Positions 1-64,000 of a stretch of 64,000 nt of DNA are shown piece by piece. Position numbers and translations under genes: made by a program. The DNA lies in NCBI RefSeq assembly GCF_024448715.1, contig NZ_JAMOHZ010000007.1:1-64000 (forward strand). Reading direction: 5' to 3'. Positions within the stretch are counted from its first letter, which is position 1, and every line of letters starts with the position of its first letter. A model generated the notes under the pieces. The model searched no databases. It was not told the DNA's origin and was given only the letters and a program-made list of their open reading frames with translations. The DNA is from Stutzerimonas stutzeri. Its GTDB lineage: Bacteria > Pseudomonadota > Gammaproteobacteria > Pseudomonadales > Pseudomonadaceae.

Positions 1-139
1 TAGAGCACTGGCTAGCAGCGTTTTTACACACTCTGGGCCGGAAGCGGTCACTCATAATCGGCAGAGTCCGGCCCACAGTTGAAGCCCGGCAGCATCAATA
101 TCGCGTCCCTCCATTGCGCAAGTATCTCAACCAGTCCGC

Positions 140-298
140 TGCCGCCGCCGGCCTGATGGCCCAGCACATCCTCGTCAATCTGACCTGAAATACAAATGCA
201 CCGTGCCGCGCGGCCCCAGCCAGGCCAAGCGCCTGTATCAAAGCGCTTGTGAGCAGCGTTATCTGATCAATTGCGAGGCGTTGAGCAACCTGTCCTGA
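140..298 (+). pseudogene. possible 3' end of a small unknown gene
   Basis: A frame without an obvious start ends at the TGA at 296-298 and reads as a cysteine-containing tail (KYKCTVPRG, then AKRLYQSACEQRYLINCEAL). The tail looks like real protein, but upstream of about base 180 the same frame is rich in arginine and proline and unconvincing. It may be the last 35 or so codons of a decayed or frameshifted gene whose body lies outside or is lost. I do not recognise the family. The rest of 1-354 shows no gene. Confidence 0.25.
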
Positions 299-354
299 CG
301 CAGGCGCCTACCCACCTGCGGGTAAACTCTGCGGGGCTTTTTGATAGCGATGGC

Positions 355-1119
355 TTAAGCGGCGAAGCCACCGTCGATCGAGAGGCTGGCGCCGGTGACG
401 TAACCCGCTTCGGGGCCGGCGAGATAGGCTACGAACGCGGCGATTTCTTCGGCGCGGCCGTAGCGTTCGATCGCCATCAGGCCCTTCATGGTTACCGCGA
501 AGTCACCGTTCTCCGGGTTCATGTCGGTGTCCACCGGGCCCGGCTGCACATTGTTCACCGTGATGCCGCGCGAGCCTAGATCGCGCGCCATACCGCGGGT
601 CAGTCCGACAATCGCCGATTTACTCATGGCATAAACACTGCCGCCGGCGAAGGGCATGCGGTCGGCATTGGTGCTCCCGATAGTAATGATGCGGCCACCT
701 TCGTTCATGTGCCGCGCGGCTTCCTGACTGGCAATGAACACGCTGCGTACGTTGACGGCCAGGGTGCGGTCGAAATCTTCCAGGCTGAATTCTTCGATCG
801 GTGCAATCGCCAGCACGCCGGCATTGTTCACCAAGATATCGATGCGCCCGAAGTGGCTCAACGTCTGGCTGACGGCGCCGCGTACGGCATCGGCGTCGGC
901 GCTGTCGGCCTTAACGGCAAGGGCACGGCCGCCGGCCGCTTCGATGCCTCGTACCAGCTCGGCGGCTTTGTCCGCCGAGCTTACATAGGTAATGACCACA
1001 GCCGCACCTTCGTGGGCCAGGCGCTCGGCAATGGCAGCGCCGATGCCCCGCGAGCCGCCCTGAATCAGGGCAACTTTGCCAGTGAGGTTGTTACTGCTGA
1101 GAGTAGTGATGTTCGACAT
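355..1119 (-). CDS. SDR-family NAD(P)-dependent oxidoreductase
   Basis: Classical short-chain dehydrogenase of 254 residues. It shows the cofactor loop GGSRGIG near residue 20, the NNAG motif, the catalytic Ser (ITIGSTN) and the YxxxK pair in SVYAMSKSA. The C-terminal TGASLSIDGG is typical of the FabG-like subgroup. Start chosen at the ATG at 1117-1119 because GGAG lies 8 bases upstream; a longer frame to 1212 has no ribosome site and would run into the regulator promoter. It is divergent from a LysR gene starting 120 bases away, a common arrangement in which the regulator controls the reductase. The substrate cannot be read from sequence. Confidence 0.9.
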   Translation of the reverse strand: MSNITTLSSNNLTGKVALIQGGSRGIGAAIAERLAHEGAAVVITYVSSADKAAELVRGIEAAGGRALAVKADSADADAVRGAVSQTLSHFGRIDILVNNAGVLAIAPIEEFSLEDFDRTLAVNVRSVFIASQEAARHMNEGGRIITIGSTNADRMPFAGGSVYAMSKSAIVGLTRGMARDLGSRGITVNNVQPGPVDTDMNPENGDFAVTMKGLMAIERYGRAEEIAAFVAYLAGPEAGYVTGASLSIDGGFAA

Positions 1120-1239
1120 GCTCGTTGCTCCGATTGGACGGACGACTTGCCCGGATGAAACGAGTATCCACTGCCAATTGCATATCGATAAGCCATCAAT
1201 CACTCTATTCACTCGATCCTTTTGGTTTACGGAGACGCT

Positions 1240-2160
1240 ATGGAAACGCTAGCGGGTCTCGACTGTTTCGTGCGCAGCGCCGAAGCCGGCAGTTTTGCCG
1301 AGGCCGCACGCCGCCTGGGGATAACGCCCGCCGCAGTGGGCAAGAGCGTGGCCAAGCTGGAGGCTAGCCTCGGGGTGCGTCTGTTTCAGCGCAGCACCCG
1401 CAGCCTGACCCTGACCGAAGCCGGCGAACGCTTTTTACACGAAGTCCGTGCCAGTCTGGGCAGCATTCAGCGCGCAGTGGCCAATTTAGCCAGCGCCGCT
1501 GGGCAGCCCGCCGGAGTGCTCAAGGTCAGCATGGGCGTGACCTTTGGCCGCGATTACGTGGTGCCGATGCTGGGTGACTTTCTGCAGCGCTATCCTGCGA
1601 TAACGCCCGATTGGCATTTCGATAACAGCCCGGTCGATCTGATCTCGCAAGGCTTCGATGCCGCCATCAGCGGCGCGATGGAGCTTTCGCCCGGTGTGGT
1701 GGCGCGCAAGTTGGCGCCGGCCCACCGGGTGCTGGTGGCCTCTGCCGGTTATCTGGATGCACATCCTCTTGCGCGTGTGCCGAGCGACCTGGCGCAACAT
1801 GCCGGCATTCTGGTTCGCTCTCCACAGACGGGGCGGGTCCGCCGCTGGACGCTACGCAATCGCAGCAACGCAGAAGCAGCGATCGAACTGCCGGCACGCA
1901 TGACCATGACCGATCCGGATGCCGCCTGCCGCGCGGCGGATATGGGGCTGGGCATCGCCTTAGTCAGCTTACCGCACGCTCTTCCCTATCTGGACCAGGG
2001 CAGCCTGTCACGGGTGCTGCCCGATTGGTATGTGGACGCGGGGCATATAGCGGTGTACTTCTCCGCCCATACGTTGCTGCCGGCGAAAACCCGCGCCTTT
2101 GTAGATTGCCTGGTCGAGCATTTCAAAGCACAGAATCTGGCTGAGCGGTTTTCCTGCTGA
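1240..2160 (+). CDS. LysR-family transcriptional regulator
   Basis: 306-residue LysR regulator starting at ATG 1240, preceded by GGAG at 1231-1234. The N-terminal winged helix-turn-helix covers about residues 1-60 (FAEAARRLGITPAAVGKSVA, then RLFQRSTRSLTLTEAG), followed by a substrate-binding-type effector domain. It resembles the large CrgA/DmlR-like subgroup. It is divergent from the SDR gene at 355-1119 and probably controls it and itself from the shared 120-base gap. Effector unknown. The 153 bases after its stop contain no convincing gene or terminator. Confidence 0.9.
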   Translation: METLAGLDCFVRSAEAGSFAEAARRLGITPAAVGKSVAKLEASLGVRLFQRSTRSLTLTEAGERFLHEVRASLGSIQRAVANLASAAGQPAGVLKVSMGVTFGRDYVVPMLGDFLQRYPAITPDWHFDNSPVDLISQGFDAAISGAMELSPGVVARKLAPAHRVLVASAGYLDAHPLARVPSDLAQHAGILVRSPQTGRVRRWTLRNRSNAEAAIELPARMTMTDPDAACRAADMGLGIALVSLPHALPYLDQGSLSRVLPDWYVDAGHIAVYFSAHTLLPAKTRAFVDCLVEHFKAQNLAERFSC

Positions 2161-2313
2161 GCGTCTTTGGCACGACTCGGTCGTAGCCAACGATGAGGAA
2201 CCGGGGAAGGGGAGCAGCCATTGCCGGTCCCAAACGACCGCTCCTGGCCGACTGTTGCCGGTACCACGGGCCGGAGTCGACCCGAAGCGGACCCCCTAAC
2301 AAGGATTTCTGAG

Positions 2314-3672
2314 CTAGCTTTGTGTCGCAACTCGTTCTGTTTGCTGGATTGCGGCTTTGGGCAACTCCATTCGAAGGCTCTCGCGATACTGCTCGGCCGG
2401 CGCTTCATGGGTGACCTCGACGACGGCGTCATAGTTTTCTCGAATGACCGACTCGATCTCAGCAATGTCCGCACGGAAGAATTCCTTGCGGCCATTTACC
2501 TTGTTTAGACGTCCTGCGGCGAAGCGTTCGTGCAGCTTTGCCTCCAGCGCAGGGGCATTATCTGAAAAGACCATCGCATGCACGTCAAACCAGAACGGCA
2601 CCGATGCGTCACCAAGCTCATCGACACGATCCAGCGGCTCTAGCCGGCGGGTCATACCGATCTTGTAAACTCCTTCGCCGAATGCCCCTAAGTTGGAAAT
2701 CACGTACACATAGCCGGCTTTCGCATTTTGTTCGCGATAATCAATTAGCTTCTCTTCGCTCTCAAGCGCAGCTCGGCCCGCTTCAATCTCAGCCAGCTTC
2801 GCTAAAAGGGGCTCGCGCTCCTCTTCGGACTCTGTTTTGTCCAGGCGAGCCTGAAGGTCGCGCATAGCGGTAGCGAAGTGTTTGCGCTCCTTGGCAATCT
2901 TCTCCCGGGCTGCGCGAATCTCCTGCTCAAGCTTCTGCTGTTCGCGCAGTTCTTCGCGGACGCGCTTGGCCTCTTCCTTTTCCTCCTGTTTCTTGATTTG
3001 AAACTCGTGAGCAAGGTGCAGCTCATCAAGCTTAAGACTCAGATACTTACGCGATATTTCCACGTCCATAATCTTGCCTAGGCGGTTGCAGGCTTCGTAC
3101 GACTTGAGAATTCGCTTCTCACCTAGCTCGACGTTGTCGAACTTTACATTGTCCACGCAATAATCCGCTTCGTTGTTGAACGACCGGATCACCAGCTTGA
3201 TCATATCGTTCACAAGCTTGCGACCTTGCGGCTTGCTGCCGTTAACCGTCCAGTCCATATTTCCAGTGGCAGCTTTCCCGTTCTTGATCATCGCCTTCTG
3301 GAGTTCGCGGACACTGCCTAATCGGGACTTGTATTCATGACTCGCATTTAGTTTGAACTTGGGCTCATAGAGCGCGAAGCTTTCGAGGAGTATCGTTTCC
3401 TCCCATACAAGTATCTGCCTTTGTAAATCAGAGGAGCGTTGTGCAAATGCTACTACCTCCTGCTCGGCGCTCTGAATTTGCTGTCGAACAGCAGCAAGCT
3501 TTGCTTTCTCCTGCTCAGTCAGCCGCTGGACGTCCAGAACATCCATGGCCCCGATCTTTCTATTGAGCGCTTCTAGCTGTGCATGACGCGCCTGAAGCTT
3601 TGTGAGCTGGGCATCCAGATCATCCGCTCGCTGCCGGTTCGCTGGGCCATTCCAATAATCTCTAAAGAGCAT
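2314..3672 (-). CDS. DUF4041 protein with C-terminal T5orf172/GIY-YIG-like domain
   Basis: 452-residue protein starting at ATG 3672, preceded by AGGAAGGA; a frame reaching 3786 lacks a ribosome site. In order: a coiled coil at about residues 20-90, a DUF4041-like central region about 90-215, a second long charged coiled coil about 220-315, and a compact C-terminal domain about 320-402. The last has the T5orf172/MUG113 pattern: YVYVISN, YKIGMTR, a conserved arginine, LEAKLHERF and NGRKEFF. That family is a GIY-YIG nuclease relative found in phages and in bacteria. It stands alone next to a decayed tyrosine recombinase, so it may be cargo of a former mobile element. Domain names are from recall of the family; function is unknown, with a nuclease role in phage conflict plausible. 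Confidence 0.8.
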   Translation of the reverse strand: MLFRDYWNGPANRQRADDLDAQLTKLQARHAQLEALNRKIGAMDVLDVQRLTEQEKAKLAAVRQQIQSAEQEVVAFAQRSSDLQRQILVWEETILLESFALYEPKFKLNASHEYKSRLGSVRELQKAMIKNGKAATGNMDWTVNGSKPQGRKLVNDMIKLVIRSFNNEADYCVDNVKFDNVELGEKRILKSYEACNRLGKIMDVEISRKYLSLKLDELHLAHEFQIKKQEEKEEAKRVREELREQQKLEQEIRAAREKIAKERKHFATAMRDLQARLDKTESEEEREPLLAKLAEIEAGRAALESEEKLIDYREQNAKAGYVYVISNLGAFGEGVYKIGMTRRLEPLDRVDELGDASVPFWFDVHAMVFSDNAPALEAKLHERFAAGRLNKVNGRKEFFRADIAEIESVIRENYDAVVEVTHEAPAEQYRESLRMELPKAAIQQTERVATQS

Positions 3673-3952
3673 AGGTTCCTTCCTCGTTGCTGACTCGAAT
3701 GATTGTTCAGTTGTAACGTCGGTCTGAACGCCTTTATAGCGCAACCAAGCCGCAATGGCTGTCCCGCAATGGCCTATGGCGGCCACTGGGCGCCCGAGGC
3801 AAGACCAAACGAGGTCAACGAGGCAATAATCGCTTTTGCGCGGTTAGTGTGATGACGGCTGACGGTGCCGGTTGTGACTGGCAGCTTTGGGTCGGTTAGC
3901 GACCGTCACCATCGTGGCTCATCCTTGGCTTCCCTCACGATGAGGACAAGCC

Positions 3953-4515
3953 ATGAAACCCATCACTACTCAATGCTACCAACCTTGGAATAAAGGAAAG
4001 CTAGTCGGGCAGAAAGCACCGCTTCGGCTCAGAGATATTTGGGCTATCCGAGTCAGACTCCAGATCGGGGAGAAACCCGGGATCTCGCCCTGGTTGACTT
4101 GCCTATCGATAGCAAGACGAAGCTTCGCGTACGCGACATAGCCCATGAGGTTCACGTGTCAGCACGAGCCATCGTAATGCAGCAGAAAACCCAGCGACCG
4201 GTACAGTTTGAGATCACCGAACAAACTCGGGCGGCACTTGAGGCTTGGATACATCAGGCACAGCTACGGGGTGAAGATCGGCTTTTCCCAAGCCGACTGC
4301 ATTGCTCAGACCACCTCTCCACAAGGCAATACGCTCGCATCGTCAAAGCCTGGGTAACAGCCATCGGTCTCGATCCGGCCGTATACGGCACCCACACGAT
4401 GCGCCGAACCAAGGCGTCGCTGATCTACCGTAGGACGAAGCTGGAAAGCACCGTCAGGTATCTTGGTATCGAGGTAGACGATGCTCTAGAGATGGCTGAA
4501 CAGATCGAGGTATGA
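3953..4515 (+). pseudogene. decayed small tyrosine recombinase (phage integrase family)
   Basis: The N-terminus starts at ATG 3953 (MKPITTQCYQPWNKGKLVGQ) and the rest continues in another frame to the TGA at 4513-4515. The shift lies at the AAA run 4073-4075, where one A appears lost. Compared with the roughly 200-residue recombinases I know from pseudomonads, two segments are also missing. One lies between PIDSK and KLRVRD and contains the first catalytic arginine. The other is about 13 residues between YRRTK and LESTVRYLG and contains the LLLGHT box. THTMRRTK and the YLG tyrosine remain. Both gaps fall at an ACGAAGCT sequence. The product cannot be an active recombinase. Confidence 0.85.
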
Positions 4516-4690
4516 CGACGTTTAGCGGTGGTCGAACTAGACCGTCGCTATCCGGCCAAGAGCGGACATTGGTCATGCTGTTGAACGCTGTCATCACTCC
4601 CTTAAACTACGGCCGATCTTCAAGCAGTCTTCTACCCCCGATTACCACTTCTGTATCCGCTCTACGGGCCACTTGCCTGGTCGCGCTTCG

Positions 4691-4721
4691 ACTGTAGGGT
4701 TAAAGTAAACTTTAATGTCAA
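4691..4721 (-). promoter_or_regulatory. MerR-type operator/promoter, leftward
   Basis: On the minus strand there is a -35 TTGACA (4716-4721), a 19-base spacer with the dyad TTAAAG-N4-CTTTAA (4700-4715), and a -10 TACAGT (4691-4696). The 19-base spacer is the hallmark of promoters twisted open by MerR proteins. It lies just upstream of the merR gene at 4743 but points left, towards the dead recombinase, where no intact gene is found. It may serve merR autoregulation, or it may be a relic of a divergent target gene. Confidence 0.6.
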
Positions 4722-4742
4722 CGCCTTTCGAGAGTGTGGGAA

Positions 4743-5189
4743 ATGAAAATTGGTGAACTGGCGAAGCTCAGCGGTCTGGCGGCTTCACGTATCCGCTTCT
4801 ATGAGTCGAGCGGCCTGATCAAGTCGGTGGAGCGCAAGGCAAACGGTTACCGTGATTACGGCCCCGAGGCGGTGTGGATTCTGGAGATCATCACCGGCGC
4901 CCAGAACGCCGGCTTCTCGCTGGAGGAGATTCGGACTTTGCTGCCAGTAAGCGCCGATGCCTGGCAGCATGACGAGCTTCTGGATAGCCTCAAACGCAAG
5001 GTGTCCGAAATCGAAGTCCTGCAAAAGCGTCTGGAGCAGAACAAGGCGCAACTGCTCGTCGTCATTGAGGGTATCGAAACCAAACCCGAAGGAATGCGCT
5101 GCACCGAGAATACGCAGCGGCTGCTGAACCGCTTTCGCGAAGACGGAAAAGAGGAAAAAGCGACGACAGCACGCTCGACCCAGGCCTGA
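4743..5189 (+). CDS. MerR-family transcriptional regulator
   Basis: 148-residue MerR regulator. The start is taken at ATG 4743 (MKIGELAKLSGLAASRIRFY) because the family begins exactly there; an in-frame GTG sits 9 bases upstream. The helix-turn-helix and wing cover residues 1-70, followed by a dimerisation coiled coil (LKRKVSEIEVLQKRLEQNKA) and a short C-terminus with one cysteine (GMRCTEN), so it is not an obvious multi-cysteine metal sensor. Operators of matching sequence lie in front of this gene, the 5286-6290 gene and the 6603-7835 gene, so these three form its likely regulon. The inducer is probably organic or redox-type (inference). Confidence 0.9.
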   Translation: MKIGELAKLSGLAASRIRFYESSGLIKSVERKANGYRDYGPEAVWILEIITGAQNAGFSLEEIRTLLPVSADAWQHDELLDSLKRKVSEIEVLQKRLEQNKAQLLVVIEGIETKPEGMRCTENTQRLLNRFREDGKEEKATTARSTQA

Positions 5190-5237
5190 TTTGCATCTGC
5201 GATGCGCGATCAGCGCAGGTACGCATCCCAGGCCAAA

Positions 5238-5264
5238 AAAGCCAGGCCGTGACGGCCTGGCTTT
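5238..5264. terminator. bidirectional rho-independent terminator
   Basis: Stem AAAGCCAGGCC / GGCCTGGCTTT with loop GTGAC at 5249-5253. A T-rich tail follows on the plus strand and an A run precedes it, giving a T run on the minus strand. It sits between the convergent merR and the acetoacetate-decarboxylase-like gene and can end both transcripts. Confidence 0.85.
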
Positions 5265-5285
5265 GTTTCTGGAATCCGCATGGAC

Positions 5286-6290
5286 TCAGTCGCGCTCCAG
5301 CATGGCCTTCAAGGGTTCGGGGGCATACAAGGCGCTCTGGAATTCGGGAACGTATTCATACTTCATCATTTTTCCCAGACCCAGCGATTCAATGTAGCCG
5401 GACAGGCTTCCACCGCTCAGCATGAGCTTTACCGAGTCTTCGCTTGAGCTGGACGCATGGCGTTGTTGGCGTGAAACCGCATAGCCATAGGCCAACTCCC
5501 CATCGTGACCGATATTGGTGAAGCTGTTGGTGACCATGTCGATCTCATCCGAGAGATCGCTGAGTTTCTCGCCTTCGAAGGTGACGTCGACTTTGCCTGT
5601 TTTCTGGTCGATGAGTTCAAAGACCACCGAGTTGTAGGTTTCCCTGAAATTGATGCCGGTCAGCCACTTGGGCAGGTTATAGCCCACCACGCCCCTGACT
5701 TCGGCCAGTTCCGTATTCACTGGGAGCTTGAGCACATAGCCCCAGAAGTCCTTGGATATGGACTGACCGATCAGCGTGACGGGTCCCAGGTTCGAGCGAC
5801 CGGGCTTGTTGGTGACAATCGATAGCGCGATCTCGTTGTAGCTGTCGTTGTCGCAGTATTCGTAGGCATAGGCGGTGAATGCGACCAGTCCACGGCCGGG
5901 CCATACTTGAAGCGGCTGGACTTCTTTCAGAACCTCGGCGGGCATGAGCTCCCTCAGCCGGTCTATGTCTGCCGTGAAGACGGCCGTCACTCTACTGTTC
6001 TTGTAGTAGAAGTTGGGCGAATAGGACTCGAAGCCCATGTCGACCTTGGTTTTCTTCAGCTCTTTGAACCAGCTCAGGTCGATGCCCGGAGCCTCGGCGG
6101 CGATCACCGACAGCGGCGGGTTCGATTGATAGCGGTCATACAGCCCACCCGCCGCCACGCTCACTTCGCGACCGCCAAGGTTGGTCTTGCCGTCGCGTTG
6201 CGCGGCCTCGAGAGGCGCCTCCGCCCATGAGGGAGCTGTAGCAGCACTCAGGAGCACGCCTGTTATCACCACAATATTTCCGAGTTTCAT
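5286..6290 (-). CDS. exported acetoacetate decarboxylase-like protein
   Basis: 334 residues from ATG 6290, with GGAGA six bases upstream. It begins with a Sec signal peptide (MKLGNIVVITGVLLSAATA, cleavage probably after SWA), so the mature protein is expected in the periplasm. The body resembles the acetoacetate decarboxylase superfamily: VTAVFTADIDRLRELMPAEV, GLVAFTAYAYEY, and GYNLPKWL where decarboxylases carry their Schiff-base lysine motif. Only one lysine is present where the classical enzyme has two in tandem, so decarboxylation is not assured. Export is unusual for this fold. It is divergent from the flavin reductase at 6603, and both have MerR-type operators in the shared 312-base gap, so they probably act on the same compound. 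Confidence 0.75.
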   Translation of the reverse strand: MKLGNIVVITGVLLSAATAPSWAEAPLEAAQRDGKTNLGGREVSVAAGGLYDRYQSNPPLSVIAAEAPGIDLSWFKELKKTKVDMGFESYSPNFYYKNSRVTAVFTADIDRLRELMPAEVLKEVQPLQVWPGRGLVAFTAYAYEYCDNDSYNEIALSIVTNKPGRSNLGPVTLIGQSISKDFWGYVLKLPVNTELAEVRGVVGYNLPKWLTGINFRETYNSVVFELIDQKTGKVDVTFEGEKLSDLSDEIDMVTNSFTNIGHDGELAYGYAVSRQQRHASSSSEDSVKLMLSGGSLSGYIESLGLGKMMKYEYVPEFQSALYAPEPLKAMLERD

Positions 6291-6381
6291 TCTCTGTCTC
6301 CGCATGCGCTATGGCTGATATGCGAGCAGAAACCAAGTTATCTGCGTCGCACTGGCACATCTCTAGTGGCCAGCTGTGCGC

Positions 6382-6412
6382 ACCCTAACGTTTAACTAAA
6401 CTTTAAGGTCAA
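6382..6412 (-). promoter_or_regulatory. MerR-type operator/promoter of the decarboxylase-like gene
   Basis: Minus-strand -35 TTGACC (6407-6412), a 19-base spacer holding TTAAAG-TTTA-GTTAAA (6391-6406), and -10 TAGGGT (6382-6387). Same architecture as the boxes at 4691 and 6544. The transcript would run to the ATG at 6290. Confidence 0.7.
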
Positions 6413-6543
6413 GCGGGTCGATAGGGACTCTCGGGAGCTTATTCGTTGCGATTCATGTCAGTCATGCAGCGCCGTTCATGGCGCTGGGCTGTCGGATGCA
6501 CCGCATCGCCTTCGGCTCCTGCCCGGCAGCCGCAAAGAAGGCC

Positions 6544-6574
6544 TTGACATTAAAGTCAACTTTAATCTTAAGGT
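6544..6574 (+). promoter_or_regulatory. MerR-type operator/promoter of the flavin oxidoreductase gene
   Basis: -35 TTGACA (6544-6549), a 19-base spacer with perfect arms TTAAAG and CTTTAA (6550-6565), and -10 TAAGGT (6569-6574), 28 bases before the ATG at 6603. This is the best of the three related operators in the window. GTAG at 6593-6596 is the only ribosome-site-like sequence. Confidence 0.75.
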
Positions 6575-6602
6575 CGCTCCACATCACACGAGGTAGTTAT
6601 TC

Positions 6603-7835
6603 ATGAGCGTTTTCGACGGGTTGATCCTTCCCAACGGCTCCAGCATTGCGAACCGTATCGCCAAGGCCGCCATGGAAGAAAACATGGCCGACGACAACCA
6701 GGCGCCGTCCGAGAGGCTGATGCGCTTGTATCAGGCCTGGGCCGATGGCGGTGCCGGCCTGATCATCTCGGGCAACGTGATGGTCGATAGCCGCGCCATG
6801 ACGGGCCCCGGCGGCGTGGTGCTGGAGGATGACAAGCAGTTGGATAAGTTCAAGCGTTGGGCCCGGATCGGCCGCTCCAAGGGCGCGCAGTTCTGGCTGC
6901 AAATCAATCATCCGGGCCGCCAGATGCGCGCCAATCTCGGGCAGAAGACTTGGGCGCCGTCGGCGGTACCGCTGGATCTGGGCAAGATGTCCAAACACTT
7001 CGACACGCCCAGCGAGATGACGCCGGAGGTCATCGAGCAGGTAGTCCGACGGTTCGCTCGCACCGCCCGGCTCGGCGAGCTGGCCGGCTTTACCGGTGTG
7101 GAAATCCACGCGGCCCATGGCTACCTGCTGAGCCAATTCCTGTCCCCCCTTACCAATCAACGAACGGATGAGTGGGGTGGTTCCCTCGAGAACCGAGCCC
7201 GCCTTCTGCTGGATATCCTCAGAGCCGTGCGGGCAGAGGTTTCACCGAGTTTCTCGGTTGCCGTGAAACTCAACTCCGCGGGTTTCCAGCGTGGTGGTTT
7301 CAGTGCCGAGGATGCCGAGCAGGTAGTGAGGCTGCTCAACAACCAGGATGTCGACTTGGTCGAGTTGTCAGGCGGAAGCTATGAAGTTCCTGCCATGCAG
7401 GGCGAAGCCCGCGACGGTCGCACATTGGCGAGAGAGGCCTACTTTCTGGAGTTCGCCCGTGATATCCGGAAGGTCGCGAAGATGCCCGTGATGGTCACGG
7501 GAGGCATCCGCCGTCGACCGGTGGCTGAGCAAGTGATCAATAGCGGTGTCGATATGGTCGGCATCGGCACGGCCCTGGCCATCGATCCGGCTCTGCCGCG
7601 CGATTGGCATCTCGGCAAGAACAGCGCCCCACAGCTGCCACCCATAACCTGGAAGAACAAGGCCCTGGCATCGCTGGCTAACATGGCGGTCGTCAAATTT
7701 CAGTTGAGCAAACACAGCCTGAACAAGAACCCCAACCCGAAGGTATCTCCATGGCGAGCACTGATCATGCAGCAGATGGCCAACGCCTCGCGTACTCGCC
7801 AGTACCGGCGCTGGATGGCGCAACGCGCGCATTGA
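6603..7835 (+). CDS. NADH:flavin oxidoreductase, old yellow enzyme family
   Basis: 410-residue FMN-dependent TIM-barrel reductase of the OYE family. Visible marks are the Gln-His segment QINHPGRQ at 100-107, the active-site pair HAAHGYL (His169, His172) followed by LSQFLSPLTNQRTDEWGGS and ENRAR, and the phosphate-binding end VTGGIRRRP with GVDMVGIGTAL. The C-terminal tail after residue 345 is basic and longer than in minimal OYEs. Such enzymes reduce activated alkenes or process fatty and aromatic compounds using NAD(P)H. Expression probably depends on the MerR operator just upstream. It is convergent with the chemoreceptor gene 23 bases beyond its stop, with no terminator visible between them. 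Confidence 0.9.
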   Translation: MSVFDGLILPNGSSIANRIAKAAMEENMADDNQAPSERLMRLYQAWADGGAGLIISGNVMVDSRAMTGPGGVVLEDDKQLDKFKRWARIGRSKGAQFWLQINHPGRQMRANLGQKTWAPSAVPLDLGKMSKHFDTPSEMTPEVIEQVVRRFARTARLGELAGFTGVEIHAAHGYLLSQFLSPLTNQRTDEWGGSLENRARLLLDILRAVRAEVSPSFSVAVKLNSAGFQRGGFSAEDAEQVVRLLNNQDVDLVELSGGSYEVPAMQGEARDGRTLAREAYFLEFARDIRKVAKMPVMVTGGIRRRPVAEQVINSGVDMVGIGTALAIDPALPRDWHLGKNSAPQLPPITWKNKALASLANMAVVKFQLSKHSLNKNPNPKVSPWRALIMQQMANASRTRQYRRWMAQRAH

Positions 7836-7858
7836 CTGCCGCTGAACCTGCCCCCATC

Positions 7859-9175
7859 TTAAGTCTTGAGCTGGCTTGCGAACTGGCCCACCGCGTTCAC
7901 GACCCGCTTCGCGCCGTCCTGAATTTCGACGATGACTGCGCCCGCTTGGTTGGCAAGCTCCAGACCGTCTTCGGCCTGGTTGCGACTGGCCGACATGCTG
8001 TGTACGGCGGCTTGCGCCAGGTCCTGGTTCTTTCCCACAACGCCAACGATTTCACCGGCGGCTTTGCTGGTTCGCGCCGCAAGCTGCCTGACTTCGTCTG
8101 CCACTACCGCAAAACCTCGACCCTGGTCGCCGGCGCGTGCCGCTTCGATCGCCGCGTTGAGCGCCAGCAGGTTGGTCTGATCGGCAATGTCGCTGATGGT
8201 TTTCAGGATCGCACTGATCAGTTGCGATTGCTTGTCCAGCGCCTCTATACCATTGGATGCTTGTTGTATCTGCACTGCAATCTGGCGCATGACGTTTACG
8301 GTCTGCTGCACCACTGCCGCGCCTCGCTGGGCACTGAGGTCGGTCTGTTGTGAAGTGCCATAGGCGATGGTCGCGGCTTCGGCGACTGCCATTTCGCGGT
8401 TGACCTGATCGGTAATCACCGTGGCGAACTTGATGACCTTGTACAGCTTGCCGTATGCATCGAGCACCGGGTTATAAGACGCCTCGAGCCAGACAACACG
8501 ACCATTGGCGTCGATGCGTTTGAAGCGTTCTGCGATATATTCACCGCGGTTTAGACGGACCCAGAATTCGCGATATGCCGCGGAGTCGCTTTCCTCGCGT
8601 TCGCAGAACATGCGGTGATGCTTACCTTTGATCTGCTCCAGTCGATAGCCCATGCCTTCGAGGAAGCGATCGTTCGCGTTCAGTACATGGCCGCTCAGGT
8701 CGAATTCGATTATTGCGGTCGAGCGCCTGAGCGCACTGATCACACTTTCATGCTCGCGAGACGCAGCGATCGTGCGGGTCAGATTACTGGCACAGAGGGC
8801 AAAATGCTGCAATGACCCATCCGAGCGCTTGATTGGCTGCCAGATCGAGCGAAGCCAGGCTTCCTCTCCGTTCGCCTTGAGTAGCCGGAACGCGCCATTT
8901 AAATGCTCGGCCCGTTGCATTGTCATCTTCAGGCTTGCGTAGTTGGGCTCCCTGCGAAATTCATCGGAAAAGAAGCTATCGATTGGACGACCAACGAGCT
9001 CATCGAGTTGATAGCCCATCTCACTGAGGAAGAGCGGATTGGCATGCTGAACCCGGCCCTGCGGGTCGATCTCCATGATCATCAACTCTCTGTACAGCGA
9101 ATCCTTTATTTGCCGATTGGTCGCGACTTCCTCGCGCATTTCGGCCAAGTCTCGTTTTAGCTTTCTGTTGAACAT
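7859..9175 (-). CDS. PAS-PAS methyl-accepting chemotaxis transducer (BdlA/Aer-like)
   Basis: 438 residues from ATG 9175 ([16 protein letters not shown]). Two PAS domains span about residues 20-135 and 145-260 ([40 protein letters not shown]), each followed by a PAC segment. The cytoplasmic signalling hairpin follows with [20 protein letters not shown] and [15 protein letters not shown]. There is no periplasmic loop or clear membrane helix in this version, so it is probably a soluble redox or energy sensor like BdlA. The open frame extends to 9322 and the added 49 residues are hydrophobic, but family comparison and composition favour the shorter start. No strong ribosome site is visible for either, so the start is uncertain. 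Confidence 0.85.
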
Positions 9176-9462
9176 GTCTGATACCGATGAAGGGAAAAGA
9201 GCAAAATGCTCTACAAGAGCATCAAATCGTACAGGTTTCCCTCCAATTAATTGTACAAATATTCTTGATATAGGCATCAGCAGCGTTCTGACCAGCGCCG
9301 ACCAACCGCCGAAAAACAACAACCAACCCGCTCAGCACGAAGGTGCCGATGCAGCTCCACAGATTGTGCAGTTTGGAAACAAGCAGGTAGCCCAGCAGAA
9401 ACCGGGAACTGGCTTCAACGTGCCGAACTCTCATTTATTTAGTCGCGCAAAGGAGCATGGTT

Positions 9463-9894
9463 ATGTCGGTATCAAGCGAAAACCGAACCGCCACCCGATC
9501 AATCACGGCGCGCGATGCTGCGCAGCGTATGGTCTTAATGCTTGGCGTCACAGCGATGGTGCTGTTTACAACGCAGGCCTTCGCTCATCACGGTTGGGCC
9601 TGGGCGGAAGAAGAGCAGTCGGAATTGAAGGGCACGATTACCGAGATTTCGATGGCGCCACCTCATCCAGTCTTGCGCGTAAAGGCTCAAGACGGCCGTT
9701 TATGGCAAGTCGATCTGGGGAATCCGAACCAGACGCAACGTTCCGGCTTCACCGGCGATACCGCCAAGGAGGGAGATGACATCACCGTCCTCGGCAACCG
9801 CACCAAAGAGCCGAACGAAGCGCATATGAAAGCCGTGCGCATTACCGTTGGCGGCAAGCAATACGACATGTATCCGGAACGAATCAAGGAATGA
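9463..9894 (+). CDS. DUF6152-like exported small protein
   Basis: 143 residues from ATG 9463; AGGAG at 9451-9455 is seven bases away, which favours this ATG over the one at 9457. A signal peptide or signal anchor (MVLMLGVTAMVLFTTQAFA) is followed by HHGWAWAEEEQ and a small beta-rich domain (LKGTITEISMAPPHPVLRV, WQVDLGNP, VLGNRTKEPNE). This pattern matches the DUF6152 family as I recall it, predicted periplasmic and of unknown function. The next gene starts 11 bases on, giving a two-gene operon with a membrane protein. Confidence 0.75.
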   Translation: MSVSSENRTATRSITARDAAQRMVLMLGVTAMVLFTTQAFAHHGWAWAEEEQSELKGTITEISMAPPHPVLRVKAQDGRLWQVDLGNPNQTQRSGFTGDTAKEGDDITVLGNRTKEPNEAHMKAVRITVGGKQYDMYPERIKE

Positions 9895-9904
9895 CGACAC
9901 GGCG

Positions 9905-10375
9905 ATGACTGTTTTTCTGCAGTCGATTGCTGGCTGGCCCGGTGCCGTCTTCCTGCAGGAGTACTGGATAGCCTATCTGGTCGTCAACGCAGCTCACATC
10001 CTTGGCATAGGGCTACTCCTAGGCGCGATCCTGCCGCTCGATTTGCTCATCTTGCGGTCAATGCACGGACGAGATCTGCCGGTCCTTGGCCCCTTTCTAG
10101 TACGCGTAGCGGCAACGGGCGCCACACTTGCGGTGATAACGGGGCTTTGGTTGTTCTCAGTGAGGCCAGCGGAGTACGTAGAGAACCCAGCCTTTCTCTG
10201 CAAGGCCGCGCTGCTATTGCTGGCGATCTGCAACATTGCACTCCAGCATCACGGCGAGCGCTTTGATGCCGCCCTGTGCGGCCAGCCAACTGTCCGAGTT
10301 CGCGCCCTGGCCGCCGCATCCGCCATTCTTTGGCTTTCGATCCTCATAGCTGGCCGCTGGATCGGCTTTGTCTGA
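9905..10375 (+). CDS. predicted inner-membrane protein, DUF6644/DUF2214-like
   Basis: 156 residues from ATG 9905. About four membrane helices are visible: near residues 18-45 (EYWIAYLVVNAAHILGIGLL), 68-88, 98-116 and 133-152. A conserved-looking His sits in AAHILGIG and another pair in QHHGER. Small four-helix proteins of this kind often accompany DUF6152 proteins; a haem or metal role has been suggested by their histidines but is inference here. It follows the 9463 gene by 10 bases and probably shares its transcript. Confidence 0.7.
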   Translation: MTVFLQSIAGWPGAVFLQEYWIAYLVVNAAHILGIGLLLGAILPLDLLILRSMHGRDLPVLGPFLVRVAATGATLAVITGLWLFSVRPAEYVENPAFLCKAALLLLAICNIALQHHGERFDAALCGQPTVRVRALAAASAILWLSILIAGRWIGFV

Positions 10376-10726
10376 GACGAGGATATCGCGAGCAGTTAGC
10401 GGCGCCACCAATTGCGACTCTGCCAGCGCTATCAATATTCCAGCAGAAGGTTTTTCATCTGGCCGTCCGTATGGGCTCTCGTAAGCAGCCGTTCGCTCGC
10501 TGTCACGCGGCTTATGTCTGTGCCTTTTGTTCTCGCAAGCCCTATGCTGTTGCGGACCTTATGGCCAATTGGTAGTCCCGCTGATCTTCCGCCGGCGCGG
10601 CCGCTCCTGCCGAATCAGCCTCATGGCGAATCTGAATGGTTTGAATATTTCTACGAAGAATACTTAAGGTCGGACGCAGGATTGTTTGCTAGCTTCGGCT
10701 CAGCAACTTAGGAATCCATTTCAGAG
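10376..10726. other. non-coding or decayed stretch
   Basis: 351 bases between the membrane protein and the MFS gene. Open frames of about 99 codons exist but have no ribosome sites, no recognisable motifs and poor composition. I see no terminator or RNA gene. It presumably holds the promoter of the downstream transporter. Confidence 0.4.
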
Positions 10727-12001
10727 GTGCGATCTGTGTCTTCATCCCTTCGAAAAGGTAGCTGGTATCACGGCTGGAACATCGTCGCTGCTGCCACGGT
10801 CCTTACGCTGCTGACAGTTGGGATGCGCCTCGGGATCGGGCCATTTTTCCTGCCAATGGCGGAAGATCTGGGCTTTAGCCGTAGTCTTCTGGCCACTATC
10901 GTTGGGGTTGGCATGCTGTTCTATGGCCTAGCGATGCCTCTGGCGGGATACTTGGTGGGGGTCATTGGAACACGCTCCGTGCTGTTGCTTGGAACGGCCA
11001 TAGTTGTTGCCTCAACGATATGGACGGTCGTTGCGCGTACGCCTTTCACCTTTTTACTGTCATTTGGTGTGCTGCTCTCGATTGGTCTTGCGTTCACCAG
11101 CCCAGTAGCGCTGACGCCGGTCATTAGCCGCTGGTTTACTCGGCAACGTGGTATGGCGTTGTTCTTCCTGTCCACTGGCTCAATGGCTGGTATGGCGGTA
11201 CTGACGCCGCTGCTGACGCTGTCTATTACGTTATTTGACTGGCAAACCACCCTTGTTGGCTTCGCTATTACATTCGCTGTAGTAACCGTGCCAGCAGCCT
11301 TGTTCATCATGAAGGACGAGGTGCCGCAAAACTCAGATCTGCTTCCCGCAACACCTGGTTCTGCGCCCCCAGCTAACAATGCGGCGCCTGTGGAGCTCAC
11401 GTTCGGTGCTGCTATGCGCACGTCGCCTTTCTGGAAAATCGTGCTCGGCCTGTTCGCATGCGGGTACAGCATGAATCTTCTTGGAACTCATGGTGTGCCT
11501 ATGCTCATGGATCACGGATTCGATGCCATGACGAGTTCCTACGGCATCGGGCTTATCGGTCTCGTGGCCATTGCCGGAACACTGGTACTGGGTCGACTGT
11601 CCGACCGGCTCCCTCGACGGAACATCCTAGGGGCGATTTACTTCATCCGGGGCCTGGGATTCTTTGCGCTACTGCTGGTGGGGACCCATTGGGAGCTGTA
11701 CATCGCGGCGGCCATTGGAGGAATGGTGTGGGCGGGCAGTATCGCAGCTTCGTCGGCCATACTCGCGGACGTCTATGGCGTGCGGCTGGTCGGTGTCATG
11801 TACGGAACGGCTTATTTAGGCCATCAGGTCGGCGCCATGATCAGCTCTTGGCTAGGCGGGTGGGGGTTCGAGCAGTTCGGTACCCATTGGCTCGCCTTTG
11901 GTAGTTCAGGCGTGCTGCTTTTGATTGCCGCAGTGGTTTCGCTAAAGCTGCCGTTGAAAGGATTCACTTTGCCGCAGCCGGTAACGGTTGCAAAAGCCTG
12001 A
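10727..12001 (+). CDS. MFS transporter
   Basis: 424-residue major facilitator with about 12 membrane helices in two halves separated by a cytoplasmic loop around residues 195-225 (DEVPQNSDLLPATPGSAPPA). GRLSDRLPRRN after helix 8 is the loop typical of the family. WYHGWNIV at the start and the overall pattern resemble the oxalate/formate antiporter and monocarboxylate-type MFS carriers. The start is a GTG at 10727; a second GTG at 10736 is possible, with AGAGG around 10721 as ribosome site. The substrate is probably a small organic acid, unproven. Convergent with the PEP-mutase-like gene. Confidence 0.85.
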   Translation: MRSVSSSLRKGSWYHGWNIVAAATVLTLLTVGMRLGIGPFFLPMAEDLGFSRSLLATIVGVGMLFYGLAMPLAGYLVGVIGTRSVLLLGTAIVVASTIWTVVARTPFTFLLSFGVLLSIGLAFTSPVALTPVISRWFTRQRGMALFFLSTGSMAGMAVLTPLLTLSITLFDWQTTLVGFAITFAVVTVPAALFIMKDEVPQNSDLLPATPGSAPPANNAAPVELTFGAAMRTSPFWKIVLGLFACGYSMNLLGTHGVPMLMDHGFDAMTSSYGIGLIGLVAIAGTLVLGRLSDRLPRRNILGAIYFIRGLGFFALLLVGTHWELYIAAAIGGMVWAGSIAASSAILADVYGVRLVGVMYGTAYLGHQVGAMISSWLGGWGFEQFGTHWLAFGSSGVLLLIAAVVSLKLPLKGFTLPQPVTVAKA

Positions 12002-12032
12002 GTCGGCGCGTTTCAGAAGCGTAGTAACCTCC

Positions 12033-12064
12033 TATGGCGCGCCCACACTGAGCGGCGCGCCATA
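12033..12064. terminator. strong hairpin between convergent genes
   Basis: Perfect 11-base stem TATGGCGCGCC / GGCGCGCCATA with a 10-base loop, lying between the convergent MFS and PEP-mutase-like genes. There is no T run, so it may act as a transcript end or stabiliser rather than a classical terminator. Confidence 0.55.
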
Positions 12065-12079
12065 TTGCCCAGTGCGACT

Positions 12080-12916
12080 TCAGCGAAGGGTTGTCGAACC
12101 AAACAGTTTGTTGAGCTCCGCACCCGAGGGCGTATCGATAGACCCATCGAATCGACCCTGTTCACTCATCGTCCGGGCCGCGGTGATAAAACCGCCCCAA
12201 GCTGCTCGGGCCAAGGCACCGCCTACGCTGATTCGCCTCACGCCAAGATCGGCCAGATCTTGTACCGATAAGTCACTGGCCCAACCGATGAGGACGTTCA
12301 CGGGTTTTGGTGCTACTGCGCTGACAACCGCCTGGATTTCTTCCCGCGTCTTGAGGCCAGGCGCATACAAACAGTCTGCGCCGGCGTTCGAATAGGCGAG
12401 CAAGCGCTCGATGGTATCGTCCAGATCGGGGCGACCCACGAAGTAGTTTTCTGCACGCCCGACCAAGAGGGTGTCGCCGCCATTTGCATCGATAGCTGCA
12501 CGGGCTGCCTGCAGGCGCTCGACGGCTTCCGATTTGTCTCTCAACGGCTGTTTTGGGTCGCCTGTCGAGTCTTCAATCGACAGGCCGGCCACACCGGTAT
12601 CGACCGCCATGCTGACACTTTCGAATACCCCCTCGGCGGTGAATGCATAACCGCTTTCGAAGTCGGCATTGATAGGAAGCTCGCTGATGGCGGCCATGTA
12701 ACGCATATGAGCCAGAGTATCGAAGCAGGATAACTGACCGTCAGCTTGTGCTTGCGACCACGCATAGCCAGAACTGGTAGTCGCTAGCGCTTTGTAGCCG
12801 AGTGTCTCCAGGATACGGGCACTCCCCGCGTCCCAGGGATTGGGTAGCAAAAAGCACCCTGCACGATGCATTTCAGTAAATACCGCTCGTTTTTCTGTAG
12901 CTGTGAGCCGAGCCAT
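12080..12916 (-). CDS. isocitrate lyase/PEP mutase family protein
   Basis: 278 residues from ATG 12916, with GGAGG just upstream. It is a TIM barrel of the PEP mutase/isocitrate lyase superfamily: LLPNPWDAGSARILETLGY, the metal-binding NADFESGYA, SIEDSTGDP, VGRAENYF and APGLKTREEI. The cysteine loop of isocitrate and methylisocitrate lyases (KKCGH) is absent, as in the 2-methylisocitrate-lyase-like or oxaloacetate-decarboxylase-like subgroup. It probably cleaves or forms a C-C or C-P bond of a small oxo-acid; the substrate cannot be assigned. Confidence 0.85.
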   Translation of the reverse strand: MARLTATEKRAVFTEMHRAGCFLLPNPWDAGSARILETLGYKALATTSSGYAWSQAQADGQLSCFDTLAHMRYMAAISELPINADFESGYAFTAEGVFESVSMAVDTGVAGLSIEDSTGDPKQPLRDKSEAVERLQAARAAIDANGGDTLLVGRAENYFVGRPDLDDTIERLLAYSNAGADCLYAPGLKTREEIQAVVSAVAPKPVNVLIGWASDLSVQDLADLGVRRISVGGALARAAWGGFITAARTMSEQGRFDGSIDTPSGAELNKLFGSTTLR

Positions 12917-13025
12917 GGCGCCTCCAAGGGGACGGTATCTACCGGTATTCGCTGGGGCAGTAAGCCGAATCACATTATTACAGTAGTGCAGGATCTGTGG
13001 CTCATCGCGATAGGCCTGTCCGAAC

Positions 13026-13051
13026 AAAAAGCCCAGCGCAAAGGCTGGGCT
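13026..13051 (-). terminator. rho-independent terminator
   Basis: On the minus strand, stem AGCCCAGC / GCTGGGCT around a six-base loop is followed by five T (plus-strand A run 13026-13030). It lies 18 bases after the stop of the 13069-13278 gene and ends that transcript. Confidence 0.85.
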
Positions 13052-13068
13052 CGGTTTCTCTGAACAGA

Positions 13069-13278
13069 TCAAGGAAGCGGATTGCCAAGACCCGGCTCGT
13101 TCGGGTCGGTGTCTGGCGATCTACTTGGCTGCTCTGAAGGTTTTGTGCCATTGCCGGAACCTGGCTGGACATCTGGATTATCGGTAATGAAGTCAGGTTC
13201 AGGGGAATGGCTGGGGTTCTGGCCCTGCCCCGGCACGGGCTGCTGGTTATGGGTTCTATCGAGCGGATCGATACTCAT
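13069..13278 (-). CDS. small proline-rich hydrophilic protein
   Basis: 69-residue protein rich in Pro, Gln, Asn, Gly and Asp with no hydrophobic segment, probably disordered. The reading frame is trusted because a near-perfect ribosome site (GGAGGTGATC) lies directly before ATG 13278 and a terminator follows. Short PG-rich proteins of this kind occur in pseudomonads with no known function. Confidence 0.7.
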   Translation of the reverse strand: MSIDPLDRTHNQQPVPGQGQNPSHSPEPDFITDNPDVQPGSGNGTKPSEQPSRSPDTDPNEPGLGNPLP

Positions 13279-13634
13279 GGATCACCTCCGATTGAGCCGT
13301 GAATGGCTCAAAGATTCGAGGCCGTTCTGGTCGATTAGTGCTAGCCGCGTGTCACTTGGCGGTAAGCGCATCTCCTCCATGTAAACCAATCCAGACCGCC
13401 TGGAAGAAGGCGCCAAACCTGCAGGGCTGAGTCAACCACACCGAAAAGGGCTGGGTGGCAGCTCTAGCCAAACATGCTCGGCGACTGGCATACACCGCCC
13501 TGCCCCAATCACTCGCCAGACCCGCGGCATTTGTCCAAACCGCTCATCCAGATTGGTGGCTTTTGCCATTGTTGCGTGGGCCATGCAGCGCCAATATCCA
13601 GAGGAACCAAGAACAAGAAACCCAGGAGCCAGCC
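13279..13634. other. intergenic region between divergent genes
   Basis: 356 bases between the proline-rich protein and the acyl-CoA synthetase. It must carry both promoters, but I see no certain -35/-10 pair. An open frame from 13455 joins the synthetase in phase, but its amino acids do not look like protein. Confidence 0.4.
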
Positions 13635-15272
13635 ATGCGCGACCATGCAACTGCGGCCAGTGAGTTCGATTACGATCAGACAGTCTCATCCATCCTTGCC
13701 GGCGACCTGTCCGCTATGAATGCCTGCATTGAGTGCTGCGACCGCCATGCAGACTCAGACAAGGTCGCCCTCATCTGGGAAGGCCGCGATGGGCAGCGAG
13801 CCACCTGGACCTTCGCGCAACTCAAGGAAGCCGTGGCGCGCTTCGCCAATCTCCTAGACAGCTACGGCATAAAGCCCGGCGATACCGTCGCTGGTTTGCT
13901 GCCGCGTACGCCTGAATTGCTGATCACCATCCTCGGCACCTGGCGCGTAGGTGCCATCTATCAGCCGCTGTTCACTGCATTCGGCCCCAAAGCGGTCGAG
14001 CACCGAATCAAGGAATCCGGCGCAAAGATCGTCGTCACCGACGCTACAAACAGCGAGAAGCTGGACGCCATCGAAGCCGCGCCACGCCGCCTGGTCGTAG
14101 GTGACGGTGCTGATGATTTCTGGACCCAGGTCAATCGCCAGTCGGCCGAGTTCGAGCCGGTGCTGCTGGGCGGTGAAGCACCCTTTCTCGCGATGTTCAC
14201 CTCGGGCACCACAGGGCCGGCGAAACAGCTGCATGTGCCGCTCAAGGCCATCGTCGCCTTCGTCACCTATATGCGGGATGCGGTGGACTTACGGCCCGAT
14301 GACAACTTCTGGAACATCGCCGATCCGGGCTGGGCATATGGGCTGTACTACGCCGTCACCGGACCGCTCGCCATGGGCCATAGCACGCTGTTCTACGAAG
14401 GCGGCTTCACTGTCGACAGTACGTGCCGCGTCGTCAGCGAATACAACATCACCAACATGGCGGGCTCACCCACTGCATTCCGCCTGTTGCTGGCAACCCG
14501 CGACGAGGTGGAAGGCAAGATCAAGGGTCGCTTGCGCGCCGTGAGCAGCGCCGGCGAACCGCTCACGCCCGAGGTCATCCGCTGGTTCAAGAGCGGCCTT
14601 GGCTGCACCATCCATGATCATTACGGCCAGACCGAACTCGGCATGGTCCTGTGCAACCACCATGCGCTGAGTCATCCGATCTGCATCGGCACGGCGGGCT
14701 ACGCCATGCCCGGGCACCGCGTCGTGGTGCTCGACGATCAGCAACGCGAACTGGAACCCGGCACGCCTGGCATGCTCGCGCTGGACCGCCAACGCTCGCC
14801 GCTGCTCTGGTTCGCGGGCTATGTGGGCACCAAGACCAAGGCCTTCGTTGGCAATTACTACCTGAGCGGCGACACGGTGGAACTGAATCCTGACGGAAGC
14901 ATCGCCTTCGTGGGCCGCGCAGACGATGTGATCACCACGTCCGGTTACCGCGTCGGCCCCTTCGATGTGGAAAGCGCCCTGGTCGAACACCCGGCGGTGA
15001 TCGAAGCGGCAGTAATCGGCAAGCCTGATCCAGAGCGCACCGAACTGGTGAAAGCCTTCGTTGTGCTGCATGCCAGCCAACAGGGCGACAAGGCGCTGGC
15101 CGAACAGCTGCAGCAACATGTGCGTCAACGCCTGTCCGCCCACGCTTATCCGCGCGAGATCGAGTTCGTTAGCGAACTTCCGAAAACCCCGAGCGGCAAG
15201 ATCCAGCGATTCCTCCTGCGTGACCGGGAAAAGACTGCACAGCAGGCACCGGCGGCGGTGGCTAACTGCTGA
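13635..15272 (+). CDS. AMP-binding acyl-CoA synthetase
   Basis: 545 residues from ATG 13635, with GGAG 9 bases upstream. Adenylate-forming enzyme of the acetyl/propionyl/medium-chain acyl-CoA synthetase group. Motifs in order: the P-loop-like FTSGTTGPAKQ, SSAGEPLTPEVIRWF, DHYGQTELGM, YYLSGDTVELNPDGSIAFVG, GRADDVITTSGYRVGPFDVE, and the catalytic lysine near the C-terminus in LPKTPSGKIQRFLLR. It activates a carboxylate to its CoA thioester; chain length is not readable. It stands alone and is followed by a terminator at 15344. Confidence 0.9.
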   Translation: MRDHATAASEFDYDQTVSSILAGDLSAMNACIECCDRHADSDKVALIWEGRDGQRATWTFAQLKEAVARFANLLDSYGIKPGDTVAGLLPRTPELLITILGTWRVGAIYQPLFTAFGPKAVEHRIKESGAKIVVTDATNSEKLDAIEAAPRRLVVGDGADDFWTQVNRQSAEFEPVLLGGEAPFLAMFTSGTTGPAKQLHVPLKAIVAFVTYMRDAVDLRPDDNFWNIADPGWAYGLYYAVTGPLAMGHSTLFYEGGFTVDSTCRVVSEYNITNMAGSPTAFRLLLATRDEVEGKIKGRLRAVSSAGEPLTPEVIRWFKSGLGCTIHDHYGQTELGMVLCNHHALSHPICIGTAGYAMPGHRVVVLDDQQRELEPGTPGMLALDRQRSPLLWFAGYVGTKTKAFVGNYYLSGDTVELNPDGSIAFVGRADDVITTSGYRVGPFDVESALVEHPAVIEAAVIGKPDPERTELVKAFVVLHASQQGDKALAEQLQQHVRQRLSAHAYPREIEFVSELPKTPSGKIQRFLLRDREKTAQQAPAAVANC

Positions 15273-15343
15273 AGCAGGCATCTCGACGCGGCAGCGTCCG
15301 GATATTGCTAATCTGCGGTATCGGACTGTGGCGTGACGGAGCT

Positions 15344-15371
15344 ACGCGGCCCATAGGGGCCGCGTCTTTTT
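15344..15371 (+). terminator. rho-independent terminator
   Basis: Stem ACGCGGCCC / GGGCCGCGT (15344-15352 and 15357-15365) with loop ATAG, followed by CTTTTT. It ends the acyl-CoA synthetase transcript. Confidence 0.85.
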
Positions 15372-15434
15372 GTCGGAAGGGTTGTGTGAAACTGTGAAGC
15401 GACTTTCCCGAGCGCCTCGCGATGGCCACCGAAC

Positions 15435-15512
15435 GAAGTCATTGCTTACGACCGCCTCGGCTTTGGTCGCTCCGCGCCGCACCCCGGCGGCTGGTCGAGT
15501 AGTTTCGGAAAA
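15435..15512 (+). pseudogene. alpha/beta hydrolase fragment
   Basis: A short frame reads NEVIAYDRLGFGRSAPHPGG and then SSSFGKACG to a stop. The run VIAYDRLGFGRS is the strand-beta4 segment of alpha/beta hydrolases. Neither an N-terminus nor the nucleophile elbow or catalytic His is present nearby, so this is about 25 codons of a deleted gene lying between a terminator and terC. Confidence 0.5.
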
Positions 15513-15558
15513 GCATGTGGCTAACGCTGGGCTCCCCGCTACGCCCAGCACGCGCATC

Positions 15559-16320
15559 TTAGATAGTTGAGTTTTGCTGCTTTCGTTTTGCGCGCCGGGA
15601 CAACATGTTAAGCACCTCAATACCCGCTGAGAACGCCATGGCTGCATAGACGTAGCCCTTGGGAACATGGGCACCGAAGCCTTCGGCAATAAGGGTCATA
15701 CCGATCATCAGCAAGAAACCCAGGGCAAGCATCACGACTGACGGGTTGTCGTTTATGAACTTAGCTAGCGGATTGGCGGCAACGAGCATAACGGTGACCG
15801 CAAATATTACGGCGATAACCATGATCGGGACGTGCTCAGTCATCCCTACAGCGGTGATGATACTGTCGATGGAGAACACTAGGTCGAGCACCAGAATTTG
15901 CGCAATTGCAGCACTGAAACCCATCGTCACCGCGTTCTCCAGCGGCTTGCCTTCGAACATGTCACCGCCAGGCGTGGGGTCCATACTGTGGTGAATTTCC
16001 TTGGTTGCTTTCCACAGCAGAAACAGACCGCCAGCAATCAAGATCATGTCTTTCCAGGAAAAGGCGTTGCCCATCAGCTCGAAAACAGGCTCGGTTAGCT
16101 GAACAATCCAGGCCACGGTTCCTAGCAGACCCAACCGCATCACCAGCGCCAGGCCAATACCGATGCGCCGTGCGCGCTCCCGCTGATCCTCGGGAAGCTT
16201 GTTGGTCAAGATCGAAATGAAGATGAGGTTGTCGATGCCGAGCACCACCTCCATGGCGATCAGCGTGGCCAGGGCCACCCAGGTGGTGGGCTCGGAAAAT
16301 AGCAGTAGAAGCGATTCCAT
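15559..16320 (-). CDS. TerC-family integral membrane protein
   Basis: 253 residues with seven or so membrane helices. The TerC signatures are present: acidic residues in the membrane in [11 protein letters not shown] and [16 protein letters not shown], the loop [15 protein letters not shown], and a basic C-terminus (RRAKRKQQ). Family members are linked to manganese export at the membrane or to tellurite tolerance. I looked for a yybP-ykoY manganese riboswitch in the upstream 180 bases and did not find one. Confidence 0.9.
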
Positions 16321-16501
16321 TGAGAAACTCGGGTTGTGGCTAGTTAGGGCCTGTGATGGCGCTTAATGGGCCTGCAAATCACATCCATATCAAACACTGC
16401 TAGGACGATGGTTGCGGGCTTGATCTGTTTTAACCTTTTCACATAACGACGCTACGCGGAGCAACCCTTTAATCAGGCGACTGGAAGGTAGCTTGGGAAA
16501 T

Positions 16502-16813
16502 TCAGGTTTCGATGGCTGACTTGGGGCTGGCTATTATCGGCTGCTCTGAATCGACTTCGTCAGGTTGTACGTCCTCTTCAGGCTGCACCAATGGCTTGCC
16601 TAAAAACTCGTTGGTTGATTGCTGAAAATCATCCACTTGTTTATTGAGCTCATTGACTGTGCCGCTGATAGCTTCTCGCGCTACATCCTGAACAGCTTGT
16701 TCCGCTTTTTCAGCCAAACTTTGAGCAGTCTTTTCTGCTGCATCACAGCCTGTAAGGCTAATAAGCAAAGCGCTTGCTCCAAGTAGGTTGATGATTGTCG
16801 CTAGCGGTTGCAT
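16502..16813 (-). CDS. small lipoprotein
   Basis: 103 residues. A signal peptide ends in the lipobox LTGC (Cys23), so the protein should be lipidated and membrane-anchored facing the periplasm. The mature part begins with an amphipathic, alanine- and glutamate-rich helix (AEKTAQSLAEKAEQAVQDVA) and ends in an acidic tail. GGAG lies 8 bases before ATG 16813. Family and role unknown. Confidence 0.8.
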   Translation of the reverse strand: MQPLATIINLLGASALLISLTGCDAAEKTAQSLAEKAEQAVQDVAREAISGTVNELNKQVDDFQQSTNEFLGKPLVQPEEDVQPDEVDSEQPIIASPKSAIET

Positions 16814-17052
16814 TCGGGTTCTCCGTAACGGGGTGGCCGTGGTCTACCTATTAAATCAGTATGTTGCGGCATGCACTTACGGGCAATCATCGCTGACATC
16901 CTAATGTTTGCGAAATGCGTCCGCCTGGGCATTCTGGCAACTACCGAGGCGCGCGAAACTGGCCACGTATATCCTAGCGGCGTTTAGGCGTGCCTGGTGT
17001 TGCGACACGCAGCGCGTCGGACCAGCGTAAACGCCGAGACGCAATGGCCAAC

Positions 17053-17290
17053 CACCTCGCCCCTGCAACCGTATTCAAGTGCCTGGCTGACGAAATCCCC
17101 GTTCGGCTAATGTGATCATCACCCGCGAAGCCGAACTATGCGTGTGCGACTTTACCGGCGCATTGGTTGAAAGCCAGCCGAAGGTATCCAGGCATTCTTG
17201 CCCAACTGCGCAGCTGCGGCCTGCTGGAAAACCGCCGGCAGCGACTCGACGAGTTAGGCTCCCGCGCTGATCGGGTCGCTGCGTGTCTAG
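17053..17290 (+). pseudogene. arsR: arsR pseudogene (arsenic repressor)
   Basis: Three frames together read as an ArsR/SmtB repressor. LAPATVFKCLADEIPVRLM is followed by a TGA at 17113-17115. The next frame gives IITREAELCVCDFTGALVES and QPKVSRH, with the arsenite-binding Cys-x-Cys intact. The first frame then resumes with LAQLRSCGLLENRRQ. This corresponds to a one-base loss near 17112 and a one-base gain near 17196. The C-terminal wing and dimerisation helix are not recognisable. It lies directly upstream of arsC, in the usual position of the repressor, so arsC and arsB may be expressed without repression unless another ArsR acts in trans. Confidence 0.8.
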
Positions 17291-17376
17291 GAGACGCGCC
17301 TTGATCGTCATTGGCGCTGCTCGTACCCTTTTTTCACCTGTCCGCACTGAAGCCACATCATTGGAGCTTTGGAAGA

Positions 17377-17790
17377 ATGATTTCACTGATCTACCACAAC
17401 CCTGCCTGCGGCACTTCTCGCAATACCCTCGCGATGATGATTGCGTCAGGCGAAGCACCACAGGTGATCGAATATCTGAAGTGCCCGCCTACGCGTGAAA
17501 AACTGGGGGAACTGATCGCCGCCATGAACATCGCACCACGCGATCTGCTGCGCCGCGAGGGCACGCCCTTCGACGAGCTGGGCCTGGACGATCCGGCGCT
17601 GAGTGACGAACAGATCATCGACGCGATGATGGCCCACCCGATCCTAATCAATCGGCCCGTCGTCGTGACCGAACTGGGCACTCGCCTGTGCCGGCCATCA
17701 GAACAAGTGCTAACGCTACTGCCCAAACCGGTGCACGTCTTCACCAAGGAAGATGGCGAAGTGGTAAGGCTTGCCGACCAGGCGCGCTGA
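17377..17790 (+). CDS. arsC: arsenate reductase, glutaredoxin-dependent
   Basis: 137 residues from ATG 17377. ArsC of the thioredoxin-fold, E. coli type: YHNPACGTSRNTLAMM with catalytic Cys11, then IEYLKCPPTREKL and the conserved HPILINRPVVVTELGTRLCRP. It reduces arsenate to arsenite in the cytoplasm, using glutathione and glutaredoxin. Upstream lies the arsR pseudogene; arsB follows after 122 bases, probably on the same transcript. The frame is open further upstream to 17311, but family length and the ISLIYHNP start favour 17377. Confidence 0.95.
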   Translation: MISLIYHNPACGTSRNTLAMMIASGEAPQVIEYLKCPPTREKLGELIAAMNIAPRDLLRREGTPFDELGLDDPALSDEQIIDAMMAHPILINRPVVVTELGTRLCRPSEQVLTLLPKPVHVFTKEDGEVVRLADQAR

Positions 17791-17912
17791 TCCTGCTGGA
17801 GGCCGGTTCGAAACTCACATCGCCCGCCTCGACTTATTGTTCACCAACCTACCAAACTACCAATCCCGCAGCTGACCGGCACCCATGTCGACCGCGTGGA
17901 CTGTATTCGTGA

Positions 17913-19235
17913 ATGGATTATCTGATGCTCGCGTTCGTCATCTTTATCGCCACGCTGATTTTCGTGATCTGGCAACCCAGGGGCCTTGGCATCGGCTGGA
18001 GCGCGTTGGCCGGAGCCGTGGTGGCGCTGGCCACCGGCGTGGTCGGCTTGGCCGATGTTGCGGTCGTCTGGGACATTGTCTGGGACGCCACCTTTACCTT
18101 CGTCGCGCTGATCATCATCTCGTTGATCCTCGACGAAGCCGGCTTCTTCGCCTGGGCGGCGTTGCACATCGCCCGCTGGGGTGGTGGACGTGGGCGTTTG
18201 CTGTTTCCGCTGATCATCGTGTTGGGCGCGATGATCGCCGCGCTGTTCGCCAACGATGGGGCAGCGCTGTTGCTGACGCCAATCGTGTTGGCCATCCTGC
18301 TTCGGCTCGACTTCAGCCCCGCGGCGGCGCTGGCGTTCATCATCGCCACCGGCTTCGTCGCCGATACCACGAGTCTTCCGCTGGTGACCTCCAATCTGGT
18401 CAATATCGTGACCGCCAACTATTTCGGCATCTCGTTCTCGCGCTATGCGCTGGTGATGGTGCCGGTCAACCTCGTGTCGCTGCTGGCGACGCTGCTGGTC
18501 GTTGGGCTCTACTTTCGCCGGGAGATTCCGCGCAGCTATCCGGTCGACCGACTGGAAGATCCCGCCTCGGCCATTCGCGACCATCAGGTGTTTCGAGCCG
18601 CCTTTCCGTTGCTCGGCCTGTTGCTGGTGTCGTTGTTCGTGACGGCACGCTGGGGTATCCCCATTGCGTTCATCATGGGCACTGCTGCGCTGGTATTGAT
18701 GGCCATCGCCGGGCGCTGGCTATCGTTCGGCAGGGGCCACGTCGTGTCCATGCGAGCCGTGCTGACCAACGCACCATGGCAGATCGTGCTCTTCTCGGTC
18801 GGGATGTATCTGGTTGTCTACGGGCTGGGCAACGCATGGCTGACGGACTGGTCCGCCGGCGTACTGGCCTGGTTGAGTCTGCAAGGCGATTTCATCGCAA
18901 CCTTGGGTACCGGCTTCGCGGTCGCGATTCTGGCATCGATCATGAACAACCTGCCCGCCACACTGATCGGCGCGCTGGCTATCGATCAGGTTCAGGTGGC
19001 GCCGCTTACTCAAGAGCTGATGATCTACGCCAACGTCATCGGTAATGACCTGGGCCCGAAGTTCACACCCATTGGCAGCCTGGCTACCCTGCTCTGGTTG
19101 CATGTATTGGCAGGCAAAGGCCACCGCATCACCTGGGGCGAATACGTCAAGGTGGGCTTGATCATCACGCCACCGGTATTACTACTGACACTGATGGCGC
19201 TTGCGCTCTGGCTTCCGCTGGTTTCGGCCAACTGA
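17913..19235 (+). CDS. arsB: arsenite efflux permease ArsB
   Basis: 440-residue membrane protein with about 12 helices, of the ArsB/NhaD superfamily. Typical segments are IWQPRGLGIGWSALAGAVVA, ALFANDGAALLLTPIVLAIL, FVADTTSLPLVTSNLVNI and IMNNLPATLIGALAI with NDLGPKFTPIGSLATLLW. It expels the arsenite made by ArsC. An alternative ATG four codons in is possible; no clear ribosome site separates them. A hairpin at 19240-19266 follows. Confidence 0.95.
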   Translation: MDYLMLAFVIFIATLIFVIWQPRGLGIGWSALAGAVVALATGVVGLADVAVVWDIVWDATFTFVALIIISLILDEAGFFAWAALHIARWGGGRGRLLFPLIIVLGAMIAALFANDGAALLLTPIVLAILLRLDFSPAAALAFIIATGFVADTTSLPLVTSNLVNIVTANYFGISFSRYALVMVPVNLVSLLATLLVVGLYFRREIPRSYPVDRLEDPASAIRDHQVFRAAFPLLGLLLVSLFVTARWGIPIAFIMGTAALVLMAIAGRWLSFGRGHVVSMRAVLTNAPWQIVLFSVGMYLVVYGLGNAWLTDWSAGVLAWLSLQGDFIATLGTGFAVAILASIMNNLPATLIGALAIDQVQVAPLTQELMIYANVIGNDLGPKFTPIGSLATLLWLHVLAGKGHRITWGEYVKVGLIITPPVLLLTLMALALWLPLVSAN

Positions 19236-19239
19236 CTAG

Positions 19240-19266
19240 TCGCCAGGCGCCTGAGCCGCCTGGCGA
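19240..19266. terminator. hairpin after arsB
   Basis: Stem TCGCCAGGCG / CGCCTGGCGA (19240-19249 and 19257-19266) with a seven-base loop lies between the convergent arsB and acyltransferase genes. There is no T tract, so termination is likely but not classical. Confidence 0.6.
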
Positions 19267-19275
19267 TGCACCAAG

Positions 19276-20400
19276 CTAGTCCCGCTTGATGGAAACGCCG
19301 GCGCCAATGCGCAGAGATTTAATGTTCGTGTAGCGCTTTAGGCGCAAGGCTGGCGCCTCAACCAGTCGCCACGACAAAACCGCAAAACACAGTGTGATTG
19401 CCATACTCGAAAGCGCGAGCACTGCCAGGTTTATATCGGCGCCAAACCAGTAAATGAGCAACTGCTGAACTGGGAAGCCGAAGATGTACATGCCGTAGGA
19501 GAAATCGCCGTGTTTGCCGAAACGCGCAACCTTTGGCAGCCGCGCATAGGCGATGTAAATCACCAGATACGGCAGCGTGAACATGTGGACGACGAACCAG
19601 GCGGAGCTACCCAATGCCAGCACAGACGCCGCCAGGAACAACAGTGCAATGCGGCCGTCCCAGCGAATCTGGTCCTGGTAGAGATACAGCGCAGCGCCGC
19701 CGTAGAAGAAAAGTCCCAGACGGAACAGCTTGAGGATGGTTACGCTTTCGACGCCTAGTACCGGCAGAACGAAGAAATGCCCGACCATCAACACGCCCAG
19801 CCCAAGCACGACCATATGCCGCTTGAGCAGCTTCAGCGCTCCCAGCAGCAGCACGCTGCAGTACATCATGCCTTCCAGGGGCAGCGTCCAGAACGATCCG
19901 TTGACCACTTCCGGGAATGGGTTGGTAGCAAATACCCCCGGCAATTCGTACCGGGTCATCAGAAATAGGTTAGTCAAAAAAGCCGCGGTCTTACCGTTGC
20001 TAAAGTATTCGCCTAGCGGTAGCGGCGTAGTCAGCGGACCGATCACCAGCAATGCGAATACCACCGCAAAGGCCAGGCCCGGAAAGATGCGTAGGGCTCG
20101 TTTGAGGATAAAGCTGACGTTGCTGCTGCCGTGCAAATAGGAAGCAGTGATCAAGAAGCCACTGATCACGAAAAAGACATCTACCGCCATGTCCGCCACA
20201 TCGGTACCGCCAGTCAACGGACGAAACGGTTCTTCTGAAAGCCGCCCAGTCAGCCAGTAGCAGTGCCCCAACAGGACCATCGTTGCTGCGACGAAGCGTA
20301 AAAAATCGAAGTTATTGTCCCGAACGCCTAATGACAGTTTCTGCATTCCTCGCCCCATCGTGATTGTTATGTCTTCCCTGCCGATCCGTTTGATACTCAT
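19276..20400 (-). CDS. acyltransferase 3 family protein (OafA-like)
   Basis: About 374 residues with roughly ten membrane helices. The N-terminal acyltransferase 3 signature NNFDFLRFVAATMVLLGHCY includes the essential His, followed by VFFVISGFLI and a basic loop FILKRALRIFPG. Family members move acetyl or other acyl groups onto sugars of O-antigen, exopolysaccharide or lipids at the inner membrane. I place the start at ATG 20400 (MSIKRIG), which has AAAGG before it; ATG 20346 (MQKLSLG) is also reasonable, and the frame stays open to 20535. It may modify the glycan made by the 24-27 kb genes (inference). Confidence 0.8.
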   Translation of the reverse strand: MSIKRIGREDITITMGRGMQKLSLGVRDNNFDFLRFVAATMVLLGHCYWLTGRLSEEPFRPLTGGTDVADMAVDVFFVISGFLITASYLHGSSNVSFILKRALRIFPGLAFAVVFALLVIGPLTTPLPLGEYFSNGKTAAFLTNLFLMTRYELPGVFATNPFPEVVNGSFWTLPLEGMMYCSVLLLGALKLLKRHMVVLGLGVLMVGHFFVLPVLGVESVTILKLFRLGLFFYGGAALYLYQDQIRWDGRIALLFLAASVLALGSSAWFVVHMFTLPYLVIYIAYARLPKVARFGKHGDFSYGMYIFGFPVQQLLIYWFGADINLAVLALSSMAITLCFAVLSWRLVEAPALRLKRYTNIKSLRIGAGVSIKRD

Positions 20401-20546
20401 CGACCTTTTCTTTGGTACGTTTTTTCGAAAACAGCCGAAGAAATCAGTTCCAAAAAAATGTCCTTTGGCCATCACGCACGTTCTGCAGGGTTCACGATGG
20501 TGGTTTCGGCTGAGAGGCAGACGAAATCGATACAACTGAACCTAGG

Positions 20547-20576
20547 CACCGGCGCGCGAGGTCTCACGCGCCGGTG
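20547..20576 (-). terminator. hairpin downstream of hpd
   Basis: A ten-base stem CACCGGCGCG / CGCGCCGGTG with a ten-base loop, 63 bases beyond the hpd stop. No T run follows on the minus strand. Likely transcript end. Confidence 0.5.
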
Positions 20577-20639
20577 TAACCATATAAAGAGCTGGCTAGT
20601 CACCCATAACGGCAGCCGAAGCCAGCGGCAGTCAGTGGA

Positions 20640-21719
20640 TCAGTCAGCGGTGCTGAGCACACCGCGCTGGATCTGGTCGCGCTCGATGGATTCGAATAGC
20701 GCCTTGAAGTTGCCTTCGCCGAAGCCGCTGTCGCCCTTGCGCTGAATGAACTCGAAGAACACCGGGCCCAATAGCGTGCCGGAGAAAATCTGCAGCAGCA
20801 GGCGCTGCTCACCGTTCTCCGAGGCGCCGTCGAGCAGGATGCCACGCGACTTCAGCTCATCGACTGGCTCACCGTGATTGGGCAATCGGCCTTCGAGCAT
20901 TTCATAGTAGGTTTCCGGCGGTGCGGTCATGAACACCGTGCCGCTGGCCTTCAGTTTGTCCCAGGTCTGGATCAGGTCATCGGTGAGGAAGGCCACATGC
21001 TGGATGCCCTCGCCGTTGAACTGCATGAGGAACTCTTCGATCTGCCCCGCGCCCTTCGACGACTCCTCGTTTAACGGGATACGGATCATGCCGTCCGGCG
21101 CGGTCATGGCCTTGGAAGTCAGGCCGGTGTACTCGCCCTTGATGTCGAAGTAACGGATCTCGCGGAAGTTGAACAGCTTCTCGTAGAAGTCTGCCCAATA
21201 GGCCATGCGGCCGCGATATACGTTGTGGGTCAGGTGATCGATGATCTTCAGCCCGGCACCGACCGGATGACGATCGACGCCTTCGAGGAAGACGAAATCG
21301 ATGTCGTAGATCGAGCTGCCTTCGCCGAAGCGGTCGATGAGGTACAGCGGCGCACCACCGATGCCCTTGATCGCCGGCAGGTGCAGCTCCATCGGCCCGG
21401 TGGGCAGTTCGATGGCCTGAGCACCTAGTTCCAGCGCGCGTGAATAGGCCTTTTGCGCATCCTTCACGCGGAACGCCATGCCACACACAGACGGGCCATG
21501 CTCGGCGGCGAAATAGGCGGCGACGCCTTTGGACTCACGGTTAACGATGGCGTTGATCTCGCCCTGACGATACAGCGCTACATCCTTCGAACGATGGTTG
21601 GCGACATGGGAGAAGCCCATGCTTTCCAGCACCGGCTCGATGACGTTTGGGGTGGGCGAGGCAAATTCGATGAACTCGAAGCCCATGAGGCCCATTGGGT
21701 TTTCAAACAGGTCGGCCAT
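20640..21719 (-). CDS. hpd: 4-hydroxyphenylpyruvate dioxygenase
   Basis: 359 residues from ATG 21719, with AGGAG seven bases upstream. It has two vicinal-oxygen-chelate halves. The iron ligands are visible as His162 ([12 protein letters not shown]), His241 ([11 protein letters not shown]) and Glu322 ([12 protein letters not shown]). The enzyme converts 4-hydroxyphenylpyruvate to homogentisate in tyrosine breakdown and, in pseudomonads, towards pyomelanin. No other homogentisate genes are near. Length matches the Pseudomonas enzymes. Confidence 0.95.
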
Positions 21720-22283
21720 GGTTGGCTCCTTGACTAGCTGTGGATAGGGATGACGAGAGGAAACGTCAGCCCGGCGGCGCACAGGAAATCCCCCGAACGC
21801 TGCGACCAAGGTGATCGCCCAGGGTCAGTCGAAAGCCAAGAGTCTTCATGTCACTGATGTGTTCGGCTGAACATCAGGGTGCGCCTGCTGAAAGGCCGCA
21901 GACAGAGTTCGCCGCCATTACCAATGAGATTGGCCGGTACAGAACCAGACCATCCCCAGCCAAGCGTGGTGACATGCATCTGGCAGGACGAGGTGGAACG
22001 GTAATAGGTATGCAATCCATCTCGTGCCACGCTGCTTGCTAGGTCGCGCTTCGTTTTCGGAGCACGTCGTAATTATTTTGCGTAATCAGATTACGATTAG
22101 CGGAATTTGCGTTAGTGATGCCTTACTGTCAAGCCTCAATCCGATACAGCCCTGGCTCGGTAGACGACAACGGCGCGCATCTGTTCCTTCCATCAGCGCA
22201 CGTTCCCTCGAGCCCATTCATCCGCCGTTCAGAACGAATCGCCGGGCACTGTTGCCAAATTTTTATAGACAGCGAGGTGAGCA
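21720..22283. other. intergenic region without a convincing gene
   Basis: 564 bases between divergent hpd and the small acidic protein. Open frames here lack ribosome sites and motifs. An AT-richer patch around 22060-22110 may hold a promoter. Confidence 0.4.
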
Positions 22284-22418
22284 ATGAACGGTAGCGAACC
22301 GCACCCAAGCGAAGAACAGATGCCGCCCGAATACGACGAATACGGCGATGTGCCGGGCTCGGCAGATACATCCGATGTTGATGAACGCGAGGATCAGAAC
22401 GAAAGCCCGTTGGGTTGA
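22284..22418 (+). CDS. small acidic protein (44 residues)
   Basis: A short frame with GAGGTGAG directly before ATG 22284. The product is strongly acidic and hydrophilic (SEEQMPPEYDEYGDVPGS, DVDEREDQNESPLG). It is followed after 75 bases by the DUF2892-like gene in the same direction. The ribosome site and biased composition support translation, but I do not recognise a family. Confidence 0.5.
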   Translation: MNGSEPHPSEEQMPPEYDEYGDVPGSADTSDVDEREDQNESPLG

Positions 22419-22493
22419 GGCGAAGACGGCGCGGTGTCCGATCGCGCCCTTCCAGCCGCCCCAAATATATCTGATGAAACTGAGGAAGCCAGA

Positions 22494-22865
22494 ATGACTC
22501 GACTGTTCGACAAGACCGCACCACAGAACGTGCACGGCTGGGAACGCACCGCTTCGGTCGCCGGGGGCCTGATGCTGCTGGGCAAGGGGTTGCGCCGTGG
22601 CGGAGCGAGCGGGCTTTTGCAGCTGGCCATGGGCGGCATGGCATTGGCGCGCGGGATCAGTGGGCGTTGCGAAGCGAAACGCATGCTGACCGAGCAAGAG
22701 CACTTGCATCAGCGGAGGGACGTCACAGATAAGCAGCGTTATAGCCACATGCCCCTCGACTCGGAAGTTCACAGTCCCGATTTCGCCGAGCCCGAAGTAA
22801 CGCTTCCCGATACCACGCCGATGGGCCACGAGACGCATCCGGGCGAACGTCGCAGTATCAGCTGA
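22494..22865 (+). CDS. DUF2892-like membrane protein
   Basis: 123 residues from ATG 22494, with GAGGAAG upstream. The N-terminal part (NVHGWERTASVAGGLMLLGK and GLLQLAMGGMALARGISG) has two glycine-rich membrane helices typical of DUF2892/YgaP-C-terminal-like inner-membrane proteins. The C-terminal half is a hydrophilic His- and Pro-rich tail. Function unknown; this family often occurs in stress-related small operons of pseudomonads. Confidence 0.7.
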   Translation: MTRLFDKTAPQNVHGWERTASVAGGLMLLGKGLRRGGASGLLQLAMGGMALARGISGRCEAKRMLTEQEHLHQRRDVTDKQRYSHMPLDSEVHSPDFAEPEVTLPDTTPMGHETHPGERRSIS

Positions 22866-23121
22866 GCCTCAGGTACCGATGGGCATCCGGGCCGGTTGCT
22901 GATGACACCACAAATCGGAGTTTCATTACTCAGCCTGGATTCCCAATGCCCTCAGAGGACTGCTCCTATTAGGGCCTTATTTTTCGAAAACTAAGGAGAT
23001 TCGGCCAATACCAGCCTCTTTTGAGCCTCCCGCCGAACGGTGATTGTCGATATTTTGACGAAGTGCTATTCATATGTCGTGATTTCGTCATATCTCGCAA
23101 CATTTCCAAGGAAGATATCAA

Positions 23122-23319
23122 ATGGATATTACAGGGCTCGATACCAGAGACGCTGGGCAATGGGGGGTCGTTTATTCGTACGGCAGCGTACTGGCGGTGT
23201 TTGAAAACGAGCAGGACGCTCAAGACGAAGCCACCAGTTTTGGTGGTGCGGTCGTTCGGATTGCCGGAGACGTCTGGACTGCGTTCTGTGAGGCAGGTAC
23301 AGCGGTTGAACATTGCTGA
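23122..23319 (+). CDS. small hypothetical protein
   Basis: 65 residues; AGGAAG lies seven bases before ATG 23122. The product looks like a compact soluble beta-alpha domain (WGVVYSYGSVLAVFENEQDA, then VVRIAGDVWTAFCEAG). No family recognised. The region 22866-23121 before it has no other gene. Confidence 0.55.
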   Translation: MDITGLDTRDAGQWGVVYSYGSVLAVFENEQDAQDEATSFGGAVVRIAGDVWTAFCEAGTAVEHC

Positions 23320-23387
23320 AGCTCAAGTTCTATACGTCACCGCGGCCCGCAGGCTGTTCAGCCGGATCAAGTCGAAGCTAGAGCGGA

Positions 23388-23579
23388 TCACGCCATAAGC
23401 GTAAACGTCTTCCCGTTATCTTCCGCCCCGCATTCCGTTGCTGGCATGGCAACCACAGCAGGCTGCGCCAAGCTTGGCGGCGCGGATTCGTAGTGATATG
23501 GCACGAGCCCTGTCCCGGTGTGCTGAAACTCGATGAAGCTATAACCATCAGCCCAGATTTCGGCCTCATTTCCGATCAT
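23388..23579 (-). CDS. small hypothetical protein coupled to the SAF dehydrogenase
   Basis: 63-residue frame (MIGNEAEIWADGYSFIEFQH, then TGTGLVPYHYESAPPS). Its ATG overlaps the stop of the upstream dehydrogenase as TAATG, which suggests translational coupling. The sequence is not recognised and could be a truncated sugar-modifying enzyme or a genuine small protein. Confidence 0.4.
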   Translation of the reverse strand: MIGNEAEIWADGYSFIEFQHTGTGLVPYHYESAPPSLAQPAVVAMPATECGAEDNGKTFTLMA

Positions 23580-24787
23580 TACCTGCGCACCCGCTGAGCG
23601 ACTTCATTCACAGTGGGCGCTTCGGTCTTTCCCATCAACTTTTGGCGCTGCTGAAGGATGATGTCCAGCACCCGGCTGGGTTGAATCTCTATGTCGTCGA
23701 AGGTAATCAGCTGCCCTGGTTCGACGGGCCTTTTGAGCACCGTATTGCGAAGCAGGCCGATGGGCACGTAGTCGTGCTCATCAACAAGCCGCACCGCTTC
23801 GCCACGAACGTCGAATCCGCCGATACCGCGGCTGATCACCTCGCCCGCCTTTATCTCGCGCTTGGCTATCGCTGCAACACCCAGTGTCGGCTCGACAGAG
23901 TTATTCAATAGCACGCCGCCCCCCGCCAGAACTCGACGCACGGTCTTGCCAACTTCAAGCGAGCAGAGATGAAACGGACGCGTCAATACGTAATACGGAC
24001 CGGGGCCCAGCTTGAAGTACTCGATCGCCGGCGCCTGATCTTCATCGTGGCGGCAGACTAGGAAAACCCCACCAGCGGAATATCCGCTCGGGATCACATA
24101 GTCGACGATAGGCTGACCAATGCCTTCAGCGATCAGACCGAGGATGTTACCGCTGCGGTTAAGGTCAGTGGACGCCAACCCTTCCAGCCCTCGCCGGGTG
24201 ATGGTCGCACCAAAACCGTTACCCACCACCGCCTGTTCGATTTGCACCTTCGTGCCGTCAGTAAACGAGGTGGTCTGATCGATACTGATACCCTGACGTT
24301 TGGACCAGTACGTCATGTCTTCGTGGCTGGGGTTATGGTTCAGATAGCCTTTCATGTTGCCGTAAACGAGAGGCTTGAAACCCATTTGCAATGCATCTTC
24401 ACGCAATGCCGCCAACGACCCTGGCTGGTCACCTTCGGCTTCAGTGAGCAGACCCTTGCCGGCTAGGTGGGAGCCGGTGGTGATTTGCAACTCGGCATTG
24501 ATGGTGACGACAGGCAAGCCGGCTTCGAATGCCCGCTCGATCACTTCCGTCCCGAAGAACACATCACCGGTGCACTCGACGATGATGTCCGAGTGCGCGA
24601 TGAGGTCGTCAATGGAGTTGGTCAACACATCCCGGAGCGGAAAATCGCCAAGCGTGTCAATGCTCCTGCGCGTAAGGACGCGGCTGATCTGCAGATCTTG
24701 GTAATGCTTCATGATCAGGCGAACGAAACAGTGCGAGATCATCCCTGTGCCTGAAACACCCACTCTTTTCACAGCTGTGTCGTTCAT
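23579..24787 (-). CDS. SAF-domain homoserine-dehydrogenase-like oxidoreductase
   Basis: 402 residues from ATG 24787 (AGGGA eight bases upstream). The N-terminal Rossmann part (RVGVSGTGMISHCFVRLI, IIVECTGDVFFG) resembles homoserine dehydrogenase. The C-terminal part after about residue 300 is an SAF domain (AKREIKAGEVISRGIGGFDV, VPIGLLRNTVLKRPVEPGQL). This architecture is the predicted homoserine-dehydrogenase-like COG4091 group, often found in polysaccharide or lipid-modification loci. It lies downstream of the glycosyltransferase-RmlD fusion in the same direction with 73 bases between, so a common sugar pathway is likely but unproven. Confidence 0.75.
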   Translation of the reverse strand: MNDTAVKRVGVSGTGMISHCFVRLIMKHYQDLQISRVLTRRSIDTLGDFPLRDVLTNSIDDLIAHSDIIVECTGDVFFGTEVIERAFEAGLPVVTINAELQITTGSHLAGKGLLTEAEGDQPGSLAALREDALQMGFKPLVYGNMKGYLNHNPSHEDMTYWSKRQGISIDQTTSFTDGTKVQIEQAVVGNGFGATITRRGLEGLASTDLNRSGNILGLIAEGIGQPIVDYVIPSGYSAGGVFLVCRHDEDQAPAIEYFKLGPGPYYVLTRPFHLCSLEVGKTVRRVLAGGGVLLNNSVEPTLGVAAIAKREIKAGEVISRGIGGFDVRGEAVRLVDEHDYVPIGLLRNTVLKRPVEPGQLITFDDIEIQPSRVLDIILQQRQKLMGKTEAPTVNEVAQRVRR

Positions 24788-24860
24788 CACGAAAGTCCCT
24801 TTATTTTTTGGTGTGCAGTTCGGACCGTAACATCTGGAAAAAGTTTGCTTGGCGAAAGGG

Positions 24861-26942
24861 CTAATGCTGGCTTGCCGTTTGCGCTATTGGGAGACGCGCA
24901 GCGAATGGCTCGTCTCCCTCACTCTGTGGATAGGCCCTGAACGGCACCCGACTCGGTGCAGGCCCGAACGGTACAGCTGGCAGGTCACTCATCTGCCGTA
25001 TCACATGGCGTAACTCTTCCCGCCATGGCTTGGGTCTGATGCCGAAAGTTGCCTCGATCCGGCTGCAATCGAGCGCTGACCAGGCCGGTCGGGCCGCCGC
25101 CCTTGGCAGGTTTGCGCTGAGTACCGGCAAGACTCGAGGTGCTTTGGCGATGAGCCCGGCGAGCTCGGCTTCACGGAAAATTTCCACCGCAAACTCTGCC
25201 CACGAGCAGGGCGACGAACCGCTGTAGTGGTAAAGCCCCCACTTGAGATCGCCATCACGGCAATAGCGCAGCGCAAGCTCTATCAGCACGCGAGCAACAC
25301 TGCGGGCACGAGTTGGACAGCCAATCTGATCGCTGACTACCGAAATTTCATCGGTCTTGCTGCCTAGATTGAGCATGGTCTTGACGAAGTTATTGCCGCG
25401 TTCGCCGTAGATCCAACTGGTACGCAGAATCAGGTACCGATCCAGTGTTTCGCTGATGGCGACCTCCCCTGCCCGCCGGGTGGCGCCATAAACGCCGATC
25501 GGCACAGCCGGATCGGTTTCCCGATAAGGCTCGCAGCTGTCGCCGGAAAAAACGTATTCGCTAGACAGGTGAAATAACGGAATCCCGAAGTGCCTGGCTG
25601 CCTGGGCCAGATTTGCAGCACCGTCACGATTCACCGCTTCGGCCTGTGCGACCTCGGCCTCGGCGTGATCAAGATTGGTATAAGCCGCCGCATTGATAAT
25701 CAGGGCCGGTCGATAACGCTCAATCGCCTCGCTGATCTGCGACGGGGATGTGATATCGAGCTCCTGATGCATCAGCCCGATTGCATCCAGACCAAAGCTC
25801 GCGGCCTGATTGACCAGACAGTGGCCCACCTGACCGCCAGCACCGCACACCAGGACACGCATGTTCGGCTTGAATGAGCGCGGCTGTGGTTGGCGGTCCC
25901 CTGCTGTTAGTAAGCCAGTTGGGTCTGCTGCAAGCGCTTGCGTGTCGACGGCGGGCGGTGAAATGTCATTCATCTGCGCACCGCTCAATGGCTTTGGGCT
26001 CAGTTTCCGCACAGTCACGCCGAGCGCCTCCACTGGCGCATCGGCCGCCTCGGGCTTGGGCGTAAAGCTGAAACTTTCGATCACACCGTTCAGCACTATC
26101 CGAGCCTTGGCGAACTCACCGCTTTTAAGCATGCGAGCCACCAAGACCAGGCGCGAAAAGAACACACCCAGCACGCGGCGCTTACGGAAATACCGGCGTG
26201 CGACGAATAATTCGTTGCGTATGAAGTGCCGATGCAACGCAACCCGCTTCGGGTCGGTCTCGCTCAAAATGTCGATGGCGCCGCTGACTCGCCGCATGTG
26301 TAGCACCTTGCTCGCCGCCACTAGATAGCCTGGAGCCTCCTGACTGATACGTAGGGTGAATTCGGTATCGTCGCCCCACATGAACATCGACGCGATCGGC
26401 AGGCCATAGCGCTGCAGCGAAGCGCGCGGTACCAGTATCGAAACGAATGTCGCCGGGCGCACCGGAACCACGCCTAGGTCGAGTAGTGCCGGCCAGTTTT
26501 CATAGGCAATGGCATTGGTGCGTTCGTCGATGCGCGGAACATTGGTCAGCAGGCCGTCTTCGGTGTAGGCCATCGACAACAGGAAAGAATGCGGCTTGTC
26601 CTGGGCACGAAGCTTCTCGTCGGCCTCGGTCAGCTTCTGCAAGGCGTCCGGCTCGGGAATGACGTCGTCATCCATCATCCAGACGAAATCGGCGCCAAGC
26701 TGGTAGGCAATACGGAACCCGGCACTAAATCCACCCGATGCGCCCGTGTTGTGCGACAGCACATAGACCTTGAGGTTTGGCAGCTGCAATTCGAGCAGCA
26801 TTTCCTCGGTCCCGTCATTGCTGGCGTTGTCGACGACGATGATGCCGTCGCATGGCCGGCTTTGCGCGTTGATTCCATCGAGGCAGCGTTTGAGCAAATC
26901 CTTGCGTTTGTACGACAGTACGACTGCGTATATCTGATCCAT
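24861..26942 (-). CDS. glycosyltransferase family 2 fused to RmlD-like domain
   Basis: 693 residues from ATG 26942 (MDQIYAVVLSYKRKDLLKRC); the ribosome site is weak and the frame continues to 27011. Residues 1-300 form a GT-A glycosyltransferase with VVDNASNDGTEE, the metal-binding WMMDDDV at 88-94 and WGDDTEF. A flexible linker covers about 300-360. Residues 361-660 resemble dTDP-4-dehydrorhamnose reductase (RmlD): MRVLVCGAGGQVGHCLV, INAAAYTNLDHAE, LSSEYVFSG, RTSWIYGERGNNF. In the catalytic YxxxK the lysine is replaced by arginine (VYGATRRAGE, Tyr485/Arg489). The protein may both finish and transfer a deoxysugar, or the second domain may be non-catalytic. The fusion frame is uninterrupted. 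Confidence 0.85.
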   Translation of the reverse strand: MDQIYAVVLSYKRKDLLKRCLDGINAQSRPCDGIIVVDNASNDGTEEMLLELQLPNLKVYVLSHNTGASGGFSAGFRIAYQLGADFVWMMDDDVIPEPDALQKLTEADEKLRAQDKPHSFLLSMAYTEDGLLTNVPRIDERTNAIAYENWPALLDLGVVPVRPATFVSILVPRASLQRYGLPIASMFMWGDDTEFTLRISQEAPGYLVAASKVLHMRRVSGAIDILSETDPKRVALHRHFIRNELFVARRYFRKRRVLGVFFSRLVLVARMLKSGEFAKARIVLNGVIESFSFTPKPEAADAPVEALGVTVRKLSPKPLSGAQMNDISPPAVDTQALAADPTGLLTAGDRQPQPRSFKPNMRVLVCGAGGQVGHCLVNQAASFGLDAIGLMHQELDITSPSQISEAIERYRPALIINAAAYTNLDHAEAEVAQAEAVNRDGAANLAQAARHFGIPLFHLSSEYVFSGDSCEPYRETDPAVPIGVYGATRRAGEVAISETLDRYLILRTSWIYGERGNNFVKTMLNLGSKTDEISVVSDQIGCPTRARSVARVLIELALRYCRDGDLKWGLYHYSGSSPCSWAEFAVEIFREAELAGLIAKAPRVLPVLSANLPRAAARPAWSALDCSRIEATFGIRPKPWREELRHVIRQMSDLPAVPFGPAPSRVPFRAYPQSEGDEPFAARLPIAQTASQH

Positions 26943-27263
26943 TGGTCGTTCGGTCTCTGATCGAGAAGGCAGGTGGCATCCAAGCCCAGCAGTCGCCCAG
27001 CGATTGATCACATCATTGGGCGTCGGGGGCGTCGCTGCAGCACCGCCATGGTTTTATCCACAGCGCTCAGCTCCGACCCAGGAAGACGGACGGGGTTCAG
27101 TAATTTGCAACGAAATGTGGCGAAAACGAAGGCTACTTCATATCGGCTATCCCGGCCCCTCATCAGGCAAGGCGAGGAAACAGCGCTCAGTTGAAATGGG
27201 TGAAACCCGAACTCAGCCGGTCAGCTCTGTTCACATGCTTTGAGGCCACAACGGAGAATCAGA

Positions 27264-27626
27264 ATGAAAACATCGTTATTGGCGCTGGTCAGTCTGGCGT
27301 TTGCGGTCCCGGCCTTTGGGCAGGATGTGCAGGTATCCACTCGACTAAATGGAATGGACATCGAAGTGGTGCCGCTCGGCGTGCCAGAGGCGTCGTCCAG
27401 CAAGGTCGACCTGGTCGGTGTGCCAGCCGTGAAAGTAACCAATCGCAGCAATGAGATCGCATCGTGCCAATTTCATGCGTTGCCCGAGGAAACAGCCATG
27501 ACGGCTACCCCGGCGTTCTCGGTAGATCCCAACGAGCAGGTCGTCATGCGGGTGCCAGGAAAATACTCGGCCGGTGGGCCCATTGCGCTGCTGGTGTGCG
27601 AACCGGAAGGCGTCACGGGACGTTGA
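27264..27626 (+). CDS. exported hypothetical protein
   Basis: 120 residues from ATG 27264, with GGAG seven bases upstream. A signal peptide (MKTSLLALVSLAFAVPAFG) precedes a small, probably beta-sheet domain with two cysteines (ASCQFHALPEET; LLVCEPEG) that could form a disulfide in the periplasm. No family name. It is followed 93 bases later by another small exported protein. Confidence 0.7.
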   Translation: MKTSLLALVSLAFAVPAFGQDVQVSTRLNGMDIEVVPLGVPEASSSKVDLVGVPAVKVTNRSNEIASCQFHALPEETAMTATPAFSVDPNEQVVMRVPGKYSAGGPIALLVCEPEGVTGR

Positions 27627-27719
27627 CCGCGGACGTGGCGGACTGTCCTTTCTAAGGAGCCGGATACCAATACGCCGGCTGATCGGCGCATCGGCACGTC
27701 AAAAAAACAGGAGAACGTC

Positions 27720-28040
27720 ATGAACAGATCGTTTCTATCGTTACTGGCGATGGCCACGCTGCTGGTTGCCGCCGCCCAACCTGCTTTGGCCCAATGGCCG
27801 GCAGGCACGCCACGGGAAGACACTGGCGCGCGCCCAAGCCCGATGGGCAACCCGACGCCACAAGAAAAGCTCGAAACCCACCGCAATGACCAAGGACAGA
27901 TCGTGACCGAGGACGGTCGTGTGGTTAAAGGGATGCCCGAAAGCGACTCGGTACCTAACCGGAACATGCACCGCACCGAACAGGAAACAATAACCGACGA
28001 CCCGCCACACAAATCCGCGACACCGGGAGAAATAGAGTAG
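27720..28040 (+). CDS. small exported hydrophilic protein
   Basis: 106 residues; AGGAG lies five bases before ATG 27720. Signal peptide MNRSFLSLLAMATLLVAAA with cleavage near ALA, then a Pro-, Thr- and Glu-rich segment without hydrophobic core (PSPMGNPTPQEKLETHRNDQ), probably disordered in the periplasm. Not recognised. Confidence 0.65.
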   Translation: MNRSFLSLLAMATLLVAAAQPALAQWPAGTPREDTGARPSPMGNPTPQEKLETHRNDQGQIVTEDGRVVKGMPESDSVPNRNMHRTEQETITDDPPHKSATPGEIE

Positions 28041-28189
28041 CGATAGCGTCGGTACTGCTCGCGGATCTTATATGCCTATGGCCATGTTCTGAGCGGCTTG
28101 CCTATAAAGCGCGCGCCGATACTTATGGAACGCTAAGTACCCGGCACGCTTCCACTTTGATCTATCCGACTGACCCATGGGAGACCGTG

Positions 28190-29224
28190 ATGACACAGCA
28201 GTCGCAACGAAACCGCAGCATTCGCCTCGCCTCACGCCCTCACGGCGCGCCTACGCAGGATAACTTCCGCCTGGAAACTGCCCCGGTGCCGACGCCCGAA
28301 GACAGCCAGTTGCTGCTGCGCACCGTCTACCTCTCGCTGGATCCCTACATGCGCGGTCGGATGAGCGCCGGGCCGTCCTACGCGCCGCCATTGGAGATCG
28401 ACGATGTGATGGTCGGCGGCACGGTCTGTCGGGTCGTCAAGTCCCGCCATCCGGGCTATCAGGAAGGCGACTGGGTGCTCAGTGGCAATGGCTGGCAGGA
28501 CTACGCCCTGTCAAATGGTGATGGTCTGCTCAAGCTCGGACGCGATATGAAGAATCCGTCTCACGCGCTGGGCGTGCTGGGCATGCCCGGATTCACGGCT
28601 TATATGGGCCTGCTGGATATCGGTCAGCCCAAAGCTGGGGAAACCCTGGTGGTTGCGGCGGCCACCGGGCCGGTGGGCGCCACAGTCGGACAGATCGGTA
28701 AGCTCAAAGGTTGTCGTGTAGTGGGCATCGCCGGTGGTCCCGACAAATGCCGGCATGCGGTCGAAACCCTCGGTTTCGATGCCTGTATCGATCACCGCGC
28801 GGACGATTTCCCTCAGCAATTGGCCGCTCAATGTCCGGATGGCATCGACGTGTATTTCGAGAACGTCGGCGGCAAGGTGTTCGATGCGGTGCTGCCGCTG
28901 CTCAATACCAGTGCGCGAGTGCCGGTCTGCGGGGTGGTTGCCCAGTACAACAGCACCGGTCTGCCGGATGGGCCGGATCGCCTGCCGCTGCTGCTCGACA
29001 CGATTTTGAAGAAACGCATGCGCATGCAGGGCTTCATCATCTTCAATGATTACGGCCACCGCTACGACGAGTTCGCCCGCGATATGAGCGCCTGGTACGC
29101 CGATGGCAAGATCAAGTACCGCGAGCAGATCGTGCAGGGACTGGAAAATGCTCCCGAGGCATTCATCGGGCTGCTTGAAGGGAAGAACTTCGGCAAGCTG
29201 GTGGTGCAGGTGGGCGAGGCCTGA
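28190..29224 (+). CDS. NADP-dependent MDR oxidoreductase (CurA/leukotriene B4 reductase-like)
   Basis: 344 residues from ATG 28190, with GGGAG upstream. Zinc-independent medium-chain reductase: LSLDPYMRGRMS, GMPGFTAYMGLLDIG, the cofactor loop AATGPVGATVGQIGK, and NVGGKVFDAVLPLLN with FGKLVVQVG at the end. This is the alkenal/one reductase group related to E. coli CurA, which reduces activated double bonds with NADPH in the cytoplasm. A hairpin-forming stretch (GGTGGGC at 29256, GCCCACC at 29282) and a REP doublet follow. Confidence 0.9.
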   Translation: MTQQSQRNRSIRLASRPHGAPTQDNFRLETAPVPTPEDSQLLLRTVYLSLDPYMRGRMSAGPSYAPPLEIDDVMVGGTVCRVVKSRHPGYQEGDWVLSGNGWQDYALSNGDGLLKLGRDMKNPSHALGVLGMPGFTAYMGLLDIGQPKAGETLVVAAATGPVGATVGQIGKLKGCRVVGIAGGPDKCRHAVETLGFDACIDHRADDFPQQLAAQCPDGIDVYFENVGGKVFDAVLPLLNTSARVPVCGVVAQYNSTGLPDGPDRLPLLLDTILKKRMRMQGFIIFNDYGHRYDEFARDMSAWYADGKIKYREQIVQGLENAPEAFIGLLEGKNFGKLVVQVGEA

Positions 29225-29327
29225 TCAGAGGTTCGCTACCCGCGGCGCCTTCTTTGGTGGGCTGAAGCGGAACGCCGCCCGGCCCACCCTGCGGCACTCT
29301 ACAGGTGCACCGATTACCACAGTTTTT

Positions 29328-29404
29328 TGTAGGAGCCAGCTTGCTGGCGAAGCTTCTGATGCTTCACTCGCGAGCAAGAACTAGGTGTCCCCCTCGCTCC
29401 TACA
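29328..29404. repeat. REP doublet (REPIN-like)
   Basis: TGTAGGAG at 29328-29335 followed by the small stem CCAGC-TT-GCTGG and CGAAG, then an inverted, degenerate second copy ending CTCCTACA at 29397-29404. The outer eight-base arms are perfect inverted repeats. This matches the extragenic palindromes of Pseudomonas spread by RAYT transposases. It lies between convergent genes. Confidence 0.75.
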
Positions 29405-29434
29405 TATAACGCTGCCCGGCGGTTCGGCCGGTGG

Positions 29435-30781
29435 TCAGCTTGGGTTCAGCGCCGTCGACACCTCGCAACGACGCGCGTCCCTCGCCTGCTGCAGGTGCGG
29501 CGGGCTAACGCCTGGGATGGGACTAGCCAGGCGGATTTTCAGAAATTCCGTGGCATCGGCAGCCGACTCGCGACCACCCCCGGCCGGGAAATTGTTGTCG
29601 TTGGCCACCAACAAAGTATGAGAATCCAGCAGCAATACGCTTTCGATGGTGACGTAGGGAAAGGTGAACAGGCGCTGGCCGTCGCCGTTGAGGTCATCCG
29701 GGTCAGCCAGTTGCATCAGGTCGACCAACTCAGTCTTGCTCACCGCCCCACCGCTGCCGACGTCACGCGTATCGATCAGGTAGATTTTCTTGAACGGCAT
29801 ACCTTGGGTAGCTGTTGCATCATTGCGTTCGATCACCAGAAAGCGGCTGTCATCAATGGCCGTCATGTCACCGATGGCGTGGTCAACAGCCTGCAAGGTG
29901 TAAAAAAAGACCTTGCCAGTGTAGCGCTCCCGGTCGACAGCGAATTCGCTAATGCGTAACGTGCCGGCCGGATCGCCGCTGACGGTTTTTTCCAGCAACG
30001 TATAGAGCCGATCACCCCGTGGATTAATCGCCATGCCTTCAAAACCACCTGACCCGGCGAGATTGACGGTTGCCCGCCCCGCCATTACATCGGCGTGCTG
30101 TGGCGCATAGACACCGGGCAGTGAAATTGCGCTGCGGGTGACCGTACCCGAGGTGTCGGTCTTGATCAGATAGGGGCCGAATTCATCGCCAAACCACATC
30201 GCACAATTCTTATCCCGGCGTACCGACTCGACATCCAGGTCGGCCCCTGTAAGCAATCGACCAAAGTCGATGGCGCTATCGACACGCGGTTTCGAGCCGT
30301 CGTCGTAATAGAAGCGAAAATCCGCCTGGATCGGCAGTTCAAGCTTCTGGTTGATGTCGTTGAGGGTGATCCGAGACGGATGGATGAAACGCGCCAACGG
30401 CGCCGCGCTCAGGAAATCGCTGGCGCTGACCTTACCGCTGCCGCCGCTGGCGGTGCGGAAATCGGGGCGCACGCTATAAAGCCGTAGCAGCGCATCAGCA
30501 GAGTTCTCCTGCGCACCGAAACCGTTATCGGTCATGACGATAAAGCTGTTCTCGTCGGCCCCCGGCAGCACGGCGGAAAATCCCTGAACCGGTTGCCGGC
30601 CTTCATAAGGTGGCCGATGCGCCCCGTAGGGATTCCCGTTGATCAGTTGACCCGAAGTCGGGCCGTCGGAGAAGGTGTCGGCGGGCATCATCGCCCAGCC
30701 CACTAAGATGTTGCTGGCGGCCATCGCAGGGGCGGAGATCGCAGCGGCAAGCGCCACGACCAGCGGCTTCGGGATTCGCAT
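29435..30781 (-). CDS. exported phytase-like (esterase-like beta-propeller) protein
   Basis: 448 residues from ATG 30781. A signal peptide (MRIPKPLVVALAAAISAPAM) is followed by a domain of the esterase-like activity of phytase family: GFSAVLPGADENSFIVMTDN, WFGDEFGPYLIKTD, GSGGFEGMAINPRGDRLYTL, DMTAIDDSRFLVIERND, LDSHTLLVANDNNFP. Such proteins fold as beta-propellers in the periplasm or outside; the phosphatase or esterase substrate is unknown. The alternative upstream start at 30814 has no advantage. Confidence 0.85.
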   Translation of the reverse strand: MRIPKPLVVALAAAISAPAMAASNILVGWAMMPADTFSDGPTSGQLINGNPYGAHRPPYEGRQPVQGFSAVLPGADENSFIVMTDNGFGAQENSADALLRLYSVRPDFRTASGGSGKVSASDFLSAAPLARFIHPSRITLNDINQKLELPIQADFRFYYDDGSKPRVDSAIDFGRLLTGADLDVESVRRDKNCAMWFGDEFGPYLIKTDTSGTVTRSAISLPGVYAPQHADVMAGRATVNLAGSGGFEGMAINPRGDRLYTLLEKTVSGDPAGTLRISEFAVDRERYTGKVFFYTLQAVDHAIGDMTAIDDSRFLVIERNDATATQGMPFKKIYLIDTRDVGSGGAVSKTELVDLMQLADPDDLNGDGQRLFTFPYVTIESVLLLDSHTLLVANDNNFPAGGGRESAADATEFLKIRLASPIPGVSPPHLQQARDARRCEVSTALNPS

Positions 30782-31009
30782 GAGGCAAAGTCTCCATCCG
30801 GTTAGCGCCGGCACCGCGCGATGCGCGCGATCTAAGGCGTTGGAGGATCACCTTAGGAATAGACTATGTCAGGAATATGGCTTGATCAGGCCAGCCGAGG
30901 TAACGCCGCCAGTGCCTTCATTCTTCCGCTGCACCAACTAACTGTTGCCGCTGGGTTCAGGCGACCGCAGACTCTCCGCCGCTAGCCCTCAGCCTTTTTT
31001 TGCGTTCCC

Positions 31010-31615
31010 CTAATCGAACATCCCAACGTACCGTGGGTGGTTAGCAATTCGCTGCAGCCACGCGCAGATCGCAGGGTATCCGGCTAGCCGAAAACCACCC
31101 TCTTCGGCCACGTGCGTATAGGCGTACAGTGCGACGTCGGCAATGGAGTACTGCTCGCCAACCAGATACGGGGTACGTAGCAACTGCTGTTCCATCACTT
31201 CCAAGGCGTGATAACCGTCTAACTGCTTGGCCGCATATTCTTCCAGGCGATCATCGGGCAAGCCTAGATAAACCTTGATGAATCGCGCCACCGCTATAAA
31301 CGGCTCATGGCTGTACTGCTCGAAGAACTGCCATTGCAAAACCTGGGTACGTAGCCGCGCATCCGTGGGCAGGAACTCGGTTCCCTCTGCCAGGAAATTG
31401 AGTATCGCGTTCGATTCCCATAAACAGGTGCCGTCTTCCAGTTCAAGCACGGGTATTTTGCCGTTGGGATTTTTTTTCAAAAACGCCTCCTCACGACTTT
31501 CACCGCGAAGAATATCAACCGGCACCCAGTCGTAATCCCGACCAAGCAGATGCAGCATCAGCTTCACCTTGTAGCAATTGCCTGACCGATAATCGCCATA
31601 GATCTTGTACGCCAT
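31010..31615 (-). CDS. glutathione S-transferase family protein
   Basis: 201 residues from ATG 31615 with a strong purine-rich ribosome site (GGGAGGGAG). The thioredoxin-like N-terminal domain (YKIYGDYRSGNCYKVKLMLH, NPNGKIPVLELEDGTCLWES) binds glutathione; the helical C-terminal domain includes YSIADVALYAYTHVAEEGGF. The adjacent aminotransferase ends 38 bases upstream, so the two are probably co-transcribed under the MarR regulator. Substrate unknown. Confidence 0.9.
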   Translation of the reverse strand: MAYKIYGDYRSGNCYKVKLMLHLLGRDYDWVPVDILRGESREEAFLKKNPNGKIPVLELEDGTCLWESNAILNFLAEGTEFLPTDARLRTQVLQWQFFEQYSHEPFIAVARFIKVYLGLPDDRLEEYAAKQLDGYHALEVMEQQLLRTPYLVGEQYSIADVALYAYTHVAEEGGFRLAGYPAICAWLQRIANHPRYVGMFD

Positions 31616-31653
31616 TTTGCTCCCTCCCAGGGCAACGCAAGCCGCTATATCGG

Positions 31654-32820
31654 TCAAGCCGCCTCGACTACTAGCGCTTCACGAATCACACAAGCCAAGC
31701 GGCGGACGCCTTCGGTGAGGCGCTCCGGCGCAACATGACTGAAATTGAGCCGCAAATATCCTGGATTTCGCTCAGGGTCAATGAAGAACGGCTCGCCAGG
31801 CATGAACACCACATCCTGCGCCAGGGCGGAATCGAGCAGCGTTCGGGTATCGAACGGTTGTTTCAATTGCAGCCAGAAGAACAACCCACCTTGCGGCACC
31901 TGCCAGTCGGCGAGGTCAGAGAAATGTTCCGCCAGCGCAACCTGCATGGCGTCGCGGCGTAGGCGATAGAAGCTACGTAGCTCACTCAGGTGCGAACGAT
32001 ACTGCTCGCTGCCGAGCCACTGCAGGGCCTGCCACTGGCCGATGCGATTAGTATGCAGGTCAGCTGACTGTTTCAGCCGTAGCAGATAAGGGAACAGGTC
32101 CGGGGTTGCGATCAGATAGCCAACACGCAGCCCAGGTAGCAGCGTCTTGGAAACCGTACCGGTGTATATCCAGCTCGCCTGAGACATGCGGCTGACGATG
32201 GGCTTGGCGCTGCCTTCGTCAAAAACCAGTTCACGGTAGGGTTCGTCTTCGATCAGAGTCACCTTGAACTCATCGAGCAGCGCCGCAACCGCGTCGCGCT
32301 TTTCTTCGCTGTAGCGCACCGCAGAAGGATTCTGAAAGGTTGGAATGAGGTAGGCAAAAGCCGGTTTGTGCTGTTCCAATCGCTGGCGTAGCGCGACCAG
32401 CGAAGGTCCATCCGCTTCCTGTGGTACAGCAAGGCACTTGGCACCAAACAACTGAAACGCCTGTAGCGCTGCCAGATAGGTCGGCGCTTCGAGTAGCACC
32501 TCGGTTCCACGATCGATGAACAGCTTGGATGCGAGATCGAGCGTCTGCTGCGAACCGCTAACGATTAACACCTGACTGGCCTCGCAGGGGACTCCGAGCA
32601 GACGTGCTTCAGCGGCAATCGCCTCGCGCAATGCCGGCTCCCCCTCGCTCATGCCGTACTGGCCAATATACGAAGGCATCTCAGCCCATTCGACCTTAGG
32701 CAGCATTGACTCTGCGGGCAATCCGCCGGCGAACGACATCACCTCTGGCCGCTGCGCAGCGGCCAGAATTTCACGAATAAGCGAGCTCTTGAGACGGTCG
32801 ACGCGTTCGGAGAAAACCAT
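31654..32820 (-). CDS. PLP-dependent aminotransferase, class I/II (2-aminoadipate type)
   Basis: 388 residues if started at ATG 32820 (MVFSERVDRLKSSLIREIL); an in-frame ATG at 32844 is the other choice, and neither has a clear ribosome site. Fold type I enzyme with SGSQQTLDLASKLF, PTFQNPSAVRYSEEKR, the lysine that binds PLP in TGTVSKTLLPGLRVG and the C-terminal arginine in GYLRLNFSH. It resembles LysN/ARO8-like multisubstrate aminotransferases. It is divergent from marR across a gap holding an inverted repeat, and is followed by a GST gene. Confidence 0.85.
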   Translation of the reverse strand: MVFSERVDRLKSSLIREILAAAQRPEVMSFAGGLPAESMLPKVEWAEMPSYIGQYGMSEGEPALREAIAAEARLLGVPCEASQVLIVSGSQQTLDLASKLFIDRGTEVLLEAPTYLAALQAFQLFGAKCLAVPQEADGPSLVALRQRLEQHKPAFAYLIPTFQNPSAVRYSEEKRDAVAALLDEFKVTLIEDEPYRELVFDEGSAKPIVSRMSQASWIYTGTVSKTLLPGLRVGYLIATPDLFPYLLRLKQSADLHTNRIGQWQALQWLGSEQYRSHLSELRSFYRLRRDAMQVALAEHFSDLADWQVPQGGLFFWLQLKQPFDTRTLLDSALAQDVVFMPGEPFFIDPERNPGYLRLNFSHVAPERLTEGVRRLACVIREALVVEAA

Positions 32821-32852
32821 GTGGGACACCAGATGCAAGGCCATACAAAATA

Positions 32853-32869
32853 AGTCAAACTACTTGACT
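32853..32869. promoter_or_regulatory. inverted repeat, probable MarR operator
   Basis: AGTCAA-N5-TTGACT, perfect six-base arms, lies in the short gap between the divergent aminotransferase and marR genes. MarR dimers bind such palindromes. One arm also matches a -35 box for the rightward promoter. Confidence 0.5.
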
Positions 32870-32901
32870 GAAATTACGCGTTCATCCAGGAATACGTCAA
32901 T

Positions 32902-33345
32902 ATGCCTGACCTAAAAAAAAGCATTGTCCAGCGCCAGATGATGGAAAGCTTTTTTCTGGGCTATCAGGCGTTCACCGCCAAACCGGACGAGATGCTTGCC
33001 CGGCGCGGACTGTCCCGCGTACATCATCGAATCCTGTTCTTTATCGCAACCTACCCTGACCTGAGCGTAAAAGAATTGCTTGGCTACCTGGGCGTCACCA
33101 AACAGGCGCTGAATATTCCGCTGCGACAGCTGATTGAGATGCATCTGGTAGAAAGTCGAACCGCTGACGACGATAAGCGCAAACGTATGCTGCGTTTCAC
33201 TGGCGACGGAGCGAAGCTGGAGCAAGCTCTACGCCGGGAACAGGTGCGCCTGCTCGAACGAGCGTTCAACGAGGCGGGAGAGGACGCGGTTTCCGGCTGG
33301 CTCTCAGTGAACCAGGCACTGGCTACCGGCACGAGTCACAGCTAG
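32902..33345 (+). CDS. MarR-family transcriptional regulator
   Basis: 147-residue winged-helix regulator: LSRVHHRILFFIATYPDLSV, the recognition segment KELLGYLGVTKQALNIPLRQ, and the wing with DDDKRKRMLRFT. A helical dimerisation C-terminus ends it. Starts at ATG 32902. It probably represses itself and the divergent aminotransferase-GST pair via the palindrome at 32853. Inducer unknown. Confidence 0.9.
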   Translation: MPDLKKSIVQRQMMESFFLGYQAFTAKPDEMLARRGLSRVHHRILFFIATYPDLSVKELLGYLGVTKQALNIPLRQLIEMHLVESRTADDDKRKRMLRFTGDGAKLEQALRREQVRLLERAFNEAGEDAVSGWLSVNQALATGTSHS

Positions 33346-33404
33346 ACGAGGCGTTCAGCAACTCATCGACTATGTGCCTGAAACAACTGCAAGAATACAG
33401 GTAC

Positions 33405-33432
33405 AAAAAAGGGCGACCGAAGTCGCCCTTTT
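33405..33432. terminator. bidirectional terminator of rpsA
   Basis: Stem GGGCGAC / GTCGCCC with a four-base loop (TTCG on the minus strand, a stable tetraloop). Six A precede and four T follow on the plus strand, so it ends rpsA on the minus strand and marR on the plus strand. Confidence 0.9.
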
Positions 33433-33448
33433 CAATGGATTGCAGAAC

Positions 33449-35134
33449 TTAGTTCTGGTTTTCCATTTGAGCGCGGATCAGATCACCGATGGTGGTCGGA
33501 CCGGCAGCCGGCTCTACGTCCTGCTTGGTACGCAGTTCCTTCATCGCGTCCTTCTCGTCCTCAACGTCTTTCGACTTGATGGACAAGCTGATAACGCGGC
33601 TCTTGCGGTCGATGCTGATGATCTTGGCTTCGACTTCCTCGCCTTCCTTCAGCACGTTGCGCGCGTCTTCTACGCGGTCACGGCTGATTTCGGAAGCTTT
33701 CAGGGTCGCTTCGATGTCGTTGCCCAGGTCGATGATGGCGCCTTTGGCGTCAACTTCTTTCACGGTGCCACGAACGATGCTGCCCTTGTCGTTGACGGCG
33801 GCGTAATTGGAGAACGGATCGTCTTCCAGCTGCTTGATGCCCAGGGAGATGCGCTCACGCTCCGGATCGACCGACAGGATAACGGTGTCCAGCTCGTCGC
33901 CCTTCTTGAAGCGACGCACGGCTTCTTCACCGACTTCGTTCCAGGAGATATCGGACAAGTGAACGAGACCATCGATGCCGCCATCCAGACCGATGAAGAT
34001 ACCGAAATCGGTGATCGACTTGATGGTGCCGGAGATGCGGTCGCCCTTGTTGAACTGACCAGAGAAGTCTTCCCATGGGTTCGACTTGCACTGCTTGATA
34101 CCCAGGGAGATACGACGGCGCTCTTCGTCGATGTCCAGAACCATGACTTCCACTTCGTCGCCGACCTGTACGACCTTCGACGGGTGGATATTCTTGTTGG
34201 TCCAGTCCATTTCGGAAACGTGTACCAGGCCTTCCACGCCCTCTTCCAGCTCAGCGAAGCAGCCGTAATCGGTGAGGTTGGTGACCTTGGCCACCACACG
34301 GGTGTTTTCCGGGTAACGAGCCTTGATGGCAACCCATGGGTCTTCGCCCAGCTGCTTCAGACCCAGGGAGACACGGTTGCGCTCGCGGTCGAACTTCAGC
34401 ACCTTGACGTCGATCTCGTCGCCAACATTGACGATTTCCGACGGATGTTTGATGCGCTTCCAGGCCATGTCGGTGATGTGCAGCAGGCCGTCGACGCCAC
34501 CCAGATCCACGAACGCGCCGTAGTCGGTGAGGTTCTTGACGATACCCTTGACCTGCTGGCCTTCCTGCAGCGATTCCAGCAGAGCTTCACGCTCAGCGCT
34601 GTTCTCGGCTTCCAGGACGCTACGACGGGAAACGACAACGTTGTTGCGCTTCTGGTCCAGCTTGATGACCTTGAACTCGAGTTCTTTGCCTTCCAGGTGA
34701 GTGGTATCACGCACTGGACGGACATCAACCAGGGAACCTGGCAGGAACGCACGGATGCCGTTAACGTCGACAGTGAAGCCGCCCTTAACCTTACCGTTGA
34801 TAACGCCCTTGACCACTTCCTCAGCTGCGAAAGCCGCTTCCAGAACAATCCAGCACTCGGCACGCTTGGCTTTTTCGCGGGACAGCTTGGTTTCACCGAA
34901 GCCATCTTCAACCGCGTCCAGCGCAACGTGAACTTCGTCACCCACGCTGATGGTCAGCTCGCCCTGCTCGTTGTAGAACTGCTCGACCGGGATGACGCCC
35001 TCGGACTTCAGACCGGCATGGACAGTGACCCAGTCACCATCGATGTCGACCACGATGCCGGTGATGATTGCACCCGGCTGCATGTCGAGGGTTTTTAGGC
35101 TTTCTTCAAAAAGTTCTGCAAAGCTTTCGCTCAT
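33449..35134 (-). CDS. rpsA: 30S ribosomal protein S1
   Basis: 561 residues with six S1 (OB-fold) repeats; the later ones show the classic series [20 protein letters not shown] and [21 protein letters not shown] stands before ATG 35134. S1 brings mRNA to the ribosome and helps unfold it. It is last in the leftward core block. In Pseudomonas, ihfB normally follows rpsA; here the terminator at 33405 and an unrelated marR follow instead. Confidence 0.98.
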
Positions 35135-35207
35135 GTTTATTCCTGCTGTTTTCGGGCGAGGATCCGCCCAATCTCCACATCCCAGATAGAAGTGGGTTCA
35201 TTCATAT

Positions 35208-35248
35208 AAAAAAAGGCCTGCGGGACTAGATCTGGTCTCCCACATGCC
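35208..35248 (-). terminator. terminator or attenuator between cmk and rpsA
   Basis: On the minus strand an 11-position stem (GGCATGTGGGA with TCCCGCAGGCC, one mismatch and one GT pair) is followed by seven T. It lies 60 bases after the cmk stop and 74 bases before rpsA, so it should separate most rpsA transcription from the upstream operon and could control rpsA. Confidence 0.75.
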
Positions 35249-35307
35249 TCCTTGCTAACAGCCCTCGATATCGAGAGACCGTCGGGCCGCCTCTCGGCGG
35301 TCGTTCT

Positions 35308-35994
35308 TCAGGCGAAATCTCGCTTGGCGACTTCGCTCAGAATCTGTCCTAGCACCTGCTCGATAGAGAGATCCGTAGAATCCAGCTGTACCGCATCGTC
35401 TGCTGGCTTCAGCGGAGCCACTTCACGCCGGGTATCGCGCTCATCACGCGCCCGTATCTCATCGAGAAGACTCGCGAGATTAACATCATCACCTTTGGCC
35501 TTCAACTGCAGGAAGCGGCGGTGTGCCCTTTCCTCGGCACTGGCGGTGAGAAATATTTTTAACGATGCGTCGGGGAATACCACTGTTCCCATGTCCCGGC
35601 CATCGGCCACAAGGCCTGGCGGTTCACGAAACGCCTTCTGACGCTGCAGCAGCGCATCGCGCACAACCGACAACGCGGCAACTTGAGAGGCGCCGGCACC
35701 GACCTGCTCGTTACGAATGGCATTGGTGACCTCCTCTCCCTCAAGGATGATCTCCATGCCATGGCCGTCTTTGGCTGCACCGAATTGCACATCCAGATGA
35801 GCCGCCAGTAGTTGGAGCGCCTCCTCGTTGGTCAGGTCGACTCCATGGTTGCGCGCGGCGAAAGCAAGCAAGCGGTAAAGCGCACCGGAATCGAGAAAAT
35901 TCCATCCCAGCTTAGCCGCCAACAGTGCCGCAACCGTGCCCTTGCCGGACCCGCTCGGGCCGTCGATGGTAATAACCGGGACCTGCCTGATCAT
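35308..35994 (-). CDS. cmk: cytidylate kinase
   Basis: 228 residues. P-loop GPSGSGKGT near residues 12-20, the CMP-binding [16 protein letters not shown] and the RDERDTRRE lid. Phosphorylates CMP and dCMP with ATP. Its ATG overlaps the stop of tyrA-aroA by four bases (ATGA), so the two are translationally coupled, the usual order in Pseudomonas. Confidence 0.97.
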
Positions 35995-38237
35995 GAACTA
36001 CTCTCCACGCCTACCCGCATTCCGACCTTTTCGGCCAGCGAGAGGAAATTCGGAAACGAAGTGGCCACGTTGGCGCAATCGTGGATGCGTATCGGCGCAC
36101 TGGATCGAAGCGCCGCAACGCTGAAGGACATCGCGATGCGGTGATCGCCGTGCGCCCAAACCTCGCCGCCGCCGATGGTGCCGCCACCCTCGATGATAAT
36201 CCCATCCGGAGTCGGTGTAGCCTTCACACCCAGCGTTTGCAGACCATCGGCCATGACTTGGATACGGTCGGACTCCTTGACCCTTAATTCCTCCGCGCCA
36301 CGCAAAGTGGTCCGACCTTCAGCGCAGGCCGCGGCAACGAATAGCACCGGGAACTCATCGATGGCCAGCGGGACGAGATCTTCCGGAATATCAACCCCCT
36401 TGAGCCGAGCGGCGCGCACTCGGATATCCGCAACCGGTTCGCCACCCACTTCCCGCTGATTGGTCAGCTCTATATTGGCTCCCATGAGCCTGAGGATATC
36501 GATAACGCCGGTACGCGTCGGGTTGACGCCAACGTGCTCAAGGGTGATATCTGATCCCGGCGCGATGCTCGCCGCGACCATAAAGAAAGCCGAGGAAGAA
36601 ATATCCGCCGGCACTTCGATATGGGTAGCACGCAACGTATGGCCGGACTCGACGGCAGCCGTGCTGCCCTCGACCTGTACCGGATAGCCGAAGCCTTGCA
36701 GCATCCGCTCGGTGTGATCGCGCGTTGGCGCCGGCTCGGTAACGGAGGTCTTTTCCGCCGCGTAAAGGCCAGCCAAGAGCAGGCAAGACTTCACCTGTGC
36801 GCTGGCCATCGGCATTTCATAGTGCATACCTGAAAGTTTCTGGCCACCGCGAATGGTCAAGGGCGGACGACCTTCGTCCGCCGTCTCGATCACGGCCCCC
36901 ATTTCGCGCAAAGGCTTGGCGACACGGTTCATCGGGCGCTTGGTCAAAGAGGCATCACCGGTCAGGGTGGAGTCGAACGGCTGCGCCGCCAGCAGGCCGG
37001 ACAGCAGGCGCATCGAGGTACCAGAGTTGCCGAGATAGATCGGGCCTGGCGGCGGCTTCAGGCCATGCAGACCAACGCCATGAACGGTTACGCGGCCCTG
37101 GCTCGGACCTTCGATGACTACGCCCATGTCGCGGAATGCCTGGATGGTGGCGAGCGCGTCCTCGCCTTCGAGGAAGCCCTCCACCTCTGTCGTCCCCTCG
37201 GCCAGCGAGCCGAGCATGATGGAACGATGGGAAATGGACTTGTCGCCGGGCACACGAAGCTGGCCGTTCAGGCTGCCACCAGGATTGGCTAGGAAGATCA
37301 GATCATTGGAATGCATAACGTCCACATAGGCTCTGCGAGCCAGTATTTTGCTGAAATGTTCTCGGGCAGCCTTGGCGCGCGTGAACACGCCCAATAATGT
37401 ATGCCCGCCTCCTTCCTCGACCGCGGCGCGCAGTGCGTCGAGGTCAGCACGGAAATCGTCCAAGGTATGCAGCACCGCCTCGCGATTGGCGAGAAATATG
37501 TCATGCCACATCACTGGATCACTACCCGCTATACGGGTGAAATCACGAAACCCACCTGCCGCATAACGGAATATTTCGAGATTCTCGTTCCGCTTGGCCA
37601 GCGAGTCCACCAAGCCGAACGCCAACAGGTGCGGTAGGTGACTGGTAGCCGCCAAGACTTCGTCATGATGCCGAACCTCCATGTGCTCGACATCAGCCTC
37701 CAGAGCGCGCCACAAGCTGTCGACAAGCGATAACGCAGCAGGATCGGTGTCTTGCAAGGGCGTCAGGATGACCTTGTGCCGTCGAAAAAGCGTGCTTTTG
37801 GCAGCAGTAACACCACTCTGTTCCGAGCCGGCTATCGGGTGGCCCGGCACGAAACGCTGTGGCATCCGACCGAACACTTCACCAGCACAGCGCACCACGT
37901 TGCCTTTAGCGCTGCCAACATCAGTAAGCACTGCATCGCCGAGATCGAGCATGGCGAGCTCCGCCAGCAACCGCTCCATCGCCAGGATCGGCACGGCCAG
38001 CTGAATGACATCCGCCCCCTCGCAGGCCTCCGCTAGATTATTCGCGCAGCGATCCACCACACCGAGCTCGACAGCAAGCTCACGGGAACGTGGATCAAGA
38101 TCGAAACCGACCACTTCGCCACAGAGCCCGCGCTCACGCAGACCCTTGGCGAATGAGCCACCAATGAGTCCGAGGCCGACAACGACCAGACGGTGTACCA
38201 GCGGCACGCCGGAGCGCAGCTCAACGTCTCGACTCAA
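35991..38237 (-). CDS. tyrA-aroA: bifunctional prephenate dehydrogenase / EPSP synthase
   Basis: 748-residue fusion. Residues 1-295 are cyclohexadienyl/prephenate dehydrogenase: [46 protein letters not shown]. Residues 305-748 are 3-phosphoshikimate 1-carboxyvinyltransferase: [67 protein letters not shown]. It therefore covers the EPSP step of the shikimate pathway and the tyrosine branch. The start codon is TTG, overlapping the hisC stop as TTGA; no ATG precedes the Rossmann motif, so the unusual start is well supported and coupled to hisC. Confidence 0.97.
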
Positions 38238-39343
38238 CGTCCGAGCACCTTGCGAAGAACATCCAGAAAACGGGCATTTTCCGCTTCAGTGCCGATAGAA
38301 ACTCTCAGAAACGTCGGCATTCCATAACCTGCGACCGGCCGCACGATAACCCCATCGCGCAGAAGTGCTTGATTTATTGGCGCCGCGTCACGACCAAAAT
38401 CGACCGCAATGAAGTTGCCCTTCGAGGGAATCCAGTCCAGCCCCAGCTGCCTGAAACCCGCCTCGAGCTGGAGCATACCGGCGGTATTGCAAGCCCTGCT
38501 CTCAGTCAGATAGCAAGGATCATCGAGCGCTGCGCAAGCCGCTGCGAGCGCTAGGCTATTGACATTGAACGGTTGGCGCACCCGATTCAGCACATCGGCA
38601 ATCCGCGCAGAACAGATCGCATAACCCACGCGCAGCGCAGCCAGCCCATAGGCTTTGGAGAAGGTTCGCGAAACCAGCAGATTGGAATGTGCGACCAGGA
38701 ACGCCAGGCCATCCGGCAGCTCGCCGCCCTCGGCGTACTCGATATAAGCCTCGTCCAATACAATCAAGACATGTTCGGGCACGCTGGAAAGAAAACTGCC
38801 CAGCGCATCGGCGTCAAACCAGGTGCCGGTGGGATTGTTGGGATTGGCGATGAACACTACACGAGTGTTCTCATCGATAGCCGCAAGCATGGCATCAAGA
38901 TCATGCCCCCACTGCCGGGCTGGAACAGCCTTCGCTTGCGCGCCCACAGCCTGAGTCGCGATAGGGTAAACCGCGAACGCATGCTCACTGAAAACCGCGT
39001 TGAGCCCTGGCGCGAGATAGGCGCGCGCGACAAGTTCGAGGATATCGTTGGAACCGTTGCCGAGCGTCACCTGCTCGATGCCGACGCCATATCGCTCGGC
39101 CAGTTTCTGCTTGAGCACGAAACCGTTGCCATCGGGATAGCGGGTCAACTCGTCGAGCTGCGCTTTGATCGCCTCGATGACCTTCGGACTAGGACCCAGC
39201 GGGTTTTCATTGCTGGCCAGTTTGACGATGGTGAGCGGATTCAGGTTCAGCTCGCGAGCCAACTCATCGACCGGCTTGCCTGGCACGTAAGGCGACAGTT
39301 TCTGCACGCCTGGCTGCGCCAGAGCGAGGAAATCACAACTCAT
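38234..39343 (-). CDS. hisC: histidinol-phosphate aminotransferase (aromatic-cluster copy)
   Basis: 369 residues from ATG 39343, with GGAG eight bases upstream; the frame is open to 39562 but runs through repeat sequence. Fold type I aminotransferase: LASNENPLGPSPKVIEAIKA, FIANPNNPTGTWFD, DEAYIEYAEGG, the PLP lysine in SRTFSKAYGLAALRVGY and the C-terminal FLRVSIGTEAEN. Its place between pheA and tyrA-aroA, equivalent to hisC2 of P. aeruginosa, suggests a main role in transaminating phenylpyruvate or related acids (inference). Confidence 0.93.
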   Translation of the reverse strand: MSCDFLALAQPGVQKLSPYVPGKPVDELARELNLNPLTIVKLASNENPLGPSPKVIEAIKAQLDELTRYPDGNGFVLKQKLAERYGVGIEQVTLGNGSNDILELVARAYLAPGLNAVFSEHAFAVYPIATQAVGAQAKAVPARQWGHDLDAMLAAIDENTRVVFIANPNNPTGTWFDADALGSFLSSVPEHVLIVLDEAYIEYAEGGELPDGLAFLVAHSNLLVSRTFSKAYGLAALRVGYAICSARIADVLNRVRQPFNVNSLALAAACAALDDPCYLTESRACNTAGMLQLEAGFRQLGLDWIPSKGNFIAVDFGRDAAPINQALLRDGVIVRPVAGYGMPTFLRVSIGTEAENARFLDVLRKVLGR

Positions 39344-39354
39344 ATTCAGCTCCG

Positions 39355-39446
39355 CTGGAGCTGGAAGCTCGAAGCTTGAAACCCGAAACTCGAAGCAATC
39401 CAGCATTGCTCTCGGCTTCCAGCTTCCAGCTTCCGACTTCCAGCTG
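39355..39446. repeat. intergenic inverted and tandem repeat (CTTCCAG units)
   Basis: Between hisC and pheA, GAAGC-type heptads (GGAGCTGGAAGCTCGAAGC) on the left face tandem CTTCCAG units on the right (GCTTCCAGCTTCCAGCTTCC), forming a long imperfect hairpin on the transcript. A related CCAGCTTCCAGCC stretch occurs at 44752-44764 between gyrA and mtnA. Not a REP of the TGTAGGAG kind. Confidence 0.6.
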
Positions 39447-39453
39447 CTTTTTC

Positions 39454-40551
39454 TTAGAGTACCGCCTTCGGATAGGACCCCAGCACCTTCAACGCCACCG
39501 CTTCGCGGCCAATCTTCTCCAGTACGTCCTTGATCAGGGGATCCTGATGATGGCCAATGCAATCAATGAAGAATACATAGGTCCATTTGCCGCTGCGCGA
39601 CGGCCGGGTCTCGATCCGCGTGAGATCAATGCCATTGGAATGGAACGGCATCAGCAACTCATGCAGCGCACCCGGTTTGTTGCGCATGGAAACAATGATC
39701 GAGGTCTTATCGTCACCGGTAGGCGGTACTTCCTGGCTACCGATGATGAGAAAGCGCGTGGAATTATCCGGACGATCTTCGATCTTCTCGGCAATCTTTG
39801 TCAGACCGTACAGCTGCGCCGCCATATCGCCAGCGATCGCAGCGGAATTCCATTCGCTCTTTACGCGCTTGGCGGCGTCGGCATTGCTGGAAACAGCGAC
39901 ACGTTCGACGTTCGGATAATGGGCATCCAACCACTTGCGACACTGCGCCAGCGATTGCGCATGAGAGTAAATTCGGGTGATGCGATCGGTCTTGGTCGTT
40001 TCACCAACCAACAAATGGTGATGAATCCGTAACTCGACTTCGCCGCAGATGACGATGTCATGCTCGAGAAAGCTGTCGAGGGTGTGATTGACGGCGCCTT
40101 CGGTAGAGTTTTCTACCGGCACCACGCCGAAATTGACCGCTCCGGCGACCACCTCACGGAATACTTCATCGATCGCCGCCATCGGCTTGCTGATCACCGC
40201 CTGACCAAAGTGCTTGAGCGCTGCAGCTTGGGAAAAGGTACCCTCAGGTCCCAAGTAAGCGACGCGTAGCGGCTGCTCCAGCGCCAGGCAGGAAGACATG
40301 ATCTCGCGGAACAGGCGCGCCATTTCCTCGTTGCCCAGCGGCCCGTTGTTCAACTCCATGATGTGCTTGAGCACCCAGGCTTCACGTTCAGGGCGATAGA
40401 ACACCGCCTCCTCGCCTTCTGCCAGCGATGCGGTTTTGACCCGAGCCACGTCTTGGGCACAACGGGCGCGCTCGCTGATCAGCTCGAGAATCTTCTCGTC
40501 GAGAGTGTCGATGCGTACACGCAGCGCCTTCAGCCGATCGCCATCGCTCAT
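39454..40551 (-). CDS. pheA: bifunctional chorismate mutase / prephenate dehydratase (P-protein)
   Basis: 365 residues. AroQ-type mutase at 1-90 (LRVRIDTLDEKILELISERA), dehydratase at about 95-270 (VAYLGPEGTFSQAAALKHFG, VVPVENSTEGAV, DNSTRFLIIG) and a C-terminal ACT domain (NKPGALHELLMPFHSNGIDL, ESRP-like ETRPSRSGKWTYVFFID) through which phenylalanine inhibits. Its ATG overlaps the serC stop by one base (TGATG). Confidence 0.97.
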   Translation of the reverse strand: MSDGDRLKALRVRIDTLDEKILELISERARCAQDVARVKTASLAEGEEAVFYRPEREAWVLKHIMELNNGPLGNEEMARLFREIMSSCLALEQPLRVAYLGPEGTFSQAAALKHFGQAVISKPMAAIDEVFREVVAGAVNFGVVPVENSTEGAVNHTLDSFLEHDIVICGEVELRIHHHLLVGETTKTDRITRIYSHAQSLAQCRKWLDAHYPNVERVAVSSNADAAKRVKSEWNSAAIAGDMAAQLYGLTKIAEKIEDRPDNSTRFLIIGSQEVPPTGDDKTSIIVSMRNKPGALHELLMPFHSNGIDLTRIETRPSRSGKWTYVFFIDCIGHHQDPLIKDVLEKIGREAVALKVLGSYPKAVL

Positions 40552-41636
40552 CAGCCGTGCTCCTTCTCGAATTCACGCATGTAGGCGACCAGCGCTTCGA
40601 CTGCATCCAGACCTACTGCGTTATAGATAGAGGCACGCATGCCACCTACTGAACGGTGACCTTTGAGGTTGAGCAAGCCGCGCGCATCGGCACCGGCCAG
40701 AAACACCTTATCCAGCTGTTCATCAGCGAGCCTGAACGGTACGTTCATCCATGACCGGGCATTGCTCGCGATCGGATTGGAATAGAAATCGCTGGAATCA
40801 ATTACGCTGTAGAGCAGGTCTTTCTTGACACGGTTGCGCTGCTCCATCGCCTCTACCCCGCCCTGCTCCTTCAGCCACTCGAATACCAGGCCAGAGAGAT
40901 ACCAGGAAAAAGTCGCTGGCGTGTTGTACATAGAGCCATTGTCGGCGGCGATTTTGTAGTTGAGCATGGTCGGGCAGTTGGAACGTGCGTGACCTAACAA
41001 GTCCTCGCGAACAATCACCACTACCAGACCCGATGGACCGATGTTCTTCTGCGCGCCGGCGTAGATCAGACCGAAGCGGGAAACGTCCAGCCGACGCGAG
41101 AGGATGTCGGACGACATATCGACTACGAGTGGCGTGTCGCCAAGCTCCGGCACCCAGTCGAATTGCAGCCCGCCAATGGTTTCGTTACTGGCGTAATGTA
41201 GGTAGGCCGCGTTGGCGCTGAGTGCCCATTCGTTCTGCCCAGGAATAGCGAAATAATCATAAGGTTTGGCACTGGCGGCCACGTTGATCTGACCAAAACG
41301 CTTGGCCTCTTCGATGCCCTTGCGCGACCAGATGCCAGTATCGATGTAATCGGCAACGCCATTTTCGGGCAGTAGATTCAGCGGAATTTCAGCAAACTGC
41401 TGGCTGGCGCCGCCCTGCAGAAACAGCACCTTGTAATTGGAGGGAATGTTCAGCAGATCGCGCAGATCCTGTTCGGCCTTTTCCGCAATGGCCGTGTATT
41501 CGTCGCTGCGATGGCTCATTTCCATGACGGACAGGCCACGACCTTGCCAGTCGAGGAGTTCGGCCTGGGCACGCTGCAGCACAGCCTCGGGAAGCGCGGC
41601 CGGGCCGGCACAGAAATTAAACGCGCGTTTGCTCAT
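40551..41636 (-). CDS. serC: phosphoserine aminotransferase
   Basis: 361 residues from ATG 41636; upstream frame to 41741 is not coding by composition. Begins with the family start KRAFNFCAGPAALPEAVLQ; the PLP lysine is in YAGAQKNIGPSGLVVVIV, and NTPATFSWYL, KGHRSVGGMRASIYNA are conserved. Makes phosphoserine for serine and a pyridoxine precursor. Second gene after gyrA in the leftward block, coupled to pheA. Confidence 0.97.
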   Translation of the reverse strand: MSKRAFNFCAGPAALPEAVLQRAQAELLDWQGRGLSVMEMSHRSDEYTAIAEKAEQDLRDLLNIPSNYKVLFLQGGASQQFAEIPLNLLPENGVADYIDTGIWSRKGIEEAKRFGQINVAASAKPYDYFAIPGQNEWALSANAAYLHYASNETIGGLQFDWVPELGDTPLVVDMSSDILSRRLDVSRFGLIYAGAQKNIGPSGLVVVIVREDLLGHARSNCPTMLNYKIAADNGSMYNTPATFSWYLSGLVFEWLKEQGGVEAMEQRNRVKKDLLYSVIDSSDFYSNPIASNARSWMNVPFRLADEQLDKVFLAGADARGLLNLKGHRSVGGMRASIYNAVGLDAVEALVAYMREFEKEHG

Positions 41637-41780
41637 CTTCGTTCTCTCAAAAACGGTCGATACTATGCTCGCTCCGTACGCGGCCATGAAGCCGGGTCCA
41701 GCGCTCGCTATTCCTTCATCCGCAGCAGGGATCCACAGCAAAACGGCGGCGAAGCCCGTGAAGGCAGCGCCGCCGCTCGA

Positions 41781-44585
<2,805 letters not shown>

Positions 44586-44786
44586 GGAAGCCTGGTTCCT
44601 TATAGTCAGCAGGGTCCTGCGATTAAGCGCGGAATGGTATCACAAGGCGGCATGCCGCTGGAGGCTGTAGGCGTAACGAAGAAAGCACTCGATCCGTGCC
44701 GCTCGTTCATTTACCGGAAGGACACAAGGCCTTAACGCTTCCGTCCAGTTTTCCAGCTTCCAGCCTCTTTACTCGTCCTTTCGCCT

Positions 44787-45863
44787 CTAATGCAGCCGCT
44801 TACGGCTCATCAGAGCAGCGAGCTTGGCGGCGTTCGGACGCTCCACGATGCCTTTCTCGGTCACGATGGCATCGATCAGATCGGCAGGTGTTACATCGAA
44901 TACCGGGTTGAACGCATCGACATCCGCTACGAATCGCTGACCATTGACCTCCAGCAATTCGATGCCTGAGCGCTCCTCGATGGGTATGTCGTCTCCGGTT
45001 TCCAATTCCATGTCGATGGTCGAGCTGGGCGCCACAACCATGAACCGCACGCCATGGTGCATGGCAAGCACGGCGAGCTGGTAGGTCCCGATCTTGTTGG
45101 CGACATCGCCATTGGCGGTGATCCGGTCAGCACCCACAATCACCCAAGTAATGCCGCGCGTTTTCATCAGATGCGCCGCGGACGAATCGGCATTCAGCGT
45201 CACAGGCACACCTTCACCCGCCAGCTCCCATGCCGTCAGGCGGGAGCCCTGCAGCCAGGGGCGGGTTTCATCGGCGTAAACGCACTCGACAAGCCCTTCC
45301 AGATGCGCTGCACGGATCACGCCAAGCGCGGTTCCAAAGCCACCCGTAGCGAGTGCGCCAGTGTTGCAATGAGTGAGCAGGTTTTGCTGATTGCCTTGGT
45401 GCTTGCGGATCAGGTCGACGCCGAACTGCGCCATGGTGAGATTGGCTTCGCGATCGCTCGCGTGAATGGAAGCCGCCTGGGCCTCGGCAGCCATCAGTGG
45501 ATCTTCGCCTGGTTTCAGCCGATCCAGCCGCTCACGCATCTGATTCAGCGCCCAGAACAGATTGACGGCGGTCGGACGCGAGTCGGCAAGCACTTTGAAG
45601 TCGTCTTCCAGCGCCGCACGCCAATCGCCGCCTTCGGCAAGCCGAGTCTTGAGCCCGAGAGCCAGCCCATACGCCGCGCTAATCCCGATCGCAGGAGCAC
45701 CGCGTACGACCATGTCACGAATGGCCGTTGCAACAGCCGCAGCAGAATCGTAGGTGTGCCATAGCTCTTCTAGCGGCAGTTTGCGCTGGTCGAGCAAACG
45801 CAGCTGCCCGCCCTGCCACTCGATAGCCTTTACCTTTTCCGCGGCCAACAAGCGCTCACGCAT
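44787..45863 (-). CDS. mtnA: S-methyl-5-thioribose-1-phosphate isomerase
   Basis: 358 residues from ATG 45863 (AGAGAGG upstream); a frame to 45947 is a spurious extension. Conserved segments: [40 protein letters not shown] with the catalytic Cys, [11 protein letters not shown], and [20 protein letters not shown] with the catalytic Asp. Acts in methionine salvage. Gene order mtnA-gyrA is as in Pseudomonas. Confidence 0.97.
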
Positions 45864-45948
45864 GGCAATCCTCTCTTTAACTTGACTTGCATTCCAGAAC
45901 CACAGGAACAGAACCGGCCCGCTCACCATCTTGAGAGCCGGGGACATG

Positions 45949-45978
45949 AAAAAGCCCGGCCGTTTCCGAGCCGGGCTT
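45949..45978 (-). terminator. rho-independent terminator
   Basis: On the minus strand, stem AAGCCCGGC / GCCGGGCTT with an inner CGG/CCG continuation is followed by five T. It ends leftward transcripts from the peroxiredoxin gene before mtnA. The 230 bases between it and the peroxiredoxin stop hold no recognisable gene. Confidence 0.85.
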
Positions 45979-46208
45979 CAATATTCGATATGTCATGACG
46001 AAGTGATGCGAGCACTCGCGCCCCATACCCGGGCGCGAATCCTAATCGACTGATTTTCCTAGCACAAGCAAAGCCAGCCCGATGCAATCGACAGGTGCGA
46101 ATACCGTGGTCACCGCCCCCTATTTGATCGAAACATTGACCGTCCCGGTATCCTGCCCTGCGCCTATATCGCGAATTCGGACATTCCTACTGGCTTGCCA
46201 GCGTTCGA

Positions 46209-46847
46209 TCAACGGTTCGGCTGTGGCGTCATACGCAGATAAGGCTTCACCGCGCGGTAGCCCTTCGGGAAGCGCTGCTTGAGCTCTTCCTCATCCTTGA
46301 GCGAAGGCACGATCACTACTTCGTCGCCGTCCTGCCAGTTGGCGGGCGTGGCGACCTTATGGTTATCGGTCAGTTGCAGCGAATCGATCACACGCAGGAT
46401 CTCGTGAAAATTGCGTCCAGTGCTCGCCGGATAGGTAATAGTCAGACGCACTTTTTTGTTCGGGTCGATAACGAACAGCGAACGCACGGTCAGGGTGTCG
46501 TTGGCGTTGGGGTGAATCAGGTCGTACAGCTCGGACACCTTGCGATCGGCGTCGGCCAGGATCGGAAAGTTGACCCGCGTATTCTGGGTCTCGTTGATGT
46601 CATCGATCCACTTGATATGCGAATCCACCGGGTCCACCGAGAGCGCGATGGCTTTGACGTTGCGCTTGGCGAACTCATCTTTCAGCTTGGCGGTGAAGCC
46701 AAGCTCAGTGGTGCACACCGGCGTGAAATCGGCCGGATGGGAAAACAGCACGCCCCAGCTATCGCCGAGCCATTCATGGAAATGGATGCGGCCTTCGTTG
46801 GAATCCTGTTCGAAGTCGGGTGCGATGTCGCCGAGACGAATGCTCAT
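46209..46847 (-). CDS. 1-Cys peroxiredoxin (Prx6/AhpC-TSA family)
   Basis: 212 residues. Peroxidatic Cys45 in HPADFTPVCTTELG; the conserved Prx6 segments DPVDSHIKWIDDI, FPILADADRKVSELYDLIHP and a C-terminal extension (ATPANWQDGDEVVIVPSL) are present. No resolving cysteine is seen, as expected for the 1-Cys group. Removes peroxides in the cytoplasm. Monocistronic, ended by the terminator at 45949. Confidence 0.95.
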   Translation of the reverse strand: MSIRLGDIAPDFEQDSNEGRIHFHEWLGDSWGVLFSHPADFTPVCTTELGFTAKLKDEFAKRNVKAIALSVDPVDSHIKWIDDINETQNTRVNFPILADADRKVSELYDLIHPNANDTLTVRSLFVIDPNKKVRLTITYPASTGRNFHEILRVIDSLQLTDNHKVATPANWQDGDEVVIVPSLKDEEELKQRFPKGYRAVKPYLRMTPQPNR

Positions 46848-47117
46848 GTCTTTTCCTCTATGACAGTTGCGTTAAGCCGGCCGCACGGCAACCGGCGCGG
46901 ATGAATCAATACCTGCGCTCAGGCCGTTTTACGGGCCTGTTGTGCAATACGGTTCTGCAAACCGGCATATCAGACAGCGGATCGATTCGCAGCCCATCGC
47001 AATGCCTTCAGAAAGTAATGGAGGCAGTCTAGACACAACCACGAATTGATAAAAAATAAGAAGCTATTTGCTTATTCCATGAATATTTTTTAAACGCCTC
47101 GGACAACGCAATCTTAC

Positions 47118-48560
47118 TCAGGCTACCTGCCCCGCCGCACCGGCAATGCCTGGCTCTTCGTTCGCAGCCAAACGCACGGTCCGCCAAGTGTTATAGGCCA
47201 TCAAAAGCATGCCGAGAAAGAATGTTCCACCGCCGATTAGACGCACGATATAGCCTGGATGGCTGGCTTCAGCGCTTCGACGAATGAATAGGTCAAGGTG
47301 CCGTCATCGTTGATCGCGCGCCACATCAGGCCCTGGGTAATACCGTTGACCCACATCGAGGCGATATACAACACGGTACCTATGGTCGCCAGCCAGAAAT
47401 GCGCGTTGATCAGGCGCACGCTGTACATACGCTCGCGGTTCCACAGCGCCGGAACCATGTGATAGAGCGTTCCGATGGAAATCATGGCGACCCACCCCAA
47501 GGCACCGGCGTGTACATGGCCGATGGTCCAATCGGTGTAATGGGACTGGGCGTTGACGGTTTTGATCGCCATCATCGGGCCTTCGAAAGTGGACATGCCG
47601 TAGAAAGCCAGCGACACCACCAAAAAGCGCAGGATCGGATCGGTGCGCAATTTATGCCAGGCGCCCGACAGCGTCATCATGCCGTTGATCATCCCGCCCC
47701 AACTCGGTGCCAGCAGAATGATCGACATCACCATGCCCAGGTTCTGCGCCCATTCCGGCAGTGCGGTGTAATGCAGGTGGTGCGGGCCGGCCCAGATGTA
47801 CAGGCTGATGATTGCCCAGAAATGCACAATCGATAACCGATAGGAGTACCCCGGGCGCTCGGCCTGCTTGGGCACGAAGTAATACATCATCCCGAGGAAA
47901 CCTACGGAAAGAATGAAGCCCACCACGCTATGCCCATACCACCACTGGATCATCACGTCCGTTGCGCCGGAATAGAACGAATAGGACTTGAACAGACTCA
48001 CCGGAATGGCGGCGTGATTGATTACGTGCACCATCGCCGTGACAACGATAAAAGCGCCATAAAACCAGTTAGCGACATAGATGTGCTGGGTCCGTCGCCG
48101 CGCGATCGTTCCGAAAAACAGATACATGTAGACCACCCAACCAGCGTGAACCATAACGCGATGGACCATTCCATCTCGGCGTATTCCTTGGATGAGGTGA
48201 TGCCGAGGGGGTAACTGATCAGTATCGCCACGATCGCAACCTGCCAACCCCAGAAAACGAAGTTGGCCAGCCAATCCGAGATCAGCCGTACCCTGCAGGT
48301 GCGTTGCACGACGTAGAACGAGGTCGCGAACAGCGCACCTCCGCCAAACGCGAATATCACCAGATTGGTGTGAACCGGGCGGAGGCGTCCAAAGCTTGTC
48401 AGGGTAACCCGAGGTTGAGTTCCGGCCAGACCAGCTGGGCCGCGATAATGGTCCCCATCCCCATCCCAACGACACTCCAGAACAGCGTCATCAGGGTGAA
48501 ACGACGGATAACTGCGTAGTTGTATGTCGGAGCGGTGTCATCTAAAGAAGCATCGGCCAT
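47118..48560 (-). pseudogene. ccoN: orphan cbb3 cytochrome oxidase subunit I gene, frameshifted
   Basis: Begins at ATG 48560 ([20 protein letters not shown]) and would encode about 481 residues of CcoN ending at 47118. Three single-base losses interrupt it: near 48400 (after [11 protein letters not shown], where [13 protein letters not shown] should follow), near 48140 (before [10 protein letters not shown]), and near 47266 (after FVEALK, where [14 protein letters not shown] should follow). The haem and copper ligand regions ([41 protein letters not shown]) are otherwise intact. No ccoO or ccoP follows, so it was an orphan ccoN as known in several pseudomonads. Substitutions look few, so the decay is recent or the indels are sequencing errors. 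Confidence 0.85.
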
Positions 48561-48950
48561 AACGTTTCCAAAGCAAATTAAGTGGCAGCTCAACGCCGAG
48601 CCTCTATCCGACCCGACGGATCCGAAGCAAGAAAAGAGGATCGAGCGAAGTCACAGGAGTGTGCCCTGAAAATAGAATAAATATAACGAATACTAATGTA
48701 CTTTAAATGTATAAATATTCGTTTAATACGGTGGCTAGCGGATGCCTGTTCGAAGAAGGAACAGCCGCAGCCACTCCGTGCGGCAGCATCAGTAGCAGAT
48801 TTCCCTCAGAGCAACTGACGACCTCGCCAGGCCACAGCACTGAGTGGCAGTTGCAATCCAGCTTGCAGAGACCAGTCAGCAATACGCCGAAAAATCTTCA
48901 TGCAAATACGCGTTTCATCGCGTCAGCTTGACCGTTCTTCGGGCAAGCCA
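48561..48950. other. intergenic region upstream of ccoN and the imu operon
   Basis: 390 bases between divergent ccoN and imuA. An AT-rich block at 48670-48730 probably holds the ccoN promoter; I saw no Anr/Fnr site of the TTGAT-N4-ATCAA type. No gene recognised. Confidence 0.4.
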
Positions 48951-48974
48951 AATACTGTATCCACATACAGTATT
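48951..48974 (+). promoter_or_regulatory. LexA (SOS) operator of imuA-imuB-dnaE2
   Basis: A perfect 24-base palindrome, arms AATACTGTAT and ATACAGTATT around CCAC, containing the canonical CTGT-N8-ACAG (48955-48970). It is 17 bases before imuA, where LexA would block transcription until DNA damage. Confidence 0.9.
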
Positions 48975-48991
48975 CGGACTACTCCATTGCC

Positions 48992-49609
48992 ATGACATCC
49001 GCGGTCGCTCTCACCCATCTACTTGATGCACGTCGCCTGTGGCGTGGCCAGACCAGAGTCGTATCGCCCAACACTCAGCCAACCGGGCATGCCGCGTTGG
49101 ACGCAGCGTTGCCCGGCGGCGGCTGGCCGGAATCGGCCCTAAGTGAAATTCTTTTCGCTACTACCGGTATCGGCGAGCTGCGCCTGCTCTGGCCGACTCT
49201 GGCACGGTTGACCATCGGCGGTGAGCGTGTGGTGCTGGTGGCTCCTCCTCATGTTCCCTACCCCCACGCCTGGCTGGCCGCCGGTGTGGACCTGCGTCAG
49301 TTGATAATCATCAAGGCGCAAGGACGTGACGCCTTGTGGGCTGCCGAGCAATGTCTGCGCTCGGGCAGTTGTGGCGCCGTGTTGTGCTGGCCGCAACAGG
49401 CCGATGATCGCGCCCTGCGCCGCCTACAGGTTGCTGCCGAGACAGGCCAGACCCTGGCCTTCGCCTACCGACCATTGCGCGAGGCGGTCAATCCCTCACC
49501 GGCGGCACTGCGCTTGGCTGTCGAGGTTCAGCCAGCGCAGCTGCGAGTACTCAAGTGTCGTGGCGGCCTGGCTCCCGCGCGACCGATCCCCGCCGCAGCG
49601 TGGCACTGA
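48992..49609 (+). CDS. imuA: ImuA, SOS translesion mutasome protein
   Basis: 205 residues, RecA/SulA-like: GHAALDAALPGGGWPESALS, LLWPTLARLTIGGERVVLVA, AEQCLRSGSCGAVLCWP. The first gene of the mutasome operon, it belongs to the proteobacterial ImuA group that works with ImuB and DnaE2 in damage-induced mutagenesis. imuB begins one base after its stop. Confidence 0.93.
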   Translation: MTSAVALTHLLDARRLWRGQTRVVSPNTQPTGHAALDAALPGGGWPESALSEILFATTGIGELRLLWPTLARLTIGGERVVLVAPPHVPYPHAWLAAGVDLRQLIIIKAQGRDALWAAEQCLRSGSCGAVLCWPQQADDRALRRLQVAAETGQTLAFAYRPLREAVNPSPAALRLAVEVQPAQLRVLKCRGGLAPARPIPAAAWH

Positions 49610-49610
49610 G

Positions 49611-51029
49611 ATGGACATGCTTTGGGCCTGCATTCTGCTGCCGCAACTGGCCATGGATGGTGTGCTGCGCAGCCGCGCCGATGCCGAGGCGCCGCTAGCA
49701 CTTTTGAGCGGCACGCCGCAGCGCCGCGTGCTGCAGGCGGTCAATCCAGCCGCGCGGGCTCTTGGTCTTAAGCCGGGGCAATCGCTAATCGCCGCCCAGG
49801 CGCTGACCCGCGACTTCGCTACTGCCGATTATGACCTCGCGGCAATCGAGCACTGGCAGAAATTTCTGGCCGCCTGGGGGTATGGCTTCAGTTCCCAAGT
49901 CAGCCTGCACTATCCGCGCTGCCTGCTGCTGGAAGTGCACTCCAGTCTCGGCCTATTCGGCCCTTGGCCTCGTTTGGAGGCACGTCTGCGCGAGGAGTTA
50001 GACGCGCTGGGCTTTCAACATCGTATTACCCTCGCGCCCAACCCAGCCGCCGCACGCGTCCTGGCCAACGTGCATGACGGCCTAGCCGTGATGGATACCG
50101 AGACGCTGCATCGCGTACTGAGCTCACTGCCGATAGAGCGTATCGGCCTGTCGCGTGAAGTGACGACCGCTTTTGTCCGCATGGGTCTTCGGACCTTAAA
50201 GCAGGTGCTCGCCCTGCCCCGCGATGGCCTGGCGCGGCGTTTTCCCGCAGAAGCGCTGAGGCATCTCGATACTCTGCTAGAACATCGTCCATTGGCGCTG
50301 GATTTCTACCGGCCACCAGACCGCTTCGATGCCCGAATCGAGCTGAACTTCGAGGTCGAGTCGCACCAGGCACTGCTGTTTCCGCTGCGCCGTCTGACCG
50401 CCGATTTCGCCGCCTACCTGGCCGGTCGCGACAGCGGTGTACAGCGTTTCACCTTGCATTTGGAGCACCGCAACCTGGCCGATAGCCAGGTGCCGGTCGG
50501 CCTGCTCAGCGCCGAGCGTGATCCAGCCATGCTGTTCGAACTGACTCGTGGCCGCCTGGAGCACTTGCAGCTGCCGGCGCCGGTACTGTCTGTGCGCCTG
50601 ATTGCGCGCGAGCTGCCGACCTTCGTCCCACAGCACCGTGAGCTGTTCGACGAGCGTCCACAGCAGTCGCTGTCCTGGGAGCAGCTACGGGAGCGCCTGC
50701 GCGCCCGGCTGGGCGATGATGCCGTGCAGGGGCTCGGCGCCCGGGCCGATCATCGCCCCGAATGTGCGTGGCAGCCGCAGCATGCCTCTCAGAGCGAGCC
50801 TCCACCAACCACTGGCCTGCGCCCCGGCTGGTTGCTGGCAGAGTCGAAGCCGCTGCACGAAGCATCGCTGCGCATTCTGGCCGGCCCTGAGCGCATCGAA
50901 TCTGGCTGGTGGGACGGCGGTGATGTTCGACGTGACTATTACCTGGTGGAAACTCGCGCAGGACAGCGTGGCTGGGCCTTCCGCCCCGTCACTGGAGGGC
51001 CGCTGCTGCTGCACGGCTGGTTCGCATGA
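49611..51029 (+). CDS. imuB: ImuB, inactive Y-family polymerase-like protein
   Basis: 472 residues from ATG 49611 ([20 protein letters not shown]). Y-family fold, but the acidic catalytic residues of DinB/UmuC are missing (ILLPQLAMD and [11 protein letters not shown] replace the metal-binding motifs), as expected for ImuB, which links the sliding clamp with DnaE2. The C-terminal part ([20 protein letters not shown]) is typical. Its stop overlaps the dnaE2 start by four bases (ATGA). Confidence 0.95.
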
Positions 51030-54000
51030 CAGCCGCCTATGTCGAACTGCATTGCCTGTCCAACTTCAGCTTCCAACGTGGCGCCTCCAGTGCCCGAGAA
51101 TTATTCGAGCGCGCCGTCCGGCTTGGCTACCGAGCCCTTGCCATCACGGATGAATGCACCTTATCTGGCATCGTACGGGCGTGGCAGGCCTCGAAAGATG
51201 TTGGCCTGCCGTTGATTATCGGCAGCGAAATACAGATCGAAGGTGGACCAAAGCTGGTTCTGCTGGTGGAAGACCTGACCGGTTATGAGAACTTGTGCCG
51301 GCTGATCACCCGAGCCCGCCGCCGCGCCGAGAAAGGTCGTTATCAGCTTCTCTCTGAAGATTTGAGCGAACCGCTGGATGGACTACTGACTATCTGGATT
51401 GCCCGCCAGCCCGATGCTGACGACGAGGGTCGCTGGCTACACGAACGATTTCCAAAGCGCCTCTGGCTGGGTATCGAGCTGCATCGTGGGCCAGACGATG
51501 CGCTGCGCCTGCGTCAGTGGCAGGCACTGGCCGCGCGTCTGAACATACCCGCAGTGGCCTGCGGCGACGTGCATATGCACGCCCGCGGTCGCCGCGCGCT
51601 GCAGGACTGTATGACTGCGATTCGCCATCACCTGCCGGTGGCGGAGGCCGGACGTTATCTGTTTTCTAGCGGGGAACGTCATCTACGCCGACGCGAGGAA
51701 CTGGCCGAACTGTATCCACAGGCCCTGCTCGACGAGACATTGCGCATCGCCGCGCGCTGTACCTTCAACCTCGGCCAGTTGCGCTATCAGTACCCCCATG
51801 AATTGGTGCCCGCCGGGCACGACGCCACTTCCTGGCTGCGCACGCTGGTCGAACAGGGCGCATGCTGGCGCTGGCCGAACGGCGTGCCGACCGAAGCTCA
51901 GAAGCGGATCGAGCACGAACTGAAATTGATCGTCGAGCTGGAATACGAGAGCTACTTCCTGACCGTCCACGACATCGTCCGCTGGGCCCGCGACGAGCAC
52001 ATTCTCTGCCAGGGACGCGGCTCGGCTGCCAATTCCACGGTGTGCTTCGCGCTAGGCATCACTGAACTCGACCCTATGCGCAAAGGAAGCCGGCTGCTGT
52101 TCGAACGCTTCCTCTCCCGCGAACGCAACGAGCCGCCGGACATCGATGTCGACTTCGAGCACGAGCGTCGCGAGGAGGTTATTCAGTACGTGTTTCGCCG
52201 CTATGGCCGTGATCGAGCCGCGCTGACTGCCGTGGCTAGTACTTATCACGCCACCGGTGCCTTACGTGACGTAGCCAAGGCGCTCAGCCTACCTCCGGAC
52301 CAAGTCAATGCACTGGCCGATTGTTGTGGACGCTGGAGCGACAGGATTCCCGACGACGAGCGATTGCGCGAAGCCGGTTTCGATCCTGACAGTCCGGTGT
52401 TACGCCGGGTATTGGTGTTGACTGGCGAATTGATCGGCTTTCCCCGTCACCTGTCCCAGCATCCCGGCGGCTTCGTCATCTCCGAGCATTCGCTGGAAAC
52501 CCTGGTGCCTGTGGAAAACGCCAGCATGGCCGAGCGCACCGTGATCCAGTGGGACAAGGACGATCTCGACGTTGTCGGTTTGCTCAAGGTCGATGTGCTC
52601 GCTCTCGGCATGCTCAGTGCGCTACGCCGCTGTTTCAACCTGATCGAACACTATCGCGGCACGCAATGGACCATCGCGACCCTGCCGCAGGATGACCGGC
52701 CCACCTATGAAATGATCAGCCGCGCCGACACTGTCGGCGTGTTCCAGATCGAATCGCGAGCACAGATGGCCATGTTGCCGCGCCTGCGCCCCAAGGAGTT
52801 CTACGATCTGGTGATCCAAGTTGCCATCGTGCGCCCGGGCCCGATCCAAGGCGACATGGTTCACCCCTATCTGCGCCGACGTAATCGTGAAGAGCCAGTC
52901 GACTATCCGTCAGATGAATTGATCCCCGTCTTCGAGCGCACTCTTGGTGTGCCGCTTTTTCAGGAACAGGTGATGGAGCTGGCGATCGTTGCCGCCGAGT
53001 ACACGCCCGGCGAAGCCGACGAACTGCGTCGATCCATGGCCGCCTGGAAGCGTCATGGTGGCCTGGAACCCCACCGCCACCGACTTACCGAACGCATGCT
53101 CGCCAAGGGATACGAGGCGGACTTCATCGCACGCATCTTCGAGCAGATCAAAGGGTTCGGCAGCTACGGTTTTCCCGAATCCCATGCCGCCAGCTTCGCC
53201 CTGCTCACCTACGCCAGTTGCTGGCTGAAATGCCACGAGCCGGCCGCCTTTGCCTGCGCCCTGATCAACAGCTGGCCGATGGGCTTTTACAACCCCGATC
53301 AGATTCTTCAGGACGCCCGCCGCCACGGCTTGGAGATTCGTCCGGTGGATGTCCGCCACAGCGCTTGGGACTGCAGCCTGGAGCCAAACGGCAAGGAACA
53401 GCCGGCGATCCGCCTGGGTATGCGTATGGTGCGCGGCTTTCGCGAAGAGGATGCGCGACGCATCGAGACGGCTCGTCAGGTTTGCTCATTCACTGACGTC
53501 AGTGATCTATGCATGCGCGCTGGATTGGACGCTCGTGCTCGTGAACGACTGGCCGACGCCGGCGCCTTGCGCGGTCTTGCCGGTCACCGCCATCGAGCGC
53601 GCTGGGCGGTGGCTGGAATCGAACCACAAATGCCGCTATTCGTTGGCCAGTTCGAGCAACAGGAAGCACCTGTAGCTCTGCCATTCCCCACGGCCGGTGA
53701 AGATCTACTGACCGACTACGCCACACTCGGCACAACGCTGGGCCCGCACCCGCTGGCGCTGCTACGCGATCAGCTGAGAACACGGCGCTGTCGCAGCTCG
53801 CGTGAACTGGCCGGTGTCGAGCACGGCCGCCCGGTCAGCGTTGTCGGTTTGGTCATTGGCCGCCAACGCCCACAAACCGCCAGCGGAGTGATTTTCGTCA
53901 CCCTCGAAGACGAATTCGGGATGATCAATGTGGTGGTCTGGCGCGACCTCGCCGAGCGTCAGCGACGGGTATTGATCCAGTCGCAGATGTTGCGAATCGA

Positions 54001-54109
54001 TGGCCACCTGGAGTCAGCCAGCGGCGTACGCCACGTCCTCGCCGGTCGCCTGAGCGACCTCACGCCACTGCTAATAGGGCTGGATATACGCAGTCGAGAT
54101 TTTCAGTGA
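51026..54109 (+). CDS. dnaE2: error-prone DNA polymerase DnaE2 (ImuC)
   Basis: 1027 residues, a C-family polymerase shorter than replicative DnaE. PHP domain at the start ([19 protein letters not shown]), palm with [20 protein letters not shown] carrying catalytic aspartates, fingers with [14 protein letters not shown] and [19 protein letters not shown], and a C-terminal OB domain ([20 protein letters not shown]). It does translesion synthesis with ImuA/B under LexA control. Its 3' end is directly followed by decayed mobile-element genes on the other strand. Confidence 0.97.
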
Positions 54110-54616
54110 TACGGAGGTGTAAGGATACGCCGTATTAAACCTGTTCAAGTTGTGCGTCGGCGCGCCGAGCGTTGAAAGACACAATCGAAAAAATGGTTCA
54201 GTTGACGAAAACAAAACGAGCACACGTGCGACTAGTGCGGGATCGATCCCTTTCTTCAGAGCAGCAAGTATCATCTTGTGCTCTTGAATCGGGGTTAATC
54301 GATTGATCTGACGGTTGTAGGTAAAGCCTTCGTCATCGGTGGATATCAGGCACAGCGCTTCTACCCCGCCCAGCTCCTTTAGCGCCTCCAATCGAAGAAG
54401 CCCATCGAGCAATACGTAGGAAGCTACGCTGTGTTCGGCAACCGGCTGCGGGTGCACTGCCAACGGCTCGACGACACCAAGCTCGCGGATTGAGCTAAGA
54501 ATGGACGCGTACTTCTTACTGCCATGGATACCCTTGTCTATTTGGCGTGTCGATAGGATGCGATCCAAAAGAATCGCAACAACCTGCTGTTCAAATGCTT
54601 GCTTTACCTGTCCCAT
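54071..54616 (-). pseudogene. truncated ParB/RepB-type partition gene
   Basis: From ATG 54616 the product matches the N-terminal ParB-like domain of a mobile-element partition protein (YASILSSIRELGVVEPLAVH, YVLLDGLLRLEALKELGGVE, STDDEGFTYNRQINRLTPIQ). Similarity stops at about 54220 (LKKGIDPALVARVL); the remaining codons to 54071 run through random sequence into the end of dnaE2. The C-terminal helix-turn-helix is gone. Its start overlaps the upstream repB remnant by one base, so the original pair was an operon. Confidence 0.75.
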
Positions 54617-54940
54617 CAAATTGCCTCGCCGTTGATACGGTCGGCTAGAGGCCGAGGCATATCCTGAATATCTTGGTTGCGTAGCAGCGCGGCGAAATAG
54701 TCATCGGCCAGAAGCTTTCTCACCGCCGTAACGATGATCAGCAAGCGCTGCTCGTTTATGTCAGCTTTTTTGATCATTACCTTTTGGCGTCGGACTTCTG
54801 CCTGATAAGTGTTGGAGCAATTTCTGGGGAGTGGTGGGTCGATCGGCATGAGCTCGTTGCCCGTACCGTTTGCCGAGTGCGTTGCGCCTGTCGATGAGCC
54901 GACGGACCTTGATCAGCTGCTCATCCAAGACAGCCAGCAC
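54616..54940 (-). pseudogene. 3' remnant of a second RepB/ParB partition gene
   Basis: The last codons (TYQAEVRRQKVMIKKADINE, then LLADDYFAALLRNQDIQDMP and PLADRINGEA) match the C-terminus of RepB-like partition proteins that precede the ParB gene in integrative elements. A further upstream piece in another frame (LDEQLIKVRRLIDRRNALGK) extends the similarity to about 54940, with a one-base shift near 54815. Everything upstream is lost and replaced by an unrelated fragment on the other strand. Confidence 0.65.
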
Positions 54941-55079
54941 GAAGGATGAGTTGCTCAAGATCACCGGTACCTTTATAGAGGGCAAAAAGGCATCGGTGAA
55001 AATCCACAAAAAGGACGGGGTCCTCCACGAAGAGCGGACCTATCCTCGTGCAGCGGACCCTCGCGAGACTAAAGGTTGA
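54937..55079 (+). pseudogene. C-terminal fragment of an unidentified protein
   Basis: The plus strand reads DELLKITGTFIEGKKASVKI, then HKKDGVLHEERTYPRAADPR and a stop at 55077-55079. Its composition (lysine-rich, good codon pattern) looks like a genuine protein end of about 46 residues. The N-terminal side breaks off exactly where the repB remnant of the opposite strand begins, so the two were joined by recombination. Family not recognised. Confidence 0.4.
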
Positions 55080-55174
55080 GCAAAAACGTTCCGCCAAAAG
55101 TATCCCGCACGGACGAAATCGAGCCACCCCAAGCACACCACCGCGCATGCTCAGTGAGCGCAGCACGAGCAAGC

Positions 55175-55690
55175 TTATTTACACTGCACTAGCCAGAGCC
55201 GATCGATCTGTGTCGTAAAGCTCTGGCTCATCATGTCCCGTCGCATGCTAAGTCTGGCGTTATGGGCACGCGGCCCGGCCTGAGGGTATTGCGTTCCCAC
55301 TTTGCGTTGATTGCGTCCAGCACGCCCATGACCCAAAGCGGCGGGTTGAAAAGATCGTCGGTGTATTCGCCGCGCTGCCTGAGGTCCATCAGCAGCAACT
55401 CGGCCTTGCTGAACTAAAGCTCTCTCGATACACATGGTCCAGCCAGCAATGGCTGCACGGGTAATGTATCTGGTGTCGTCCGTTGGATAACGCAGTTCAC
55501 AGACCACCCCCTTGGCAAACTTGGGCTTATTAAAGGATTGAACATGCCGGTGCGGATGCTCACACGCACGCGTTTGCACATGGATTGCTGCGCCCGTAGT
55601 TTCTCAGCAGCTCGGGCGGCATACGCTGCCACAGACTCCAATAACCTCCGCCTCGCTTGCGGTAACCGCTTCAACCTTCCCGTCTGATCC
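55175..55690 (-). pseudogene. umuC/rulB remnant (DNA polymerase V subunit)
   Basis: Pieces in all three minus frames rebuild the C-terminal half of a plasmid-type UmuC: AAYAARAAEKLRAQQSMCKR and VRVSIRTGMFN, then KPKFAKGVVCELRYPTDDTR and YITRAA, then AELLLMDLRQRGEYTDDLFN and VMGVLDAINAKWERNTLRPG, ending MRRDMMSQSFTTQIDRLW. At least three frameshifts and small deletions separate them, and no N-terminal catalytic half is found. rulB genes are known integration targets for mobile elements in Pseudomonas, which fits the surroundings. Confidence 0.8.
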
Positions 55691-55786
55691 GGCTCCGCTA
55701 GTCCTATCTCAACCCAACTTTTCCGATCGGTGTGCTGCGCGTTGCGCAGCGCTTTATGCCGACTCGCACCCAAAGAAAACGCTCAC

Positions 55787-56030
55787 ATGGCACATCTCAT
55801 CGAAACAATGGCCTACGCCGGCGCAGCACCTTGGCATGGCCTGGGTAATCGCTTATCTCAGAAACAACCCATCGAAGTCTGGCAGCGTGAAGCCGATATG
55901 GACTGGGACATCCAGGAAAGCCCGGTGCACTTTAAATCTGGTGCGGCTGGACATCTTGGCGCGATCCATTCATTCCCCCAACAAAAGGTGCTCTTCCGCT
56001 CCGATACTAAAGCGCCGCTTTCGGTAGTAA
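55787..56030 (+). pseudogene. N-terminal fragment of a DUF932 protein
   Basis: From ATG 55787 the first 80 or so residues (MAHLIETMAYAGAAPWHGLG, EVWQREADMDWDIQESPVHF, KVLFRSDTKAPLSVV) match DUF932/phage-plasmid TIGR03299 proteins of integrative elements. After about 56025 the sequence passes directly into a YqaJ gene in a different frame, so roughly three quarters of the DUF932 gene and the N-terminus of the next gene were deleted. Confidence 0.8.
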
Positions 56031-56958
56031 GGAATTACCCCGCGAACACTGGCTCCAAATCCGCAAGCAGGGCATCCGCAGTTCAGACGCCGCAGCCGCG
56101 GTAGGCCTGAATCCCTACAAATCACAGCTGGATCTGTGGATGGAAAAGACCGGAAGGAACTCCATGTTGCCGTAGGCCGATCCAGATGATGAAGAGTCGC
56201 CAATGTATTGGGGCAAAGTCCTGAAACCCATCGTGGCCTGGCATTACAGCAAGCGCACCAAGATAAGGTCCGTCGTATCAATGCCGTGCTGCAGCACCCC
56301 GATACTGATTGTCTTGGATGCTAGCCAATATAGATCGGGGGTAATCGGCGCTGAGGATGTGCAGATCCTCGAATGCAAAACAGCCGGCATAAACGGAGCA
56401 CGCCTCTGGAACGAAGGCGTGCCTAAGTATGTGCAATTGCAGGTAATGCACCAGCTAGCAGTGACCGGAAGCAGACTGCGAATGTTGCAGTGGTGCTCCG
56501 GTGGTCAGCACCTGAAGATCCATCGCATCGAGCGTGACGAATGCATGATTGCACGCTTGATCGAGCTGGAGCGCAAGTTCTGGCAGCACGTCGAATCTGA
56601 TACGCTGCCACCATCCGGCGGCACTGCATCTGCTGAAACCACCCTGCTGTGTTTGTTCCCAACGGATTCGGGAGCGACCGTGGAGTTCAGCGGTCATGCT
56701 GGATGTTAGCGGCTTACATCGAACTCAAGGCCCTGCGTCAGTCGATCTCCGACAAGGAAAATCGCGAAGCCCAGCTCAAGCAAATGCTGCAGCAAGCCAT
56801 GGGCGCTGTCGAGCGGAGTTCACTAATCGCTATATCAATTGGCGAAAGGCCAAGGACAGCGTCGGCTTTGATGTGACCCGATTACTAAGTGAAAGGCCGC
56901 ATCTGCAGGCCAATTCACGCTGACTAAGCCCGGCGCTCGACGCTTCCTGGTCAGCTAA
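56031..56958 (+). pseudogene. decayed YqaJ-type viral recombinase/exonuclease gene
   Basis: Starts inside the gene with REHWLQIRKQGIRSSDAAAA, continues SQLDLWMEKTGRNSMLP to a TAG at 56173-56175, and resumes with ADPDDEESPMYWGKVLKPIV. Two frame changes follow around 56265-56345. The catalytic core EDVQILECKTAGINGARLWN (YqaJ motif) is intact in frame. Further shifts near 56700 and 56810 lead to the C-terminus LTKPGARRFLVS ending at 56958. Clearly dead. Confidence 0.8.
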
Positions 56959-57043
56959 TTCTCTTTCCTTAAACCCTTCCCCTTGGTCAGCCCATGCAGT
57001 TCGCGCTGCGTGGCTGTGCCTTTTTCCATTCAAGAGAACCAAT

Positions 57044-57097
57044 ATGCTTAATGGTCTGGCTAACCCGTACGCTAAATCCAGGCAAGTTCCTGCAGAC
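57044..57097 (+). pseudogene. start of a truncated mobile-element gene
   Basis: ATG 57044, preceded by AAGAG, reads MLNGLANPYAKSRQVPADLA and then meets the 3' end of the HNH gene of the opposite strand at 57098. I take it as the N-terminus of the gene that followed yqaJ in the original element, cut by the arrival of the defence operon. Family not certain. Confidence 0.4.
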
Positions 57098-57976
57098 CTA
57101 GCTTACCAGCTTAGAAAGAAGCGGATCGTTTCGAAAAAGCACGCACCAGCGAGCAACGGCCGACAACTCAGCAGTACGGTCAGTCATTTCTCGAATGCGG
57201 CTGCGCACTGCCAGAAGACTGGCTTTAGCAGCTGGATTATTACCACCACAGCGGGCTTTAGCCGCCTTGAAGTCTTCGATTAGACCATCCACTTTCTGCC
57301 AAACTTTTCTACGTTCCTCCGCCAGGGGCACATGATCATTCAGCTTCAGGCGACTAACTGTTTCTTGAACACGCTTTTGATCCCACTCGGATGAACCAGG
57401 CATAGGGATAACTTTTCCCTCTTCATCGAAGGCGATCAGATCCACATCGTCGTCGTCGATAGGATCGAGCAGGTAGCGAGTTTCCGATTCCTCACATTGA
57501 TCAGCGAAGGATGAACACAGCGATCCATCCCTGAGCGGAAACCAGCCACCTTTCTTGCGGTTACCTACATTGCCGCAAGCACGGAAGTTCATGTATTCAA
57601 AGGCCAGCCACCAGTAGCCATCGCGCACTGTGGTATCTAACGCCTTGGCCTCCTTTTTAGGCCGAAAGTGCTCAACGTCATAGTGCGAATACAGTTCACG
57701 AACTTCCGAAAACCAACACTTACCTGCCGACAATGCTAAAAGCCAATCTTTCAATGCCCCCCAGTGCCCACTATTCGCGTCTATTAGAGCATTTCGCTCT
57801 TCACGTTTACCTGCTGAATCCAGCGCTGCCAACTCAGCAACCAACTGTTTTGACTTGGCCAACCATGCATCCCACTTTTCCTGCGTCCAGGGCACCCACT
57901 GCTGGCTTGTAGCGGCTGGGTCCCAATTCGGGATACTTGCAGTCGGCAACTTTCCGTTAAGGTCGATCCAAATCAC
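57098..57976 (-). CDS. HNH endonuclease, PtuB-like
   Basis: 292 residues. The core resembles HNH nucleases of the Septu PtuB/TIGR02646 type: GKCWFSEVRELYSHYDVEHF followed by RPKKEA (His98, Asp100, His103), YWWLAFEYMNFRACGNVGNR and KKGGWFPL. A further conserved-looking acidic stretch (LLDPIDDDDVDLIAFDEEGK) follows. The start overlaps the ATPase stop by four bases (ATGA), so the two are made together. In Septu systems the ATPase senses infection and the HNH protein cuts nucleic acid; that role is inferred. It is the last gene of the operon; no terminator is seen beyond 57098. Confidence 0.8.
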   Translation of the reverse strand: MIWIDLNGKLPTASIPNWDPAATSQQWVPWTQEKWDAWLAKSKQLVAELAALDSAGKREERNALIDANSGHWGALKDWLLALSAGKCWFSEVRELYSHYDVEHFRPKKEAKALDTTVRDGYWWLAFEYMNFRACGNVGNRKKGGWFPLRDGSLCSSFADQCEESETRYLLDPIDDDDVDLIAFDEEGKVIPMPGSSEWDQKRVQETVSRLKLNDHVPLAEERRKVWQKVDGLIEDFKAAKARCGGNNPAAKASLLAVRSRIREMTDRTAELSAVARWCVLFRNDPLLSKLVS

Positions 57977-59772
57977 CGGGACGCCTCCTCGCGCAAAATC
58001 TCGTCAATGATCGAATCAGCAATCGCGTCTTGCTCAACCTGCTCTTCCGGTGTTAACACCGGTTTCCGGAAACGACGATGTTGCGCCATCTTGCGAACGA
58101 ATAACGCATAATCCGGATCACGGAAATCAGCAGTGGAAAAGCCCAAATCGGCTAGCTCGGCGGACAACCGGCTCAACTCAGCTTCTTCCGCCGGTGTACG
58201 TGGTGACTTCACAAATAGCTCATTACGGCGGAACAGGCGACGCTCGGTTTCAATGTCCAGCGTGGACGACAAACCAAATAGCTCGCTTTTTAGCAGCCCG
58301 GTCACGCCCATGCCTTGTGGGTGTTCATCAGGGATATCCACCACTGTGCGACTAGGATCGCGGCGCAGGATGTGCACCTGCTCACGTTTGAGGCTCCCCA
58401 CCATCATCGGGTCGTGTGTAGTGATGAGGATTTGCGATTCGCCCTGCACCAATGCTCCGTCGTCCGATGTCAGCACGCCTTCTATGTCGTCGAAATAGCG
58501 CAGCTTCCAGATCGGGTTCAAGTGGGTATCCGGCTCGTCGAGCAGGAACAGGCAGTGGTCTTCGCGGGTGATCCGCATCAGCCCCAGCACTGTGAGCATC
58601 TGCAGCTCGCCCTCGGAAAGCTGAGTAAAGCTCACCTTGCCGCCATGCTCATCACGTTTCTTGACGGTGATGCGCACTTCGTCGATCAGGTCGCCGATAT
58701 AGGCACCTTCGGCATAGCGGAAGAAACTGTCGGTGCCGCCCACCAACTCGCCAAGTTGTTTGAGTTTGTCCTGACTGGGTACGAACAGATAAAGCTGCTT
58801 CTGTTTTTCTGTACGACCGCGGAAGTCGATTTGCTTGGTGGCCTCTTGCTCGATCGGTGCCCAAGCCACTTGCCAGAGATTGTCGAGAAACTCGCTCACC
58901 ACATTGCCCCGCGCATACCAAAAACGCGGATCACCTTCGTTCAGTTCCTGCTCGTCGAACTTGCCACCCCGGCGCTTTTCACGCAGGCGGTGTGGCTCTT
59001 TCAAAACAAACAACGCGGACTCCAGCGACTCGATATGCAGGTTCTTCAACACCTTCTGAAAGACGGGGTCGTCAGACAGCAAACATGCCAACAAAACCAA
59101 CTGGCTGTGTCCACCCCGGCAGTAGAACAGGCGGCGCAGGCGATCGTCGCCAGCTTGCTTCATCCGCGACTCACGGCGGCGCTTGGCCGCTTCTACGGAG
59201 CGAATATCAGCTTCGGAGCCCGTAAAATTCTCCAGTAAGTTCTCCGAAAGCACCTCGTCAGTCGTGATTTCCTGGCGCTGGTTGAAGCGGCGCTGATGCT
59301 CCTGGAACAATACCTCGATGCGCTCATTACGCCCGGAGTAGTAGGCAAAGATATGTGTAGGCAGCAGGCGGGGGCCACGTCGATGGTCAGGTGATTCTTT
59401 GCCCGGTGGATCGTTCTTTATCAGGTACTCTTGACTAACACGGTCACCATCCACCCATACAAAAGGACGCTTCTGTTTGGCGGTGTCCGCTTCAATGCGT
59501 ACCGCGTGGCCGCGGATGCTGTACTCCAGCGTGTAATCAAAAGCTGCTTCGCGGTCCAAATCGACATCCCGGAAGATGGTGATCAGCGCTTCGATCAGGT
59601 TGGACTTACCAATGCCGTTCTGGCCAATTAGGGCATGACTGCGGATGGGCTTAGGTTCTGCATCCGCTGGAGCACCCGCTGCAGGCTGCAAGTGCGTGTC
59701 GAATGCAATCTCAAGGCCTCGCAAATTGCGAAAAGCCGGAATGCGGATTCGCTGTAGTTGCATATCAGGCAT
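57973..59772 (-). CDS. ABC-type/OLD-like ATPase, PtuA-like
   Basis: 599 residues. N-terminal half-ATPase with FRNLRGLEIAFD and Walker A GQNGIGKSN at 50-58, a central arm about 150-370 rich in basic residues, then the ABC signature QLSEGELQML at 384-393, Walker B CLFLLDEPDTHLNP at 407-420 and the switch histidine in ILITTHDPMMVGS. The C-terminal 130 residues are helical and charged. This SMC/RecF-like layout without a Toprim domain fits PtuA of Septu and related RM-associated ATPases. It starts inside the 3' end of hsdS (8-base overlap), or three codons later, and overlaps the HNH gene. Confidence 0.85.
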   Translation of the reverse strand: MPDMQLQRIRIPAFRNLRGLEIAFDTHLQPAAGAPADAEPKPIRSHALIGQNGIGKSNLIEALITIFRDVDLDREAAFDYTLEYSIRGHAVRIEADTAKQKRPFVWVDGDRVSQEYLIKNDPPGKESPDHRRGPRLLPTHIFAYYSGRNERIEVLFQEHQRRFNQRQEITTDEVLSENLLENFTGSEADIRSVEAAKRRRESRMKQAGDDRLRRLFYCRGGHSQLVLLACLLSDDPVFQKVLKNLHIESLESALFVLKEPHRLREKRRGGKFDEQELNEGDPRFWYARGNVVSEFLDNLWQVAWAPIEQEATKQIDFRGRTEKQKQLYLFVPSQDKLKQLGELVGGTDSFFRYAEGAYIGDLIDEVRITVKKRDEHGGKVSFTQLSEGELQMLTVLGLMRITREDHCLFLLDEPDTHLNPIWKLRYFDDIEGVLTSDDGALVQGESQILITTHDPMMVGSLKREQVHILRRDPSRTVVDIPDEHPQGMGVTGLLKSELFGLSSTLDIETERRLFRRNELFVKSPRTPAEEAELSRLSAELADLGFSTADFRDPDYALFVRKMAQHRRFRKPVLTPEEQVEQDAIADSIIDEILREEASR

Positions 59773-61752
59773 TCACCATGCTTGGCTGCTTTTCGTGCAC
59801 TTCGGCCACGGTGGGCTCCAAAATCCAGCCGTGCGCTACTTCGGTTTTCAGCTGCGCGTAAAAAACGTCGATCTCACCGCCAAAGCGCTGCCATAGGTCC
59901 TTGGCGCTCATCTGGCCGTTGTTTCGGGCCAGGATAGTGGCTAACGACGCTTGGTCTTTGACTGCAGGGGACACACCCAAGCGCAACGGGGCGATCAAAT
60001 CAGTTTGCGGGGCCTTCATGGGTTCCTCTTTATGTTCGTTAGCGATACCGGTAATACTTGAAACGGTAGCTCTAGCAAGTTTCTCCGCAAGATTTTTGCC
60101 GGTGAGCAGTTTTGATTCGAGGGAATCGCACAATGCCATCAACTCATTAACCCTGACGACGATTCGAGCTTGCTCCATCGTCGTAGGCAATGGCATTGCA
60201 TGTAACGCGAAGTAACCTGTTGGAAGTCGCTTTTGCCCTGCTGTACCAACCATGTTTATCTCACCATGAAAACGAAACAACGGTGATTTAAGAAACAAAT
60301 AAACAAAGCCAGGTAATACACCGGGGTGAATTGAACGGAAAACGTGAAACTCTGTAGACCCTGATCCTACACCATTATTTAACTCTCTAATGACAGCAGC
60401 TTTTCCATTTTCAAAACAAGGAGTAATTTTGGCTAAGATAACGTCTCCGTTGGAGATATGGGTGTAACCCTTGTTAATGTCGCCCCAAAGCCTTGGCTCT
60501 CCACGAAGTGGAGCATTGTGTCGCTCCGAAACGCCTCTCATAGGTAAAAAGGTAGCGGTCAAACCGGCTGCGGCGTTATTACGTGGATTGATTTCACCCA
60601 AATCAAGCAGACGACTCCATTGCCAGGTTGAAGGTAGGCCTATCTCCGGGGGAGACAATGGTTCAGACTCCAATTTTAGCGCGCGTTTATATTTTTTCTC
60701 CGCTATTAATTTCTGACGCGCACTCGAAATTTCGGCTAGAAGCCCTTTCGCATTACCTTCCGCAGAATCTTGAACCACCAAGCGACCCGTAACAGCCAAT
60801 TGGTAAATCACTTCGCGCAACCCAGCCACATCCTCCGGCACATGAAACAGCCGCCCGAAGTTCTCAGCCAAGCGCGCCCAGCTGATTTGCAGTTCGTGAG
60901 GACTGTTGGCGCTGGCGACGGCTTGCAACATCGATTCACGGAGGTCGTTTTGCAGCTTCCGTCGGGCCTGCTGCTGCGCTTCCAGCCAGTCGCACAAGGC
61001 CATCAGCTCATCAACTTTGGCTACGATGCGGGATTGTTCCGCAGACGGTGGCAGAGGTAACGCACGGGTCGCAAAGTACTCCGTTGGCAATCGTCTCTGA
61101 CCTGCGGTACCGGTCATATTCTTCTCGCCTTCAACAGCGAAATATGGCGACCTCAGAAACAAGTAGATGTACCCCGGCAGTATGCCAGCGTGGATCGGTC
61201 TGAATACGTGAAGCTCGGTCGTACCGGCACCGATGCTGTGCTGCAATCCTGTAATAACGGCGGCCTTACCGTTCTCAAAACATGGTGTGATCTTGGCAAT
61301 AACGACGTCGCCATTTCTGAAGTGTGGAAACCCCTTCTTTATACTTCCCCACTTCGCAGTCTCAGGCACCAGTGCCCCCATATGGGCCTCAGAGAAACCT
61401 CTCATCGGTATAAAGGAAGCAGCGGCCTCATCGGGCGCATCGTTTCTCGGGCTAATCTCGCCAATATCAAGAAGACGCGTCCAACACCATGAATCAGGAA
61501 GCTGTATAGATGATGGAATATCGAGACCTGCGCCCTCTAGCTTTGGCAGGCGCTTGTAGGCTTTCTCGCAAATCAACCGATCCCGTAATATCGTAATGTC
61601 AGCCAGTAGTTGGCGAGCGTCACCATCGATGCCGTGCTGAGGCGTCAATGCGCCTGTAATTGCCAATTGGTAAACCATTTCACGGAGCTGTTGGATGCCC
61701 CCGGCGCATTCACAATATGCCCAAACTCAGCCAAAAACTGCTCCGCGTCCAT
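59765..61752 (-). CDS. hsdS: type I restriction specificity subunit HsdS, N-terminus frameshifted
   Basis: The natural start is ATG 61752, overlapping the hsdM stop as TGATG, with MDAEQFLAEFGHIVNAPG. In a run of five G (plus-strand C at 61698-61702) one base is lacking, and the rest is read from another frame, open from ATG 61678 (MVYQLAITGALTPQHGIDGD) for 637 residues. Two target recognition domains, about 62-235 and 352-525 of that frame, are strikingly alike (both with DVVIAKITPCFENGKAAV or DVILAKITPCFENGKAAV and AGQ-RLPT). Each is followed by a conserved coil with VDELMALCDWLE or VNELMALCDSLE. Unless slippage or the internal ATG rescues it, the specificity subunit is altered or absent. 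Confidence 0.85.
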
Positions 61753-63530
61753 CAGGCTTCCTCACCGACGAAGTGATGGGCCAGTGCGGCCCCTAATTCG
61801 CTTTTGAGCTGGTTTTCGGTTTCTTCGATTTCGCCCAACAGCTTTTTGTATTTTTCCAACAGCAGGTCAGGATCGTGGGTTTCTTCTTGCGGCTTGTTTG
61901 GATTTGGCTCATCAAGATTGAAGATAGGCCAATAGATGCGATCACCTGTAACCTTCGCATCGCGGGCTTGCAGGCGCAGCGGTTCGGCTTTAGCACGCAA
62001 TCCTGCGATCTGATTATCGATCTTCTCGCGGTAGGCCGCATCAGTGCTGCCGATCAAGCTCCGGCGCAAATCGCTGGCTTCGTTTTCCAACTCGGCGGCC
62101 CGGTTATTCAGGTCGTCAGCGCGATGCCAGTACGGTTGCGCTGCAGCTTCGGCCTGCTCGCGCTTAGCTTTGAAATCAACCTTCCACGCAAATTCGTTTT
62201 CTACACGATCAGCAAAGTCATTGACTTCATCGCCCCACCACTCCTGTTCGACTTTGAACTCTTTAAACTGAATGGGCTTGGTTTTAGAATAGCTCTTATA
62301 GCCATTCGGATAAGGGTGCTCATAGAACCAAATCGTGTCGGTGTGGAAGTGCTCAGTGCCGTCATCCACCGTGGTGCCTTTGGTGAAGAACAGCAGGTTG
62401 GTTTTGATAGTGGTGTAGGGAGCAAACACCCCCTTAGGCAAACGGATGATGGTGTGCAGATTGCAGTCGCGCAAAAGAAGTTTTTTCAACTCATCCTTAA
62501 CACCAGTGCCAAACAAAAAACCATCGGGTAGCACCACGGCGGCACGGCCATTTTCCTTCAAAAGTTTTTTGATGATGAGGGCCATGAACATATCGGCTGT
62601 CTCGCGGGTACGCAGATCAGCCGGGTAGTCACTGCCGACGCCATCCTCTTCATAACCACCAAAGGGTGGGTTGGTAATGATGCAATCGACCTTGTCGTTA
62701 GCGCTCCACTCGTTCCAGCCGATTCCGAGGGTGTTCCGGTGCTCAATCTGACTCGGTACATCAATTCCGTGCAACAGCATATTGGTGGTGCACAGCAGAT
62801 GGGGCAGCTGCTTTTTTTCGATGCCGTGGATGAGCTCTTCAATGGCGCGTTTATCTTCAGCGCTGGATTTGATTGTGAGCTGATTGCGGAAGTGATCGAT
62901 GACGGCGGTCAAGAAGCCGCCTGTGCCGCAAGCTGGATCCATCACGGCTTCGCGCTTGTCCAAACGCGGGTTGACGCGATCTGCCATGAAGGAGGTGATT
63001 GCGCGCGGTGTGTAGAACTCGCCCGCATTGCCGGCACCGCGCAGATCATTCAGCAGTTGTTCATAGACGTCGCCCAGCTGGGCGCGCTGTGTGAAGTCGT
63101 CAAAGTGGATCGCTTCTTCCAACTTTTCGATCACAGCAAGCAGCTGAGGACCGGATTTCATGTAATTGTTGGCGTCTTCAAAAACCTGTTTGATGACTTT
63201 GTGCTGCGGACTTTTACTCGCATCGATTTGGTCTTTGAGGGCTGGGAACAATTCGTTATTGATGAATGCGATAAGCTCGCTGCCAGCGATTTGCGGTTTC
63301 TTCTTGCCTTCGGCATCGGGCAAATATTTTGCCCAATTACGCCAGCGAAAACGCTCTGGAATAGGAGACTGATATTGAGCGTTATCGTCTTCCCACTCGT
63401 CTTCGCGCTGGTCGAAGACCTTGAGAAAGAGCATCCAGGTAAGCTGTCCCAAGCGCTGGGCGTCACCGTCGACACCGTCATCCTTGCGCATGATGTCCTG
63501 GATGGACTTGATGGTACTGCTGAGGTTCAT
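61752..63530 (-). CDS. hsdM: type I restriction-modification DNA methyltransferase HsdM
   Basis: 592 residues. N-terminal HsdM helical domain (STIKSIQDIMRKDDGVDGDA, QLTWMLFLKVFD), then an N6-adenine methylase with the SAM motif DPACGTGGF at 198-206 and the catalytic NPPF at 287-290, plus NAGEFYTPRAI. The C-terminal part contains a long charged coiled coil (AAELENEASDLRRSLIGSTD) that contacts HsdS. Starts at ATG 63530 with AGAGAG upstream, 35 bases after hsdR; its stop overlaps the hsdS start. Confidence 0.95.
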   Translation of the reverse strand: MNLSSTIKSIQDIMRKDDGVDGDAQRLGQLTWMLFLKVFDQREDEWEDDNAQYQSPIPERFRWRNWAKYLPDAEGKKKPQIAGSELIAFINNELFPALKDQIDASKSPQHKVIKQVFEDANNYMKSGPQLLAVIEKLEEAIHFDDFTQRAQLGDVYEQLLNDLRGAGNAGEFYTPRAITSFMADRVNPRLDKREAVMDPACGTGGFLTAVIDHFRNQLTIKSSAEDKRAIEELIHGIEKKQLPHLLCTTNMLLHGIDVPSQIEHRNTLGIGWNEWSANDKVDCIITNPPFGGYEEDGVGSDYPADLRTRETADMFMALIIKKLLKENGRAAVVLPDGFLFGTGVKDELKKLLLRDCNLHTIIRLPKGVFAPYTTIKTNLLFFTKGTTVDDGTEHFHTDTIWFYEHPYPNGYKSYSKTKPIQFKEFKVEQEWWGDEVNDFADRVENEFAWKVDFKAKREQAEAAAQPYWHRADDLNNRAAELENEASDLRRSLIGSTDAAYREKIDNQIAGLRAKAEPLRLQARDAKVTGDRIYWPIFNLDEPNPNKPQEETHDPDLLLEKYKKLLGEIEETENQLKSELGAALAHHFVGEEA

Positions 63531-63565
63531 CGATTGACTCTCTTATCTTTCAGCTTGATGCGTGA

Positions 63566-64000
63566 TCAAGTCTGCTTCTGTTCGAAATTGTCGTAGAGCG
63601 CTTTTTCGAGCTCATGCACAGCCTGGGTGTATTGCTCGACGCCACCAAAAATGCCGCGCCGGATTTGCGTTTTGCTGCCGAACTGGTCGAAGGGCGGAAG
63701 CTCCAGCACCTTGGCGTCTTCGATATCATGCACACCATGATCGGCGAACTTGTCGAGCAGGGCTTCAAGCACCCCGCGGGCTTGTTCACCGTATTTTGCA
63801 AAAACGTTGCGCTTTTTCACGTTATTGACGCGCTCGCGGCGCGTGAGCGGCTTTTGGTCAAAGGCAACATGAGTAACTAGATCGAAGACATCCAGTTCAC
63901 TGCCGTTGGTTACAGTCTGCTGCAGGATTTCCAGCGGGATACCATGTTCGGCAAGCTCTTCCAGCACCGCTTGTTTGCGCTCCGCACTACTCCAACGTCG
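63566..64000 (-). CDS. hsdR: type I restriction endonuclease subunit R, C-terminal part (cut by the window edge)
   Basis: The last 144 or so codons of a frame that enters from the right edge without a start. Features such as DVFDLVTHVAFDQKPLTRRE, RVNNVKKRNVFAKYGEQARG and the end FGSKTQIRRGIFGGVEQYTQ are typical of the HsdR C-terminal domain (EcoEI/EcoKI type) that docks onto HsdM. The helicase and nuclease domains lie outside. First known gene of the leftward operon hsdR-hsdM-hsdS-ATPase-HNH. Confidence 0.9.
   Translation of the reverse strand, partial: RRWSSAERKQAVLEELAEHGIPLEILQQTVTNGSELDVFDLVTHVAFDQKPLTRRERVNNVKKRNVFAKYGEQARGVLEALLDKFADHGVHDIEDAKVLELPPFDQFGSKTQIRRGIFGGVEQYTQAVHELEKALYDNFEQKQT

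Follow-up and report, generated by a model that had tools for sequence, protein, structure and literature searches.

Genetic organization of the locus

At the end of the window (the whole 64,000-nucleotide stretch of DNA analyzed), five genes on the minus strand run in the same direction in the order hsdR, hsdM, hsdS, ptuA, ptuB (Table 1). With hsdR, hsdM, and hsdS all present, the locus encodes a type I restriction-modification system, directly followed by genes for an ABC-type ATPase and an HNH protein. The order, strand, and sequence motifs given in the original prediction were all confirmed. The short overlaps that it listed were also found, with 8 bases shared by hsdS and ptuA (59765-59772), 4 bases by ptuA and ptuB (57973-57976), and 1 base by hsdM and hsdS, the last if the TGATGG at 61752 is taken as the start of hsdS, as it is in the relatives inspected. 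The hsdR gene is present as predicted, but the window holds just its last 435 bases.

Table 1. Positions of the genes and protein segments of the operon in the window
Feature	Position	Strand	Remarks
ptuB-like HNH protein	57098..57976	(-)	292 aa, GTG start; PADLOC PDLC00343 PtuB, 1.1e-106
ptuA-like ABC-type ATPase	57973..59772	(-)	599 aa; PADLOC PDLC00293 PtuA, 2.4e-206
hsdS long open frame	59765..61678	(-)	637 aa
HsdS C-terminal domain	59765..60055	(-)	about residues 542-637; no Pfam match
hsdM	61752..63530	(-)	592 aa; PADLOC MTase_I, PF02384, PF12161
HsdM insert	61896..62180	(-)	residues 451-545; coiled-coil-like by eye
hsdR 3' end	63566..64000	(-)	continues to window-equivalent 65976

Two of the hsd reading frames are broken in this assembly. 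hsdR is split between two frames of 387 and 431 aa, and the hsdS frame that opens at 61752 shifts somewhere in the initial 20-odd codons and differs from that of the long open frame at 61678-59765. The ccoN gene of the same window is likewise in pieces, with COX1 128-416 in one frame and 50-133 in another. Because ccoN is also fragmented, the breaks in hsdR and at the start of hsdS are probably assembly errors (indels). Relatives carry both genes intact.

Identity of PtuA and PtuB

Both PADLOC matches extend over the full length of the proteins (residues 4-597 in the case of PtuA), bearing out the earlier description of the ATPase and the HNH protein as a Septu-like pair. The Walker A, LSEGE, and LLDEPD motifs of PtuA and its residue H453 are invariant in an alignment of 27 sequences (27/27), as are C87, E91, H103, K107, N130, and K142 of PtuB (27/27). 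Pfam returned only AAA_21, AAA_15, ABC_tran, and SMC_N matches for PtuA. Against the PDB, the PtuA profile matched 8ee4_A, which is labeled PtuA, over the C-terminal ATPase half (6e-7), and PtuB matched a retron PtuB (3e-5).

Conservation of ptuA-ptuB behind hsdS

A scan that used PtuA alone as the query found 60 loci beyond the window. ptuB lies downstream of ptuA in all 60, and hsdS lies upstream in all 59 that could be tested. In 54 of 56 loci (window included), the hsdS stop and the ptuA start are no more than 20 bases apart, where the 56 are those with both gene ends placed automatically and the remaining 5 of 61 (L022, L049, L057, L061, and L065) were dropped. The conserved spacing argues that the adjacency is not due to chance. 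A survey of the hsdRMS-ATPase-HNH order had been put forward as a check on the original prediction; the order proved to be conserved far beyond the source genome and is neither unique nor accidental. Thus, ptuA-ptuB sits directly behind the hsdS of type I restriction-modification systems in many bacteria. Gene order is variable in the distant loci, and hsdS still precedes ptuA-ptuB in 11 of 12. In one locus (L174) ptuA-ptuB and hsdM are present and hsdS was undetected. Judged from their sequences, ptuA and ptuB keep their place behind hsdS despite changes in gene order and the loss of hsdR.

Several of the loci hold additional genes or elements. A family of 15 ORFs, one of which was identified as DUF1016/YhcG, sits between hsdM and hsdS. 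A Schlafen-AlbA_2 gene intervenes between hsdS and ptuA in L061, and a Klebsiella locus has an IS3 element within hsdR. A search of 74 kb for a repeat of the tRNA-Pro 3' end gave none.

Presence and loss of hsdR

The original prediction had offered, as one link between the two systems, that DNA ends made by HsdR trigger the ATPase. A precedent for such a trigger is RloC, which responds to double-strand breaks. The Walker A region of PtuA matches Rad50 in the PDB (4e-5), and hsdR is at least partial in all 50 near-lineage loci whose contig reaches it (window included) and full length in 43 of them, both of which are consistent with this explanation. However, hsdR is absent from 6 of the 11 testable distant loci, and none was seen within about 5 kb in a viral contig of the close lineage (L177). 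Moreover, in E. coli PS1Thumoskin9 hsdR is cut to an 85-residue remnant while hsdM, hsdS, ptuA, and ptuB are intact. With hsdR absent or reduced beside intact ptuA-ptuB, triggering by HsdR-made ends is not supported, and we consider it very unlikely. The frequency of broken hsdR genes (7/50) is not significantly different from that of broken ptuA genes (2/60; Fisher 0.076).

A C-terminal domain of HsdS accompanies PtuAB

The HsdS protein ends in a conserved domain that looks winged-helix-like by eye. The domain is found in 53 of the 55 near-lineage HsdS proteins longer than 380 aa, and the two that lack it are broken genes in which the next piece carries the domain. All 17 HsdS proteins of relatives without PtuAB are devoid of it, although the near-lineage systems form a single clade in the HsdM tree, so the difference between 53 and 0 is the outcome of a single event or a few.

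A related HsdS domain is present in a second, deep lineage. The near and far domains aligned at 87% in hhalign with a score of 40.8, a comparison for which the rows were chosen after the weak result of an earlier comparison of the tails (15% only) was known. For the later comparison the near set was thinned to 17 rows, and L182 was added; the far set was used without L006 and five TIGR04435-type rows, and L175, L178, L179, and L180 were added. None of 40 column shuffles reached the observed score, the best being 21.0. The HsdS proteins of L123 and L176, which are linked to weaker PtuA matches, have no such tail. Tail length as measured by regular expression fails where the motif is missing, single, or inside the tail (39 residues in L005, 15 in L125), and the measurement was usable for 7 of 30 random HsdS proteins.

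The possibility that the near domain is the HsdS extension of TIGR04435 systems was rejected, as hhalign gave 0.7% for the two. The match between the far domain and TIGR04435 HsdS is confined to the first ∼45 columns, which were taken for the ordinary HsdS C-terminal region.

We propose that the HsdS C-terminal domain is a docking site for PtuA. That an extra HsdS domain matches the linkage of the pair suggests that the two defenses may act as one machine.

Co-variation of PtuA with HsdM and HsdR

All 52 of the near-lineage loci that have an HsdM carry an insert in this protein, and none of the 17 relatives lacking PtuAB has it. The insert is not exclusive to PtuAB systems, since an Azotobacter HsdM without PtuAB also has it.

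Distances were compared over 41 loci for the PtuA body (up to about residue 485) and the PtuA C terminus (the last ∼100 residues). The body correlates with HsdM (rho 0.82), HsdR (0.74), and the HsdS tail (0.67) and hardly with PtuB (0.19). The C terminus correlates with PtuB (rho 0.81) and also tracks HsdM (0.48) and HsdR (0.50), so the split between body and C terminus is not clean. At the level of sequence, the PtuA C terminus and PtuB are exchanged together as a cassette. The functional link between restriction and the second system that was suggested in the original prediction is favored by the HsdS domain and by the co-variation of PtuA with HsdM and HsdR, although co-inheritance alone can produce the co-variation observed.

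The pair might instead be an independent Septu system, a passenger retained because it is expressed and transferred together with the rest of the operon. Other passengers are indeed known in these loci (the 15-ORF family and the Schlafen-AlbA_2 gene described above), and PtuB types swap. Nevertheless, ptuAB stays behind hsdS across differing gene orders, the HsdS domain marks PtuAB-linked systems, and the PtuA body follows HsdM more closely than PtuB. We regard a passenger as rather improbable.

Proposed mechanism

The reading that we tentatively prefer, at a little under an even chance, is that PtuA and PtuB form a second effector arm of the type I restriction-modification enzyme, docked on HsdM-HsdS via the HsdS domain. 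The PtuA body would dock on the HsdM2-HsdS complex, with the HsdS C-terminal domain as the contact, and PtuB would be held by the PtuA C terminus. The trigger would be the encounter of HsdM2-HsdS with unmethylated target sites of invading DNA or, alternatively, its capture by a phage inhibitor that mimics DNA. PtuA in its ATP-bound form would then shift state and switch on PtuB. On the model of characterized PtuAB, this HNH nuclease may cleave tRNA or DNA and so halt phage production. The host genome would be marked as "safe" by its methylation, and HsdR would be a parallel, dispensable arm.

A Septu system gated by methylation is possible but doubtful. Here PtuAB would replace HsdR as the effector of the type I methyltransferase and be recruited by the HsdS C-terminal domain, with HsdR optional and hsdM-hsdS-ptuA-ptuB as the minimal unit. 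Such a unit would be restriction-modification of its own kind, with a Septu nuclease as the effector.

The contact could also be a silencing one, with which the HsdS domain is equally compatible. In such a PrrC-like guard, the restriction-modification complex would silence PtuAB until a phage anti-restriction protein put the enzyme out of action and so freed it, leading to tRNA cleavage and abortive infection. PrrC, embedded in a type I locus, is activated upon inhibition of EcoPrrI by T4 Stp (PMC12707154), AriA of PARIS senses Ocr (PMC12409363), and tRNA-Tyr is the target of Septu EcB88 and retron-Eco7 PtuAB (PMC13096335, PMC11555353). PtuA itself matches an AriA-labeled model (1.5e-17) and AriA in the PDB (7e-4). 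The hsdR-less loci, however, offer no restriction to guard, unless HsdM-HsdS alone is read, and we judge a guard to be somewhat unlikely.

In the preferred second-arm reading, HsdM-HsdS with its dedicated HsdS domain is a concrete candidate for the sensor of PtuA. If this is true, restriction-modification and Septu would be united in one machine, the persistence of some type I loci without hsdR would be explained, and a common logic would extend to the "restriction-associated ATPase" families.

Comparison with known systems

No paper on a composite type I restriction-modification/PtuAB system appeared in the literature searched, and to this extent the original description of the locus as undescribed stands; it is too broad in that PrrC, DarTG2, and TIGR04435 are precedents for defense within type I loci. 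PrrC is an ABC-ATPase-type effector inside the type I locus EcoPrrI (PMC12707154; PMC2610378), and DarTG2 is a second defense within the hsd operon of an EPEC type I island, found in 12 of 54 restriction-modification-linked rptR loci (PMC12255303). PrrC is a single protein with anticodon nuclease activity, whereas the nuclease here is a separate HNH protein of PtuB type. DarTG2 differs in being a toxin-antitoxin pair and in its placement between hsdS and hsdR. TIGR04435 (NCBI "restriction system-associated AAA family ATPase") is a cousin family whose ATPase likewise adjoins hsdS downstream. The window ATPase scores 128 bits against its cut-off of 300, and the gene next to TIGR04435 ATPases weakly matches PDC-M01B and, mostly, PtuB models, whereas the partner in the window is a full-length PtuB match.

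Retron Ec78/Eco7 PtuA and PtuB share the ATPase and HNH superfamilies with the present pair, which differs in being linked to hsd genes and falls far below the NCBIfam cut-offs for retron I-A effectors (24.8 bits against 500 for NF041760 and 53.9 against 150 for NF041761). HsdM, PtuA, and HsdS weakly match models of the MADS system (MAD2 methyltransferase, MAD3 ATPase, and mad5), with scores far below the cut-offs for MAD2 (89.8 of 720 bits) and MAD3 (27.7 of 420 bits). Also among the closest known systems is Septu itself (PtuA1/PtuB1 in PADLOC), with which the locus shares a PtuA-type ATPase bearing Walker A, signature, and Walker B motifs, an adjoining PtuB-type HNH protein, full-length matches, and retained catalytic motifs. 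Septu is a self-contained two-gene system, whereas the pair described here is fixed behind hsdS, its PtuA body varies with HsdM and HsdR, and its partner HsdS has an extra domain.

Operon organization and gene products

In the operon, hsdR, most of which lies beyond the window, precedes hsdM, hsdS, and the genes for an ATPase and an HNH protein. PADLOC identified HsdM and HsdS as type I restriction-modification (R-M) subunits and the other two products, by matches over full length, as PtuA (2.4e-206) and PtuB (1.1e-106). The gene overlaps given in the original prediction were correct. The Walker A, LSEGE, and LLDEPD motifs and H453 of PtuA were unchanged in 27 of 27 aligned sequences, as were H103 and N130 of PtuB. 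Against solved structures, a PtuA profile matched retron ATPases and PtuA 8ee4_A (6e-7), most strongly in the ATPase half at the C terminus; the PtuA sequence on its own gave no match at 0.01. PtuB matched solved retron PtuB (3e-5).

In this assembly the reading frame shifts midway along hsdR and close to the start of hsdS. The window also contains a ccoN-like cytochrome oxidase subunit gene that is broken up across different frames, with COX1 matches in two ORFs, and the shifts in hsdR and hsdS are therefore likely to be assembly indels.

No full-length PtuA match was found in 24 congeners (three gave weak partial matches), and the start of the locus adjoins a tRNA-Pro gene; the locus was thus probably acquired horizontally. 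Beside the operon, on the opposite strand, are ORFs that we take to resemble an imuA-imuB-dnaE2 SOS mutagenesis cassette. ParB-like and DUF932-like frames, recognized by eye between dnaE2 and ptuB, are perhaps remnants of a mobile element; the two of these frames tested had no Pfam match.

Coordinates of features in the window and in related loci
Feature	Sequence	Position	Strand
hsdM (592 aa), hsdS, ATPase (599 aa), HNH protein (292 aa) reading frames	window	57098-63530	minus
ccoN-like gene	window	47237-48593	
imuA-imuB-dnaE2-like ORFs	window	48992-54109	opposite to operon
ParB-like and DUF932-like frames	window	54071-57000	
tRNA-Pro	window-equivalent	66145-66221	
DUF1016/YhcG PDDEXK ORF	L009	7130-8248	
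Schlafen AlbA_2/HATPase_c_4 protein gene	L061	8362-9846	
Fic family protein gene	L007	2555-3664	
Fic family protein gene	L123	5600-6685	

Conservation of the linkage in the near lineage

A search with only PtuA through the genome_contigs collection, in which 84,980 species are each represented by one genome, returned 60 loci at 46-93% identity, from hosts whose titles indicate several classes of Proteobacteria, Desulfobacterota-type bacteria, and Planctomycetes. hsdS is upstream of ptuA on the same strand in all 59 loci whose contig does not begin within ptuA, as that of L065 does; an additional ORF separates the two genes in L049 and L061. ptuB is downstream of ptuA in 60 of 60 loci; the copies in L041 and L049 are truncated or disrupted. 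Including the window, 50 of 61 loci show hsdR, and the contigs of the remaining 11 stop before they could reach it. The gene is full length in 43 of the 50; the seven exceptions are L017, where an IS3 element interrupts it, L027, L034, L042, L043, L051, and the window. Full-length copies of all five genes occur together in 41 loci. Among 8000 protein clusters scored, 4087 match PtuA at E ≤ 1e-20; among the 120 listed, most of those with a name are called "AAA family ATPase" or "predicted ATPase".

A family of 15 ORFs, including that of L009, lies between hsdM and hsdS, and L061 has a Schlafen-type gene between hsdS and ptuA.

A C-terminal HsdS domain accompanies PtuAB

HsdM searches of 369 and 58 genomes gave 19 matches besides the PtuAB-containing genomes G000 and G165. 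Seventeen were extended to 10-14 kb (L100-L116; G001 and G021 excluded), and none of these loci had PtuA or PtuB. HsdS of the PtuAB systems has ∼97 extra C-terminal residues, more conserved than the remainder of the protein. They occur in 53 of 55 near-lineage HsdS sequences, the two exceptions being broken genes with the tail on the next piece, and in 0 of 17 from PtuAB-less relatives. Near-lineage HsdS has 123-199 residues past the last landmark motif, compared with 34-52 in random HsdS (7 of 30 sampled were usable, having both landmark motifs). No Pfam family matches the C-terminal domain of the window HsdS. In L040 and L043 the tail is ∼60 residues longer and resembles two tandem domain copies.

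HsdM of PtuAB systems carries an insert (residues 451-545) of 95 or 140-141 residues versus 19, found in 52 of 52 near-lineage loci having HsdM and in 0 of 17 PtuAB-less relatives. The insert is ruled out as an exclusive mark of PtuAB by an Azotobacter plasmid HsdM (39% identity), which has a matching stretch with no PtuAB annotated in the 17.6 kb shown. Because the near-lineage HsdM proteins form one clade (support 0.993), this contrast with the PtuAB-less relatives represents few events, not some seventy.

A distant lineage and the loss of hsdR

Twelve far PtuAB loci (L003-L007, L174, L175, L178-L181, and L183) were found on plasmids, in genomes, and on viral contigs, with PtuA 31-38% identical where measured. 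L180 and L181 have identical ORF tables, and in L183 (Vibrio anguillarum plasmid p15) the entire hsdR-M-S-ptuA-ptuB locus is decaying, its genes in fragments. hsdS precedes ptuA in 11 of the 12 and was not found in L174. The gene orders are M-S-A-B, S-A-B-M, R-S-A-B-M, and R-(Abi)-M-S-A-B, of which S-A-B is the constant part. The far HsdS proteins likewise carry extra C-terminal residues. The near and far domains matched with an hhalign probability of 87% after the rows were re-chosen (15% in a first, weaker comparison) and a score of 40.8, against 21.0 for the best of 40 column shuffles.

hsdR is absent from six of 11 far loci (L003, L004, L005, and L007 by annotation and blastp with one HsdR; L174 and L175 by profile), a count that a very divergent HsdR might escape and that omits L178, whose flank is too short. 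Near-lineage L177 has no hsdR within ∼5 kb upstream. In E. coli PS1Thumoskin9, hsdM, hsdS, ptuA, and ptuB are intact and hsdR is reduced to 85 residues; of 5426 E. coli genomes, 3 carry this ptuA. Since hsdR is dispensable across lineages, we favor PtuAB as an effector read out by HsdM2-HsdS, in which PtuA would dock on the complex, be gated by it, and activate the nuclease. Second in rank is a guard resembling PrrC, which T4 Stp activates by inhibiting EcoPrrI (PMC12707154).

Of the more distant ATPases encoded downstream of hsdS, all four scanned (L118, L119, L124, and L125) were TIGR04435 members. In L118, L119, and L124-L126 the restriction-associated ATPase is followed by a 350-377-aa gene with weak matches to PDC-M01B models and, L119 apart, to PtuB models; "PDC" and "HEC" are names given to embedded-defence candidates. 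HsdS beside the weaker PtuA matches of L123 and L176 lacks the C-terminal extension. A Fic family protein gene directly precedes hsdM in L007 and L123.

Co-variation within PtuA

Across the 41 complete loci, PtuA body distances correlated with those of HsdM (rho 0.82), HsdR (0.74), the HsdS tail (0.67), and whole HsdS (0.51), with no clear co-variation with PtuB (rho 0.19, p 0.077). The last ∼100 PtuA residues correlated with PtuB (0.81), and more weakly with HsdM (0.48) and HsdR (0.50). All other p values were at the 0.003 floor of 299 permutations. PtuB falls into two types, in 32 and nine loci; the distance between types is clearly higher for PtuB and the C-terminal part of PtuA, with no such increase for the PtuA body, HsdM, or HsdR. 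Between the window and P. tehranensis (L030), identity is 97% in HsdM, 93% in HsdS, and 31% in PtuB; for PtuA, compared in 50-residue steps, it is 82-100% across the first ∼450 residues and 43-47% at the C-terminal end. From these patterns PtuA looks like an adaptor, its body facing the R-M enzyme and its tail the nuclease.

Comparison with known systems

Septu EcB88 is a tRNA-Tyr-cutting system that depends on its Walker and HNH residues (PMC13096335), retron-Eco7 PtuAB depletes tRNA-Tyr, and nicked DNA is reported as the target of E. coli ATCC 25922 Septu (both PMC11555353). Ocr is sensed by PARIS AriA (PMC12409363). Among the papers listed by literature searches, none described hsdRMS-ptuAB; the Payne 2024 preprint about embedded defences, to which PMC12255303 refers, might list it. 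With PrrC, DarTG2, and TIGR04435 as precedents at type I R-M loci, what is new and open to testing here is the HsdS domain together with the adaptor pattern.
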